DNA of 49,301 nt from Oscillospiraceae bacterium. Its GTDB lineage: Bacteria > Bacillota > Clostridia > Oscillospirales > Acutalibacteraceae. A model generated the notes under the pieces. It was not told the origin of the DNA. It made no database searches and saw nothing but the letters and a program-made list of their open reading frames with translations. Below, piece after piece: positions 1 to 49,301 of this stretch. Numbering within the stretch: the stretch's first letter is position 1; each line of letters starts with the position of its first letter. The stretch spans positions 1 through 49,301 of the forward strand of contig SVPF01000018.1 in NCBI GenBank assembly GCA_015066005.1, read 5' to 3'. Both the position numbers and the translations under genes were made by a program.

Positions 1-2
1 CA

Positions 3-65
3 GAATTTGACACAGCATTTCCCTACAAAGAAAAATTAAAACTCCCAGGACAACTTTTTGACTAA
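3..65 (+). CDS. C-terminal end of an unrecognised protein (partial)
   Basis: Frame 3 is open from the window edge and ends with TAA at 63-65. It encodes a 20-residue tail ending PGQLFD. A strong hairpin follows two bases after the stop, as expected for the end of a real gene. The frame is too short to assign a family. The gene lies mostly outside the window. Confidence 0.5.
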   Translation, partial: EFDTAFPYKEKLKLPGQLFD

Positions 66-67
66 AC

Positions 68-112
68 GAACAAACGGAGCAGCGTGCCATTGATGGTGCG
101 CTGCTCTTGTTC
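68..112 (+). terminator. Hairpin after the partial gene
   Basis: Two stacked inverted repeats: GAACAA (68-73) pairs with TTGTTC (107-112), and GAGCAGCG (77-84) pairs with CGCTGCTC (99-106), with a 3-base bulge between the stems. It starts two bases after the stop codon. The T content sits in the outer 3' arm rather than in a classic T run. Most likely an intrinsic terminator. Confidence 0.6.
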
Positions 113-227
113 AAATTCCAATTTATCAAATAGATGATATTTGTTTAGAAAAGGGTTTTAGGTTCTCCTAAAGATTGGGAAATGTGCCGTACATTTTCCC
201 TGCTTGCTACGGTATTAGACAAATATT

Positions 228-262
228 AAACGGATGTGTAGACTTTCTGCACATCCGTTTTA
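228..262 (+). terminator. Rho-independent terminator-like hairpin
   Basis: AAACGGATGTG (228-238) pairs perfectly with CACATCCGTTT (250-260) across an 11-base loop and is followed by TTAC. It lies about 160 bases after the first gene, so it may terminate a small transcript in 120-228. I see no convincing gene there. Confidence 0.55.
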
Positions 263-366
263 CTGTCTCAAAAAATATTTTAATAGTGATATTGTGAGAC
301 AGGTCTCACAGTAATATTTTTGATAAATCAAAAGTGATATTAAAACCTTTCGGTTTTAGTGATATT
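263..366. repeat. Hairpin array A, spacer AGTGATATT
   Basis: Short perfect hairpins alternate with a constant 9-base spacer. Spacers are AGTGATATT at 285-293, AGTAATATT at 310-318, AGTGATATT at 333-341 and AGTGATATT at 358-366. The hairpins between them are GTGAGAC-AG-GTCTCAC, TTTGAT-AA-ATCAAA and AAAACC-TTTC-GGTTTT. An outer pair CTGTCTCA (263-270) / TGAGACAG (295-302) overlaps the first. The array abuts the stop codon of the lipoprotein gene read from the other strand. The same spacer is used in array C at 16788-16965. Confidence 0.8.
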
Positions 367-1509
367 TTATTCCAACTTATTTTTAACCGATAAAACCATA
401 CCGTTTGTTTCATAATCGGATGTCGCTGTTATGCCATAGCCCATACCAAAATAAAAAATTCCTTCATCATAGGTAAAGCTTAAAGCACGGTTTTCATAAT
501 CAAAGAAAAACATTTCCTTAAAGCTTCCCTTTTTGCCGGAATTTGTATACCAAACCGAAATTCGAAATTCCTCTTTATTCTTATTATTTAGCTTTTCGTT
601 GCATAAAACATAAAGTGTACCGTCAATTACACGCAAATCCACTATTTCCATATTCGGCTTAATTTCAAGTAACTCTGCCGTTTTCATATCAGAAGTGCAA
701 TATAAATGCCCTCTTGCAATAAATTGCATTCCGTTAAATTCGACCTTTTGGTTTATGTGGGTATAAGCATTTCGTTTAATTTCAAGCTGTGAAATAAGGT
801 CGCTGTGGTAAACAAAGCATTCCCCGTTGTAACGGTAAATATCATAACCGCGGGTCATTCCTTCACGGGTGAACAAATATGCATACAATTCACCGTTAAG
901 TGTAAAGAAATCATACACCCTTACAATTGACCCTGCTGTGTGGCTAAGGGCGACGCCATCCTTCATAAACGGCACCTGCGAAAAGCTTTTACCATCACTT
1001 GATATCGCCACAGGAAATTCCCCCGCATTGACCCCCATGCCTGCAAACATTTTGCCGTCAAAAAGGATTAAATCAAAATTATGTATTCCACCCGGTAAAA
1101 CCCTTTCGGTTTTCCAGCCACTACCGTCAGTCAAGTAGAAATTACCCAGTTGCCAGCTGTCCTTGGGGTCACAGCCTGCAGCATACAGCTTATCCTCAAA
1201 AACATAAAAGCGTTCTATTTGTTCATCGGGTAAGCTGCCGTCGTTTACCCATTCTTTTTTATCGGTATCATAATATTTAACCGTTACAGGTCCCTTGTTT
1301 TTATCATAGTCACCGCTAGAGATATAAATCTTACCGTTATAGGCTTCAATATCCCAAACCGAACGGTGAATACCGCCTGTAGTGTAATAATCCGCAAGAG
1401 GTACTCCAAGCTTCTTATATTTGGCTTTATAGGGGTAATCTCTCACATTACAGCCACATATTATAGCAAGCATCAAAACTGCTGAAAGCAGCGCTAAAAT
1501 TCGTTTCAA
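367..1509 (-). CDS. Secreted lipoprotein, beta-propeller-like
   Basis: 380 residues from a TTG start at 1509. An AAGAGGTGG ribosome binding site five bases upstream supports this start over the GTG at 1518, which overlaps the binding site. The N-terminus (MKRILALLSAVL) is a signal peptide ending in a lipobox I-C-G-C, with Cys20 the predicted lipidated residue. The rest lacks membrane segments. It contains repeated short stretches of the type NGKIYISSGD, EDKLYAAG, DGKMFAGMG and DGTLYVLC spaced by 40-60 residues, which looks like a kelch-like beta-propeller. It probably sits on the outer face of the membrane. No enzymatic motif is visible and the function is unknown. The gene is monocistronic, and array A abuts its 3' end. 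Confidence 0.8.
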   Translation of the reverse strand: MKRILALLSAVLMLAIICGCNVRDYPYKAKYKKLGVPLADYYTTGGIHRSVWDIEAYNGKIYISSGDYDKNKGPVTVKYYDTDKKEWVNDGSLPDEQIERFYVFEDKLYAAGCDPKDSWQLGNFYLTDGSGWKTERVLPGGIHNFDLILFDGKMFAGMGVNAGEFPVAISSDGKSFSQVPFMKDGVALSHTAGSIVRVYDFFTLNGELYAYLFTREGMTRGYDIYRYNGECFVYHSDLISQLEIKRNAYTHINQKVEFNGMQFIARGHLYCTSDMKTAELLEIKPNMEIVDLRVIDGTLYVLCNEKLNNKNKEEFRISVWYTNSGKKGSFKEMFFFDYENRALSFTYDEGIFYFGMGYGITATSDYETNGMVLSVKNKLE

Positions 1510-1573
1510 AAATACCACCTCTTAAAAATATTTTAACACAGCAATAATATAAATGCAAATCAATAAAAAAACA

Positions 1574-1602
1574 TTGAAATATAAAAGCATTTGTGCTATA
1601 CT
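1574..1602 (+). promoter_or_regulatory. Promoter for pyridoxamine kinase
   Basis: TTGAAA (1574-1579) and TATACT (1597-1602) are separated by 17 bases. The start codon follows 45 bases later. Confidence 0.65.
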
Positions 1603-1647
1603 TTATCAATAAAAATTGCGGACAATAATTTAAAGAGGCGATTTATT

Positions 1648-2475
1648 ATGGCATACCCCAAAATTTTAACAATTCAAGACATTTCCTGTGTGGGACAATG
1701 CTCGTTAACAGTTGCTTTACCGATTATTTCGGCCTGCGGTGTTGAAACCTGCATTTTACCTTCAGCCATTCTTTCAACCCATACTGCAGGCTTCAGCGGT
1801 TTTACCTTTCGTGATTTGACCGATGATATGCCCTCTATCCGTGACCATTGGGAAAAGGAAAACATTAAATTTGACGGTGTTTATACAGGTTATCTTGGAA
1901 GCACAAAGCAAATTGATTATGTTATAAATATTATTAAAACCCTTAATAAAAAGGAAGCAAAGGCTATTGTAGATCCCGCAATGGCGGACAACGGTAAGCT
2001 TTACCCCTTATTTAATCAAGAATATGTAGAGGCTATGAAGGGTCTTTGCGCTGTGGCTGACTATGTTGTACCCAACATTACCGAAGCCTGCTTTTTAACC
2101 GACACCGAATATAAAACCGAATATGATCGTGCCTATATCGACACCTTAATTGAAAAGCTTTTAGCCTTGGGCTGTAAGGGCGTTGTGCTTACCGGCGTTT
2201 CATACCGTCAGGGCAAAACAGGTATTGTTGTATTTGAAAACGGTGAATATAACTATTACGAGCACGACTTTTTACCCAACAGCTGTCACGGCACAGGTGA
2301 TATTTACGCTTCAGCCTTTACGGGTGCCCTGCTTCGTGGCAAATCGGCCTTTGAAGCCGCTAAGATTGCCGCCATTTACACGGTTGAATGTATAAGAATA
2401 ACAGCAGATGAGGAAAACCATTGGTACGGTGCTAAATTTGAGCCCGCACTTAAAACCCTTATTGACATGCTTTAA
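1648..2475 (+). CDS. pdxK: Pyridoxamine kinase (PdxK/PdxY family)
   Basis: 275 residues. The ATG at 1648 is preceded by AAAGAGGCG seven bases upstream. It is a ribokinase-fold kinase that phosphorylates pyridoxal or pyridoxamine in vitamin B6 salvage, in the cytosol. Visible family features are the N-terminal strand with DISCVGQCSL, the GYLGS turn (81-85), the DPAMADNGKLY segment (about 109-119) and the anion-hole/catalytic motif HGTGD (214-218), with Asp218 as the expected base. Length is normal for the family. It has its own promoter and a hairpin terminator and is not in an operon. The family splits into PdxY-like and Gram-positive PdxK-like groups that also act on hydroxymethylpyrimidine; the exact substrate cannot be fixed from sequence alone. 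Confidence 0.9.
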   Translation: MAYPKILTIQDISCVGQCSLTVALPIISACGVETCILPSAILSTHTAGFSGFTFRDLTDDMPSIRDHWEKENIKFDGVYTGYLGSTKQIDYVINIIKTLNKKEAKAIVDPAMADNGKLYPLFNQEYVEAMKGLCAVADYVVPNITEACFLTDTEYKTEYDRAYIDTLIEKLLALGCKGVVLTGVSYRQGKTGIVVFENGEYNYYEHDFLPNSCHGTGDIYASAFTGALLRGKSAFEAAKIAAIYTVECIRITADEENHWYGAKFEPALKTLIDML

Positions 2476-2487
2476 AATTTTTAAAAA

Positions 2488-2529
2488 AATACCGCAAAAC
2501 GCTTGACTATTCGGGCGTTTTGTGGTATT
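2488..2529 (+). terminator. Terminator of pdxK
   Basis: AATACCGCAAAACGC (2488-2502) pairs with GCGTTTTGTGGTATT (2515-2529), including one G-U pair, and is followed by CTATCTTTTG. The loop and 3' arm also contain the promoter of the following tRNA. Confidence 0.7.
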
Positions 2530-2531
2530 CT
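2503..2531 (+). promoter_or_regulatory. Promoter of tRNA-Gly
   Basis: TTGACT (2503-2508) and TATTCT (2526-2531) are separated by exactly 17 bases, predicting a start near 2538, just before the tRNA at 2547. It lies inside the terminator hairpin of pdxK. Confidence 0.65.
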
Positions 2532-2546
2532 ATCTTTTGCACAAAT

Positions 2547-2621
2547 GCGGGTGTAGTTCAACGGCTAGAATCCCAGCCTTCCAAGCTGGTTGTGTGGGTT
2601 CGATTCCCATCACCCGCTCCA
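2547..2621 (+). tRNA. tRNA-Gly (anticodon TCC), CCA encoded
   Basis: The 7-base acceptor arms GCGGGTG and CACCCGC match. The anticodon stem CCAGC/GCTGG closes the loop CTTCCAA, giving anticodon TCC. The T arm contains GGTTCGATTCC. The discriminator T is followed by an encoded CCA at 2619-2621. It reads GGA and, by wobble, GGG glycine codons. It is a single tRNA with its own promoter and terminator. The cognate glycyl-tRNA synthetase is 11 kb away in the same window. Confidence 0.97.
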
Positions 2622-2622
2622 G

Positions 2623-2654
2623 AAAAAGACCTTGTCGAAAGACAAGGTCTTTTT
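2623..2654 (+). terminator. Terminator of tRNA-Gly
   Basis: AAAAAGACCTTGTC (2623-2636), GAAA tetraloop, GACAAGGTCTTTTT (2641-2654): a 14-bp perfect stem ending in T5, one base after the CCA end. Confidence 0.92.
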
Positions 2655-2660
2655 CAATGA

Positions 2661-2820
2661 AATTCGCCTTGCGGCGAGTAAAATAGCTTCGCTATGAAAT
2701 ACGCTGCGCGTATGAAATATTTGCTTCGCAAATATTAGGCGGCGAATTTTATTTCACATTTTTGTGTAAACAAAAATATTTCATAATCCGCAAGGATTAT
2801 TTCATATTGCGTAGCAATAT
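2661..2820. repeat. Hairpin array B, spacer TGAAAT / ATTTCA
   Basis: Seven short perfect hairpins in 160 bases: TCGCC-TTGC-GGCGA (2664-2677), ATAGC-TTC-GCTAT (2683-2695), ATACGC-TGC-GCGTAT (2699-2713), AATATTTGC-TTC-GCAAATATT (2716-2736), ATTTTTGT-GTAA-ACAAAAAT (2758-2777), ATAATCC-GCAA-GGATTAT (2783-2800) and ATATTGC-GTA-GCAATAT (2804-2820). In the left half the links read TGAAAT; in the right half they read ATTTCA(T). The switch occurs next to GGCGAATT (2741-2748), which is complementary to AATTCGCC at the left edge (2661-2668). The array lies between tRNA-Gly and the four-helix-bundle gene. Confidence 0.85.
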
Positions 2821-2831
2821 TTCATTGAATA

Positions 2832-2840
2832 TGTTATAAT
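2832..2840 (+). promoter_or_regulatory. Extended -10 promoter of the four-helix-bundle gene
   Basis: TGTTATAAT contains TG, one base, then TATAAT (2835-2840). No good -35 is seen because the upstream DNA is hairpin array B. It overlaps an in-frame ATG at 2839, which would lie upstream of the transcript start. This supports the later TTG start. Confidence 0.6.
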
Positions 2841-2859
2841 GTTTGCAGAGGTGATATTC

Positions 2860-3207
2860 TTGAAAGAAAATAAACTTGTGGATTTATCAATGGACTTTTC
2901 CATCAAGGTTATAAAACTTTGTGAAAATATAAAGGGACATTATTCTCTTGTTAATCAATTAGAACGCTCTGCAACAAGCATTGGTGCAAACATTCACGAA
3001 GCGAATTATGCCCACGGTATAACCGATTTTGTTGCCAAACTTCAAATATCCCTTAAAGAGTGCTACGAAACAGAATATTGGCTTGAATTATTTGTAAAGT
3101 CTGAGTTAATAAATAGGGAAATTGCAAAAGATTTATATAATCAATGCGGTACAATTCGCCGCATTTTAATCGCCTCCATTAACACCGCAAAGGAGAATAA
3201 CAAATGA
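2860..3207 (+). CDS. Four-helix-bundle protein (S23 / IVP family)
   Basis: 115 residues from TTG at 2860, preceded by AGAGGTG with a 6-base spacer. The in-frame ATG at 2839 overlaps the -10 box and is rejected. The sequence matches the small four-helix-bundle family first named from 23S rRNA intervening sequences: LVDLSMDFSIKVIKLC near the start, the signature QLERSATSIGANIHEA (about 41-56), then FVAKLQISLKECYETEYWL (about 67-85) and a C-terminal helix. Relatives form pentameric basic barrels that bind nucleic acid, including Avd of diversity-generating retroelements; no reverse transcriptase is nearby. Its promoter directly follows hairpin array B. The stop overlaps the start of the next gene by four bases. 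The cellular role of free-standing members is not established. Confidence 0.88.
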   Translation: MKENKLVDLSMDFSIKVIKLCENIKGHYSLVNQLERSATSIGANIHEANYAHGITDFVAKLQISLKECYETEYWLELFVKSELINREIAKDLYNQCGTIRRILIASINTAKENNK

Positions 3208-3701
3208 AAATCCGAATAATCGGTTGCAGTGGTTCGGGTAAAACATATTTAGCAAAAAGACTATCTGAAAGATATAATATACCAAGTTTTGATTTAGATG
3301 ATATTCAATGGGATAATAGCCAAAATTCATACGGAGTCAAAATGCCCATAGAAAAACGCAACCGTATGCTGAATGATATATTACAGCAACCAAATTGGAT
3401 TATAGAGGGTGTTTATTATGCTTGGGTACAGAAAAGTTTTGAAGATGCTGATGTAATTTATGTGTTGGATATGCCAAAAAGGTTATATAGGTATCGCATT
3501 ATTAAGAGATTTATAAAAAGAAAAGTAGGTCTTGAAAAAGGTAAAAAAGAGACATTAAATTCCGTTTGCGAACTTTTGAAATGGACTAATACCTTTCAAA
3601 ACACCAATATGAAGGAAATAATCAGAATTTTAGAACCTCATAAAGAAAAAGTTGTTTATATAAAAAAGAAAGAAGAAATATATAAGATAATCACAGATTA
3701 A
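3204..3701 (+). CDS. P-loop kinase, adenylate-kinase/FlaR-like
   Basis: 165 residues, starting in ATGA overlap with the four-helix-bundle gene, so translation is probably coupled. The N-terminus is a Walker A loop, GCSGSGKT at 7-14. It is followed by FDLDDIQWD (about 31-39), a WIIEGVYYAW segment (about 70-79) and a VIYVLDMPKRLYRYR lid-like region. This is the arrangement of small P-loop kinases annotated as adenylate kinase or DNA topology modulation protein FlaR. The substrate is unknown; nucleotides, small molecules and polynucleotides are all possible. It is soluble, with no signal or membrane segments. The C-terminal half is Lys-rich. Confidence 0.8.
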   Translation: MKIRIIGCSGSGKTYLAKRLSERYNIPSFDLDDIQWDNSQNSYGVKMPIEKRNRMLNDILQQPNWIIEGVYYAWVQKSFEDADVIYVLDMPKRLYRYRIIKRFIKRKVGLEKGKKETLNSVCELLKWTNTFQNTNMKEIIRILEPHKEKVVYIKKKEEIYKIITD

Positions 3702-3817
3702 TTTAAGTAAATTCAAACGCAAATAACACAAATCAAAAATACATCAAATTTCACTTCATATTTTGCCAAAACAGTTTTTTGTACACAGCTTCACATAAAA
3801 ATGCACACAAAATTTAG

Positions 3818-3851
3818 AATACCGCCTATTCCTTTTGGAACAGGCGGTATT
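3818..3851. terminator. Bidirectional terminator
   Basis: AATACCGCCT (3818-3827) pairs with AGGCGGTATT (3842-3851), with an inner TTCC/GGAA stem and a TTTT loop. It is followed on the plus strand by TTATTTA. It lies between the convergent kinase gene and the ABC permease gene and can serve both. Confidence 0.8.
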
Positions 3852-3863
3852 TTATTTACTAAT

Positions 3864-4757
3864 CTATATTCTCTTCCTCATCGAATTCATAATAACATAT
3901 GCTGCTACCAAAACGACAATCGAGCCGCCAAGTATCAAATACATTGTCGGAACACTAACCTTATCACCAAAGAAATATACGTTACAGTCGACCGCATCTT
4001 TTAGCGAGTTAACGACCGCTGACGGTATTCCCTGCCTTTCCATTTCGGCCAAAGCGCCTTGCATTGCATGTGTTCTGACAAGTGACGTGCCGTATGTACC
4101 CGGAAGAAAGGCTATTACCTTTTGAAGCCCCGAACCAAATGAAGAAATAGGCATATATGCGCCGCATATAAAACCGTAACCCGCACTGATTATTGTACCA
4201 ACAGCAGATATTTGACCTTGAGATGAAAGAAAGAAGTTAATCACTGAAGACAACGCCGTTCCGAAAAACACAAGCAAAATTACATCAAGCAGTAAAAACA
4301 AAACATCCCCTAACGACATATACCAGCCAATGACCGCCATATAAACTAGACAAAGCGCGGTTGACGCGAAGCAAATAATTAAGGTGGAAGCCAGTGTTGC
4401 AACATAATAGCTTAAGGATAACACCGATGCTTTTACGGGTGAAATACGAAGGTCCTTTATAGTTTTGTTTGCTCTGTCCTGAACCATTAAAAAATTAGAG
4501 CAAAACGCCACGGTTATACATGAAACCGCCAGCAATGATGAAATTAGCTGACCGCCCACAAGCCCATTCATAAGCTCTTGAGACAATTTAACACCCTGAG
4601 GCATATTCATTTCAAATGAATCGCGATAAACGTTACCAAGGAAGGTTATATATAAAACGAGCAAAATTGCAGGTGTTATAAGGGAAGTAAAAAACATTCC
4701 CTTATCCTTAAAAAACAGCTTTATATTTCGCTTTATTAAAATTAAAACTGTATTCAT
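3864..4757 (-). CDS. ABC-2 type transporter permease
   Basis: 297 residues with about six hydrophobic segments: one near residues 18-40, then four clustered between about 70 and 210, and a last one near 270-292. A large outside loop lies between segments 1 and 2. This is the ABC-2 permease architecture used by drug, lipid and polysaccharide exporters. It pairs with the ATPase gene immediately upstream; ATPase stop and permease start overlap in ATGA. The protein probably dimerises in the membrane. The substrate cannot be told. The phrase QDRANKTIKDLRISPVK is typical of DrrB/YadH-like permeases. Confidence 0.88.
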   Translation of the reverse strand: MNTVLILIKRNIKLFFKDKGMFFTSLITPAILLVLYITFLGNVYRDSFEMNMPQGVKLSQELMNGLVGGQLISSLLAVSCITVAFCSNFLMVQDRANKTIKDLRISPVKASVLSLSYYVATLASTLIICFASTALCLVYMAVIGWYMSLGDVLFLLLDVILLVFFGTALSSVINFFLSSQGQISAVGTIISAGYGFICGAYMPISSFGSGLQKVIAFLPGTYGTSLVRTHAMQGALAEMERQGIPSAVVNSLKDAVDCNVYFFGDKVSVPTMYLILGGSIVVLVAAYVIMNSMRKRI

Positions 4758-5668
4758 TTTAAACCGCCTCCTTCCAGCTTTTTACCCGTAACACTTAAAA
4801 AAACGTCATCCATTTTACCTTTAGTTATTTCATAATCCAAGAAAATTTCGGGGTATTTTACAATAAGCTCGGTTGCTTTCGCGGTATTAGGCACAAATAA
4901 GCGATAGGCATCACGAATTATATCGTATTCCACACCGAGTGATTTAACTATAGCTTCATCAGCTCCGTAAAGCGTAATAAAATCACCGGTATAGGTGTTT
5001 TTAAGCTCAAGCGGTGTTCCCTCGGCCGAAATTTTACCGCTATCGATAATAACAACATAATCAGCCTCGGCTGCTTCTTCCATATAGTGAGTTGTGAGAA
5101 ATACCGTCATATTTTCATTTTTTCGAAGCTGTGATATAACGTCCCAAAGATTTTTTCTGGTCTGAGGGTCAAGCCCTGTTGTAGGTTCGTCAAGAATTAA
5201 AATTTGCGGTTTATTGATTAGTGCGCGGGCAATATCAATTCTTCTGCGCTGACCGCCCGATAATTTTCCAACCGTTCTTTTAAGCAAATCTTCAAATTCC
5301 AACAGCTTAGCAAGCTCGGAAAGTCTTTCCTTAAACGCCCTGCCGGTTATACCGTAAAGCGCCGCGCGACATTCCAAATTATCATAAACGCTAAGCGCCG
5401 AATCCAAAACCGAATTTTGAAAAACAACGCCGAATGTGCCCTTGATTTTTTCGAGATCATCATCAAGGCTTTTACCGTCAATTTCAACACTTCCGCTGTC
5501 CTTTAAAAGCTGACCGCACATTATGTTGATGGTTGTGGATTTTCCCGCGCCGTTCACGCCTAAAAAAGCAAACAATTCGCCTTCTTTAACACGAAAGCTA
5601 AGGTCTTGCACCGCCTTAACATCACCGAAGCTTTTGCAAAGGTTTTGGATTTTAATTATATCTTTCAT
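4754..5668 (-). CDS. ABC transporter ATP-binding protein
   Basis: 304 residues, ATG start. The nucleotide-binding domain is complete: Walker A GVNGAGKST (37-45), Q-loop Gln84 in VVFQNSV, signature LSGGQRRR (136-143), Walker B ILILDEP (156-162) and switch His194 in LTTHYMEE. A C-terminal extension of about 70 residues resembles the DUF4162 region of DrrA/CcmA-type exporters. It is cotranscribed with the permease and preceded by a palindromic operator at 5753-5776. It is an exporter ATPase; the substrate is unknown, and a drug or lipid-like compound is plausible from the family. Confidence 0.92.
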   Translation of the reverse strand: MKDIIKIQNLCKSFGDVKAVQDLSFRVKEGELFAFLGVNGAGKSTTINIMCGQLLKDSGSVEIDGKSLDDDLEKIKGTFGVVFQNSVLDSALSVYDNLECRAALYGITGRAFKERLSELAKLLEFEDLLKRTVGKLSGGQRRRIDIARALINKPQILILDEPTTGLDPQTRKNLWDVISQLRKNENMTVFLTTHYMEEAAEADYVVIIDSGKISAEGTPLELKNTYTGDFITLYGADEAIVKSLGVEYDIIRDAYRLFVPNTAKATELIVKYPEIFLDYEITKGKMDDVFLSVTGKKLEGGGLK

Positions 5669-5748
5669 AATTTACCTCCCTTGATGATTTCAAAAAGCAG
5701 TATACTCCCAACCGATTTTCGTTTCAATATTTTTAAGGTATTCGGTCC

Positions 5749-5776
5749 ATTATATAAATCGTTCGGTCGGTTTATA
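5749..5776 (-). promoter_or_regulatory. TetR-like operator overlapping the ABC exporter promoter
   Basis: The near-perfect inverted repeat TATAAATCG (5753-5761), TTCGGT, CGGTTTATA (5768-5776) overlaps a minus-strand TATAAT (5749-5754). CGGTC-rich palindromes of this kind are typical TetR-family sites. No TetR gene is adjacent. The -35 is poor, so the promoter call is weaker than the palindrome. Confidence 0.5.
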
Positions 5777-5861
5777 GTGCCATTTAGGCGCTTAACTTTA
5801 ACCTTATTATAACATAGCCGCGCTAAATATTAAATGTTTTTTTGAATATTATAACGCATAA

Positions 5862-5890
5862 TTGATTTAATGTTGGATATATGATATAAT
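5862..5890 (+). promoter_or_regulatory. Promoter of the PH-domain gene
   Basis: TTGATT (5862-5867), 17 bases, TATAAT (5885-5890), with the start codon 35 bases downstream. Confidence 0.7.
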
Positions 5891-5925
5891 ATTAAAAAAC
5901 CAATTATAGAAATTACGGTGACTTA

Positions 5926-6531
5926 ATGAAGGATTTAAAGCTTTTAATCGGTGAAAATGAAGAAATATTTTATGAGGGTAAACCGGATAAAAAATGCTAT
6001 ATTTTAGAAAGTATTTTTAACCCCATGTTGCCTTTTGCTGTTATTTGGGCAATTTTTGACCTCACATTTATCAGTGGGGCTCTCAGCGGCCAAAATAACA
6101 GCATGGCATTGTTTATGATACTCTTCATGTCGGTTCATCTTATGCCGGTTTGGATTTATCTTGGCGGTGCACTATTTTCAATTATACGTTACAGAAATAC
6201 AAATTACGTCGTTACCGACCGCGCAATTTACGTGTCGGGCGGTGTTTTTAACCGCACCATCAACACCAAGCCCTTTGCCGAGCTTTCGCACATTGATTTG
6301 CACCGCGGCGTTTTCGACCAAATGTTCAATGTGGGTGACGTTATTGCTACCACTTCGCAAACCGACGAAAAAGGTCGTCCGGTTGCGATTAACATTTCAA
6401 GCATAAAAAACTACGCCGAGGTTTTCAACCTTGTTAAAAAGCTTCAAGCCGATATTTACAGCGATACAATGTTTCCGAATGATTTGCGTCCAAAAGAAAA
6501 TCACGGATATAAAACCAAATATAAAGGATAA
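5926..6531 (+). CDS. Membrane protein with bacterial PH domain (YdbS/YdbT-like)
   Basis: 201 residues. A short cytosolic N-terminus (GENEEIFYEGKPDKK) leads into two hydrophobic segments, at about 32-52 and 62-85. A bPH-2 fold follows, with the characteristic RYRNTNYVVTDRAIYV and SHIDLHRGVFDQMF...GDV pattern (about 88-150). Such proteins sit in the membrane with the PH domain in the cytosol. In other Firmicutes they are linked to envelope stress and to resistance to antimicrobial peptides, but no specific role can be assigned here. It has its own promoter and a terminator at 6534-6559. Confidence 0.82.
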   Translation: MKDLKLLIGENEEIFYEGKPDKKCYILESIFNPMLPFAVIWAIFDLTFISGALSGQNNSMALFMILFMSVHLMPVWIYLGGALFSIIRYRNTNYVVTDRAIYVSGGVFNRTINTKPFAELSHIDLHRGVFDQMFNVGDVIATTSQTDEKGRPVAINISSIKNYAEVFNLVKKLQADIYSDTMFPNDLRPKENHGYKTKYKG

Positions 6532-6533
6532 GA

Positions 6534-6559
6534 AAAAGCCACCCGTTTGGGTGGCTTTT
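6534..6559. terminator. Bidirectional terminator
   Basis: AAAAGCCACCC (6534-6544), GTTT loop, GGGTGGCTTTT (6549-6559). It separates the convergent PH-domain gene and the APH-like kinase gene, with A/T tracts on both sides. Confidence 0.92.
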
Positions 6560-6563
6560 AATT

Positions 6564-7304
6564 TTATTCATAATCTACAACATCAACCCATGAAAGCAAA
6601 AATTCACGTTCCTCGGGCTTACCCTTTACTGACTGTGAAGCGGCGACAATAGGAAGCCATTTCTGAATATACTGACGGGCGGTGTCGCTTTTTTTACAGA
6701 AAATTTCCATATATTTTTTAGCAACGTCTTCCTTGCCGTTAAGGCAGAAAAGAAGATAAGTTCTTGCAACGTCGGCCGAAGCATTGCCTTGGGTTGCGTG
6801 TGCCCAGTCAATTATATAAATTTTGCCGTTATCAGCAATAATTACATTTGACGGATCAAAATCACCGTGGCAAACCTTATTATGCTTGGGCATACCCGCA
6901 AGGCGTGTGTGAAGCTCATATCTTGTGGTTGCATCCAAATTTGTTTCATCTATTTTACGGTTCATTTTGTCCTTAAGCTTTGTAAGCAAGGTTGATTTTT
7001 GCGAATGAATAAGCATTTGAACATCTACAAACTGTTCAAGATACTTATCAAAATTATCACTGTCCTCTGCCATAAGCTCAGCAATCGACTTGCCCTCAAT
7101 AAACTCTTCAACTATGGCCCATTTTCCGTCCACTTTTGTTATTTCAAGAATTTTAGGAATATTAAGTGCGGTTTCTTCAATTCGCGCTTGATTAAGCGCT
7201 TCGTTTAAAATTCCCGCTTTGGAATAATTTTCGTCAAACACCTTAATACATTTGTCACCGTCGCGATAAACGATTTTACCAATTCTTTTAGCAATAATTT
7301 CCAT
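6564..7304 (-). CDS. Aminoglycoside-phosphotransferase-fold kinase
   Basis: 246 residues from ATG at 7304. AAGGAG eight bases upstream favours it over the GTG at 7313. The APH/choline-kinase catalytic loop HGDFDPSN is at 146-153 (Asp148) and the metal-binding IDWAHA at 165-170 (Asp166). The N-lobe carries a glycine-poor nucleotide loop and the IVEEFIEGKS hinge. The start lies 12 bases after the adhE stop, so it is probably cotranscribed with adhE. Drug resistance is unlikely from context. Relatives phosphorylate sugars, choline-like alcohols or amino sugars, so a small-alcohol or damaged-metabolite substrate is possible, but this is inference. Confidence 0.85.
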   Translation of the reverse strand: MEIIAKRIGKIVYRDGDKCIKVFDENYSKAGILNEALNQARIEETALNIPKILEITKVDGKWAIVEEFIEGKSIAELMAEDSDNFDKYLEQFVDVQMLIHSQKSTLLTKLKDKMNRKIDETNLDATTRYELHTRLAGMPKHNKVCHGDFDPSNVIIADNGKIYIIDWAHATQGNASADVARTYLLFCLNGKEDVAKKYMEIFCKKSDTARQYIQKWLPIVAASQSVKGKPEEREFLLSWVDVVDYE

Positions 7305-7316
7305 AAAATTCACTCC

Positions 7317-9935
7317 TTAAATATCCTTGTGTTCGCCGTAATATGCGTTAAGATACATCTGCTTGATTTCACTCATTAAGGGATAACGGGGATTAGCGCC
7401 TGTGCACTGGTCGTCAAATGCCTGCTCGACCATTTCATCAAGTCGGTCAAGGAAGTCTTTTTCATCAATGCCGTAATCCTTGATGGTTTCCTTTATGCCA
7501 ACCTTTGCCTTAAGCTCGTTAATTGCTTTAATAAGATTTTCAAGCTTTTCTTCATTTGTATTGCCGCCAAGGCCAAGATGATCGGCAATTTCAGCATAAC
7601 GAGCAAGAGTATGAGGATGGTCATATTGTGAGAAGGTACCCATTTTAACGGGTGTTTCAGAAGCATTAAAGCGGATAACCTCTTCAATCATTAAAGCATT
7701 GGCAACACCGTGAGGTAGATGATGGAAAGCACCAAGCTTGTGCGCCATTGAATGACATACACCAAGGAATGCGTTTGCAAATGCCATACCTGCCATTGTT
7801 GCGGCATTTGCCATCTTTTCACGCGCTTCAATATCGGTCTGTCCGTTTTCATAAGCACGGGGTAAATATTTAAAAATATTTTTAAGGGCCTGCAAAGCAA
7901 GACCGTCGGTATAATCGGTAGCAAGCATTGCGGCATAGGCTTCAACGGCGTGGGTTACAGCGTCAATACCTGAAGCCGCGGTAAGACCTTTAGGTGCAGA
8001 CATATGAAAATCAGTATCAATAATTGCCATATTAGGTAGCAATTCATAGTCAGCCAAAGGATACTTAACACCTGTGTTTTCATCAGTGATAACCGCAAAG
8101 GGTGTAACCTCAGAACCTGTACCTGCAGATGTAGGCACAGCAATAAAGTAAGCCTTTTCACCCATTTTTGGGAAGGTGTATACACGCTTGCGAATGTCAA
8201 TAAAGCGCATTGCCATATCCATAAAGTCGGCTTCGGGATGCTCGTAAAGCACCCACATAATCTTAGCCGCATCCATTGCCGAGCCACCACCCAAAGCAAT
8301 AATGGTATCAGGCTTGAAGGCTGCCATTTGCTTAGCACCGTCACGCGCATTTTTAAGGGTCGGGTCAGGCTGAACATCAAAAAAGGTGGTGTGCGCAATA
8401 CCCATTTCATCAAGCTTGTCGGTAATAGGCTTAGTATAACCGTTTTCATAAAGGAAGGTATCGGTTACGATAAATGCACGCTTTGCGCCGCGAACAGTTC
8501 TTAATTCGTCCAGTGCAACGGGCAAGCAGCCTTTTTTAATATAAACCTTTTCAGGTGCGCGGAACCAAAGCATATTTTCCCTTCTTTCAGCAACAGTTTT
8601 AATGTTTAATAAATGCTTAACACCCACGTTATCAGACACCGAGTTACCGCCCCAAGAACCGCAACCGAGTGTGAGTGACGGTGCAAGCTTAAAGTTATAA
8701 AGGTCACCTATACCACCGTGTGATGAGGGTGTATTAACTAAAATACGGCAGGTCTTCATTCGGGCCGCAAATTCACTCAGCTTTTCACCCTCAGTAACCT
8801 CATTAAGATAAATTGAAGATGTATGACCGTAGCCGCCGTCAGCCACAAGCTGTTCAGCCTTTAAAAGCGCATCCTCAAAGCTGGTTGCTTTATACATTGC
8901 AAGCACAGGACTTAACTTTTCGTGTGCAAACTCTTCGCTGAGCTCTACGCTTTCAACCTCACCAATAAGGATTTTTGTGCTTTCAGGAACACTTACACCC
9001 GAAAGCTCAGCAATTTTAGCAGCCTTTTGACCAACAATTTTAGCATTAAGCGCGCCGTTTATAATAATCGTTTTTCTAACCTTTTCGGTTTCTTCTTCGT
9101 TTAAGAAATAGCAACCGCGTGTTGCAAATTCAGCCTTTACAGCCTCATAAATGCTTTCCATAACAATCACCGACTGTTCGGAAGCACAAATCATACCGTT
9201 ATCAAAGGTTTTTGAATGAATTATAGAGTTAACAGCCAATAAAATATCGGCGCTGTCGTCAATAATTGCAGGGGTGTTACCTGCGCCTACGCCCAATGCG
9301 GGCTTACCGCTGGAATAAGCCGCCTTAACCATACCGGGACCGCCCGTAGCCAAAATAATATCGGCTTCCTTCATAACGGTATTTGTCATTTCAAGACTCG
9401 GCACATCTATCCAATCAATAATTCCTTCAGGCGCGCCCGCCTTAACCGCAGCCTCAAGCACTAATTTTGCAGCAGCAATGGTGCTGTTTTTGGCACGCGG
9501 GTGTGGAGAAATAATAATGGCGTTTCGGGTTTTTAATGCAATAAGACATTTGAAAATTGCGGTAGATGTGGGGTTAGTAGTAGGAATAACTGCCGCAATA
9601 ACACCGATAGGCTCAGCAATTTTCTTTATACCGAAGGCCTTATCCTCTTCAATAACACCGCAGGTTTTAGTGTCCTTATAAGCGTTGTAAATATATTCTG
9701 AAGCATAGTTATTTTTAATAACCTTATCCTCAACAACGCCCATGCCCGTTTCCTCTACTGCCATTTTGGCGAGAGGAATTCGTGCTTTGTTTGCGGCAGA
9801 TGCGGCTGCTAAGAAAATTTTATCTACCTGCTCCTGCGAAAAGGTGGCAAACTTTCTTTGAGCTTCTCTTGTGCGGGCAATTGCTTGTTCAAGCTTTTCT
9901 ACACTGTCAACCAACAAATAATTTTGCGTTTCCAT
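7317..9935 (-). CDS. adhE: Bifunctional acetaldehyde-CoA / alcohol dehydrogenase AdhE
   Basis: 872 residues from ATG at 9935, set by GGAGG six bases upstream. A longer frame to 9983 has no ribosome site and would cover the Rex box. The N-terminal acetaldehyde dehydrogenase domain has catalytic Cys250 in NGMICASEQS. The C-terminal iron alcohol dehydrogenase domain has GGGSAMDAAK (549-558) and the expected iron ligands Asp658, His662, His728 and His742. It reduces acetyl-CoA to ethanol with two NADH, recycling NAD+ in fermentation. The enzyme forms spirosomes in other bacteria. Length is standard for the family. A Rex operator lies just upstream, and an APH-like kinase follows in the same transcript. 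Confidence 0.97.
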   Translation of the reverse strand: METQNYLLVDSVEKLEQAIARTREAQRKFATFSQEQVDKIFLAAASAANKARIPLAKMAVEETGMGVVEDKVIKNNYASEYIYNAYKDTKTCGVIEEDKAFGIKKIAEPIGVIAAVIPTTNPTSTAIFKCLIALKTRNAIIISPHPRAKNSTIAAAKLVLEAAVKAGAPEGIIDWIDVPSLEMTNTVMKEADIILATGGPGMVKAAYSSGKPALGVGAGNTPAIIDDSADILLAVNSIIHSKTFDNGMICASEQSVIVMESIYEAVKAEFATRGCYFLNEEETEKVRKTIIINGALNAKIVGQKAAKIAELSGVSVPESTKILIGEVESVELSEEFAHEKLSPVLAMYKATSFEDALLKAEQLVADGGYGHTSSIYLNEVTEGEKLSEFAARMKTCRILVNTPSSHGGIGDLYNFKLAPSLTLGCGSWGGNSVSDNVGVKHLLNIKTVAERRENMLWFRAPEKVYIKKGCLPVALDELRTVRGAKRAFIVTDTFLYENGYTKPITDKLDEMGIAHTTFFDVQPDPTLKNARDGAKQMAAFKPDTIIALGGGSAMDAAKIMWVLYEHPEADFMDMAMRFIDIRKRVYTFPKMGEKAYFIAVPTSAGTGSEVTPFAVITDENTGVKYPLADYELLPNMAIIDTDFHMSAPKGLTAASGIDAVTHAVEAYAAMLATDYTDGLALQALKNIFKYLPRAYENGQTDIEAREKMANAATMAGMAFANAFLGVCHSMAHKLGAFHHLPHGVANALMIEEVIRFNASETPVKMGTFSQYDHPHTLARYAEIADHLGLGGNTNEEKLENLIKAINELKAKVGIKETIKDYGIDEKDFLDRLDEMVEQAFDDQCTGANPRYPLMSEIKQMYLNAYYGEHKDI

Positions 9936-9961
9936 TTTAGTCCTCCAAATAAAATTTATCT

Positions 9962-9979
9962 TTGTCATTATTTTAACAA
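9962..9979 (-). promoter_or_regulatory. Rex operator upstream of adhE
   Basis: On the minus strand the site reads TTGTTAAAATAATGACAA, against the Rex consensus TTGTTAANNNNTTAACAA: one arm is perfect and the other has two mismatches. It lies 27 bases before the adhE start, just downstream of a plausible -10, TATGAT. Rex senses NADH/NAD+ and represses fermentation genes in Clostridia. Confidence 0.7.
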
Positions 9980-10014
9980 TCATATCCCGTTTTGAGAATT
10001 CTTAAAATGTTTCA

Positions 10015-10040
10015 GGGGGTTATCAATTTTGATAACCCCC
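10015..10040 (-). terminator. Hairpin after the LysR gene
   Basis: GGGGGTTATCAA (10015-10026), TT, TTGATAACCCCC (10029-10040): a 12-bp perfect stem, 11 bases past the LysR stop. The following T tract is weak (ATTTT). It probably terminates the LysR transcript before the adhE promoter. Confidence 0.65.
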
Positions 10041-10051
10041 CACTGTCACTT

Positions 10052-10972
10052 TTACAAATATTTATTTTTCGAAGCAGTAAGGCATTCAATAAATTTTTTG
10101 TCAAGCTCACTTAATTTATAGCCGTTTTTATAAATTAAAATATCCTTATATACCTTTTTATTATCAATGCACTTCTTTTGTACCAAATCGTAACGGTCAA
10201 GTAAATCCTGCGGTACGGGTGACACCCACATAAAAGTGTTTTCATTTTTATTTAAAAGCTCAAATTGGCTTGCACGCTCAAAAATAAAAATACGTCTTCC
10301 TATATTGTCGGGCAATTCCTCCTTAACAACCTTTGACTGTGGCATTGACGGCACATACGGGTCAGCATGAGCAATTTCAATATAATCAGTTAAATCGTTA
10401 AAGGAAATTTTTTCCTTTTTTGCAAGCGGGCTTTGACGGCTCATAACAATGGAATAGGTAAAATCGGTCACGTTTTCAAAAACCAGGCTTTTTTCCTCTA
10501 AAAGTGCCTTAAAATACTTATCGTAATTTTCGGCATAACGGATTATACCCAAACGGTATTCGTGATTTTCAAGGTTATGAATTGTACGCTGAGAATTGGT
10601 TTCCTTATAAAATATTTCGGCCGAATCGCCGGTTAGACATTTTGAAAATTCGGCAAAAGCGTTTGAAATATAGCAGGCGCGCGGCACCGAAATGGAAAAC
10701 CGCTGTTTTTTGGGGGCACCGTCCCTATAAAAACGTTCGACCTGATTTATTTGCGCCAAAATAATCTTGGCATAGTTCATAAACTCCTCACCCTCGGGGG
10801 TAAGCTCCATTCCCTTTTGGGTGCGTTCAAATATGGTAATTCCAAGGTCGGCCTCCAATTCCTTAATAGAACGGCTTATATTCGGCACCGCTATAAGCAG
10901 CTTTTCGCCGGCCTTACTAAGTGACCCCGCCTTTGCAACCTCTAAGGCATATTTCATGTGTAGTATATTCAA
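10052..10972 (-). CDS. LysR family transcriptional regulator
   Basis: 306 residues, TTG start at 10972. The opening MNILHMKYALEVAKAGSLSKAGEKL is the standard LysR winged-helix N-terminus (about 3-62, HTH AGEKLLIAVPNISRSIKELE), so the unusual start is secure. The effector domain covers about 90-295. It lies upstream of adhE in the same orientation but is separated from it by a hairpin, so it may control adhE or the divergently transcribed queT-like gene. The shared 150-base region to queT is AT-rich. The effector is unknown. Confidence 0.9.
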   Translation of the reverse strand: MNILHMKYALEVAKAGSLSKAGEKLLIAVPNISRSIKELEADLGITIFERTQKGMELTPEGEEFMNYAKIILAQINQVERFYRDGAPKKQRFSISVPRACYISNAFAEFSKCLTGDSAEIFYKETNSQRTIHNLENHEYRLGIIRYAENYDKYFKALLEEKSLVFENVTDFTYSIVMSRQSPLAKKEKISFNDLTDYIEIAHADPYVPSMPQSKVVKEELPDNIGRRIFIFERASQFELLNKNENTFMWVSPVPQDLLDRYDLVQKKCIDNKKVYKDILIYKNGYKLSELDKKFIECLTASKNKYL

Positions 10973-11068
10973 AAAATCACCCGCCGATTTTAATATTATT
11001 AAAAATTATAACACAAAAAATAATTATAATCAATTATAGCCTTAAAATTTACCAAATAATATTATTTA

Positions 11069-11097
11069 TTGAAAAATTTGTAAAAAGGGTATATAAT
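11069..11097 (+). promoter_or_regulatory. Promoter of the QueT-like gene
   Basis: TTGAAA (11069-11074), 17 bases, TATAAT (11092-11097). The leader is only about 25 bases, too short for a preQ1 riboswitch. Confidence 0.7.
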
Positions 11098-11127
11098 AGA
11101 AACAATATAACGCGATAAGGTGAAAAA

Positions 11128-11652
11128 ATGTCAAAACGCAACAATTTAAACTATATAATAACCTCGGCCTTAATTGCCGCGGCCTACGCTTCCCTTACAT
11201 TTTTAAGCGGGGTTTTTGGCTTAGCCTTCGGTCCAATTCAGCTTCGCCTTTCGGAAGTGCTCACAATTTTTCCCGTTTTTACCCCCGCGGCAATTCCGGG
11301 GCTTACCGTAGGCTGCTTTATTTCAAATATAGGGTCGTTTAACGCAATTGATATGGTTTTCGGCACTTTAGCAACCCTTGCGGCCGCTTTTTTAACATAT
11401 TATTTGCGAAACCTTAAGGTGAAGGGCATTCCCTTTTTGGCGCTGCTGCCACCTGTTGTAATAAATGCGGTGGTTATTGGCTTTGAAATTGCCGTTTTCT
11501 TTATGCCCGACACATCTTTCATTTGGGCATTTTTAATTTCGGCAGCGCAAATTGGCATAAGTCAGTTTATCGTTTGCTTTGTCTTTGGTATTCCCTTTTA
11601 TTTGGCATTTAATAAATACAACATTTTTGAAAAATTAGGCAACAAAAAATAA
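11128..11652 (+). CDS. queT: QueT-like ECF transporter S component
   Basis: 174 residues with about five to six hydrophobic helices and the QueT/DUF988 signature: ITSALIAAAYASLTFL at the start, GPIQLRLSEVLTIFPVF (about 36-52), then PGLTVGCFISNIG. This family is the substrate-binding subunit for energy-coupling-factor uptake of queuosine precursors. The ECF energising module is not in this window, so it would be shared with other S components. The sugar transferase gene follows 20 bases later in the same orientation, and the two may be cotranscribed. Confidence 0.85.
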   Translation: MSKRNNLNYIITSALIAAAYASLTFLSGVFGLAFGPIQLRLSEVLTIFPVFTPAAIPGLTVGCFISNIGSFNAIDMVFGTLATLAAAFLTYYLRNLKVKGIPFLALLPPVVINAVVIGFEIAVFFMPDTSFIWAFLISAAQIGISQFIVCFVFGIPFYLAFNKYNIFEKLGNKK

Positions 11653-11672
11653 CCGCTTTTAAAGGTGCTATT

Positions 11673-13028
11673 ATGATTAAAACTTTTATTAAAATTCGAA
11701 AATCGGTAATGCTTGCCATTAAAGCCCTTATGCTTTGCGCAATAACATTTATATTTATCGAAGCTTGGATTACTCACTACACCAATTCACTTTTCAGCAA
11801 AAACGGTAACTATTTGGTTATTTTTTCATTCGTATTTTTGCTTATACTGTTCGGCGCGCTCTTCAGTGCCTTTAAAATTGGCATTTACCGCCTTAGTGAA
11901 ATTATTTACAGCCTTTCGCTTTCAATTGTAATAACCAATTTTATGATGTATTTGGAGCTAAGCCTTATAGCCCGCGAAATGCTAAACCCCGCACAGCTTT
12001 TACTAAGCATGTGTTTCGAAATCGGCATTGGCTTTATAGGTTCAGTTTGCGCAAATACCGTTTATTTCAAGCTTTACCCCCCGAAAGAGCTTTTGGCAAT
12101 CTTTGGTGATGACCAGGCAGGCTTCAGGCTTATTACAAGAATGAACCTTATACACCAGCGCTTTAAAATTATGCGCGGTGTTAACGCCAACACCGAAAGC
12201 CTTGAAAAAATAAAACAGCTTATTGACAAGTACGAAGGCGTGCTTATTTGCGATATTGATAAAAACCTTGAAAACAAGCTTTATTCATACTGCTATTCAA
12301 AGCAAAAGCGCATTTATCTTTTGCCGTCGGTTACTGATATTTTGATAAGCAAAAGCCACCAAATACAAATTGGTGACACGGTAGTTATTATGGGCAAAAA
12401 CCTTGGCCTCAGCCCTGAACAGCGCTTTTTAAAGCGCGCGCTCGATATTGTTGTTTCGGGAATATTACTTATAGTTGCCTCACCCTTTATGATTGTAACC
12501 GCCCTTGCCATAAAGCTTTACGATGGCGGAAGCGTTTTATATAAACAGGAGCGCTTAACGCTTAACGGCAAGCATTTTTATGTTTACAAGTTTAGAAGTA
12601 TGATTGAAAACGCCGAACAAAAAAGCGGCGCGGTGTTGGCCTCTAAATCGGACAGTCGCATAACCCCTGTCGGTAAAATTATTCGCGCCTGCCGACTTGA
12701 TGAATTGCCCCAGCTTATAAATGTTTTAAAGGGTGATATGTCACTTGTGGGCCCCCGCCCCGAACGACCCGAAATTGCCGAGCAATATTACGAAACCTTG
12801 CCTGAATTTGCATATCGCTTAAAAACCAAGGCGGGTCTTACAGGCTATGCGCAGCTTTACGGCAAATATAATACCACCCCTGCGGACAAGCTTAAAATGG
12901 ACTTAATTTACATTGAAAGCTACTCCATTTGGCTTGATTTTAAGCTTCTTATTTTAACCTTTAAAATTTTGTTTATGAAGGACAGCACCGAGGGTGTTGA
13001 CCAAAATAAAAAAACTGCCGAAAAATAA
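11673..13028 (+). CDS. Polyprenyl-phosphate sugar-1-phosphate transferase (WbaP/WcaJ type)
   Basis: 451 residues, ATG with AAAGGTG upstream. Four hydrophobic segments fill the first 130 residues. A soluble CoA-binding-like region spans about 135-245. The bacterial sugar transferase domain begins near 250 with FLKRALDIVVSG and a re-entrant helix. The catalytic motifs YKFRSM and DELPQLINV, then SLVGPRPE, are present. It transfers a sugar-1-phosphate from a nucleotide sugar to undecaprenyl phosphate, starting an exopolysaccharide or other glycan at the inner face of the membrane. No other glycan genes are adjacent, which is unusual for an initiating enzyme. The sugar is not predictable. Confidence 0.9.
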   Translation: MIKTFIKIRKSVMLAIKALMLCAITFIFIEAWITHYTNSLFSKNGNYLVIFSFVFLLILFGALFSAFKIGIYRLSEIIYSLSLSIVITNFMMYLELSLIAREMLNPAQLLLSMCFEIGIGFIGSVCANTVYFKLYPPKELLAIFGDDQAGFRLITRMNLIHQRFKIMRGVNANTESLEKIKQLIDKYEGVLICDIDKNLENKLYSYCYSKQKRIYLLPSVTDILISKSHQIQIGDTVVIMGKNLGLSPEQRFLKRALDIVVSGILLIVASPFMIVTALAIKLYDGGSVLYKQERLTLNGKHFYVYKFRSMIENAEQKSGAVLASKSDSRITPVGKIIRACRLDELPQLINVLKGDMSLVGPRPERPEIAEQYYETLPEFAYRLKTKAGLTGYAQLYGKYNTTPADKLKMDLIYIESYSIWLDFKLLILTFKILFMKDSTEGVDQNKKTAEK

Positions 13029-13029
13029 T

Positions 13030-13058
13030 TTAAGCCCGACCTATCCGGTCGGGCTTAA
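13030..13058. terminator. Bidirectional terminator
   Basis: TTAAGCCCGACC (13030-13041), TATCC loop, GGTCGGGCTTAA (13047-13058). It lies between the convergent sugar transferase gene and the small gene at 13068. Confidence 0.88.
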
Positions 13059-13067
13059 TTCCTTTTA

Positions 13068-13340
13068 TTAAGATTTTAATGCACTATCAAGCCAAACGAA
13101 TCCAAAATCAAGCGCTTCAAACATTGTGGGTTTTGTAGTTTCCTTGACAATACGGTCCTTATCGCTTAAAGCGGTATCGCTTTTTAAAAGCTGAACCTTA
13201 ATTTTATTGGGTTCACCGTTTGCATCCTCACCCAAAATTGTAAATTTAACCACAAAGGCTTCGGCCATATCGCCGTAATAAATTTCATTTTTGCACCTTA
13301 CTAAAGGTTTTTCTTTATAAGTAATAAAATTTTCGCTCAT
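13068..13340 (-). CDS. Small conserved-looking protein of unknown function
   Basis: 90 residues from ATG at 13340, preceded by AGAAGGTG with a 5-base spacer; the longer frame to 13370 has no ribosome site. It is soluble, with no Cys clusters or signal. The middle contains KFTILGEDANGEPNKIKVQLL, a predicted beta-hairpin, and the end is a short helix, FEALDFGFVWLDSAL. I do not recognise a family. It is transcribed divergently from glyS, with a clean ribosome site and its own shared terminator, which supports a real gene. Confidence 0.7.
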   Translation of the reverse strand: MSENFITYKEKPLVRCKNEIYYGDMAEAFVVKFTILGEDANGEPNKIKVQLLKSDTALSDKDRIVKETTKPTMFEALDFGFVWLDSALKS

Positions 13341-13404
13341 AATTGCACCTTCTAAAAATCTTCTATTCATAAAGTATAAACTATATAATTAAATATGTCA
13401 AGTA

Positions 13405-13433
13405 TTGACTTTTCATAGATTTTTAGATAATAT
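13405..13433 (+). promoter_or_regulatory. Promoter of glyS
   Basis: TTGACT (13405-13410), 17 bases, TAATAT (13428-13433). The start codon is 40 bases later. There is no T-box or other leader structure. Confidence 0.6.
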
Positions 13434-13472
13434 AGTATTTGTAGAAATTTGGCTTTATCGGAGGATAAAAAA

Positions 13473-14864
13473 ATGGAAAATTCAAAGAAAAATATGGAAA
13501 CGGTCGTTACCTTAGCCAAGGGTCGCGGCTTTATATACCCCGGCAGTGAAATTTACGGCGGTTTGGCAAACTCGTGGGACTACGGCCCCTTGGGTGTAGA
13601 GCTTAAAAACAACATTAAAAAGGCCTGGTGGAAGAAGTTCGTTCAGGAATGTCCCTACAATGTTGGTCTTGACAGCGCAATTATTATGAATCCTGAAACC
13701 TGGGTTGCATCAGGTCACCTTGGCGGCTTTTCCGATCCGCTTATGGATTGTAAAAACTGCAAAACCCGTCACCGTGCTGATAAGCTTATTGAAGATTATG
13801 TTGCACAAAACGGCCTTTCTGATAATCCCGCCGCTATGAGCGACAGTGAAATGAGCGAATATATTAAGGAGCATAAAATTGGCTGCCCTGACTGTGGCTC
13901 GCACGATTTTACCGATATTCGCAAATTTAATCTTATGTTTAAAACCTTCCAGGGCGTTACTGAGGACAGCACCTCTACCCTTTACCTTCGCCCCGAAACC
14001 GCACAGGGTATTTTCGTAAACTTTAAGAACATTGCCCGTACAACACGCAAGAAGGTTCCCTTCGGTGTTGCGCAAATCGGTAAATCCTTCCGTAATGAAA
14101 TTACCCCCGGTAACTTCATTTTCCGTACTCGCGAATTTGAACAAATGGAGCTTGAGTTTTTCTGCAAGCCCGGTACCGACCTTGAATGGTTTGAATTCTG
14201 GCGCGGCTACTGCCGTGACTGGTTGTTAAATCTTGGTATGGATAAGGACAGCCTTCGCCTTAGGGATCACGATAAGGATGAGCTTTGCTTCTATTCAAAA
14301 GCCACTACCGACTTTGAATTTATGTTCCCGTTCGGTTGGGGTGAATTATGGGGTGTTGCTGACCGTACCGATTACGACCTTACCCAGCACGCCAATCATT
14401 CGGGTGAAAGTATGGAATATTTCGACCCCGAAACCAACGAAAAGTACATTCCTTATGTTATCGAACCGTCCTTGGGTGCTGACCGTGTGCTTTTGGCTTT
14501 CTTCTGCAACGCTTACGATGAGGAAACCGATGAAAAGGGCGACACACGTGTAGTTCTTCGCTTACACCCCGCCCTTGCTCCCTTTAAGGCAGCTGTTCTT
14601 CCCCTTTCTAAAAAGCTTTCTGACAAAGCAGGTGAAGTTTACACCGAGCTTTCAAAATACTTTAATATTGATTTTGATGATGCAGGCTCTATCGGCAAGC
14701 GTTATCGCCGCGAGGATGAAATCGGAACACCGATATGCATCACCTACGACTTTGATTCATTAGAGGACGGCTGTGTTACTGTTCGCGACCGTGACACAAT
14801 GGAGCAAAAGCGTATTCCTATTACCGACCTTAAGGCTTATATTGAAAAAGCTGTTGAATTTTAA
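13473..14864 (+). CDS. glyS: Glycyl-tRNA synthetase, dimeric type
   Basis: 463 residues from ATG at 13473, with GGAGG upstream; an in-frame TTG at 13449 precedes the ribosome site and is rejected. It is a class II synthetase of the single-chain (alpha2) GlyRS type. N-terminal motif 1 region is [21 protein letters not shown] zinc-ribbon-like insertion has CKNCKTRH and CPDCGSHDF. Motif 2 contains [13 protein letters not shown] and FRNEITP. A C-terminal anticodon-binding domain begins near 365 ([19 protein letters not shown]). It charges tRNA-Gly with glycine in the cytosol. Length is typical. A Na/Pi cotransporter gene follows 12 bases later, so the two probably share a transcript. Confidence 0.97.
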
Positions 14865-14876
14865 AGGTGAAACTTT

Positions 14877-16622
14877 ATGGAAACTATCTTTAATATGATT
14901 GTTATGCTAATTGGCGGGCTTGTGTTCTTCCTTTTTGGTATGAATGTAATGTCCGGCGGGCTTGAAACAATGGCAGGCGGCGGCCTTGAAAGAACAATGA
15001 AAAAGGTTACCTCAAACGACCTTTTGGGCTTCTTTTTAGGCGCAGGCATTACAATTGCCATTCAGTCATCCTCCGCTATGACCGTTATGCTTGTCGGCCT
15101 TGTAAACTCGGGTATTATGGATTTTACAAACACCTTCGGTATGATAATGGGCTCAAACGTTGGCACAACCCTTACCGCTTGGCTTTTAAGCCTTGCGGGG
15201 CTTGAAGGTAATTTCTTTATAACACTTTTAAACCCCTCTACCTTTGCCCCCCTGCTTGCAGGTGTGGGCATAGTGATGCAAATGTTTTCAAAACATGATA
15301 AGAAAAAACAGCTTGGAAACATTTTTATCGGCTTTTCAATTTTAATTTGCGGTATGGACCTTATGAGCGATTCAATGGCTTCTGTCCGCACACTCGAAGG
15401 CTTTGACACCTTTTTATTAGCACTTAAAAGCCCGATTATTGCACTTTTGGTTTCTACCGTGTTTACGGGTGTTATTCAGTCATCGGCCGCAACAATCGGT
15501 ATTGTTCAGGCTCTTGCCCTTACGGGCGGCATAACCTGGGAAATGGCTATACCGCTTGTGCTTGGCGCAAATATTGGTACTTGTGTTACTGCGCTGATTT
15601 CGGCCATTGGTACAAACAAAAACGCAAAGCGTGTTGTTGTAATGCACTTTTCGGTAAATGTGTTTGGCTCCCTCTTATGTATGATTATTATGTATATTTT
15701 GCGAGCCTTTGGGCTGAACATTTTAGGGGCCGAAATTGCAATGGTTGGCGTTGCTATAATTCACACCCTGTTCAACACAATAAACACTATTCTTTTAGCA
15801 CCCATTAAAAAACTACTTGTTAAATTATGTATATGGGTTGTTCCTGAAAAGCAGGAAGAAACCCATACCGTATTTTTGGACGAGCGTATATTTAATAACT
15901 CTCCCCTTGCCATTTCGGAATGTCACCGTCTTGCTAATGAAATGGCAGAATATGCGAAAGAATCTATTGCTACATCAATCCGGTTGTTTAAAAAATACGA
16001 TGAAGCCACTGCGCAGCACCTTATTGAGCTTGAAGCCCTTACCGACAAATATGAGGACAGGCTTGGTACATACTTGGTAAGAATAAGCAGTAATAACCTT
16101 TCTCAAGGCGATTCACACGCAGTAGCAAGAATGCTTCATTCAATTGGCGATTACGAGCGTATAAGCGACCATGCGCTGAATATTTGCAAGCTTGCGGAGG
16201 AAATGCACACAAAGGGCATTCGTTTTTCAGACAATGCACAAAAAGAGCTTACGGTAGTATCAGGTGCAATTAACGAAATTGTCGACTTAACCGTTACCTC
16301 CTTCCAAAATGACGATGCCGCCAAGGCTTCTCACGTAGAACCGCTTGAACAGGTAATTGACGGCCTTAACGATAACCTGAAAGCGCTGCACATTGAAAGA
16401 CTTCAGGCAAACGACTGCACAATTGAGCTTGGTTTCATTTTTACCGATTTGCTCACAAACTTTGAGCGTGTGTCCGACCATTGCTCAAACATCGCTGTTT
16501 ATACCATGCAGCTTCATGGCGATAAGCTTGATGCACATAAATATCTTAATGCTATTAAATCCACCGCGAACGATAAGTTTATGGATGAATTTAATAGTTA
16601 TGCAAATAAATATTCGTTATAA
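14877..16622 (+). CDS. Na+/Pi cotransporter family protein with PhoU domain
   Basis: 581 residues. Two inverted Na/Pi-cotransporter repeats carry the QSSSA motif (about 61-65, GITIAIQSSSAMTVML) and its partner QSSAATIG (about 200-207). Eight or more membrane helices occupy the first 320 residues. The C-terminal 230 residues form a cytosolic PhoU-like helical domain (CHRLANEMAEYAKES, GDYERISDHALNICK, FERVSDHCSNIA). The family imports phosphate with sodium, or controls it through the PhoU domain. It is commonly called YjbB/NptA-like. Linkage to glyS is by short spacing only and has no obvious functional meaning. Confidence 0.92.
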   Translation: METIFNMIVMLIGGLVFFLFGMNVMSGGLETMAGGGLERTMKKVTSNDLLGFFLGAGITIAIQSSSAMTVMLVGLVNSGIMDFTNTFGMIMGSNVGTTLTAWLLSLAGLEGNFFITLLNPSTFAPLLAGVGIVMQMFSKHDKKKQLGNIFIGFSILICGMDLMSDSMASVRTLEGFDTFLLALKSPIIALLVSTVFTGVIQSSAATIGIVQALALTGGITWEMAIPLVLGANIGTCVTALISAIGTNKNAKRVVVMHFSVNVFGSLLCMIIMYILRAFGLNILGAEIAMVGVAIIHTLFNTINTILLAPIKKLLVKLCIWVVPEKQEETHTVFLDERIFNNSPLAISECHRLANEMAEYAKESIATSIRLFKKYDEATAQHLIELEALTDKYEDRLGTYLVRISSNNLSQGDSHAVARMLHSIGDYERISDHALNICKLAEEMHTKGIRFSDNAQKELTVVSGAINEIVDLTVTSFQNDDAAKASHVEPLEQVIDGLNDNLKALHIERLQANDCTIELGFIFTDLLTNFERVSDHCSNIAVYTMQLHGDKLDAHKYLNAIKSTANDKFMDEFNSYANKYSL

Positions 16623-16641
16623 TCAAAAAAACTCCTTGCAG

Positions 16642-16679
16642 AACGGAGACACTTCGTAAAGAAGTAGTCTCCGTTTTTC
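16642..16679 (+). terminator. Terminator of glyS / Na-Pi transporter
   Basis: AACGGAGAC (16642-16650) pairs with GTCTCCGTT (16667-16675), with an inner CTTC/GAAG helix, followed by TTTCT. It lies 20 bases after the stop. Confidence 0.85.
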
Positions 16680-16690
16680 TATATAAAAAA

Positions 16691-16719
16691 ATGACACTTT
16701 CTGTTTTTGAAAGTGTCAT
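16691..16719 (-). terminator. Minus-strand terminator beyond the XRE gene
   Basis: ATGACACTTTC (16691-16701) pairs with GAAAGTGTCAT (16709-16719). On the minus strand it is followed by TTTTTTT. It would terminate transcripts from the XRE gene at 17028 that have run through hairpin array C. Confidence 0.75.
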
Positions 16720-16787
16720 AGTGGGTTACATACTTTGAGAATTGTAAATACTTGCCGAAAATAAAGAATATCTTTCTCGGTAGGTAA

Positions 16788-16965
16788 AGTGATATTGCAA
16801 ACTATCGTTTGCAGTGATATTTTTGCCTTGCAGCAAAAGTGATATTGAAACCTTGCGGTTTCAGTGATATTATATTCGCCGTTTAACTGTCCGAAGGACA
16901 ATATCACTATGCGTAGCATAATATAACTGCGTAGCAATAACACTCGCCGCAAGGCGAATATAACT
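16788..16965. repeat. Hairpin array C, spacer AGTGATATT then AATATnACT
   Basis: Forward spacers AGTGATATT lie at 16788-16796, 16813-16821, 16838-16846 and 16863-16871. Inverted spacers then follow: AATATCACT (16900-16908), AATATAACT (16920-16928), AATAACACT (16936-16944) and AATATAACT (16957-16965). Between them sit hairpins GCAAAC-TAT-GTTTGC (with one extra C), TTTGC-CTTGCA-GCAAA, GAAACC-TTGC-GGTTTC, GTCC-GAA-GGAC, ATGC-GTA-GCAT, GC-GTA-GC and CGCC-GCAA-GGCG. ATATTCGCC (16872-16880) at the polarity switch is complementary to GGCGAATAT (16953-16961) at the right end. The array occupies the gene-free stretch 16623-17027. Confidence 0.88.
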
Positions 16966-16993
16966 GAGGCACCTTCCTTATGGAGGGTGCCTC
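16966..16993. repeat. GC-rich hairpin closing array C
   Basis: GAGGCACC (16966-16973) pairs with GGTGCCTC (16986-16993), with an inner TTCC/GGAG stem and a TTAT loop. It directly follows the last inverted spacer. No T tract on either side, so not clearly a terminator. Confidence 0.65.
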
Positions 16994-17027
16994 AAAGCAG
17001 GGAGTTTTTGATTTTCAAAGCATAATT

Positions 17028-17354
17028 TTACTTATTATATTTTTGTTTTAAAAATTCAGCATAATGACAAAGCTCGCGCCACATATCATCACTAACCTTA
17101 AAATCCTCACCAAAAAGCGCCGCCTTAACAGCCTCATCACTTAAAGTGACATTATCTTCCCCGCAAAGATACCCAACACTTACGTCAAAATAATCGGCTA
17201 TTTTGCAAAGGGTATCAGCCGAAAGACTTTTAATTCTACCCTTTTTATAATCCGTTAAGGATGAACGTGGAATTTTACATTCCCTGCAAAGTGCCGTAAC
17301 CGTAATTTTCTTTTTTTGGCAAAGCTCTTCTATTAAATCGTAAACAAAAACCAT
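17028..17354 (-). CDS. XRE-family repressor, phage-like
   Basis: 108 residues. A helix-turn-helix domain spans about 4-63 (ITVTALCRECKIPRSSLTDYK, LSADTLCKIADYFDVSVGYLCGED). A 45-residue C-terminal tail with acidic and aromatic residues probably dimerises. It is transcribed divergently from the zinc-ribbon/sigma-like pair. Copies of AAATTCCGTAATTTT lie in the shared region, which suggests it represses both directions like a small phage CI-type protein. The start ATG lies close to GGTGAT, a weak ribosome site. Confidence 0.88.
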   Translation of the reverse strand: MVFVYDLIEELCQKKKITVTALCRECKIPRSSLTDYKKGRIKSLSADTLCKIADYFDVSVGYLCGEDNVTLSDEAVKAALFGEDFKVSDDMWRELCHYAEFLKQKYNK

Positions 17355-17372
17355 TTTATCACCATTTTTACT

Positions 17373-17477
17373 AAATTCCGTAATTTTTACTTGACTTTTA
17401 CTGAATTACGAATTATAATCACAATTGTGTACGAAATTCCGTAATTTTGTTTTATTATAATTCCTTATTTCGTAAAT
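17373..17477. promoter_or_regulatory. Divergent operator cluster for the XRE repressor
   Basis: Exact copies of AAATTCCGTAATTTT occur at 17373-17387 and 17434-17448. Related GAATTACGAATT lies at 17403-17414 and ATTTCGTAAAT at 17467-17477. The common core is an imperfect palindrome around TACGnAAT. This is the usual layout for an autoregulated repressor with divergent promoters. Confidence 0.75.
17391..17419 (+). promoter_or_regulatory. Promoter of the zinc-ribbon / sigma-like pair
   Basis: TTGACT (17391-17396), 17 bases, TATAAT (17414-17419). Operator GAATTACGAATT fills the spacer up to the -10. Confidence 0.8.
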
Positions 17478-17499
17478 GTCAAGCAAAAAGGAGAAATTT

Positions 17500-17883
17500 A
17501 TGTATTATTGCAACAATTGCGAAAATGAATTTGTAAAACCAACCAAAGTACTTGAAACGCACGGACTTTCAACCCCACCGTTTGAGGTATTTTATTTATG
17601 CCCGTTTTGCAATTCAAACAATTTTAAGGAAGTTGAAATTAAATATTGCCGTTGCTGTGGTGCACGTATAAAAAACGGCACTGCAGGCTTTTGCAGTACA
17701 GAATGTAAAATAACCGCTCAAAAGCTTCGGCTTGCAGAATACAAAAAAACAAAGCAATTAACCGAAAGCCCGCTTATTATACTTATAAGAGAAGTTGAAA
17801 GTTATAACAAAAGCCACCAAACAAATTATAGCTACGGTCAGTATGTTGCACTGATAAAGCCGCGACTTAAAGGTGAAAAATGA
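17500..17883 (+). CDS. Zinc-ribbon protein, phage-like
   Basis: 127 residues from ATG at 17500, preceded by AAGGAG with a 6-base spacer; an upstream ATG at 17476 overlaps an operator copy and is rejected. A first zinc ribbon uses Cys4/Cys7 and Cys34/Cys37 (CNNC, CPFC). A second uses Cys50-Cys53 (CRCC) with Cys65 and Cys69 (CSTEC). The C-terminal half is helical and basic. Proteins of this shape are common in clostridial prophages, with no assigned role. It overlaps the next gene by four bases (ATGA). Confidence 0.8.
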   Translation: MYYCNNCENEFVKPTKVLETHGLSTPPFEVFYLCPFCNSNNFKEVEIKYCRCCGARIKNGTAGFCSTECKITAQKLRLAEYKKTKQLTESPLIILIREVESYNKSHQTNYSYGQYVALIKPRLKGEK

Positions 17884-18185
17884 GCAAAAAAGATTATTTA
17901 AGCCAGTACCTTCTGCAGCAAAAGAAAATTAACCGACTAAACTGTATGATAAAGCTAAACCCCGAAAATCGAAAGAAATATATTCAAGCTATTAAGAAAA
18001 GTGAAGGTATTAGACGAGAAATTGAGGCGAAAATTTCGGCAGTAGATGATGATGTTTTAAGGGAAATATTATTCTTAAAATACACCTGCGGTAAAAGCCT
18101 TATGGAAATTTCCTACATAATAAATTACAGTCGACGCCACACCGAAAGACTGCATATTAAAGCGTTGGAAAAATTTAAGCTTTAA
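17880..18185 (+). CDS. Sigma-region-4-like phage regulator (ArpU/RinA/DUF1492 type)
   Basis: 101 residues. The N-terminal half is a basic, coiled helical stretch (about 10-50). The C-terminal half is a sigma-70 region 4-like helix-turn-helix, with LREILFLKYTCGKSLMEISY then YSRRHTERLHIKALEKF. This matches small phage late-gene regulators and DUF1492-type proteins. It is translationally coupled to the zinc-ribbon protein. No phage structural genes follow, so this looks like a remnant or a domesticated regulatory cassette. Confidence 0.78.
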   Translation: MSKKDYLSQYLLQQKKINRLNCMIKLNPENRKKYIQAIKKSEGIRREIEAKISAVDDDVLREILFLKYTCGKSLMEISYIINYSRRHTERLHIKALEKFKL

Positions 18186-18189
18186 ACCC

Positions 18190-18218
18190 TTTACATTTAT
18201 AAAAATCAAAGGTATAAT
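18190..18218 (+). promoter_or_regulatory. Promoter of the Y-family polymerase
   Basis: TTTACA (18190-18195), 17 bases, TATAAT (18213-18218). The LexA box begins two bases after the -10. Confidence 0.85.
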
Positions 18219-18219
18219 G

Positions 18220-18233
18220 TGAACAGATGTTCA
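18220..18233 (+). promoter_or_regulatory. LexA (SOS) box
   Basis: TGAACAGATGTTCA matches the Gram-positive LexA/DinR consensus CGAACnnnnGTTCG, with both GAAC and GTTC cores intact and a 4-base centre. It lies over the predicted transcript start. Confidence 0.88.
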
Positions 18234-18249
18234 AAAAGGAGGAGTAAAA

Positions 18250-19428
18250 ATGACCGACCGAATTATTCTTCATTGTGATTTAAATAACTTTTTTGCTTCG
18301 GTTTCGTTGCTTTTTAACCCCACCTTAAAGGACCTTCCCGTTGCCGTTTGCGGCGATAGTGAAAACCGCCACGGCATTGTGCTTGCCAAAAACGAAATTG
18401 CGAAGGGCTTCGGTGTTAAAACAGCCGAAACAATTATTGAAGCCAAGCGCAAATGCAAGGACCTTGTAACCCTACCCCCGCTTTATAAGGAATATGAAGA
18501 ATATTCCCTGAAGGCGCGTGAAATTTACAGCCGTTATACCGATATGGTTGAACCCTTCGGCATTGATGAATGCTGGCTTGATGTTACGGGAAGCACGGTG
18601 CTTTTTGGCAGCGGCGAGGAAATTGCCCACAAAATACGCCGTGATATTAAGCGTGAATTGGGGCTTACCATTTCGGTTGGAGTAAGCTTTAATAAAGTGT
18701 TCGCAAAGTTAGGGTCGGATATGAAAAAGCCCGATGCCGTTACCGTAATTTCAAGGGAAAACTTTAAACAAAAGGTGTGGCCGCTTAAGGTTAACGAGCT
18801 TTTGTTTGTTGGCAAAAGCACTTATGAAAAGCTTCAAAGCATTGGGGTTACCACCATTGGTGACGTTACCCTTTGCGACGATAAAACCTTAAACCGCCTG
18901 CTTGGCAAAAACGGCGGTCAGCTTAAAGCCTACGCTTTAGGGGAGGATAACTCCCCCGTTGTGCCCTACACCGCTTACCAAAGGCCAAAAAGCATTGGTA
19001 AAAGCACCACAACAAGTAAGGATTTTGAAACTAACGAACAGGTTTGGGCAGCATTTTTAGGCTTTGCCGAAAGTATAAGCGAAGCCCTTCACAAGCACGA
19101 GCTTTATGCAGCCGGCGTTCAGGTGCATATAAGAACCGCTTCTCTGGCGGTGAGGGAATTCAGCAAAACCTTTCCTGATGGCACAAACTGCGCCATTACC
19201 CTTGCAAAACGCGGGTTTGAGCTTTTTAAGGAGCAATACCACTTTACCGAGCCATTACGGTCGGTTGGGCTTCGGGCCATTAACCTTCGGGATGAATGCT
19301 CGGCTCAACAAATTGATATGTTTGGCGAAAGCGAAGCCGATAAAAAAGCCGAACAGGTCGAGGCTTCGCTTTACAAGGTAAGGCAAAAATACGGCAAAAA
19401 TTCGGTTAAACGCGGAAGAATATTATAG
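18250..19428 (+). CDS. dinB: Y-family DNA polymerase (DinB / Pol IV)
   Basis: 392 residues, ATG with AAGGAGG upstream. It performs error-prone translesion synthesis. Catalytic carboxylates are Asp10 (HCDLNNFFASVS) and Asp106/Glu107 (GIDECWLDV). The palm/finger (1-165), thumb (about 170-235) and little-finger domains are present. A QIDMFG sequence near the C-terminus fits a sliding-clamp binding motif. The steric-gate position is Phe, as usual. It has its own SOS-controlled promoter, so it should be induced by DNA damage. It directly follows a phage-like cassette, so it could be phage-borne, although such genes are also chromosomal in Clostridia. Confidence 0.93.
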   Translation: MTDRIILHCDLNNFFASVSLLFNPTLKDLPVAVCGDSENRHGIVLAKNEIAKGFGVKTAETIIEAKRKCKDLVTLPPLYKEYEEYSLKAREIYSRYTDMVEPFGIDECWLDVTGSTVLFGSGEEIAHKIRRDIKRELGLTISVGVSFNKVFAKLGSDMKKPDAVTVISRENFKQKVWPLKVNELLFVGKSTYEKLQSIGVTTIGDVTLCDDKTLNRLLGKNGGQLKAYALGEDNSPVVPYTAYQRPKSIGKSTTTSKDFETNEQVWAAFLGFAESISEALHKHELYAAGVQVHIRTASLAVREFSKTFPDGTNCAITLAKRGFELFKEQYHFTEPLRSVGLRAINLRDECSAQQIDMFGESEADKKAEQVEASLYKVRQKYGKNSVKRGRIL

Positions 19429-19440
19429 TAATAACAGTTA

Positions 19441-19476
19441 AACTGACCTTAAAAAATATTTAAGGTCAGTTTTTTT
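19441..19476 (+). terminator. Terminator of dinB
   Basis: AACTGACCTTAAA (19441-19453) pairs with TTTAAGGTCAGTT (19459-19471), followed by TTTTT. Confidence 0.92.
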
Positions 19477-19500
19477 ATACTTTTTTAATTGAAATTGATA

Positions 19501-19529
19501 TTGAATTTAATAGTTCATTATTTTATAAT
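19501..19529 (+). promoter_or_regulatory. Promoter of beta-galactosidase
   Basis: TTGAAT (19501-19506), 17 bases, TATAAT (19524-19529). No sugar-repressor palindrome is obvious around it. Confidence 0.7.
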
Positions 19530-19540
19530 GGACTTAATAA

Positions 19541-22384
<2,844 letters not shown>

Positions 22385-22400
22385 CAGATAATACGACAAG

Positions 22401-22438
22401 CCCCTGAAAGCATATATTTTTATATATACTTTCAGGGG
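22401..22438 (+). terminator. Terminator hairpin of lacZ whose 3' arm is the sigK ribosome site
   Basis: CCCCTGAAAG (22401-22410) pairs with CTTTCAGGGG (22429-22438), extended by ATATAT/ATATAT around a T-rich loop, followed by GTTATTTTTTG. The AGGGGG of the 3' arm is the only candidate ribosome binding site for the TTG start of sigK at 22447. Confidence 0.8.
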
Positions 22439-22446
22439 GTTATTTT

Positions 22447-23124
22447 TTGTTTAACTTAATTTTAGAAATAATATCAGGCATATATTTTTTTGCACTGCAC
22501 GTTGTAACCAAGGGCGCATTTCCCCGACCGCTTACAGCCGAAGAGGAAACCGAGCTTTTAGAAAAAAGCCAAAACGGTGACATTGACGCCCGAAACACGC
22601 TTATTGAACACAACTTGCGGCTTGTAGCACACATTGTTAAGAAATATTACGCCACAGGTGCTGACCAGGATGATTTAATATCAATTGGCACGGTGGGACT
22701 TATTAAGGCTGTTTCAACCTTTAAAAGTGATAAAAACATTCGCCTTGCAACATATGCAGCACGATGCATTGAAAATGAAATTTTAATGTTTTTCAGAAGC
22801 CTAAAAAAGAATTCGCAGGAGGTTTTTATAAGTGACCCAATAGACACCGACGGTCAGGGTAACGCATTAACCCTTATTGATGTTATTGCCGATAAGGGTG
22901 ACATTGTTGAAGAAATTGACACAAAATTAAAGCTTCAAAAGCTGCAGCTTATAATAAACGGTGCTTTAGACGAGCGCGAGCTGGAAATTATAAAATACCG
23001 TTACGGTATTGGCGGCTATCCCGAGCTCACCCAACGCGATATTGCCAAAAAGCTTGGTATTTCACGAAGCTACGTATCCAGAATAGAAAAATCCGCCCTA
23101 GAAAAACTAAGGCGGAGGTTTTAA
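22447..23124 (+). CDS. sigK: Sporulation sigma factor SigK
   Basis: 225 residues, TTG start. The hydrophobic N-terminus (LILEIISGIYFFALHVV) resembles the SigK pro-sequence. It is followed by AFPRPLTAEEE, region 2 (LIEHNLRLVAHIVKKYY and DLISIGTVGLIKAVSTF) and region 4 (YPELTQRDIAKKLGISRSYV). SigK drives late mother-cell genes for cortex and coat. The gene is continuous, with no skin-type interruption. Expression is probably from a sporulation promoter not resolved here; the ribosome site lies in a hairpin. It shows that the organism has the genetic basis for endospores. Confidence 0.94.
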   Translation: MFNLILEIISGIYFFALHVVTKGAFPRPLTAEEETELLEKSQNGDIDARNTLIEHNLRLVAHIVKKYYATGADQDDLISIGTVGLIKAVSTFKSDKNIRLATYAARCIENEILMFFRSLKKNSQEVFISDPIDTDGQGNALTLIDVIADKGDIVEEIDTKLKLQKLQLIINGALDERELEIIKYRYGIGGYPELTQRDIAKKLGISRSYVSRIEKSALEKLRRRF

Positions 23125-23138
23125 AAATAATATAAGAC

Positions 23139-24257
23139 TTAAAATCCCATATCTATGTTTGTTGATGTTGCGGTAGAAGGAATACTATCGATTTTTTCAA
23201 TTGAATAGAATAAAATTTGCGAAAAATCCATATTGTCAATTTTCTCGCGTATCTTGACCTTGGCTTTCCAACAGGTGATATCATAAAAACCGGCTGTATC
23301 GGGGTTGGAATCCCATGCGCCATATTTAATATATAAAATATATTCATCGTTACCAAGGTCGTCATAAGCATTTACATACGCATTGTGAACTGAATTAGAA
23401 TAATACTCACCAAATAAAGTATATGTATCATCAGCAGCATTATAATATTCGCTCGCCTTTAATTGATTAATCATTTTATCATCCATAACAAAGGCATATC
23501 TTGCATATTTATAAAATGTTGCTGAAGGTACTTTTTCTCCCCAGTCGAAGCCTTCACGATAGCATATATCCGTGAATATATATGTCATAACCTGTTTAGG
23601 TGTAATTGCTGAGCCACTGTCATAATATACGGTTAAATATTGCGCAAGATATGCAGAATTCTTAAGTATATTTAAAAGCTCCTTTTTAGCCGTGTCAGCA
23701 TCATCTTTTGAAGGTGTGCTTGTTGTAGGCTTGCTCGGAAGATTGCTTGTAGTATCATCCTTATTCGGCTTTTTATCCTCGGGCTTATCCTCTTCGACCA
23801 CCTGCTTTATATCAACCGTAATTATTACCTTAAGCTCATCGGCAGCTTCTGCCATAGCCGATGAAGCATCATTTGCTATCTCACTATCGGTGCCATCTTT
23901 TTTAACAGCGCTAATTTCAATTTTAGCATTTTCTTTAACAAAGCCCTTGTTGTGTGCCTCAACAAAAATAAGCTTCAAAACAGCCTTATAATTTTGATTT
24001 TCATAGCTTACCGCATCAACAACGGACTTTGCATCATCATTTACAGGCTCAACCGCCAAAACCTTACCCTCACCATCCAGATAAAGCTTGAATTTGGGAT
24101 TAATTGTAACTGTCAAAACGGTTGTATAATTTTCCGGTGCTACAAACCCAACTTCACTATTAGGCTGACTGTTATTATTTTCAATTTCCTTACTTGTGCA
24201 AGCAGAAAGACTAAATAAAAGTGCTAACACTATAAATACCGCTAAAAGTTTTTTCAT
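23139..24257 (-). CDS. Lipoprotein with RsgI-like domain
   Basis: 372 residues. The N-terminus MKKLLAVFIVLALLFSLSAC is a signal peptide with lipobox LSAC (Cys20). Residues about 45-140 contain LTVTINPKFKLYLDGEGKVL followed by AVEPVNDDAKSVVDAV. This strongly resembles the extracytoplasmic start of RsgI-type anti-sigma factors and related proteins (NPxxx-L-D-x-x-G-K-V, N-D-D-A). A Lys/Pro/Thr/Ser-rich linker (about 155-195) separates a second folded domain of 170 residues with YYDSGSAITPKQVM and IYTFTD-like stretches. There is no membrane helix or cytosolic anti-sigma domain, so it is not RsgI itself. It lies downstream of a small gene in the same orientation and is convergent with sigK. Confidence 0.78.
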   Translation of the reverse strand: MKKLLAVFIVLALLFSLSACTSKEIENNNSQPNSEVGFVAPENYTTVLTVTINPKFKLYLDGEGKVLAVEPVNDDAKSVVDAVSYENQNYKAVLKLIFVEAHNKGFVKENAKIEISAVKKDGTDSEIANDASSAMAEAADELKVIITVDIKQVVEEDKPEDKKPNKDDTTSNLPSKPTTSTPSKDDADTAKKELLNILKNSAYLAQYLTVYYDSGSAITPKQVMTYIFTDICYREGFDWGEKVPSATFYKYARYAFVMDDKMINQLKASEYYNAADDTYTLFGEYYSNSVHNAYVNAYDDLGNDEYILYIKYGAWDSNPDTAGFYDITCWKAKVKIREKIDNMDFSQILFYSIEKIDSIPSTATSTNIDMGF

Positions 24258-24276
24258 TTAAAATTCCCCTTTAAAA

Positions 24277-24603
24277 TTATTTTCTGTAATATTTATAAAA
24301 AATCATAATATGGTCATTTTCACCCGTAACGGTGTTGGGTCCTTTAACCGTAATGCCGTCACCCGACATATGAATAAAATATTCACAATGCTCTATGCCG
24401 CAGCGGAAAACATCCTCTTCACCGCAAAGCACCCTGATTTCATCATCAATTAAAACAATACGGCCTGCTTTACCAACAATAACGCTTTTTTGTTCGCCGC
24501 TTCCATCGCGGTACATACGGGTAACATACTTTACTTCCCTGCCATCCATTTCACGCAAAGCGGGATTATCACGAATTTTTTTCTTTTTAGAAAACCAAAG
24601 CAT
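24277..24603 (-). CDS. Small protein of unknown function
   Basis: 108 residues from ATG at 24603 with AAAGGGTGG upstream; a GTG at 24612 overlaps that site. The basic N-terminus LWFSKKKKIRDNP is followed by a beta-rich region (VKYVTRMYRDGSGEQKSVIV, AGRIVLIDDEIRVLCG) and a C-terminal VTGENDHIMIFYKYYRK. No membrane segment or known motif is seen. The fold is possibly PilZ- or SH3-like, but this is a guess. It lies 19 bases upstream of the RsgI-like lipoprotein gene and is probably cotranscribed with it. Confidence 0.7.
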   Translation of the reverse strand: MLWFSKKKKIRDNPALREMDGREVKYVTRMYRDGSGEQKSVIVGKAGRIVLIDDEIRVLCGEEDVFRCGIEHCEYFIHMSGDGITVKGPNTVTGENDHIMIFYKYYRK

Positions 24604-24612
24604 AAGCGCCAC

Positions 24613-24956
24613 CCTTTAAAAATTACATAAAGCCTATAATGTAAGCATACAATAATTAACGGTAAAGCCGTTGTTACCTAATAAATATACCATAAAGCCC
24701 TAAAATTGTAAAGTTTTTTAAACACAACATTTAGTTGCTGTATTCAAAACTTACCCATAAAACCACTACCTTTTGTGATTTTGGCCTTTATTATGCTAAA
24801 CATATAAACCGAAAGGTTGATTTTTTGGCACTTTGCACAAAATAATTTCTTAAAAAAGGTATTTTGGGGTGTTTTTTTAAATTGTTACAAGTTTGTAACC
24901 TTTTATTTTGTAACCTTTTTTGCGCATTTTAACCAAATTTCGCAGCTTTCAATTTT
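24613..24956. other. Gene-free AT-rich region with inverted and direct repeats
   Basis: No gene, tRNA or known riboswitch is visible in this 340-base divergent intergenic region. It contains the perfect inverted repeat GTTACAA-GT-TTGTAAC (24884-24899), then a second TTTTGTAACC (24906-24914), giving tandem TTTGTAACCTTTT copies. These lie 45-75 bases upstream of the promoter for the 3D-domain gene and may be an operator. The remainder is AT-rich without structure I can interpret. Confidence 0.6.
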
Positions 24957-24985
24957 TTGACATTTGTGGTGAAAATGGCTATAAT
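24957..24985 (+). promoter_or_regulatory. Consensus promoter of the 3D-domain protein
   Basis: TTGACA (24957-24962), 17 bases, TATAAT (24980-24985): a perfect sigma-A promoter with a leader of about 65 bases. Confidence 0.9.
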
Positions 24986-25055
24986 ACCATAGGCTTTGAA
25001 AAAATGGGCAGTTTAAAAATACAAATTAACACGCCCAAATTAAAGGAGTTATTGG

Positions 25056-26120
25056 ATGATAGAAAAAATAAAGTACCGCTTGTCACAGCTTATTACCGAC
25101 AAGCATATGCGATTAAGAGCATTAAGCATGCTTACCGCCCTTACCATCGCAGTAGTTACTTTACTGCACACATCAATCCACACGATTGAAGTTTTTGACG
25201 GTGAAAGAACCTATGTCGTAACCTCGCTTAGCAGAAATGTTGCATCGGTTATGTCTAAAATGAAGTTTAAGTCCGACAAATACGCAATTTTAAACACCAA
25301 TATTTTTTACGGAACTACTTCGGTTCAAATTACCTACGGTTTCCCCGTCTACATTACACAGGGCGACAAAACAACAAAAATTGAATTCTTTGGCGGCACA
25401 GTTGCCGATGCTTTAAAGCAGGCAGGCTTCACCGTTGATGAACACGACTTTGTAGAACCCGCACTTGATACACAAATTACCGCAACCCAATATATTGATT
25501 ATACCGATATTGGTTACACCAGCGGCACCTATACCGAAGCCATTCCCTTTGACACTAAGACTGAATATACATCAGCCTTAAACAAAGGTGTTTCAAAGGT
25601 TACAAAGCCGGGTGTTAAGGGCAGTCAGCTTGTAAACTACACCCAAAAAACCGTAAACGGTGTTCCCACCTTGAAGGAAATTGTTTCCACAACGGTTTTA
25701 AGCCAGCCTATTAATGCGGTTCAGCTTATGGGTACCAAGCCCATTCCTGCAAACCCTAAGAATTGGGTTTCGACCATTGTTCCTAAAAACGAAATTGCAC
25801 TTGATGCTAACGGTGTACCGATTAAGTACAAGTCAAAAATGACCGTTCGCGCCACCGCTTACACCCACACAGGCAACAGAACTGCCACAGGTGTTTGGCC
25901 CAAGCCCGGTCACATTGCAGTAAACCCAAAAATTATTCCCTATGGCACAAAAATGTTTATTAAAACGGTTGACGGTAAATACATTTACGGTTATGCCGTT
26001 GCAGCCGACACAGGCGGATTTATTAAAAAGCACCCCACAGGCATTGACTTATTTATGGATACCGAGCGCCAATGCATTAACTTTGGTGTGCGCAAGGCTG
26101 AAATTTATATTTTAGAATAA
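25056..26120 (+). CDS. Cell-wall protein with ubiquitin-like DUF348, G5 and 3D domains (YabE-like)
   Basis: 354 residues. A single membrane helix near 22-40 anchors the protein. It is followed by DUF348-like domains (about 45-150: HTIEVFDGERTYVVTSLS, then VEFFGGTVADALKQAGF-type repeats), a G5-like region (about 165-225) and a C-terminal 3D domain (about 262-354). The 3D domain has RATAYTHTG, VAADTGGFIK and GIDLFMD supplying the three Asp residues of the family. Such proteins are lytic transglycosylase-like wall enzymes related to resuscitation-promoting factors and YabE. It should act on peptidoglycan outside the cell. The promoter is strong, and a terminator follows directly. Confidence 0.9.
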   Translation: MIEKIKYRLSQLITDKHMRLRALSMLTALTIAVVTLLHTSIHTIEVFDGERTYVVTSLSRNVASVMSKMKFKSDKYAILNTNIFYGTTSVQITYGFPVYITQGDKTTKIEFFGGTVADALKQAGFTVDEHDFVEPALDTQITATQYIDYTDIGYTSGTYTEAIPFDTKTEYTSALNKGVSKVTKPGVKGSQLVNYTQKTVNGVPTLKEIVSTTVLSQPINAVQLMGTKPIPANPKNWVSTIVPKNEIALDANGVPIKYKSKMTVRATAYTHTGNRTATGVWPKPGHIAVNPKIIPYGTKMFIKTVDGKYIYGYAVAADTGGFIKKHPTGIDLFMDTERQCINFGVRKAEIYILE

Positions 26121-26122
26121 TT

Positions 26123-26156
26123 TTTAACCCTTTATGTAAAAGCATAAAGGGTTAAA
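26123..26156 (+). terminator. Terminator of the 3D-domain gene
   Basis: TTTAACCCTTTATG (26123-26136), loop TAAAAG, CATAAAGGGTTAAA (26143-26156), then TTTTT. Confidence 0.92.
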
Positions 26157-26176
26157 TTTTTAAACAGGTGATTAAA

Positions 26177-26389
26177 ATGTATTATCAAAGACTTAAAGAT
26201 TTACGGGAAGATAATGATTTACCTCAAAAGCAGGTTGCGGCATATTTGGGCATAGACCAACGGGTTTACAGTAATTATGAAATTGGCAAACGCGAAATTC
26301 CTACCCGCTTTGTTGTTGCTTTAGCAAAGCTTTACGGTACCTCAACCGATTATATTTTAAACCTTACAAATAATCCCAAACCCTATTAA
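26177..26389 (+). CDS. Small XRE-family DNA-binding protein
   Basis: 70 residues from ATG at 26177, preceded by AGGTG. It is almost entirely an XRE helix-turn-helix (YYQRLKDLREDNDLPQKQVA, YLGIDQRVYSNYEIGKREIP, ALAKLYGTSTDYILNLT). It lacks an effector or dimer domain. No obvious partner gene is present, since it lies between two terminators. Its target is unknown; stand-alone small XRE proteins are frequent in Clostridia. Confidence 0.85.
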   Translation: MYYQRLKDLREDNDLPQKQVAAYLGIDQRVYSNYEIGKREIPTRFVVALAKLYGTSTDYILNLTNNPKPY

Positions 26390-26394
26390 ATAAA

Positions 26395-26444
26395 AAATAC
26401 CCAAAGGGAGCGCTTCATAAAAAACGTGCCTCTTTGGGTATTTT
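26395..26444. terminator. Bidirectional terminator, end of the his operon
   Basis: AAAATACCCAAAG (from 26395) pairs with CTTTGGGTATTTT (to 26444), and GAGCG/CGTGC partly pairs inside. It lies between the XRE gene and the convergent hisJ gene. Confidence 0.85.
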
Positions 26445-26447
26445 ATA

Positions 26448-27182
26448 TTACAATTCTTTAAAATTTGCTATTGAATCTTTATTATGGCTGTCGCTTGAAT
26501 AAATAAAGCGGCCGCCTTTTTTTATTATATAATCCATTATATCCTTTGAAGGATAAGGTGTAGTTCTATAACCGCGGGAAATGGCACCGCTATTTATTTC
26601 AAATGGTATATTAGCCTCAATCAGCTTATCAACCGCCGCTTGCCAAGCCCTTATATAACGCTCATTCTTTTCATCAAACAAGGGCTCTTTTTCCTGAAAC
26701 TTTGTAATCAAATCAAAATGGCCTATAATATCGGCACCTGTTTTTTCGGCTACAGTACCCACCAATCGATAATATTCCTCTATTAAAGGGTAAATATTAC
26801 CGTCAAAATATTTGTCGGCCGCAGCCTTTAGCTTTTGCGCGGAAAAATCAACAGGAACATATTCTTCCCCAATTTTTATATAATGCACCGAACCGATAAT
26901 ATAATCAAAATTATATTTTGGTTTGTCTGAATACAAATCCTGCTCCAAGCCGCACAGAACCTCAATTTTGTCACGATATTTTATTTTAAGCCTTTGGATT
27001 TCCTTAATATAATCCTCAATTTTTTCTGCTTTAATGCAATACCCGCTGTCAAAGCCTGTATAGGAATGGTCCGAAATTCCGATAACCTTAAGCCCTTTTT
27101 CTATTGCCGAAAGCACCATTTCCTCGGGGGAATTTTTACCATCAGAATATATTGTATGGGTGTGTAAATCCCTGTTCATCAT
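26448..27182 (-). CDS. hisJ: Histidinol-phosphate phosphatase, PHP family
   Basis: 244 residues. PHP-domain metal motifs are HTHTIYSD near the N-terminus (about 6-13), GISDHSYT (about 35-42), a GLEQDLY region, GHFD and the late SSDSHN. The PHP phosphatase removes phosphate from L-histidinol phosphate, the penultimate stage of histidine synthesis. Its start overlaps the stop of hisIE, making it the last gene of the his operon, which supports the HisJ/HisK assignment over other PHP enzymes. It is cytosolic and metal dependent. Confidence 0.88.
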
Positions 27183-27829
27183 TTGGTCATTTTCTCCTGC
27201 TTAACCTTATGGTCAATAACATGGCGGGATGCAAGTTCCTTGTGGATATCCTCAAGCGAAATTCCCATTTCAACCATAAGCACCATTACATGATACGCAA
27301 GGTCGGCAATTTCATAAACGGTTTCCTTTTTATCGTCGGCCTTTGCCGCAATAATAACCTCGGTGCTTTCCTCGCCCACCTTTTTAAGAATTTTATCAAT
27401 TCCCTTTTCAAAAAGATAAGTGGTATAAGAGCCTTCCTTCTTTTCGGTTTTGCGACCTCTGATAAGCTCCAAAAGGCCTTCATAAGAAAACTCGTGAAGC
27501 TCATCACTTTGGAAAACGGGATTATGAAAGCAAGAAAACTCGCCCTTGTGACAAGCAGGGCCATCGGGCTCTACCACAACCACCAAGGCGTCATTATCAC
27601 AGTCAGCGGTTATTGAAACAATGTGCTGATAATTACCGCTGGTTTCCCCTTTAAGCCATAGCTCCTGACGCGAACGGCTGTAAAAACAAGTAAGCTCCTT
27701 TTCGATAGAAATTTTTAAGCTTTCCTCGTTCATATATGCAACAGTCAAAACCTTTTTGGTCATTGAATCAACAACCACAGCGGGAATAAGACCGTCTTTA
27801 TCAAATTTCAAACTACCGATATCAATCAT
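27179..27829 (-). CDS. hisIE: Bifunctional phosphoribosyl-AMP cyclohydrolase / phosphoribosyl-ATP pyrophosphatase
   Basis: 216 residues from ATG at 27829, with AAGGAG upstream; an earlier in-frame start inside hisF lacks a site. The N-terminal HisI domain has [16 protein letters not shown] and the metal motif [19 protein letters not shown] (about 75-95). The C-terminal HisE domain (about 120-210) has [20 protein letters not shown] and a [10 protein letters not shown] helix. The enzyme catalyses the second and third steps of histidine synthesis. The fused form is common in Clostridia and Gram-negatives. Confidence 0.95.
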
Positions 27830-27839
27830 AATATACTCC

Positions 27840-28607
27840 TTAAAAACCACTGTTTCTTGTGGGAATGTTATTTTTTGCCATTTCTGCCTTCAAATCAGAA
27901 ATTTTAACCTCACCAAAATGGAAAATTGAAGCGGCAAGCCCTGCATCAACCTTGGGAAGTTCTTTAAATAAGGTAATAAAATCGTCAATTTTACCTGCTC
28001 CGCCCGAGGCGATAACAGGCACATTGATCGCGTTACAAACCGCGTCAAGCATCTCTAGGTCAAAGCCTTTTTTTACACCGTCGGTATCAATTGAATTAAC
28101 AACAACCTCGCCTGCACCGTTACCGACACAGCGCTTTATCCATTCAATTGCTTCCATTCCCGTGTCTTCCCGTCCGCCCTTTGCAAACACGCGAAAAACA
28201 CCGTTAACGCGCTTGATATCTACCGATAAAACAACGCATTGGTCACCGTAAAGCTTTGCCGCCTCACCTACAAGGTTGGGATTTCTTATCGCGCCCGAAT
28301 TAACGCTCACCTTGTCCGCGCCGCACTTTAAAACACGGTCAAAATCGGCAACGGTGTTTATGCCGCCGCCAACCGTTAACGGAATAAACACTTCCTTTGC
28401 GGTATCGCGTAATATTTCGGTAAAAAGCTTTCTGCCATCACTTGAAGCGGTTATATCATAAAACACAAGCTCATCCGCGCCGCATTCACTGTAAAATTTT
28501 GCAAGCGCTACCGGGGAAGAAACATCACGAAGTGAATCAAAATTAACACCTTTAACAACACGGCCGTCGCGCACATCAAGACAGGGTATAATTCTTTTAG
28601 TTATCAT
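27840..28607 (-). CDS. hisF: Imidazole glycerol phosphate synthase, cyclase subunit
   Basis: 255 residues; a complete TIM barrel. It begins [19 protein letters not shown], with the catalytic Asp in CLDV. It also has LTVGGGI, a DKVSVNSGA strand, [13 protein letters not shown] with the second catalytic Asp, and ASGGAG for phosphate binding. It forms imidazole-glycerol phosphate and AICAR from PRFAR with ammonia from HisH. Start and stop overlap or nearly touch hisA and hisIE, as in a tight operon. Confidence 0.97.
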
Positions 28608-29317
28608 TTTGCCACCTCTATTGCTTCTTGGAGGTTAATTGCGCCCGTATAATAAGCCTTGCCGACAATTGCGCCGTGAAGCCTTAAATCCGCAAGCCTT
28701 TTAATATCATCAATGCTTGAAACACCGCCCGATGCAATTATATCTAAGCTAAATTTACCTGAAAGCTCGCGATATAACTCGTGGTTAGTGCCCTGCATTG
28801 CTCCGTCCTTTGAAATATCGGTGCAAATAATGGTTTTAACGCCTATTTTTTGCATTTTTTCACAAAAATCAAAAGCATTTAAATCACTGGTTTCGGTCCA
28901 GCCCTTTATGGCAACAAGACCGTTTTTAATATCAACACCAACGGCAATTTTTTCGCCGTATTTTTCTACCGCTTTTTCAACAAAGCCCTCGTTTGTAACC
29001 GCGGCAGTACCTAAAATAACACGGTCAACACCTGCCGAAATATAGCGGTCTATAACCTCCATTGAACGAATACCACCGCCGATTTCGCAAAAAAGACCCG
29101 TCATTTCTTTAATTTTCATAACTGTCTTAATATTAGGTGTTTCGCCTGTTTTAGCGCCCTCTAAATCGACAAGGTGAATATGGGTAGCGCCGCTTTTTAA
29201 AAAGTCGCTTGCAACATCTTCAGGATGCTCGCTATAAACCGTCATCTGAGCATAGTCGCCCTTAAAAAGACGTACTGCTTTACCCGAAAAAATATCTATT
29301 GCGGGATAAATTAACAT
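28604..29317 (-). CDS. hisA: ProFAR isomerase
   Basis: 237 residues. TIM-barrel relative of HisF with YPAIDIFSGKAVRL at the start (catalytic Asp), GGGIRSM, VDIKNGLVAIKGW, TDISKDGAMQGTN (second catalytic Asp) and ASGGVSS. It performs the fourth step, isomerising ProFAR to PRFAR. It overlaps hisF by four bases. Confidence 0.96.
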   Translation of the reverse strand: MLIYPAIDIFSGKAVRLFKGDYAQMTVYSEHPEDVASDFLKSGATHIHLVDLEGAKTGETPNIKTVMKIKEMTGLFCEIGGGIRSMEVIDRYISAGVDRVILGTAAVTNEGFVEKAVEKYGEKIAVGVDIKNGLVAIKGWTETSDLNAFDFCEKMQKIGVKTIICTDISKDGAMQGTNHELYRELSGKFSLDIIASGGVSSIDDIKRLADLRLHGAIVGKAYYTGAINLQEAIEVAK

Positions 29318-29937
29318 ATTTCGTTCTCCTTTATTTCGGCAAACGCCTTTAATATATTAAGACCCACTTTACCGCTTTTTTCGGGGTGGAACTGGCAACC
29401 GAAAACGTTTTTATTCTGTACCGCCGCAGTAAGCAAAGCACCGTATTCCGACACGGCAACCACCGAAGCATCACAATCGACAGCATAAAACGAATGAACA
29501 AAATAAACACAGTCACCGTCGTTTATATAAGAAAACATTGGTGTTTCTTTTTTAAATTCCAACGGATTCCAACCAATGTGTGGAATTTTTAGCTCAGCGG
29601 GTATTACATCCTTTATTGGCTTAACCGAGCCCTTAATAAGTCCCAAGCCGGTATGCTCGCCGTATTCATAGCTTTTTTCAAAAAGCAACTGCATACCAAG
29701 GCAAATGCCCAAAAGCGGTTTACCGCTGCCTGCAAGTTGGATTAAAACCTTATCAAGACCGCTGTCGCGAAGCTTTTTTGCCGCATCCTCAAAAGCACCG
29801 ACACCCGGCAAGACAATACTGTCGGCATTTTTTAAAACCTCGGGATCGGCAGTAACAATTACCTCGACGCCTATTGCCGCAAATGAGCTTTTAAGCGAAA
29901 AAAGGTTGCCGACACCGTAATCAACTATGGCTACCAT
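29311..29937 (-). CDS. hisH: Imidazole glycerol phosphate synthase, glutaminase subunit
   Basis: 208 residues. Class I glutamine amidotransferase with the nucleophile Cys in LLGICLGMQLLFE (about 73-86), an oxyanion strand VLPGVGAF near 42-49, and the catalytic His/Glu in CQFHPEKSG (about 182-190). It delivers ammonia through HisF. It lies between hisB and hisA with one- to seven-base overlaps. Confidence 0.96.
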   Translation of the reverse strand: MVAIVDYGVGNLFSLKSSFAAIGVEVIVTADPEVLKNADSIVLPGVGAFEDAAKKLRDSGLDKVLIQLAGSGKPLLGICLGMQLLFEKSYEYGEHTGLGLIKGSVKPIKDVIPAELKIPHIGWNPLEFKKETPMFSYINDGDCVYFVHSFYAVDCDASVVAVSEYGALLTAAVQNKNVFGCQFHPEKSGKVGLNILKAFAEIKENEIC

Positions 29938-30524
29938 TATAAAACACCCTTTGTGGATAAAACTTCATTTTGGAGCTCGGGGTCAATTTTAACGGCATCC
30001 TTAAGGCTATGCGCCGCAGATTTAAACGCCCCTTCAATTATGTGATGGGAATTAAGACCGTCAATTTCCTTAATATGAAGGGTACATTCGGCATTGCGAA
30101 CAAAGCCATACCAAAATTCTTCAACAAGCTCGGTATCAAAATCGCCCACCTTCTCAGCGGGAATATCCATATCATAACCAAGATATGCCCTGCCCGAAAA
30201 ATCAATTGCAGTTAAAATAAGTGCCTCATCCATAGGTAAAACCATATAACCGTAACGGGTAATGCCCTTTTTATCTGCAAGCGCTTGTTTAAAGGCAAGA
30301 CCTAAGGATATACCTATATCCTCGGTTGTGTGATGATAATCAACCTCGGTATCACCCTTGCAATTAACAGTTAAATCAAATCTGCCGTGCTTTGCAAAAA
30401 GGGTAAGCATATGGTCTAAAAAACCGCAACCGCTGTTAATTTCGCTTTTACCTGTACCGTCAAGCGTTAAGGTTAAAGAAATTTCAGTTTCGTTTGTTTT
30501 TCTGTTAATCGTAGCAGTTCTCAT
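29937..30524 (-). CDS. hisB: Imidazoleglycerol-phosphate dehydratase
   Basis: 195 residues, the monofunctional form. Manganese-binding motifs are GFLDHMLTLFAKHG (about 34-47), DYHHTTEDIGI (about 62-72) and the C-terminal SHHIIEGAFKSAAHSL (about 160-175). It catalyses the sixth step. There is no phosphatase fusion, consistent with separate hisJ. Confidence 0.96.
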   Translation of the reverse strand: MRTATINRKTNETEISLTLTLDGTGKSEINSGCGFLDHMLTLFAKHGRFDLTVNCKGDTEVDYHHTTEDIGISLGLAFKQALADKKGITRYGYMVLPMDEALILTAIDFSGRAYLGYDMDIPAEKVGDFDTELVEEFWYGFVRNAECTLHIKEIDGLNSHHIIEGAFKSAAHSLKDAVKIDPELQNEVLSTKGVL

Positions 30525-31579
30525 AATAGCTCCTTTAAAATTTCTTTAAGCTTTGAAATTAAAATTTCAAGCTGTTCTCGGCTTCCTATGGTTATGCGGG
30601 TGTAATCCTTCAAGCGTTCCGTTTTAAAGTGACGCACCAAAACACCCTTTTCCTTTAACCTTAAATAAATTTCCTCACCGCTAACGGTACTGTGCTTTGC
30701 AAAAATAAAGTTAGCAAGAGAGTCGGTCATAGTAAAATCAAGCTTTTTAAGCTCATTTAGCAAATAATCGCGGTTTTGCTTAATCCTTTCGCAATTATTT
30801 TTAATATATTCATCATCCAAAAGCGAACCAACACCAGCCGCTGCAGTCATTGAATTAACATTATAAGGATTGGTGGAATATTTAATGGTGTTAAGATCGC
30901 GAATAAGTGCTTTTGAGCCAATACCAAAGCCCAGCCTGCCACCTGCTAACGACCTAGACTTTGAAAAGGTTTGGGTAACAAGCAAATTGTCGTACTTTTT
31001 AATGAGCGGAATCACACTTTGGGCTCCAAAATCAACATATGCCTCATCAATTACAACCACGTTGTTTGGGTTTGATTTAATTATTTTTTCAATATCCTCA
31101 ACACTTAAGGCAATACCTGTTGGTGCGTTGGGATTAGCCAAAAACACCGTTTTATTTACACCGATGTAATTATTTATATCAACCGAAAAATCCGCCTTTA
31201 AGGGAGCCTGTGTATATTCTACTCCGTTAAGGTCGGCAAAAACAGAATAAAAGCCGTATGTTATATCAGGGAAAATGGCTCCGTTTTCGCAAAATGCCAT
31301 AAATGCAAAATTCAAAACCTCATCCGAACCGTTGGTAAAAATAATTTCATCATTTTCAACCCCAAAATATTCTGCCGCGGCTTTAACAAGGTCGCGACAT
31401 TCGGGATCTGAATAAAGCTGAAGCCTTTTTGCCGCTTCGCTTGCCATTTCTTGTGCTTTCGGCGACGGTGCAAAGGGTGATTCGTTAGTATTAAGCTTTA
31501 CGTATTGCATATCCTTTGGTTGTTCTCCCGGAGTATAGGGCACCAAAGAATTATATTTAGAATCTAAAAAATTACTCAC
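30521..31579 (-). CDS. hisC: Histidinol-phosphate aminotransferase
   Basis: 352 residues, GTG start with GGAGGAG upstream. Fold-type I PLP enzyme. NTNESPFAPSP lies near the N-terminus, NPNAPTG in the middle and the PLP Lys in TQTFSKSRSLAGGRLGFG (about 200-217). It converts imidazole acetol phosphate to histidinol phosphate. It is separated from hisD by 56 bases containing a hairpin, the only sizeable gap in the operon. Confidence 0.94.
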   Translation of the reverse strand: MSNFLDSKYNSLVPYTPGEQPKDMQYVKLNTNESPFAPSPKAQEMASEAAKRLQLYSDPECRDLVKAAAEYFGVENDEIIFTNGSDEVLNFAFMAFCENGAIFPDITYGFYSVFADLNGVEYTQAPLKADFSVDINNYIGVNKTVFLANPNAPTGIALSVEDIEKIIKSNPNNVVVIDEAYVDFGAQSVIPLIKKYDNLLVTQTFSKSRSLAGGRLGFGIGSKALIRDLNTIKYSTNPYNVNSMTAAAGVGSLLDDEYIKNNCERIKQNRDYLLNELKKLDFTMTDSLANFIFAKHSTVSGEEIYLRLKEKGVLVRHFKTERLKDYTRITIGSREQLEILISKLKEILKELL

Positions 31580-31605
31580 TAAATCTCCTCCATAGACAAA
31601 GCATC

Positions 31606-31634
31606 CTAAAACCGCCCTTTAAGGTCGGTTTTAG
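31606..31634 (-). other. Intercistronic hairpin between hisD and hisC
   Basis: CTAAAACCG (31606-31614) pairs with CGGTTTTAG (31626-31634) around an inner CCTT/AAGG. It starts one base after the hisD stop and no T run follows, so it is more likely an RNA processing or stability element, or a weak attenuator, than a terminator. Confidence 0.55.
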
Positions 31635-31635
31635 T

Positions 31636-32913
31636 TTAAATGCCTTGGCTTCGTATAAATGCGCTTTTGGCGTGTGCGGTAAGCCCTTCCTTTTTTGCAA
31701 AATATGCCACATCATAAGCCACTCTATCAAGGGCTTCCTTAGTGTAATAGGTATACTGCGTTTTCTTAATAAAATCATCAACTGAAAGTGGGCTTGAAAA
31801 TTTTGCGGTACCGCTTGTGGGAAGCGTGTGGTTAGGACCTGCATAATAATCGCCCAATGCTTCGGGGCAATATCTTCCCATAAAAATTGAACCCGCATGG
31901 CGAATCATATCAAGATATTTAAAGGGCTCATCAAGTAATAATTCCAAATGCTCGGGAGCAATTTCATTTGAAATTTCAATTACCTTTTCTAAATTTTCGG
32001 CAATAATAATCTTACCGTTATTATCTATTGAAGCGCGTGCAATTTCGCTTCTCTCTAAAAGCGGAATTTGCTTTTCAAGCTCATCACTTACAGCGTTTGC
32101 AAGGTCAATTGAATCGGTAACAAGCACGGCACTTGCCAGCTTGTCGTGCTCGGCCTGTGATAATAAATCGGCCGCCGCGTGTGCAGGATTTGTTTTACCG
32201 TCGGCAATAATTAAAATTTCGCTGGGTCCTGCTATCATATCAATAGAAACCTGACCGAAAACCTGCTTTTTAGCTTCTGCAACAAAGGCATTACCGGGAC
32301 CCACAATTTTATCAACCTTGGGTACACTTTCGGTACCGTAAGCCAAAGCGGCAATTGCCTGAGCACCGCCAACCTTAAATATTTTATCAACCCCTGCAAC
32401 GTAAGCCGCCGCAAGAATAACAGGGTTTACCTTACCGTTTTGTGACGGAGGTGTTACCATAACAACCTCTTTACAGCCGGCAATCTTTGCGGGTATAGAA
32501 TCCATAAGCACGGTTGAGGGATAAGCCGCCGTGCCACCGGGTACATAAAGCCCCGCTTTGTCAACAGGAATGATTTTCTGACCGATTATTACACCGTCGG
32601 CCTTTTTAATTTCAAACCCGCTTCTAACCTGATTTTTATGATATTCTCGGATATTTTCAGCCGCCGATTTTAAGATTTCCAAAAACTCAGGCTCTACCGA
32701 ATTTACAGCTTCCTTAATCTCCTCTTCACTTACAAGTAAATTATCAAGCTTCGCTTTATCAAACTTTTCAGAATATTCGTAAAGCGCTTTATCGCCGTTT
32801 TTCCTTACATTTTCAATAATTTCGCTTACAACGGCCTGAACATCCACAGCGGGCTCAACCCTGGCGAAAATATCGTCGGCCGAAACCTCACCGAATTTTA
32901 AAATTTTAATCAT
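31636..32913 (-). CDS. hisD: Histidinol dehydrogenase
   Basis: 425 residues. Family motifs include PGGTAAYPSTVLM, QAIAALAYGT, VGPGNAFVAEAKKQV, the zinc ligand region DMIAGPSEILI, LLSQAEHD and NHTLPTSGTAKF. It oxidises histidinol to histidine in two NAD-dependent steps with zinc. Start and hisG stop overlap by one base. Confidence 0.96.
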   Translation of the reverse strand: MIKILKFGEVSADDIFARVEPAVDVQAVVSEIIENVRKNGDKALYEYSEKFDKAKLDNLLVSEEEIKEAVNSVEPEFLEILKSAAENIREYHKNQVRSGFEIKKADGVIIGQKIIPVDKAGLYVPGGTAAYPSTVLMDSIPAKIAGCKEVVMVTPPSQNGKVNPVILAAAYVAGVDKIFKVGGAQAIAALAYGTESVPKVDKIVGPGNAFVAEAKKQVFGQVSIDMIAGPSEILIIADGKTNPAHAAADLLSQAEHDKLASAVLVTDSIDLANAVSDELEKQIPLLERSEIARASIDNNGKIIIAENLEKVIEISNEIAPEHLELLLDEPFKYLDMIRHAGSIFMGRYCPEALGDYYAGPNHTLPTSGTAKFSSPLSVDDFIKKTQYTYYTKEALDRVAYDVAYFAKKEGLTAHAKSAFIRSQGI

Positions 32914-33542
32914 TACTTTGCCTCCGCTTGCTCTAATGCCATTTGGTTAACAATTCTGTTAATGGCCTCTGCCTTAAACTTATAGCTTGTTTTATTAGCA
33001 ATAAAACGTGCGCTTATAGGCACGATTTCTTCAATAACCTCTAAATTGTTTTCTTTAAGCGTTGTACCCGTTTCAACAATATCTACAATAACATCCGAAA
33101 GGTCTAAAATCGGAGCTATTTCAATTGAACCGTTAAGATGAATTATATCAATATCCATACCCTTTGACAAATAATGGCTGCTTGCAATGTTCTTAAACTT
33201 GGTTGCAACCCTTAAGGTTCGGGTCATATCGTATCTAAAATCCTTTTTACCGGCAACCGCCATTCGACACTTGCCGATATTAAGGTCTAAAAGCTCGTAA
33301 ACTTCGGGGGTATATTCAAGTAAAATATCCTTACCCGCAACACCTATATCAGCGGCGCCGCGTTCAACATAAATTGCAACGTCCGAGGGCTTAACCCAAA
33401 AATAGCGCACACCGACCTCTTCATTTTCAAAAATAAGCTTGCGATTATTTTCTTTAATTGACGGACATTCAAAGCCCGCCTTTTCAAACATCGCATAAAC
33501 CTTTTCGCCAAGCCTTCCTTTAGGAAGCGCTACATTAAGCAT
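32913..33542 (-). CDS. hisG: ATP phosphoribosyltransferase, short form
   Basis: 209 residues from ATG at 33542, with GAAGGGTG upstream and overlap with the end of hisZ; a longer frame has no ribosome site. MLNVALPKGRLGEKV opens the protein, and a PRPP-binding loop IVETGTTLKENNL lies near 160-173. It is the short catalytic form that lacks the C-terminal ACT-like domain and needs HisZ for activity and histidine feedback. First step of the pathway. Confidence 0.96.
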   Translation of the reverse strand: MLNVALPKGRLGEKVYAMFEKAGFECPSIKENNRKLIFENEEVGVRYFWVKPSDVAIYVERGAADIGVAGKDILLEYTPEVYELLDLNIGKCRMAVAGKKDFRYDMTRTLRVATKFKNIASSHYLSKGMDIDIIHLNGSIEIAPILDLSDVIVDIVETGTTLKENNLEVIEEIVPISARFIANKTSYKFKAEAINRIVNQMALEQAEAK

Positions 33543-34659
33543 TGATTTCACCCTTCGCCACCTCGCAGTCAAAATCTATAAGCTTACGGTATTTTATATT
33601 CTTTGCCGTTTGCTTTGAAGCTAAAACTCTCTCACCGTTTTTAATAAGTTGGGCGATAAAATTATTTAAATCCGAAATTTTGGTTTTTTCGGAATAAACT
33701 AATAAAACGTCAACATCGTATTCATTTGAAATGGGATTAAATCTTGAAAGACAATCAAGGTAAACCGCAAAACCGATTGCCGATGAACGACGATTCATTT
33801 TCTGCATAAGCTTATCATACTGCCCGCCCGATAAAATACTTGAGGGTATGCCCTCAATAAAGCCCTTAAATACAATGCCGTTATAATATTTTATATCATT
33901 AACAACCGAAAAGTCGATTCTGAGCATTGATTTTAATTCGGTATCAACGGCCGATAACATTTCCTTCATTTCCATAAGCGGTGTAATATCGGTCTTGCCC
34001 TCCAGCTCTTTTATAAGCGCGGGAATAACCGCGTCGGGAGCGCCCGTTGCCGACACCAAGAATTTTATGGTATTTATGCTTTCGGCAGAAAGACACAATT
34101 CCTCACAGTAGCGAGCCAATTCGTGAACATTTTTCTCACCGATAAACTTTAAAATTTGGGGTCTGTTAAGCACAGGAACACTAAAGCTTTCAAAAACGTT
34201 TTCCAAAAGTCCCAAATGCGAAATGTCCAAAACGCAGGAATCACTAATTGCTTTTAAGCTTTTGGCCGCTAAGGTTATAACCTCGCAAATACTGTAGGAA
34301 TCAATATCTCCGAAGCATTCAAGTCCTGCTTGCATTATCTCCTTATATGTGTGCGAGCCACCCGATATTCTATAAACGTTTTCGTTATAAAAAACCTTGC
34401 TAAGCGCTTCAGGCTTATCTGTTATGTTCTTTATAATTGAAAGGGTTACGTCGGGCTTTAAGGCCATAAGCTTACCGTTGGTATCGGTAAAGGTTATAAC
34501 ATTATCGGAAATTAAAAAGTCCTTATTAAGCGCATAAAGGTCATATTCTTCAAATTTACTCATTTTATATTGCGAGTAACCGTAAGAAGCATAAAGCGAG
34601 CGAAGAGCGAAAACAACCTTTTCATTAAAGCTTAAAAACCAATCGCTGTTATTCATCAC
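33535..34659 (-). CDS. hisZ: ATP phosphoribosyltransferase regulatory subunit
   Basis: 374 residues, a paralogue of class II histidyl-tRNA synthetase lacking aminoacylation motifs. It has LKPDVTLSIIKN, VYRISGGSHTYKEIMQAGLECFG, VVNDIKYYNGIVFKGFI and LSGGQYDKL. It forms a hetero-octamer with short HisG and supplies the regulatory site. It starts within four bases of the hisR stop. Confidence 0.95.
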   Translation of the reverse strand: MMNNSDWFLSFNEKVVFALRSLYASYGYSQYKMSKFEEYDLYALNKDFLISDNVITFTDTNGKLMALKPDVTLSIIKNITDKPEALSKVFYNENVYRISGGSHTYKEIMQAGLECFGDIDSYSICEVITLAAKSLKAISDSCVLDISHLGLLENVFESFSVPVLNRPQILKFIGEKNVHELARYCEELCLSAESINTIKFLVSATGAPDAVIPALIKELEGKTDITPLMEMKEMLSAVDTELKSMLRIDFSVVNDIKYYNGIVFKGFIEGIPSSILSGGQYDKLMQKMNRRSSAIGFAVYLDCLSRFNPISNEYDVDVLLVYSEKTKISDLNNFIAQLIKNGERVLASKQTAKNIKYRKLIDFDCEVAKGEINA

Positions 34660-34952
34660 TTGCTCTCCTTATTGTTTAATTTTTCAATAGCATTACGGTA
34701 ACCGCCGCTACCGTAATTAAGGCATTTGCTAACCCGTCCGATAGTAGCGCTGCTTACATCTATTTCATCAATTATTTTTTGATAGCTAAGCCCTTTATCC
34801 AAAAGAATAGCGGTATCAAGACGCTGCGCCATATCCTGCACTTCCTTTATTGTGCATATATCCGCAAAATACTCATAACACTCTTCAACCGATTCTAAAT
34901 TCAATATAGTTTGAAATAATCTGTCAATTGAATCGCAACGATATCTTAACAT
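34656..34952 (-). CDS. hisR: TrpR-family regulator of the his operon (YerC/HisR-like)
   Basis: 98 residues. TrpR-like fold: a helical N-terminus (DRLFQTILNLESVEECYEYF) precedes the helix-turn-helix LDTAILLDKGLSYQKIIDEI then VSSATIGRVSKCLNYG, and a GGYRNAIEKL tail follows. YerC/YecD proteins of this type sit in or near his operons of Firmicutes, and a TrpR-family histidine repressor (HisR) has been described. Here it is the first gene and overlaps hisZ. The promoter just upstream carries palindromic DNA between its -35 and -10, fitting histidine-dependent autorepression. Confidence 0.85.
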   Translation of the reverse strand: MLRYRCDSIDRLFQTILNLESVEECYEYFADICTIKEVQDMAQRLDTAILLDKGLSYQKIIDEIDVSSATIGRVSKCLNYGSGGYRNAIEKLNNKESK

Positions 34953-34974
34953 AATACTACCTCACCAATTTAAT

Positions 34975-35011
34975 ACGCTACTATACTACCACATTAGCGT
35001 GCTAAAGTCAA
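34975..35011 (-). promoter_or_regulatory. his operon promoter with operator
   Basis: Minus strand: -35 TTGACT (35011-35006), 17-base spacer, -10 TAGTAT (34988-34983). The spacer holds the perfect palindrome TTAGC-AC-GCTAA (34994-35005). A further half-site ACGCTA (34975-34980) is complementary to TAGCGT (34995-35000). Binding here would block polymerase. Confidence 0.8.
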
Positions 35012-35050
35012 GCCGAAATTTAATATAATATACATATTATATTAAAAATG

Positions 35051-35087
35051 AAAATAGCCAAGTTTTATTGTCCACTTGGCTATTTTT
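35051..35087 (-). terminator. Terminator of the T-box/met operon
   Basis: AAAATAGCCAAGT (35051-35063) pairs with ACTTGGCTATTTT (35074-35086). It lies directly after the metA stop on the minus strand, with T-rich flanks. Confidence 0.85.
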
Positions 35088-36005
35088 TTATTTTATTTGT
35101 TCAATATCATACGGTGTAGTTTGATATACGAAATAATTCAGCCAGTTACTGTAAAGTAAATTAGCATGTGAACGCCATGTAACCACGGGTTCATTTTCGG
35201 GGTTATCATCGGGGAAGTAATTTTTAGGTATTTCAATTAGCTTGCCTTCGTTTAAATCCCTAAAATATTCATTTGCAAGGGTGTTTGCATCATATTCAGA
35301 ATGGCCTGTAATAAAAATTTGCTTGCCCTCGGCAGTTGCCATTGCGTAAACGCCCGCCTCTTCAGAGGAGGCCAAAATTTTGATTTCGGGCACCTTTTTA
35401 ACATCCTCAATATCAACCGTTGTGTGACGGGAATGCGGCACCATAAATTCATCATCAAAGCCACGGAACAAAATTGACCTTTTATAATCGGCCTTGTGCT
35501 TAAACACACCAAACATCTTTTTATCCAAAGGCTTTTTATCAATACCAAAATGGTAATACAGTCCCGCCTGTGCACCCCAACAAATGTGGAAGGTGGAATG
35601 AACGTGAGTTTTGCTCCACTCCATAATTTCGCACAGCTCGTCCCAATATTCAACCTCTTCAAAGGGCATATTTTCAACGGGTGCTCCCGTAATTATAAGA
35701 CCGTCAAAGGTGCGGTGCTTTACATCGTCAAAGGTTTTATAAAACGCTAAAAGATGCTCGGCAGGGGTGTTTTTGGATTTGTGGCTTTTTGTGTGAATAA
35801 GCTCAAGCTCAACCTGCAAGGGTGAGTTGCCCAAAAGGCGCGAAAGCTGAGTTTCGGTTTCAATTTTCTTGGGCATTAAATTTAAAAGCAAAATTTTAAG
35901 TGGGCGAATATCCTGTGTAATGGCACGGGTTTCGGTCATAACAAAGATGTTTTCGTCGTTTAAAGTTTTAACGGCCGGTAAATCGTTTGGTATTCTTATC
36001 GGCAT
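35088..36005 (-). CDS. metA: Homoserine O-acetyltransferase, MetA family
   Basis: 305 residues. The nucleophile is Cys142 in HICWGAQAG, and the catalytic partners His235 and Glu237 lie in ITGHSEYD. Residue 111 is Glu (GAPVEN). This position is reported to select acetyl-CoA, whereas Gly selects succinyl-CoA, so this should be an acetyltransferase despite the family name. It makes O-acetylhomoserine, the substrate of the MetY encoded immediately upstream. It is the last gene of the T-box-controlled operon. Confidence 0.95.
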
Positions 36006-36024
36006 ATTTTTTCCTAACCTTTAA

Positions 36025-37308
36025 TTAAATTTTATCAAGCGCCTGCATAATGTCGGCAATAATGTCCTCCGCGTCCTCAATACCGCAAGAAAAACGGATA
36101 AGGTCGGGGGTAATGCCTGCTGCTGCCAACTCATCATCATTCATTTGACGGTGTGTGGCATTTGCAGGGTGTAAGCAGCAGGTGCGGGCATCGGCAACGT
36201 GGGTTGCGATAGAAGCTAATTTAAGCTGCTTCATAAAGGCTTCGGCAGCGGGTCTTCCACCCTTTACGCCAAAGCTTACAACACCGCAGCCGCCGTTTGG
36301 CATATATTTCATTGCGAGTTCATAGTTTTTATCACCTTCAAGGTGTGGACAACGAACCCAAGCAATACGGTCATCAGCCATCAATGCTTTTGCAACTGCA
36401 AGCGCATTTTCAGCGTGCTTTTTAATGCGCAAATGAAGACTTTCAAGACCAAGGCCCAAAACGTAAGCAGTCTGCGCCTGCTGACAGCAGCCAAAGTCAC
36501 GCATTAGCTGTGCAGTGGCCTTTGTAATGTAAGCACCTGCAAGACCAAAGCGTTCAGTATAAGTAACACCGTGATAGCTTTCATCGGGTGTGCAAAGGCC
36601 GGGGTATTTTTCGGGATATTTGGTCCAGTCAAACTTGCCGCTGTCAACAATACAGCCGCCAACAGCACTTGCGTGACCGTCCATATACTTTGTTGTTGAA
36701 TGAACAACAATGTCAGCGCCCCATTCAAAAGGTCGGCACTGAACAGGGGTTGCAAAGGTATTATCAACAATAAGTGGAACACCGTTATTATGTGCAATTT
36801 TTGCAAATTTTTCAATATCCAAAACGTTAAGCGCAGGATTAGCAATTGTTTCGCCAAAAACTGCCTTTGTGTTGGGCTTGAATGCAGCTTGCAATTCCTC
36901 TTCGCTGCAGTCAGGGTCAACGAAGGTAAATTCGATACCCATACGCTTTAAGGTAACAGCAAAAAGATTATAAGTGCCGCCATAAAGTGCAGAAGATGCA
37001 ACAACATGGTCACCGCAACCTGCAATATTAAAAATAGAAAAGAAAGAAGCTGCCTGACCCGAAGAAGTCAGCATTGCAGCTGTACCGCCTTCCATTTCGC
37101 AAATTTTGGCGGCAACCATATCACAAGTAGGATTTTGAAGACGGGCATAAAAATATCCGCTTGCCTCAAGGTCAAAAAGCTTACCCATATCTTCACTTGT
37201 GTCATATTTGTAAGTGGTACTTTGGTATATCGGAATTTGACGGGGTTCACCATTTTTAGGGGTGTAACCGCCTTGAACACACTTAGTGCCCATTTTAAAT
37301 TCACTCAT
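36025..37308 (-). CDS. metY: O-acetylhomoserine sulfhydrylase
   Basis: 427 residues, a Cys/Met-metabolism PLP enzyme. It has the PLP Lys in VVHSTTKYMDGH, the LTSSGQAASFF phosphate-binding region, DNTFATPVQCRPFEWGAD and a C-terminal RFSCGIEDAEDIIAD. It combines O-acetylhomoserine with sulfide to give homocysteine (direct sulfhydrylation). Its start overlaps the amidohydrolase stop by four bases, and metA follows 19 bases after, so the three are one transcript. Confidence 0.95.
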   Translation of the reverse strand: MSEFKMGTKCVQGGYTPKNGEPRQIPIYQSTTYKYDTSEDMGKLFDLEASGYFYARLQNPTCDMVAAKICEMEGGTAAMLTSSGQAASFFSIFNIAGCGDHVVASSALYGGTYNLFAVTLKRMGIEFTFVDPDCSEEELQAAFKPNTKAVFGETIANPALNVLDIEKFAKIAHNNGVPLIVDNTFATPVQCRPFEWGADIVVHSTTKYMDGHASAVGGCIVDSGKFDWTKYPEKYPGLCTPDESYHGVTYTERFGLAGAYITKATAQLMRDFGCCQQAQTAYVLGLGLESLHLRIKKHAENALAVAKALMADDRIAWVRCPHLEGDKNYELAMKYMPNGGCGVVSFGVKGGRPAAEAFMKQLKLASIATHVADARTCCLHPANATHRQMNDDELAAAGITPDLIRFSCGIEDAEDIIADIMQALDKI

Positions 37309-38120
37309 ATTTTTCCCTCCAAATTAAAAAGTTTAATCGCATTCATATTTAGTATACTACTAATTTCATTTTTTTCAAGTGGTAACGACAAAAAATATTC
37401 TAACTCGCTTTTGGGTGACCACATTGGATAATCAGTGCCAAAAAGCACCTTTTCGGCTCCGTATTTTCTAATTACCTTTAAAGCAGTTTCCTTAGGAATC
37501 CAAGGAAAGCTTGAAGAACAGTCAACATAAAAATTTGGTATACCTGCATACACCTCGGCCGCTTCTTCCCAAATAGACCAACCACCGAAATGCGCACCGA
37601 TAATAGTCAAATTTTTATAAATTTCCAAAATTGGAAGCAATCGGTTAGGGTTTGAATAATCGTAACGGTTATCTCCGGTATGCATTAAAATTTTAAGCCC
37701 TTGTTTTTCACATTCCTCATAAATTTTAAGGCAACGCCAGTCATCTATTTTAAATGCCTGAATGTCAGGGTGAAGCTTAACACCCAAAAGGCCAAGCTCC
37801 ATTAAATGCTCAATATCGCCCTTAATATCCTCACTGTCGGGGTGTAAAGTACCAAGACCTGTCATTTTACCGTTGGCGGCCTTAACCGACTGAGCAATGA
37901 ATTCGTTAATGCTTTTTACTTGCTTTGGGGTTGTTGCAACCGACTGAACAATAAAATGGTCTATCCCTGCTTTTTCTCCTTCGTTTAACAAATCACTTAC
38001 CGTACCCTTACAAAAGGACTGACATTTGTAAAAATTGTCAGTCCCTTTAACAGCACGTTCGGCAATTTTTTCGGGATAAATGTGACAGTGTGCGTCAACA
38101 ACCTTTATTCCGTTTACCAT
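37305..38120 (-). CDS. Amidohydrolase family metal-dependent hydrolase
   Basis: 271 residues, amidohydrolase-2 TIM barrel. Metal ligands fit VDAHCHIYPEK (HxH, about 9-19), GVKLHPDIQAF (about 114-124, Lys/His), MHTGDN (about 146-151), GAHFGGW and the late FGTDYPMW (Asp). Relatives are decarboxylases, lactonases and small-acid hydrolases. It is translationally coupled to metY and follows the isomerase/acyl-CoA synthetase fusion by 15 bases. That places it in a pathway feeding or branching from methionine or short-acid metabolism. The substrate is unknown. Confidence 0.88.
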   Translation of the reverse strand: MVNGIKVVDAHCHIYPEKIAERAVKGTDNFYKCQSFCKGTVSDLLNEGEKAGIDHFIVQSVATTPKQVKSINEFIAQSVKAANGKMTGLGTLHPDSEDIKGDIEHLMELGLLGVKLHPDIQAFKIDDWRCLKIYEECEKQGLKILMHTGDNRYDYSNPNRLLPILEIYKNLTIIGAHFGGWSIWEEAAEVYAGIPNFYVDCSSSFPWIPKETALKVIRKYGAEKVLFGTDYPMWSPKSELEYFLSLPLEKNEISSILNMNAIKLFNLEGKI

Positions 38121-38135
38121 TTTTAAAAAATCACC

Positions 38136-40622
38136 TTAAAGTCCTAATTTTTTAACAGCGTTTTCGCGCATTTTGTATTTAAGAATTTTACCTGCGGCAT
38201 TCATTGGGAAGGAATCCACAAAGTCATAATAACGGGGCACCTTGTGTCTTGCCATATGGTCGGCAATATACTGGCGCATTTCGTCTTCACTCATTTGCTC
38301 GCCTTCCTTAAGGATAATGCAAGCCATAATTTCTTCGCCGTATTTTTCATCCGGTACACCGATAACCTGAACGTCGCTTACCTTCGGGCAGGTGTAAATA
38401 AATTCCTCAATTTCCTTAGGGTAAATGTTTTCGCCACCACGAATTATCATATCCTTAAGACGACCTGTTATACGGTAATTGCCGTTATCATCCTTACAAG
38501 CAAGGTCACCTGTGTGAAGCCAGCCTTCCTTGTCAATGGTTTCAGCAGTAGCCTTAGGCATTTTGTAATAGCCCTTCATAATGTTATAGCCACGGGCAAC
38601 AAATTCACCGTTAACACCGTTTTCGCAGTCCTCCCCTGTTTCAGGGTTAATAATTTTACATTCAACATTTGCGAATGCGCTGCCTACGGTTTCGGTACGA
38701 ACCTCCAGACTATCGTAATAACGGCTCATCGTACAGCCGGGGGCCGCCTCGGTCTGACCGTATACCGACACAATTTCCTTCATATTCATAACTTCGGTTG
38801 CGCGCTTCATAAGGTCAGCAGGACAGTTCGAGCCTGCCATAATGCCAACACGCATATATGAAAAGTCGGTCTTCGGGAAGTCGGGATGCTCCATCATAGC
38901 AATAAACATTGTGGGAACACCGTTAAAGGTTGTAATATGCTCCTGATTTACACAAGCCAAGGCCGATTTCGGCGAAAAATAAGGAAGCGGACACATTGTA
39001 GCGCCGTGTGTCATTGCGGCAGTCATAGAAAGCACCATACCGAAGCAATGGAACATAGGAACCTGAATCATCATTCTGTCAGCAGTAGAAAGCTCCATTT
39101 GGTCGCCGATAAACTTACCGTTATTTACAACATTATAGTGGGTAAGCATAACACCCTTAGGAAATCCCGTTGTACCCGATGTATACTGCATATTGCAAAC
39201 ATCGTCCTTGTCAACCTTAGAAGCCATACGGTACACTTCAGAAAGCGGAACCTGTCCCGCACGTTCGAGAGCCTCGCCCCAGGTAAGACAGCCTTTTTGC
39301 TTAAAGCCAACGGTAATTGCATTTCTAAGGAAGGGCAAACGCTTGCTGTGAAGCGGCTCGCCAGGCTTTGTGTTTTTAAGCTCAGGACATAATTCAGCAA
39401 TAATTTCACCGTATTTACAGTCCTTAGCACCCTCGGTCATAATAAGGGTGTGTGTATCGGACTGACGGAGAAGGTATTCTATCTCATGTATTTTATATGC
39501 AGTATTAACTGTAACAAGAACTGCACCGATTTTAACGGTTGCCCAAAAAGCAATATACCACTGGGGCACGTTAGAGGCCCAAACAGCAACGTGTGTGCCT
39601 GCTTTTACGCCCATAGATATTAAAGCGCGGGCAAATTCATCAACGTCGTCACGGAATTCACTATAGGTACGGGTATAATCAAGGGTTGTGTATTTAAAAG
39701 CATATTGGTCGGGAAACTCTTCAGCAATGCGGTCAAGCATTTGTGAAAAGGTTAAGTCAATAAGGCGGTCCTTCTCCCAAACATAAACGCCTGTATGTGC
39801 GCGGTTATAATAAAGCGAATTATCGCTTTTTGAGGTATCGCTGAACTGCTTCATAAAGGTAACATACTGCGAAAAGATAATTTCCATATCGTCAATTTCT
39901 TCACACCATTCGGGCACCCATTCAAGCGAAATAAAGCCATCAAAATTAACCGAACGAAGCGCTAAAACCATTTCCTTAATGGGCATTTCACCCTCACCCA
40001 TAAGGCAAAATTCTACGCCGTCATCAGTTTTAACGGCATCCTTAAGGTGTACCTGCTTAACGTAAGCGCCAAGGTTTTTAATGGTAGTCTCAGCATCCTC
40101 ACCGTTATAGAAATAAGGCGCGTGCATATCCCAAAGCGCAGAAAGTGCGTCATCTGCGAAGCTGTCAAGCAAATCGCGAAGAAGGGAGGTGTTTGCAAAC
40201 ACACCCGAGGTTTCCAAAAGCAATACCTTACCCTTTTGCTGTGCAGCGGGTAAAACCTCACTTATAACCGAATTTATATATTCAATATCATCATAGCCAT
40301 AGGCCTTAACGCGAATATATGGTATATTAAGGTCAGCCGCAATAGCGATGCAGGCGTTAATTTCCTTTATTGTTTCTTCCCTTTTAGAAGCATCCGCCAA
40401 ATTGCAAATGCTGTCAATACACGGAATTGAAAGCTTCTTTTCAAAAAGCTTTCTTACTGTTTTGGGTGCCGAGGTTTTGGTGAAGGCACCGTCACGGTCG
40501 GTAAAAAGCTCGTTATGAATGTTGTGAAGCTCAATACCTTGAAATTTAAGCTCTGTCGCGATATCACAAAAATCGTCAAAGGTGCGGCCATGCCAGCCCT
40601 TTGTTGAAAAAGATAATTTCAT
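38136..40622 (-). CDS. Fusion: TIM-barrel sugar-phosphate isomerase/epimerase + AMP-forming acyl-CoA synthetase
   Basis: 828 residues with two full domains in one uninterrupted frame. Residues 1-260 are a xylose-isomerase-like barrel (KLSFSTKGWHGRTFDDFCD at the start), with the expected metal ligands Glu137, Asp165, His192 and Glu234. Residues about 285-825 are an ANL-superfamily enzyme. It has the phosphate loop TSGTTGFPKG (481-490), YGQTE (621-625), HTGD (703-706), the hinge GRLKDMIIRGGENIYP (720-735) and the C-terminal lysine Lys812 in NAAGKILK. The second half resembles FadD-like medium-chain or unusual-acid CoA ligases. The order suggests that an isomerase product is passed to CoA activation. 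It lies 3 bases after the LeuA-like gene. A linker near 262-280 is Ser/Asp-rich. Confidence 0.92.
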   Translation of the reverse strand: MKLSFSTKGWHGRTFDDFCDIATELKFQGIELHNIHNELFTDRDGAFTKTSAPKTVRKLFEKKLSIPCIDSICNLADASKREETIKEINACIAIAADLNIPYIRVKAYGYDDIEYINSVISEVLPAAQQKGKVLLLETSGVFANTSLLRDLLDSFADDALSALWDMHAPYFYNGEDAETTIKNLGAYVKQVHLKDAVKTDDGVEFCLMGEGEMPIKEMVLALRSVNFDGFISLEWVPEWCEEIDDMEIIFSQYVTFMKQFSDTSKSDNSLYYNRAHTGVYVWEKDRLIDLTFSQMLDRIAEEFPDQYAFKYTTLDYTRTYSEFRDDVDEFARALISMGVKAGTHVAVWASNVPQWYIAFWATVKIGAVLVTVNTAYKIHEIEYLLRQSDTHTLIMTEGAKDCKYGEIIAELCPELKNTKPGEPLHSKRLPFLRNAITVGFKQKGCLTWGEALERAGQVPLSEVYRMASKVDKDDVCNMQYTSGTTGFPKGVMLTHYNVVNNGKFIGDQMELSTADRMMIQVPMFHCFGMVLSMTAAMTHGATMCPLPYFSPKSALACVNQEHITTFNGVPTMFIAMMEHPDFPKTDFSYMRVGIMAGSNCPADLMKRATEVMNMKEIVSVYGQTEAAPGCTMSRYYDSLEVRTETVGSAFANVECKIINPETGEDCENGVNGEFVARGYNIMKGYYKMPKATAETIDKEGWLHTGDLACKDDNGNYRITGRLKDMIIRGGENIYPKEIEEFIYTCPKVSDVQVIGVPDEKYGEEIMACIILKEGEQMSEDEMRQYIADHMARHKVPRYYDFVDSFPMNAAGKILKYKMRENAVKKLGL

Positions 40623-40625
40623 AAT

Positions 40626-41978
40626 TTATGCCTCCTCGTAAACAATTTTGTTTACAGCATTTATATAAGCCTTAATAGCGGCTGCAATAATATCGGTCGA
40701 AATACCGTTGCCCGAATAAAGCTTGCCGTTTACACGAAGCTTTACAACCGCCTGACCAATGGCACCCTTGCCTTCGGTAACCGACTGAATTTGAAAATCG
40801 TCAAGCTCGTAATGGCAGCCGATAATTTGTTCAATAGCGTGGAAGGCAGCATCAATAGGACCGTCACCCGTGCTGATACCCTGCTTTTGCTCGCCCTTAA
40901 CATCCATTGTAATTTGAGCAGAAGCTGTAAAAATATTGCCACTGTTTACAACAAAGTTTACAAGCTTATAGGTGGGCTCAACCTGAAGCGCAACTGTAGC
41001 AACAATAACATCCAGCTCCTTCGAAGTAACCTTGCGGTTTGCGGCCACTCGCAAAAATTCCTCATAAACCTTTGTGGCATCATCATCCGACAAGTCATAA
41101 CCAAGGCGCATTATTGTATCCAAAACAGTTTGCTTATCATCATTTTGGTCAAGTGACAGTTCTTCCTCAAAATCGCCTGCCTTTACAGCAGCCTTGGCCG
41201 ATTTTGTGTTGCCCATTATCCAGTTGATTTGGTTTATAATGCGGTTAAGCTCGGTATATTTAACGGTTGATTCAAAGCCAAAGCTGTTACCGCAGTTTTT
41301 AATTACACCCGCAAAGGTTTCAAGCGAAATTTCGTTAGAAACAGCGGTTTTAACGGTATTTGCACCGTTTTTAACCGCCATAACGGCATTTGCAACTGCA
41401 AGACCGTTTTTATTTTCGCAAGCAACACCGTCAACCGCAAGCTCTTTTACAAATGCACCAAATTCATCCGGCATCATTTCGGCGGCGGTATCACAAACAG
41501 TAACAAGTGTTGCGCCCGCATTTCGTGCTGTGGCAATTGCTTCCTTTAAAAAGTCAAATTCAGCACGGGTAGCATCAACGGCAACAAATTCAACATCATT
41601 TATTCTTGCCTTAGCGTAAGACACAAGGTCATTTATCATAACAAGCATTTTGTCGGGCTTTTTATGGCAGCTATATTCCATACCAACAACCGAAACAGGA
41701 AGCTCAATTCTGATTCTGCCCTTATTGGCGGTAGCCAAAGCAGATACAACATCATCAATACCTTGCTTTGTAGGTACAGCTGCAACCGAAATAACGCCGT
41801 TTTTAACAAAATAAGCCATTGTTTTAACAAGCAAAGCATCGGTTTTAACATTTTCCATTTCGTGTATTTCAATTGCCGATACACCAAGCTTTTCAAGCTG
41901 GCGTGCGATTTCAATTTTTTCCTTAAAGCTAAAGCGGTCCTTAATTGATAATGTTCTGTCAGCAATTTTGATGTTCAT
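40626..41978 (-). CDS. LeuA-like protein lacking the catalytic motifs, with intact LeuA regulatory domain
   Basis: 450 residues. The barrel (about 1-270) aligns to isopropylmalate/citramalate synthases, but every active-site signature is altered. DTTLRDGEQ has become DRTLSIKDR (7-15), losing the catalytic Arg and metal Asp. HxHND has become ACENK (186-190), losing both metal His. The GERAGN loop has become SNEISLE. The C-terminal LeuA allosteric domain (about 330-450) is well kept: GDGPIDAAFHAIE, GKGAIGQAVVKL and NGISTDIIAAAIKAYINA. It is therefore probably not a condensing enzyme. It may be a sensor, a scaffold or an enzyme with new chemistry. First gene of the T-box operon. Similar proteins are annotated elsewhere as containing an alpha-isopropylmalate synthase regulatory domain. 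Confidence 0.85.
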   Translation of the reverse strand: MNIKIADRTLSIKDRFSFKEKIEIARQLEKLGVSAIEIHEMENVKTDALLVKTMAYFVKNGVISVAAVPTKQGIDDVVSALATANKGRIRIELPVSVVGMEYSCHKKPDKMLVMINDLVSYAKARINDVEFVAVDATRAEFDFLKEAIATARNAGATLVTVCDTAAEMMPDEFGAFVKELAVDGVACENKNGLAVANAVMAVKNGANTVKTAVSNEISLETFAGVIKNCGNSFGFESTVKYTELNRIINQINWIMGNTKSAKAAVKAGDFEEELSLDQNDDKQTVLDTIMRLGYDLSDDDATKVYEEFLRVAANRKVTSKELDVIVATVALQVEPTYKLVNFVVNSGNIFTASAQITMDVKGEQKQGISTGDGPIDAAFHAIEQIIGCHYELDDFQIQSVTEGKGAIGQAVVKLRVNGKLYSGNGISTDIIAAAIKAYINAVNKIVYEEA

Positions 41979-42003
41979 AATTAATCCCTCTCAAAATAAA
42001 ATT

Positions 42004-42275
42004 AAAAAAGCCCTGAGACTGCGCAAAGCAATCTCAGGGACGAAAATTTTCGCGGTACCACCCTGATTACCGTTATATAAAACGGTCACTCAAACAAAGC
42101 TCCAACAAGCTTTTTGCCTTGGTAACGGGGCAGGCCGTAACAGCTTACTGTTGTTTCAGCTGTTCTGCTCAGGAACGAGGCTTGACATTTCTTACCGTAC
42201 CGCACTTACACCAAAACGGCGGCTCTCTTAACGGGTGGGAAAAGCAATAATTCCGTCAACGCATTTTTCAATATG
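42004..42275 (-). ncRNA. T-box leader controlling the LeuA-like...metY-metA operon
   Basis: Minus strand. The invariant T-box sequence AGGGTGGTACCGCG is at 42064-42051. It is followed by terminator stem TCCCTGAGA...TCTCAGGG (42040-42011) and six T. Stem I shows GAGAGCC (42227-42221), TTGGTGTAAG and GCGGTACGG. The 3' side of the putative specifier loop reads AAGAAATG just before TCAA, which pairs with TTGA near 42258. The best specifier reading is ATG (Met) at 42188-42186, which fits the metY/metA genes downstream. The codon is followed by T rather than the usual purine. GTC, AAA and the outlying CTC cannot be excluded. Confidence 0.93.
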
Positions 42276-42280
42276 GGAAG

Positions 42281-42309
42281 ATTATACCACTGTAAAGCCC
42301 CTTTGTCAA
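42281..42309 (-). promoter_or_regulatory. Consensus promoter of the T-box operon
   Basis: Minus strand TTGACA (42309-42304), 17 bases, TATAAT (42286-42281). Predicted start near 42274, giving a leader of about 295 bases to the first start codon. Confidence 0.93.
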
Positions 42310-42335
42310 GCAGTTTAAAGTGGTTTTTAAAAAAA

Positions 42336-42596
42336 TTATTCAAGCTCTTCTTTTAATTTTTTTAACTTTTCAATACATTCTACACAAACGCTGTAGCCAT
42401 TATAATTAACAGTTTCTTCAAGTGTGTCACAAAAGAAGCATGCCGGCTTATATTTGCGCAAAACAATGCTGTCGCCTTCCATAAAAATTTCAAGACTGTC
42501 AACATCGCTTTTAATATTTAATTGGTTGCGAATTTCCTTCGGAATTACCACACGACCCATTTTATCAACGTCGCGAATTATACCGTTGGGTTTCAT
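42336..42596 (-). CDS. AbrB-like regulator with a C-terminal four-cysteine motif
   Basis: 86 residues from ATG at 42596, with AAGGGGAG upstream; a longer frame to 42641 lies on the promoter. The N-terminal swapped-hairpin AbrB/SpoVT domain has GIIRDVDKMGRVVIPKEIRN (about 5-24) and SLEIFMEGDSIVLRKY (34-49). The tail carries Cys53, Cys56, Cys71 and Cys74 (CFFC, CVEC), a likely zinc site, then a Lys/Glu helix. AbrB proteins are transition-state DNA-binding regulators. Its own promoter contains a repeated TTTGACATTT sequence, a possible autoregulatory site. Confidence 0.88.
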   Translation of the reverse strand: MKPNGIIRDVDKMGRVVIPKEIRNQLNIKSDVDSLEIFMEGDSIVLRKYKPACFFCDTLEETVNYNGYSVCVECIEKLKKLKEELE

Positions 42597-42629
42597 TTTA
42601 TTGCTCCCCTTAATAAAAAATTTGATGTT

Positions 42630-42658
42630 ATTATAACACAAATGTCAAAAAATGTCAA
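42630..42658 (-). promoter_or_regulatory. Promoter of the AbrB-like gene
   Basis: Minus strand TTGACA (42658-42653), 17 bases, TATAAT (42635-42630). A second TTGACA lies inside the spacer as a 10-base direct repeat. Confidence 0.88.
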
Positions 42659-42659
42659 A

Positions 42660-43316
42660 TTACCAGTTTATTGGTTGTTGACCGCTTTGGGTAAGAATTT
42701 CATTAGTTTTTGAAAAGTGCTTACAGCCAAAAAACCCCCTGTAAGCCGAAAGCGGACTTGGGTGCACGGTTATAAGCTTTTTGTGAATGGGGTTTGTAAT
42801 AATTTCAGCCTTTTTTTCGGCGGGCTTACCCCACAGCAAAAACACAACGGGGGTTTGCTTATTGTTAAGCTCGCTTATAATGCGGTCGGTAAATTGCTCC
42901 CACCCCATATCCTTATGGCTTTGCGGCTGACCTTCCCTTACAGTCAGCACATTGTTAAGCATTAAAACACCCTGACGCGCCCAGTATGTAAGGTCGCCGT
43001 TTAGCGTAAAGGGTCGGCCAACATCACTTTCAAGCTCTTTAAAAATATTAACAAGCGACGGAGGAAGCTTAACCCCTTCCCTTACCGAAAAGCACAAACC
43101 GTGTGCCTGACCAAAGCCATGATACGGGTCCTGCCCAATAATTACCACCCTGGTTTGAGCAAAAGAGGTGTATTTCAGCGCGTTAAAAACCTCACGCTTT
43201 GGCGGATATACGGTATAGTCGTCATAATCCTGCTTTAAAAAAGCAAAAAGCCCCTGCAAATAGGGCTTTTGCCATTCATCCTTTAAAATTTCGTCCCAAT
43301 CGTTTTGAAATTTCAC
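42660..43316 (-). CDS. ung: Uracil-DNA glycosylase, family 1
   Basis: 218 residues from GTG at 43316, with GGAG eight bases upstream; the GTGA overlaps the stop of the XRE-membrane gene. Upstream in-frame codons lie inside that gene. Motif A GQDPYHGFGQAHGLCFSV contains the catalytic Asp, and the uracil-binding NNVLTV and leucine-loop HPSPLSAYRGFFG motifs are present. It removes uracil from DNA in base-excision repair. Length and motifs are standard. Coupling to an XRE regulator is unusual for ung. Confidence 0.95.
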   Translation of the reverse strand: MKFQNDWDEILKDEWQKPYLQGLFAFLKQDYDDYTVYPPKREVFNALKYTSFAQTRVVIIGQDPYHGFGQAHGLCFSVREGVKLPPSLVNIFKELESDVGRPFTLNGDLTYWARQGVLMLNNVLTVREGQPQSHKDMGWEQFTDRIISELNNKQTPVVFLLWGKPAEKKAEIITNPIHKKLITVHPSPLSAYRGFFGCKHFSKTNEILTQSGQQPINW

Positions 43317-43891
43317 GATTTTTTCTCCATCCTTGACCAAATAATAATTGCTATTTGAAGCGGAATACCAACAAGTAAAATTTTCCAAATGTTAAAGGTC
43401 ATAAACTGAATTACAAAGCTTAAAAGCAGTGACCAAACAAAAAACGATATAAGCCAAAAGAAGCCCTTTCGCTTATGCCAAATGCAGTCGAAAACAATGG
43501 CTACCGTAAAGGATGCGGGCATTGCCCAGGCAAAAATCATCCACTGGCTTGTGTGCGTAATAATGTCAAAAATAACAAACAGTAAAAGCGCAACAAACCA
43601 AACCGCCAGCACTGCCAAATGGGTAATATTTAAATAAATACGCTTTTTAGCATCGGTTTTAATTGGCTGAGGGTCAATTGTTTCATCACCTATTATGTAG
43701 TCAAGACTAACCCCGTAAAGCTTACTGATTTTATAAAAAACCTCAACCGACGGAAGTGATTCCCCTTTTTCCCATTTAGAAATTGCCTTGTCGGAATAAT
43801 TTAGCTTTTCAGCCAGCTCTGCTTGGGTAAGCTTGCTTTTTTTACGAAGATATAAAAGTTTTTTTCCAATAGTTATATTTAAATTTTCCAT
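43313..43891 (-). CDS. XRE-family regulator with membrane domain
   Basis: 192 residues. The N-terminal HTH (about 8-62: GKKLLYLRKKSKLTQAELAE, SDKAISKWEKGESLPSVE, ISKLYGVSLDYIIGDE) is followed by four hydrophobic helices between about 86 and 188. Membrane-bound XRE proteins of this design are common in Firmicutes and may sense envelope signals. It is translationally coupled to ung. Direct repeats around its promoter suggest autoregulation. Confidence 0.88.
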   Translation of the reverse strand: MENLNITIGKKLLYLRKKSKLTQAELAEKLNYSDKAISKWEKGESLPSVEVFYKISKLYGVSLDYIIGDETIDPQPIKTDAKKRIYLNITHLAVLAVWFVALLLFVIFDIITHTSQWMIFAWAMPASFTVAIVFDCIWHKRKGFFWLISFFVWSLLLSFVIQFMTFNIWKILLVGIPLQIAIIIWSRMEKKS

Positions 43892-43897
43892 AAATTT

Positions 43898-43945
43898 ATT
43901 ATACCATTAAAAAATATTTTAGTCAATAAAATGAAATATTTAGTC
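43898..43945 (-). promoter_or_regulatory. Promoter and direct repeats upstream of XRE-ung
   Basis: Minus strand TTGACT (43926-43921), 17 bases, TATAAT (43903-43898). Plus-strand direct repeats AAATATTTTAGTC (43912-43924) and AAATATTTAGTC (43934-43945) flank and overlap the -35. Confidence 0.8.
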
Positions 43946-43972
43946 CATATTAAAGGATAAGGAGTGATTTTT

Positions 43973-44173
43973 TTGAAAATAATACAATGCGCTGAGGCTT
44001 GCCGCTTTCAAAGTGAAGGATATTGCTCGCTTGAAAGCTGCACAAACATAAATTCCGTAAAACACTCTTGCCCTTATTATATGCCCAAATTATCCGATGG
44101 CGGCAATGGCTTGCTTGAGATTACTAACGCCGACAAGCTCCATGCCGACAGGACAATCGGTAATTTGTTTTAA
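43973..44173 (+). CDS. Small cysteine-rich protein
   Basis: 66 residues from TTG at 43973, with AAGGAGTG upstream. The first 37 residues carry five Cys (6, 10, 18, 23, 33) in the pattern CxxxC...C...C...CPYYMP. This is a small clostridial family often misannotated as hydroxymyristoyl-ACP dehydratase. The remaining 29 residues extend into and overlap the 3' end of the convergent radA gene by 84 bases. A metal or disulfide role is likely; no function is known. Confidence 0.72.
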   Translation: MKIIQCAEACRFQSEGYCSLESCTNINSVKHSCPYYMPKLSDGGNGLLEITNADKLHADRTIGNLF

Positions 44174-45448
44174 AGAGGCTTTGGGTAAAATACATTTATT
44201 AAAGCCAAGGCGGGCGGCTTCGTTAACCCTGAATGCAGCTCTTGCAACCGACCGCACCTCGCCCGAAAGACCGATTTCACCAAAGGCAACGGTTTTTTCA
44301 TCAATGGGTACATCACGAATGCCCGATACAAGTGATAAAGCAACCGCCAAATCGGCCGCGGGCTCATCAATGCGCATACCGCCGACTATATTAAGATAAG
44401 CGTCTAAATTTGAAAAATAAAGCCCCATACGCTTTTCCAAAACCGCTAAAATAAGACTTAAGCGATTATAGTCAAAGCCGGTTGAGGTGCGCCTTGGGTT
44501 GCCAAAGCCGGTCGTAGTTACAAGCGCCTGCACCTCGGACAAAATTGGGCGTGTTCCCTCAATAACACAGGTAATACAGGTGCCCGAAACATTGGTCATA
44601 CGGCCAGTCAGCAAATGCGCCGAAGGGTTTTCAACCTCGCAAAGACCGTTGTCCCTCATTTCAAAAACACCGATTTCGTTAGTAGAGCCAAAACGGTTTT
44701 TAATTGCGCGCAAAATACGGTAGGACTGATTTCTTTCACCCTCGAAGTAAAGCACGGTATCAACAATATGCTCCATCACCTTAGGGCCCGCAATATCACC
44801 GCCCTTGTTAACATGGCCGACAATAAACACGGGAATTTCAAGGCTTTTGCCTGTACGCAAAAACATATTTGTACTTTCACGCACCTGAACAATACTGCCT
44901 GCTGATGATGAAATATCACTTATTGTCATGGTTTGAATAGAATCTATCATAACAATATCAGGTCTTGATGTATTTATATATTCACAAATGGCTTGAGCAT
45001 CGGTAGCGGTCATAATTTTTACATTATTGCCGCTGACACCCAAGCGCTCAGCACGCATTTTAATTTGTGTGGCCGATTCCTCACCCGATACATAAAGCAC
45101 TTCCATTTTGTCCTGTAGCGCCCTGCACATTTGCAAAAGAATGGTTGATTTACCAATACCGGGGTCACCGCTTAACAGCACAACCGAGCCTTTAACAATG
45201 CCGCCGCCAAGCACACGGTCAAGCTCGCGTATATCGGTTTTGAAGCGCACCTCTTTATTAGTGTCAATTTCACTTAAGGTTTGCGCAAAGGCTTGACTTT
45301 GATAGACCGCCGCGCGTGCGGGTGCCGAGTCGGTGCGGATATCCTCCTGCAAGGTGCCCCAATTATTGCAGGACGGGCATTTACCCATCCATTTTGCAGC
45401 CTCATAGCCGCATTCACTGCACACATAAACAACCTTTGTTTTTGCCAT
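44090..45448 (-). CDS. radA: DNA repair ATPase RadA/Sms
   Basis: 452 residues. The N-terminal zinc finger has CSECGYEAAKWMGKCPSCNN. Walker A is GDPGIGKST (about 91-99), and the RadA signature KNRFGSTNEIGVFEM (about 251-265) is present. The C-terminal Lon-protease-like domain has GGMRIDEPAADLAVALSLVSG. It is a branch-migration helicase in recombinational repair. It starts two bases after the stop of the cwlD fragment, whose last codons supply the AAGGAG ribosome site, so cwlD-radA was an operon before the insertion. Confidence 0.96.
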   Translation of the reverse strand: MAKTKVVYVCSECGYEAAKWMGKCPSCNNWGTLQEDIRTDSAPARAAVYQSQAFAQTLSEIDTNKEVRFKTDIRELDRVLGGGIVKGSVVLLSGDPGIGKSTILLQMCRALQDKMEVLYVSGEESATQIKMRAERLGVSGNNVKIMTATDAQAICEYINTSRPDIVMIDSIQTMTISDISSSAGSIVQVRESTNMFLRTGKSLEIPVFIVGHVNKGGDIAGPKVMEHIVDTVLYFEGERNQSYRILRAIKNRFGSTNEIGVFEMRDNGLCEVENPSAHLLTGRMTNVSGTCITCVIEGTRPILSEVQALVTTTGFGNPRRTSTGFDYNRLSLILAVLEKRMGLYFSNLDAYLNIVGGMRIDEPAADLAVALSLVSGIRDVPIDEKTVAFGEIGLSGEVRSVARAAFRVNEAARLGFNKCILPKASLKQITDCPVGMELVGVSNLKQAIAAIG

Positions 45449-45449
45449 T

Positions 45450-46013
45450 TTATGACTCCTTAAAATACTGTAAAATTCCGTCGGTTATACAAAAAGCCAA
45501 TTTTTGCTGATACGCGCTGTCCTTAAGTCGTAAAAGCTCAGCTTGGTTGCTTAAAAAACCGCATTCCACCAAAACCGCAGGCACCGTAGCGTTATAAAGC
45601 AAATATGTGCTGCTTGTGGCTTGCTTGTTAACCCGCTTATTTTCATTTTGTAAATTTTTAATTATTGATTTTTGAATTATTTCACCAAGCGCCTTTGCCG
45701 CGTCCCCATTACTGTAAAACACCTGCGACCCCTTTGCCGCCGAGGTGGTAAACTTGTTAAGATGAATACTCACAAAAACACTTTCAGGGTTTTGCTTCAT
45801 TAAATTTAAGCGATTTTCCAAATCCTCACGCTTGATAAACGAATCACCGTTACAGGTATTTGTATCGGTTTCTCTTGTCATTATAACCTTAAAGCCGTAA
45901 AGTTTCAAGAATTTAGCGGTTTGCAACGCGATTTTTAGGTTAATATCCTTTTCAACCGTACCGTCAGCCGCAACCGCACCGCCGTCCTCTCCACCGTGTG
46001 GTGAGTTAGCCAA
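45450..46013 (-). pseudogene. cwlD: 3' fragment of spore-cortex amidase gene cwlD, interrupted by an integrated element
   Basis: About 187 codons of N-acetylmuramoyl-L-alanine amidase (Amidase_3 type). It retains HGGEDGGAVAADGTVEKDI, MTRETDTNTC, FVSIHLNKF with the zinc His, and AVLVECGFLSN with the catalytic Glu. The signal peptide and the strand before the first zinc His (normally xxDxGHGG) are missing. Upstream of His the frame reads LANSP from foreign DNA and meets a stop at 46026-46028. No ribosome site precedes the possible TTG at 46013. CwlD makes muramic delta-lactam in the spore cortex and is needed for germination. The 5' part should lie at the far end of the element. Confidence 0.85.
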
Positions 46014-46030
46014 TACTATACTTTTTTAGT
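45985..46030. mobile_element. Attachment-site junction between cwlD and the element
   Basis: cwlD coding sequence is recognisable up to the CAC (His) codon at 45998-45996, and sequence to the right is unrelated. The minus-strand segment CTCACC-ACAC-GGTGGAG around the junction is an imperfect inverted repeat, as expected for a serine-recombinase crossover core. The exact core dinucleotide cannot be fixed without the other junction. Confidence 0.6.
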
Positions 46031-46070
46031 AATTCTGTATATTTTGTCGTTTTTTGGATGTAGAAAACCA

Positions 46071-47657
46071 CTAAATTTTCCACTCAATTTTGATTTCTCT
46101 CTCGCCATCCTTTTTGAGCTTTCCAATGAAGATTTTGCTTATAAATTCATCGGCGATTTCGAATGTAAGAGTATCGATTCTTCGGTACTTTTCCATAATG
46201 GATTTTGTGTCAATTGGTGTTTCGTTATCATAAAGCTTTGATAATTGTGTTTTCAAAAGTTCAATGCGTTTTTCCATTTCTTGGGTTTCTTTTTTATACT
46301 GTTCGCGAAAGATTGCAAATTCTTCCAAAGTAATTATACCATCAAGTTTATCGGTATACATTTGAGCCATTCTTGCATCATTTCGCTTTACCTTATCCTC
46401 AAGATTTTTAATTTGGGTAGTTAAAGACTTGTCTTTACCCTTTTCCTTTTTAGGCTGTTTTAAGCTGCCAATTTGCTTTTCATCATAGTATTTATCAAGC
46501 AGCTTATTTATTTCATCAACAACAATTTTTTCAAGTTCATCAAGCCGTATATGGTGTTTATTATCACATAGTCCACTTGTGGTTTTGCGGGTTCTACAAG
46601 CCAAATAATTATATCGGCCATCACGTAATTGGTAACTCATTTTCCACATTGTATTACCGCACTCACCGCAGAAAACCTTTTTTGCAAGTGAATAACAAGA
46701 ACCGTTTGGAATCTTTTGTCCTTTGCCACGAGAAAAACGAATTTCTTGTGCTTTTAAAAAGGTTTCCTTTGATATAATTGGCTCATGCATATCTTCGACA
46801 ACATCCCATTGGCTTTCAGGCTTCATGCGCCGTTTACCTGTTTTATAGTTAACAACCTCTTGCTTTCCTTGCACCAATGCACCCGTATATGCCTGTCGTC
46901 GTAAAATAGCATATATAGCCGAATCAGACCAGGTTAAACTAGGTGCCAAATTTTTCTCATAATTACGATTATAATACTTGCTTCCCAACAATTTTTTATG
47001 TACACAAGGAGGCGGAATATTTTCATCATTTAGAGCTCTCGCTATCGTAATATAACCCGACCCCTGTATATACATATCAAATATCCTTCGTACAACCGGA
47101 GCAGCGGTTTCATCAATAATTAGATGGTTTTTATTGTTTGGATCTACCAAATAACCGTAAGGGGCAAAAGAACCCACAAATTCACCATTTTTGCGCTTTG
47201 TTTTTAGAGTTGATTTTATATTATCTGATAAATCTTCCAAATACCACTCATTTATTAAACCGTTAATTTGTCGTGCTTTTTTGTTACCCTTCACGTTTGT
47301 ATCAGCATTATCAACCACACCAACAAAACGCACACCCCACTCAGGAAATTTTCCGTGAATATAGCGTTCAATCATTTCCATATCACGAGAAAAACGAGAT
47401 TGTGTTTTACATACAACTATTGTGCACTTGCCTTCCTCGCAGTCTTTCAACACACGATTCCATTCAGGACGATTAGCATCCGCACCACTGTAATCTTCAT
47501 CTGAAAAAATTCCGTTAATTTGCCAACCCCTTTCAACACAGTAGTTTATAAGCATTGTCTTTTGATTTTGGATACTCTCGCTCTCATCAGAAAAATGTTT
47601 TTTATCCCTATCCTCCGAAGAAAGACGAACATAGATATCCGCAATTTCTGTTAGCAT
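46071..47657 (-). CDS. Large serine recombinase
   Basis: 528 residues. The N-terminal resolvase domain has YVRLSSED (Ser13 the likely nucleophile), SESIQNQK, IFSDEDYSGADANRPEWNR, TQSRFSRDMEMIE and a DNADTNVKG motif. A recombinase domain (about 175-290) begins GSFAPYGYLVDPNN. A zinc-ribbon domain follows (CGECGNTMWK...CRTRKTTSGLC, about 325-365), then a long coiled coil (about 400-470). It integrates or excises the element by single-strand-exchange rotation at att sites. Placement beside a split sporulation gene parallels SpoIVCA of the skin element. The AAGGAGG ribosome site overlaps the end of the upstream small gene. Confidence 0.95.
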   Translation of the reverse strand: MLTEIADIYVRLSSEDRDKKHFSDESESIQNQKTMLINYCVERGWQINGIFSDEDYSGADANRPEWNRVLKDCEEGKCTIVVCKTQSRFSRDMEMIERYIHGKFPEWGVRFVGVVDNADTNVKGNKKARQINGLINEWYLEDLSDNIKSTLKTKRKNGEFVGSFAPYGYLVDPNNKNHLIIDETAAPVVRRIFDMYIQGSGYITIARALNDENIPPPCVHKKLLGSKYYNRNYEKNLAPSLTWSDSAIYAILRRQAYTGALVQGKQEVVNYKTGKRRMKPESQWDVVEDMHEPIISKETFLKAQEIRFSRGKGQKIPNGSCYSLAKKVFCGECGNTMWKMSYQLRDGRYNYLACRTRKTTSGLCDNKHHIRLDELEKIVVDEINKLLDKYYDEKQIGSLKQPKKEKGKDKSLTTQIKNLEDKVKRNDARMAQMYTDKLDGIITLEEFAIFREQYKKETQEMEKRIELLKTQLSKLYDNETPIDTKSIMEKYRRIDTLTFEIADEFISKIFIGKLKKDGEREIKIEWKI

Positions 47658-47659
47658 TT

Positions 47660-47851
47660 TTATAGTGTTCCTCCTTTTTTTAAGTCAGAATCACCACCAT
47701 GAAATGTCACATCTATATTATAATCGAAATTCGCTGCTTTTTCAATGTCGCGAATACAAAGACTTCTAATTGCATTATTAATTCTATCCTTGCGTTCCTC
47801 CTCACCAATGGCTGAGAACGCATTTTTTACAATATATTTATTTATTTTCAT
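47660..47851 (-). CDS. Small protein of the element
   Basis: 63 residues, ATG with GGGAGG upstream. It is helical and charged (NAFSAIGEEERKDRINNAIRS), ending VTFHGGDSDLKKGGTL, with no known motif. The stop is two bases before the recombinase start, and the recombinase ribosome site lies in its last codons, so translation is coupled. It could be a recombination directionality factor or an accessory protein by position, but sequence gives no direct support. Confidence 0.7.
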   Translation of the reverse strand: MKINKYIVKNAFSAIGEEERKDRINNAIRSLCIRDIEKAANFDYNIDVTFHGGDSDLKKGGTL

Positions 47852-47896
47852 ATCATACGCCCTCCCAATAATAATTTACTCACATAATATTTATGC

Positions 47897-48391
47897 TCAT
47901 TTTAATGTTTTAATGTTATTTGTATTCTTTGTACTTGAATTCTTATTTTTTAAATTCGAATAGTTCATATAACGATATTTACGATTATCATATTCACTTG
48001 ATCGATAAAATGCTTGTGTGACATAGTCATAAATGCAAAGCATTGTTCCAACCTCAAACTCTTCTTGAATAAGAACATCCTTTACCAACACATCAATGTC
48101 CAGAGGATGCTTCTCCTTCCATTTGATATAAAACGTTTTCTCTTTATTAGAATCATAATAAATGTTATAATCTATCGTCTTATCAGGATACAAGAACTTA
48201 AACACGGTCACAAAAAACTCTTCGGCTCTATTGTTGTTAACGTCTTGAAGATTAAATAGGTCGAACATACGTATATTTAGGACCTCATCAAGCGTTCTAA
48301 AACCTAAATCATAAAAAATTTGACTGCTGTTTTCTTCGTCAACTTTCATCCATTCCTCAGAAGTAAATTTTATTTTAAAATATTCTTTCAT
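47897..48391 (-). CDS. Element protein of unknown function
   Basis: 164 residues, ATG with AAAGGAG upstream. It is acidic and aromatic-rich, with TSEEWMKVDEENSSQIFYDL, RMFDLFNLQDVNNN and KWKEKHPLDIDVLVKDV, and ends in a low-complexity Asn/Lys/Ser/Thr tail (about 145-164). No membrane segment or recognised domain is seen. Very AT-rich codon use compared with the flanking chromosome agrees with foreign origin. Confidence 0.7.
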   Translation of the reverse strand: MKEYFKIKFTSEEWMKVDEENSSQIFYDLGFRTLDEVLNIRMFDLFNLQDVNNNRAEEFFVTVFKFLYPDKTIDYNIYYDSNKEKTFYIKWKEKHPLDIDVLVKDVLIQEEFEVGTMLCIYDYVTQAFYRSSEYDNRKYRYMNYSNLKNKNSSTKNTNNIKTLK

Positions 48392-48466
48392 AGTTTTTAG
48401 CTCCTTTATGTTTTTACCTCACACTAATCAACTGGGAATAAAACTCCCCAAATTACGAAATACATT

Positions 48467-49030
48467 TCAATTATCAATATATTTTTTTAGTTTTTTTAGT
48501 ATCATTTCTCTCCTGGAATATACTGTAGTTGACGCGATTTTATATTTCCTAGAAAATTCAGCAACAGTTATTGGTTGTTCATTTAAATATAATTGCTGTA
48601 TAAGCATTTTTTCTTCCCTAGAAAGAGTTTGTAAACCTTTATGTAACGCAATAATAATAATTTTTTCCATTACTTCGTTTTCTATATTAATTTCATAGTC
48701 CTCTATTAGTTCTTCACCGCTTAAATCATCTTCTGTATCTTGCTGCTCATTATATGAGAAAACTGTATATCCCATCTCTTTTTCTGTTTCCTTGAGATAA
48801 TCGTGTGAATCTTTTTCAGAGCGCCATAGTTTTGCCATCTCTTCTCCACATTCCGCAATAACAATACATTCATCAGTTGAACAAGCGTCAATTTGACCAA
48901 AATTCTTTCTTCGCCTTTTTCCTTCATCAGTTTTCATAAACATTGCAAATTCATACGAGTTCATTTCAATCCAGTTACCTTCTACGGCGGGTTTATCAAC
49001 ATCTTTTTTAACCAAATAAAATTTTTTCAT
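48467..49030 (-). CDS. Sigma-70 region-4-like regulator of the element
   Basis: 187 residues from ATG at 49030, with AAGGAG upstream. The first 110 residues are of unknown fold (MKKFYLVKKDVDKPAVEGNW, a CSTDECIVIAEC cluster). The C-terminal third is a sigma region 4-like HTH: LQTLSREEKMLIQQLYLNEQ, then VAEFSRKYKIASTTVYSRRE. Proteins with this design occur in clostridial conjugative and mobilizable elements next to the recombinase and probably control element genes. Confidence 0.78.
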   Translation of the reverse strand: MKKFYLVKKDVDKPAVEGNWIEMNSYEFAMFMKTDEGKRRRKNFGQIDACSTDECIVIAECGEEMAKLWRSEKDSHDYLKETEKEMGYTVFSYNEQQDTEDDLSGEELIEDYEINIENEVMEKIIIIALHKGLQTLSREEKMLIQQLYLNEQPITVAEFSRKYKIASTTVYSRREMILKKLKKYIDN

Positions 49031-49123
49031 TTTTATAATCTCCTTAAAATTGATTTTTGAAATTGTTTTAGTTATCAAAAACCGGAGATTACGGATATTT
49101 AGCGATATAACTTTCCCATTTAA

Positions 49124-49168
49124 ACAAAAAAATTGCTCCCTTCAGATTTAGCTGCCGGAAGCAATTTT
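49124..49168 (-). terminator. Minus-strand terminator in the element
   Basis: AAAATTGCT (49129-49137) pairs with AGCAATTTT (49160-49168), with partial inner pairing. Seven T follow on the minus strand. It lies upstream of the sigma-like gene and ends a transcript coming from beyond the window. Confidence 0.7.
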
Positions 49169-49195
49169 CTTTTAAGCATTTTTCTTACCGAAAAC

Positions 49196-49253
49196 AAAAA
49201 AGCCACCGGCAAGATAGACTGAGCCTATAAACTCAATCAATCTTGTCGGCGGC
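49196..49253 (-). terminator. Second minus-strand terminator
   Basis: GCCACCGGCAAGAT (49202-49215) pairs with ATCTTGTCGGCGGC (49240-49253), including two non-Watson-Crick positions, with an inner TGAG/CTCA stem. Six T (A-run 49196-49201) follow on the minus strand. It terminates an element gene outside the window. I see no gene between it and the window end. Confidence 0.85.
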
Positions 49254-49301
49254 CTCTCATGTCTGCATAAAGCAAGTCTGGTTTAACCAACCGAAGTGTT
49301 C

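Follow-up and report, generated by a model that had tools for sequence, protein, structure and literature searches.

A putative skin-like intervening element in the spore-cortex amidase gene cwlD of uncultured gut Clostridia

Described elements that interrupt sporulation genes

The genes known as targets of sporulation gene-intervening elements are, as far as the available parts of two sources go, sigK, spsM, spoVFB, spoVR, gerE and yabG (PMC10747680, PMC4191935). Skin resides in sigK, a sporulation gene of the mother cell, which it splits; a large serine recombinase (SpoIVCA in B. subtilis, CD1231 in C. difficile) is encoded at its end, and the flanks are rejoined precisely; the directionality factor of the C. 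difficile skin is CD1234, a protein of 72 aa according to the accessible portion of PMC5025042. SPbeta (SprA/SprB) occupies spsM, a spore gene that SprA rejoins when the prophage is excised in the mother cell (PMC4191935). Elements bearing recombinases also split yabG in C. botulinum (yin), spoVFB (vfbin) and spoVR (vrin), with yin reported from one strain only (available parts of PMC10747680 and, for the elements in general, PMC4191935). The gin element of B. cereus, a non-phage element in gerE with the proteins GirC and GirX, combines serine recombination with a small factor; its serine recombinases number three and its core measures 9 bp (PMC5595907, in its accessible part). Outside sporulation, XisF is the developmental excision recombinase of the Anabaena fdxN element.

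The element described here resembles skin in having a large serine recombinase at its end and in splitting a mother-cell sporulation gene, and its flanks likewise join in frame, as judged by sequence. However, its target is cwlD rather than sigK, and its candidate directionality factor, unlike that of skin, is encoded directly before the recombinase. With gin it may share a non-phage character and the pairing of a serine recombinase with a small factor, but one serine recombinase is present at the junction. The targets of SPbeta, yin, vfbin and vrin are all other than cwlD and, whereas yin is known from a single strain, the cwlD family recurs across species. Among the matches listed in our literature search, which was thin on subscription journals and preprints, none names cwlD as the target of an intervening element; the gene appears as a regulon member in the accessible part of PMC517825.

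The split cwlD locus and its putative crossover site

The DNA analysed (the window, 49,301 nucleotides) is the whole of contig C13 of genome G000, the contig end being at 49301. Its source is an uncultured gut bacterium. Near this end, radA and the 3' part of cwlD are neighbours on the minus strand, and radA also adjoins the intact cwlD of the relative L036. The features at the junction are as follows.

44090..45448, minus strand: radA, the chromosomal neighbour downstream of cwlD (TIGR00416, 590 bits, cut-off 403)
45450..45998, minus strand: cwlD 3' part, beginning with the codon of the first zinc-binding His and extending to the stop (Amidase_3, 156.9 bits), the 5' part missing from the frame
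45997..45998, minus strand: putative crossover dinucleotide CA, bases 1 and 2 of the His codon, placed by the attL/attR divergence in G048 and by the centre of the attP palindrome (7/7)
45999..46024, minus strand: element arm of attR, AAAGTATAGTATTGGCTAACTCACCA, with a similar arm at nine other split cwlD 3' parts
49033..49301, no strand: contig end, repeated at 98% at the end of another contig (C14:45223-45492)

A preliminary description of this locus had claimed that cwlD starts exactly at the first zinc-binding His-Gly-Gly, and alignment with intact relatives confirmed it: HGGEDGG is preceded by KSIVLANSP in the window frame and by VIIDAG in the closest intact relatives. The best NCBIfam model for the 3' part is spore_cwlD (TIGR02883), with 185.9 bits against a curated cut-off of 221.55; the intact CwlD of L036 likewise stays under this cut-off (190.8 bits), TIGR02883 still being its best model. 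The element divides the gene: the 5' half runs from the hydrophobic N-terminal segment to DAG and the 3' half from His-Gly-Gly to the stop, both in the same direction and each carrying the same core. The 5' half (...VIIDAGHGG) that had been predicted to lie with a matching core at the far junction is indeed present in G000, on a different contig from the 3' half (C53:2939, minus strand, as against C13), where it ends in the same core and adjoins genes that stand upstream of intact cwlD in the sister species. A second intact cwlD, which would have spoken against the proposal, was looked for in the G000 genome and none was found, and close relatives carry an intact cwlD at the same place.

The window contig holds 3.3 kb of the element before it ends, within the repeat that is the probable cause of the assembly break, and this could suggest that unrelated DNA was joined to cwlD by chance or as an assembly chimera. 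G000, however, has a matching attL; both cwlD halves and the intervening element (7.7-45 kb) lie on one contig in four genomes (G059, G019, G048 and G007); and an almost identical junction recurs in independent assemblies of several species, so that it is not due to chance. For the family taken together the artefact explanation is refuted, and we give it practically no credence.

The crossover point is indicated by G048, where attL (CACGAA) and attR (CATGGT) diverge directly after CA. Joining the flanks at CA yielded one open CwlD frame in all seven cases tried (G000, G059, G019, G048, G007, G064 and G150). In each of the seven, the deduced attP is palindromic about the CA of the His codon, with 15-19 of 25 positions complementary versus 3-10 at 12 shifted centres, although the attP sequences of G059 and G064 are nearly the same; the attB arms, by comparison, are complementary at only 2-7 of 25 positions. 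In G000 itself the attR arm (45999..46024) and the attL arm, which lies on C53, are complementary at 19/25 positions. The attL of G019 has three mismatches and resembles a chance hit, but was judged real. The skin-type anatomy originally proposed is thus upheld by the 5' half with its matching core, by the single cwlD found and by the exact restoration of the frame.

It might be argued that the 3' part alone is a working product, expressed from a start codon within the element, given that an in-frame TTG precedes HGG and that both junctions keep CA, so that the 3' part possesses the His codon. Yet this part has neither the hydrophobic N-terminal segment of the intact relatives (as judged by eye) nor the strand before HGG, and the sequence preceding HGG in the split 3' parts is the att sequence of the element, which differs from one element to another. 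We therefore regard a functional 3' fragment as very improbable.

The recombinase, the small ORF and the cargo

The part of the element contained in the window carries the following features.

46071..47657, minus strand: large serine recombinase, 528 aa (Resolvase, Recombinase and Zn_ribbon_recom above cut-off; PHROG 95, integrase, 344 bits)
47660..47851, minus strand: small ORF of 63 aa immediately preceding the recombinase, a candidate recombination directionality factor
47886..47917, minus strand: promoter-like box AACA-N18-CATAAA before the small ORF, from an alignment of 7 loci
47897..48391, minus strand: ORF of 164 aa, with no Pfam or PHROG match
48467..49078, minus strand: ORF of 203 aa, weakly matching sigma-70 region 4 (TIGR02937, 27.4 bits, below cut-off)

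The three domains of the recombinase bear out the earlier assignment of a large serine recombinase next to the junction, the gene ending 72 bases upstream of the cwlD 3' part. Its closest relative among solved structures is SprA (YokA) of SPbeta (E 4e-16). The best NCBIfam model is that of XisF, but with 113.7 bits the protein falls far below the cut-off of 375 and hence is not a member of that family, the fdxN element also differing in gene and organism. There is, in addition, a weak PHROG tape-measure match (E 0.0023). A sister genome (G052) carries an element splitting sigK, whose recombinase is 23% identical to that of the window.

Homologues of the small ORF (60-69 aa) occur at the same place in G059, G062, G007, G048 and G019 and beside the recombinase remnant of G036. 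Neither the small ORF nor its G059 homologue matched any family at the thresholds used, except for one Pfam match far below cut-off, and its role as a directionality factor is putative. The promoter-like box before it is found in 7/7 aligned loci, in its strict form in 6/7. From its sequence, AACA-N18-CATA looks like mother-cell promoters; a CATA -10 is also sigma-E-like, and the AACA could be a SpoIIID-type site. Intact cwlD promoters differ from this box, having ATA-N16-CATA in 12 of 42 loci (a few of them same-genome duplicates) versus 1.7 expected. In sigma-K promoters of B. subtilis, the gap between the 5-base and the 10-base box is 14-16, according to the accessible text of PMC517825.

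The cargo differs between elements. Each of the four complete main-family elements nevertheless encodes a HipA-like protein (in G048 between the recombinase and attR); the first 183 residues of this protein are 88-100% identical across elements whose recombinases are only 70-80% identical. The 203-aa ORF matches PHROG 13787, of unknown function, with 34.7 bits, and the G059 element also has a tyrosine recombinase. Unlike in SPbeta, Pfam detected no phage structural family among ten element proteins scanned (nine from G059, one from G000), tyrosine-integrase domains aside, and the PHROG matches of seven element proteins scanned were only to integration-type and unknown families, apart from the recombinase's tape-measure match. 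Phage-type genes of DNA metabolism are present in the G150 element (eight proteins scanned).

Recurrence of the element and its possible role

Among the 50 genus genomes with a cwlD match, eight have the gene split at HGG (G050, with the cwlD start at a contig edge, was left unclassed). A tree of 48 of these 50 rows (without G014 and G050) together with G061, G062, L054, L056 and L057, and without G064 and G150, shows the split rows scattered and unclustered, ten changes being required for ten split rows; two of them, G017 (0.45) and G048 (0.36), sit on long end branches (median 0.17) with no resolved sister. A recombinase match accompanies nine of the ten split 3' parts examined, the gene being cut by contig ends in G003, G017 and G061, and in G036 cwlD is split while the recombinase is reduced to a remnant. 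In G004 cwlD is intact and next to it lies a 5' half that bears attL; the 19 kb read there contained no recombinase match. In another genus, a recombinase of 47% identity splits cwlD at the same CA (the family-wide search scored at most three candidates per genome). Recombinases that are 96-97% identical occur in hosts whose CwlD proteins are 53-54% identical, and the element is therefore mobile. The family is mobile and entered the same cwlD codon repeatedly; it is not a developmental switch fixed in a single lineage. No near-identical DNA was found in phage records; recombinase matches in phage and plasmid records all have less than 60% identity. Viral contigs, in which no excision product was seen, yielded no recombinase relatives, neither the exact main-type attP nor the exact attL motif, and a single amidase, 32% identical, as the only cwlD relative.

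The patchy distribution, the spread of near-identical recombinases among divergent hosts, the variable cargo, the so far only putative promoter class of the small-ORF box and the retention of a split cwlD without a working recombinase in G036 would all suit an ordinary mobile element that integrates in cwlD simply because the conserved His-Gly-Gly motif serves as its attB, is occasionally excised without developmental control and leaves its carriers with poorly germinating spores. Against this stand the choice of the same CA of a sporulation gene by two recombinase clades only 47% identical, the conserved promoter-like box before the small ORF, and the state of the gene itself. None of the 50 cwlD matches of the genus search contains an internal stop, and omega is 0.059-0.137 in eight split/intact pairs of 3' parts (from six split genomes; not computable for a ninth pair) versus 0.047-0.124 in eight intact pairs, values by which the split 3' parts compared are under purifying selection. 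As split genes are scattered among intact relatives, the insertions may be young, in which case neither the low omega nor the open halves would be much of a guide to long-term function. On balance we consider an ordinary element unlikely.

The gene content of the hosts was surveyed, spores themselves not having been seen. Spo0A_C scores above cut-off in 13/13 genomes and SpoIVA in 13/17, G000 included in both. PdaA (TIGR02884), of the lactam pathway, matches below cut-off in 17/17 genomes, again including G000, with the control also firing in 10/14, which makes this model uninformative; the spore sigma K model exceeds its cut-off in 2/13 (best score in G000 291.8 versus 298.65), with the control firing in 11/14.

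The explanation we favour, with a probability of about two-thirds, is that cwlD is a new target of a skin-like sporulation gene-intervening element, the excision of which would take place in the mother cell. A crossover between attL and attR at CA would rebuild an exact cwlD and free a circle with the palindromic attP; CwlD would then be made from the rejoined gene and muramic-lactam formed in the spore cortex. The element would stay in the forespore chromosome and so be inherited, and a gene dispensable to vegetative cells would offer it a safe integration site. A bolder idea, which we hold to be doubtful, is that the cwlD active-site codon serves as a common docking site for mobile elements that are only distant relatives of one another and take germination hostage: CwlD would be rebuilt only where the mother cell has a working recombinase, selection would in this way favour the element's own machinery, and the HipA-like protein would be part of the control. 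Were this so, loss of the excision system with the element kept would leave spores unable to germinate.

If the favoured explanation is correct, cwlD would add a germination-enabling cortex enzyme to the list of targets, and uncultured gut Clostridia would be a new host group, one in which the element is common enough for comparative study. Roughly ten natural replicates of the same insertion, with both filled and empty sites, open to data the old question of whether such an element is a selfish passenger or a useful switch, and the family also provides recombinases whose attP and attB sites have been deduced.

The split cwlD locus and its missing half

The minus strand of the window carries radA and the spore-cortex amidase gene cwlD, head to tail. 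When the cwlD frame is compared with relatives, homology stops exactly upstream of His-Gly-Gly (HGG), the motif with the first zinc-binding histidine, and a large serine recombinase (528 amino acids; resolvase, recombinase and zinc ribbon domains) ends 72 bases upstream of the cwlD 3' part. The preliminary description of cwlD as starting at this motif with a recombinase at the junction is thus borne out. A 63-residue ORF, here called the small ORF, immediately precedes the recombinase.

The source genome, G000, is a 53-contig assembly (88% complete) of which the window is the entire contig C13. The final 269 bases of C13 repeat, at 98%, another contig end, C14:45223-45492, and this common repeat is probably why the assembly stops there. 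The strongest prediction made from the sequence alone, that the missing cwlD 5' half should exist, held: in a search of nine genomes for the DAGHG coding pattern, G000 has one site, C53:2935-2948 on the minus strand, where a cwlD 5' half reads ...VSHISPEKTVIIDAGHGG, then LGNTINRVEKLP and a stop. The host genes beyond this half, judged by eye, encode a short-chain dehydrogenase and an ATPase; the same genes, with one extra gene between, precede an intact cwlD in L036, a public contig of the sister genome G052. Given these common host genes, C53 and C13 most likely flank a single ancestral locus. A second intact cwlD, which had been named as an observation against the proposal, was not found in G000, the next match (E 2e-5) lying within a 685-aa frame. 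At its C53 end the element has a gene for a HipA-like protein, one for ParA and, judged by eye, a ParB-like ORF.

A distant serine recombinase (25% identical) is encoded near the end of C14, at 13170-14180 of locus L186 (G000:C14:30001-45492), and this end shares 270 bases (98%) with the window end; it may perhaps mark a related element elsewhere in G000.

Complete elements and the crossover site

Four genomes hold both cwlD halves and the entire element on a single contig, whereas G064 and G150, as G000, have the halves on two contigs each.

Complete elements (length between the two CA)
G059: 19,435 bases
G019: 30,422 bases
G048: 7,657 bases
G007: 45,169 bases

When the two flanks are joined at CA, all seven genomes yield one uninterrupted CwlD reading frame, 243-309 codons long from stop to stop. 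In G048, attL (the 5' half/element junction) reads CACGAA and attR (the element/3' half junction) CATGGT, the two diverging directly after CA. The element site attP, assembled from both element ends, is palindromic about CA in all seven elements, with 15-19 of 25 positions complementary (the attP of G059 and G064 being nearly identical), as compared with 3-10 at twelve neighbouring centres and 2-7 about CA in the empty host site. From the divergence after CA and the palindrome we infer that crossover takes place at positions 1 and 2 of the first zinc-binding histidine codon. This histidine is invariant in 53 of 53 CwlD rows, and we take it to be a metal ligand, as in Amidase_3 enzymes.

In a sample of 398 family genomes, six from the genus, a single further recombinase is better than E 1e-150. 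It belongs to G150, a member of another genus, is 47% identical, and adjoins the 5' half of a split cwlD, at which it points, that is, at the opposite element end. In sequence its attP differs from the others, but it is palindromic about the same CA; this different element encodes a DNA methyltransferase and an anaerobic ribonucleotide reductase of phage type.

Loci of the G150 element
L199 (G150:C79)
L200 (G150:C63), contig with the cwlD 3' half

Split sporulation genes named in the parts of the literature available to us are sigK, spsM, spoVFB, spoVR, gerE and yabG (PMC10747680, PMC4191935); in literature searches on cwlD and sporulation gene-intervening elements, a split cwlD was not found among the matches listed. 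The closest solved structure to the window's recombinase is SprA of SPbeta, and identity to the recombinase beside a split sigK-like gene of G052 is 23%. That sigma-K-like gene, in a genome with intact cwlD, lies in two halves on different contigs, L202 (G052:C16) 7200-7532 and L203 (G052:C2:10001-28000) 9323-9676, the 3' half directly following the serine recombinase (a 621-codon open frame), which makes this a skin-type element; the sigma-K-like gene of G000 (window 22453-23121) is whole.

Distribution and mobility of the element

A cwlD match at E <= 1e-20 was obtained in 50 of 61 genus genomes searched. All 50 were inspected: 41 have an intact N side, eight are split at HGG (G000, G059, G036, G003, G007, G017, G048, G019) and one, in G050, is truncated where its contig ends. 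A search with the attL motif is positive in seven of 70 genus genomes (G000, G059, G064, G037, G054, G019, G004), the G054 5' half ending after eight residues at a contig end. Both approaches combined place a split cwlD in 11 of the 70, nine of which were initially covered by the attL search only; G061 and G062 also have one, as seen through public contigs SVPL01000011.1 and JAGARD010000047.1. Apart from G000, the family sample has the attL motif in three of 398 genomes, inside a cwlD 5' half in G351 and G386 and beside non-cwlD DNA in G251; at E <= 1e-15, none of the three yielded a cwlD 3' half.

In G251 the attL arm adjoins this DNA at about 10367 of L187 (G251:C78:25001-36608), with a tyrosine-recombinase-like ORF (by eye) about 120 bases away on the element side, and may be a secondary site, a rearrangement or a chimera. 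G061 combines two 5' halves with a single 3' half; the former (L151, L152; G061:C71, C81) differ, both bear attL and their element ends are of LTNTID and LTNTIKV types, pointing to either two mixed strains or two genes.

On a tree of 53 CwlD 3' parts, whose bootstrap had not settled, 10 changes are required to place the 10 split rows, no fewer than seven of them forced by well-supported branches, and 500 of 500 shuffles of the split state need 10 or fewer. Recombinase identity among G059, G061 and G062 is 96-97%, and CwlD of G059 is 53-54% identical to those of G061 and G062. These comparisons argue that the element is mobile, not ancestral. Between any two of the four complete elements, recombinase identity is 70-75%. 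Across 23 loci, several without coverage of that element part, the HipA-like gene matches at 88-100% over a 183-residue query in nine genomes (10 loci, G019 twice) and partially, at 93%, in two further loci.

HipA-like protein (among other loci)
L142:1720-2772, minus strand
L156:2128-3159
L149:9359-10480

The gene lies near attL in G000, G059, G064, G351, G061 and G004, between recombinase and attR in G048, and some kilobases before the recombinase in G007. Other cargo varies between elements: a caspase-like peptidase, an IrrE-like protease, Hsp70 and an AAA protein in G059, metabolic-looking enzymes (by eye) in G048. No phage structural genes were recognised in the scanned subset of element proteins.

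Possible control of excision and possible continued use of cwlD

At seven readable loci, a block of AACA, 18 bases and CATAA lies upstream of the ribosome-binding region before the small ORF, with CATA 34-45 bases ahead of the start codon. It is strict in six, the exception being G019 with AATAA and GACA. Over the 368 kb of strand read, the relaxed pattern has 15 occurrences, a count that takes in the true boxes and one overlap. The block looks like a candidate mother-cell promoter. At 60-69 aa, and with a pI of 4.8-7.9 in six, the product of the small ORF falls in the size class of the directionality factors CD1234 (72 aa; PMC5025042) and GirX (42 aa; PMC5595907), and is itself a candidate directionality factor.

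In G036 cwlD is split and the recombinase is reduced to a remnant, so that excision in this genome has either been lost or would depend on help. In G004 an intact cwlD is accompanied by another 5' half that ends in attL, and the stretch read, L143 (G004:C15:129000-148000), gave no recombinase match; this resembles a decayed element next to a restored gene. The repeated region lies at 3428-4144 and about 14608 of L143, with other genes between. A free attP of the main type was not found by exact search of viral contigs.

NG86 omega, computed for cwlD 3' parts only, is 0.059-0.137 in eight split/intact pairs (six split genomes; a ninth pair gave no value) and 0.047-0.124 in eight intact pairs. 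Split rows with a resolved sister have end branches no longer than the sister's (for instance G000 0.033, G052 0.039; G003 0.11, G022 0.13; G059 0.055, G010 0.2); those without one have long branches (G017 0.45, G048 0.36; median 0.17). None of the 50 cwlD matches has an internal stop. Low omega and open frames are compatible with continued use of split cwlD and no proof of it, because the insertions may be recent. Spo0A_C scores above cut-off in all 13 genomes tested; SpoIVA does so in 13 of 17, matches being absent in G064, G037 and G061 and partial, below cut-off, in G062. In Bacillus subtilis, cwlD is under sigma-E control and repressed by SpoIIID (PMC517825). Judged from sequence, a predicted, programmed excision in the mother cell is the best explanation for the anatomy of the split gene.
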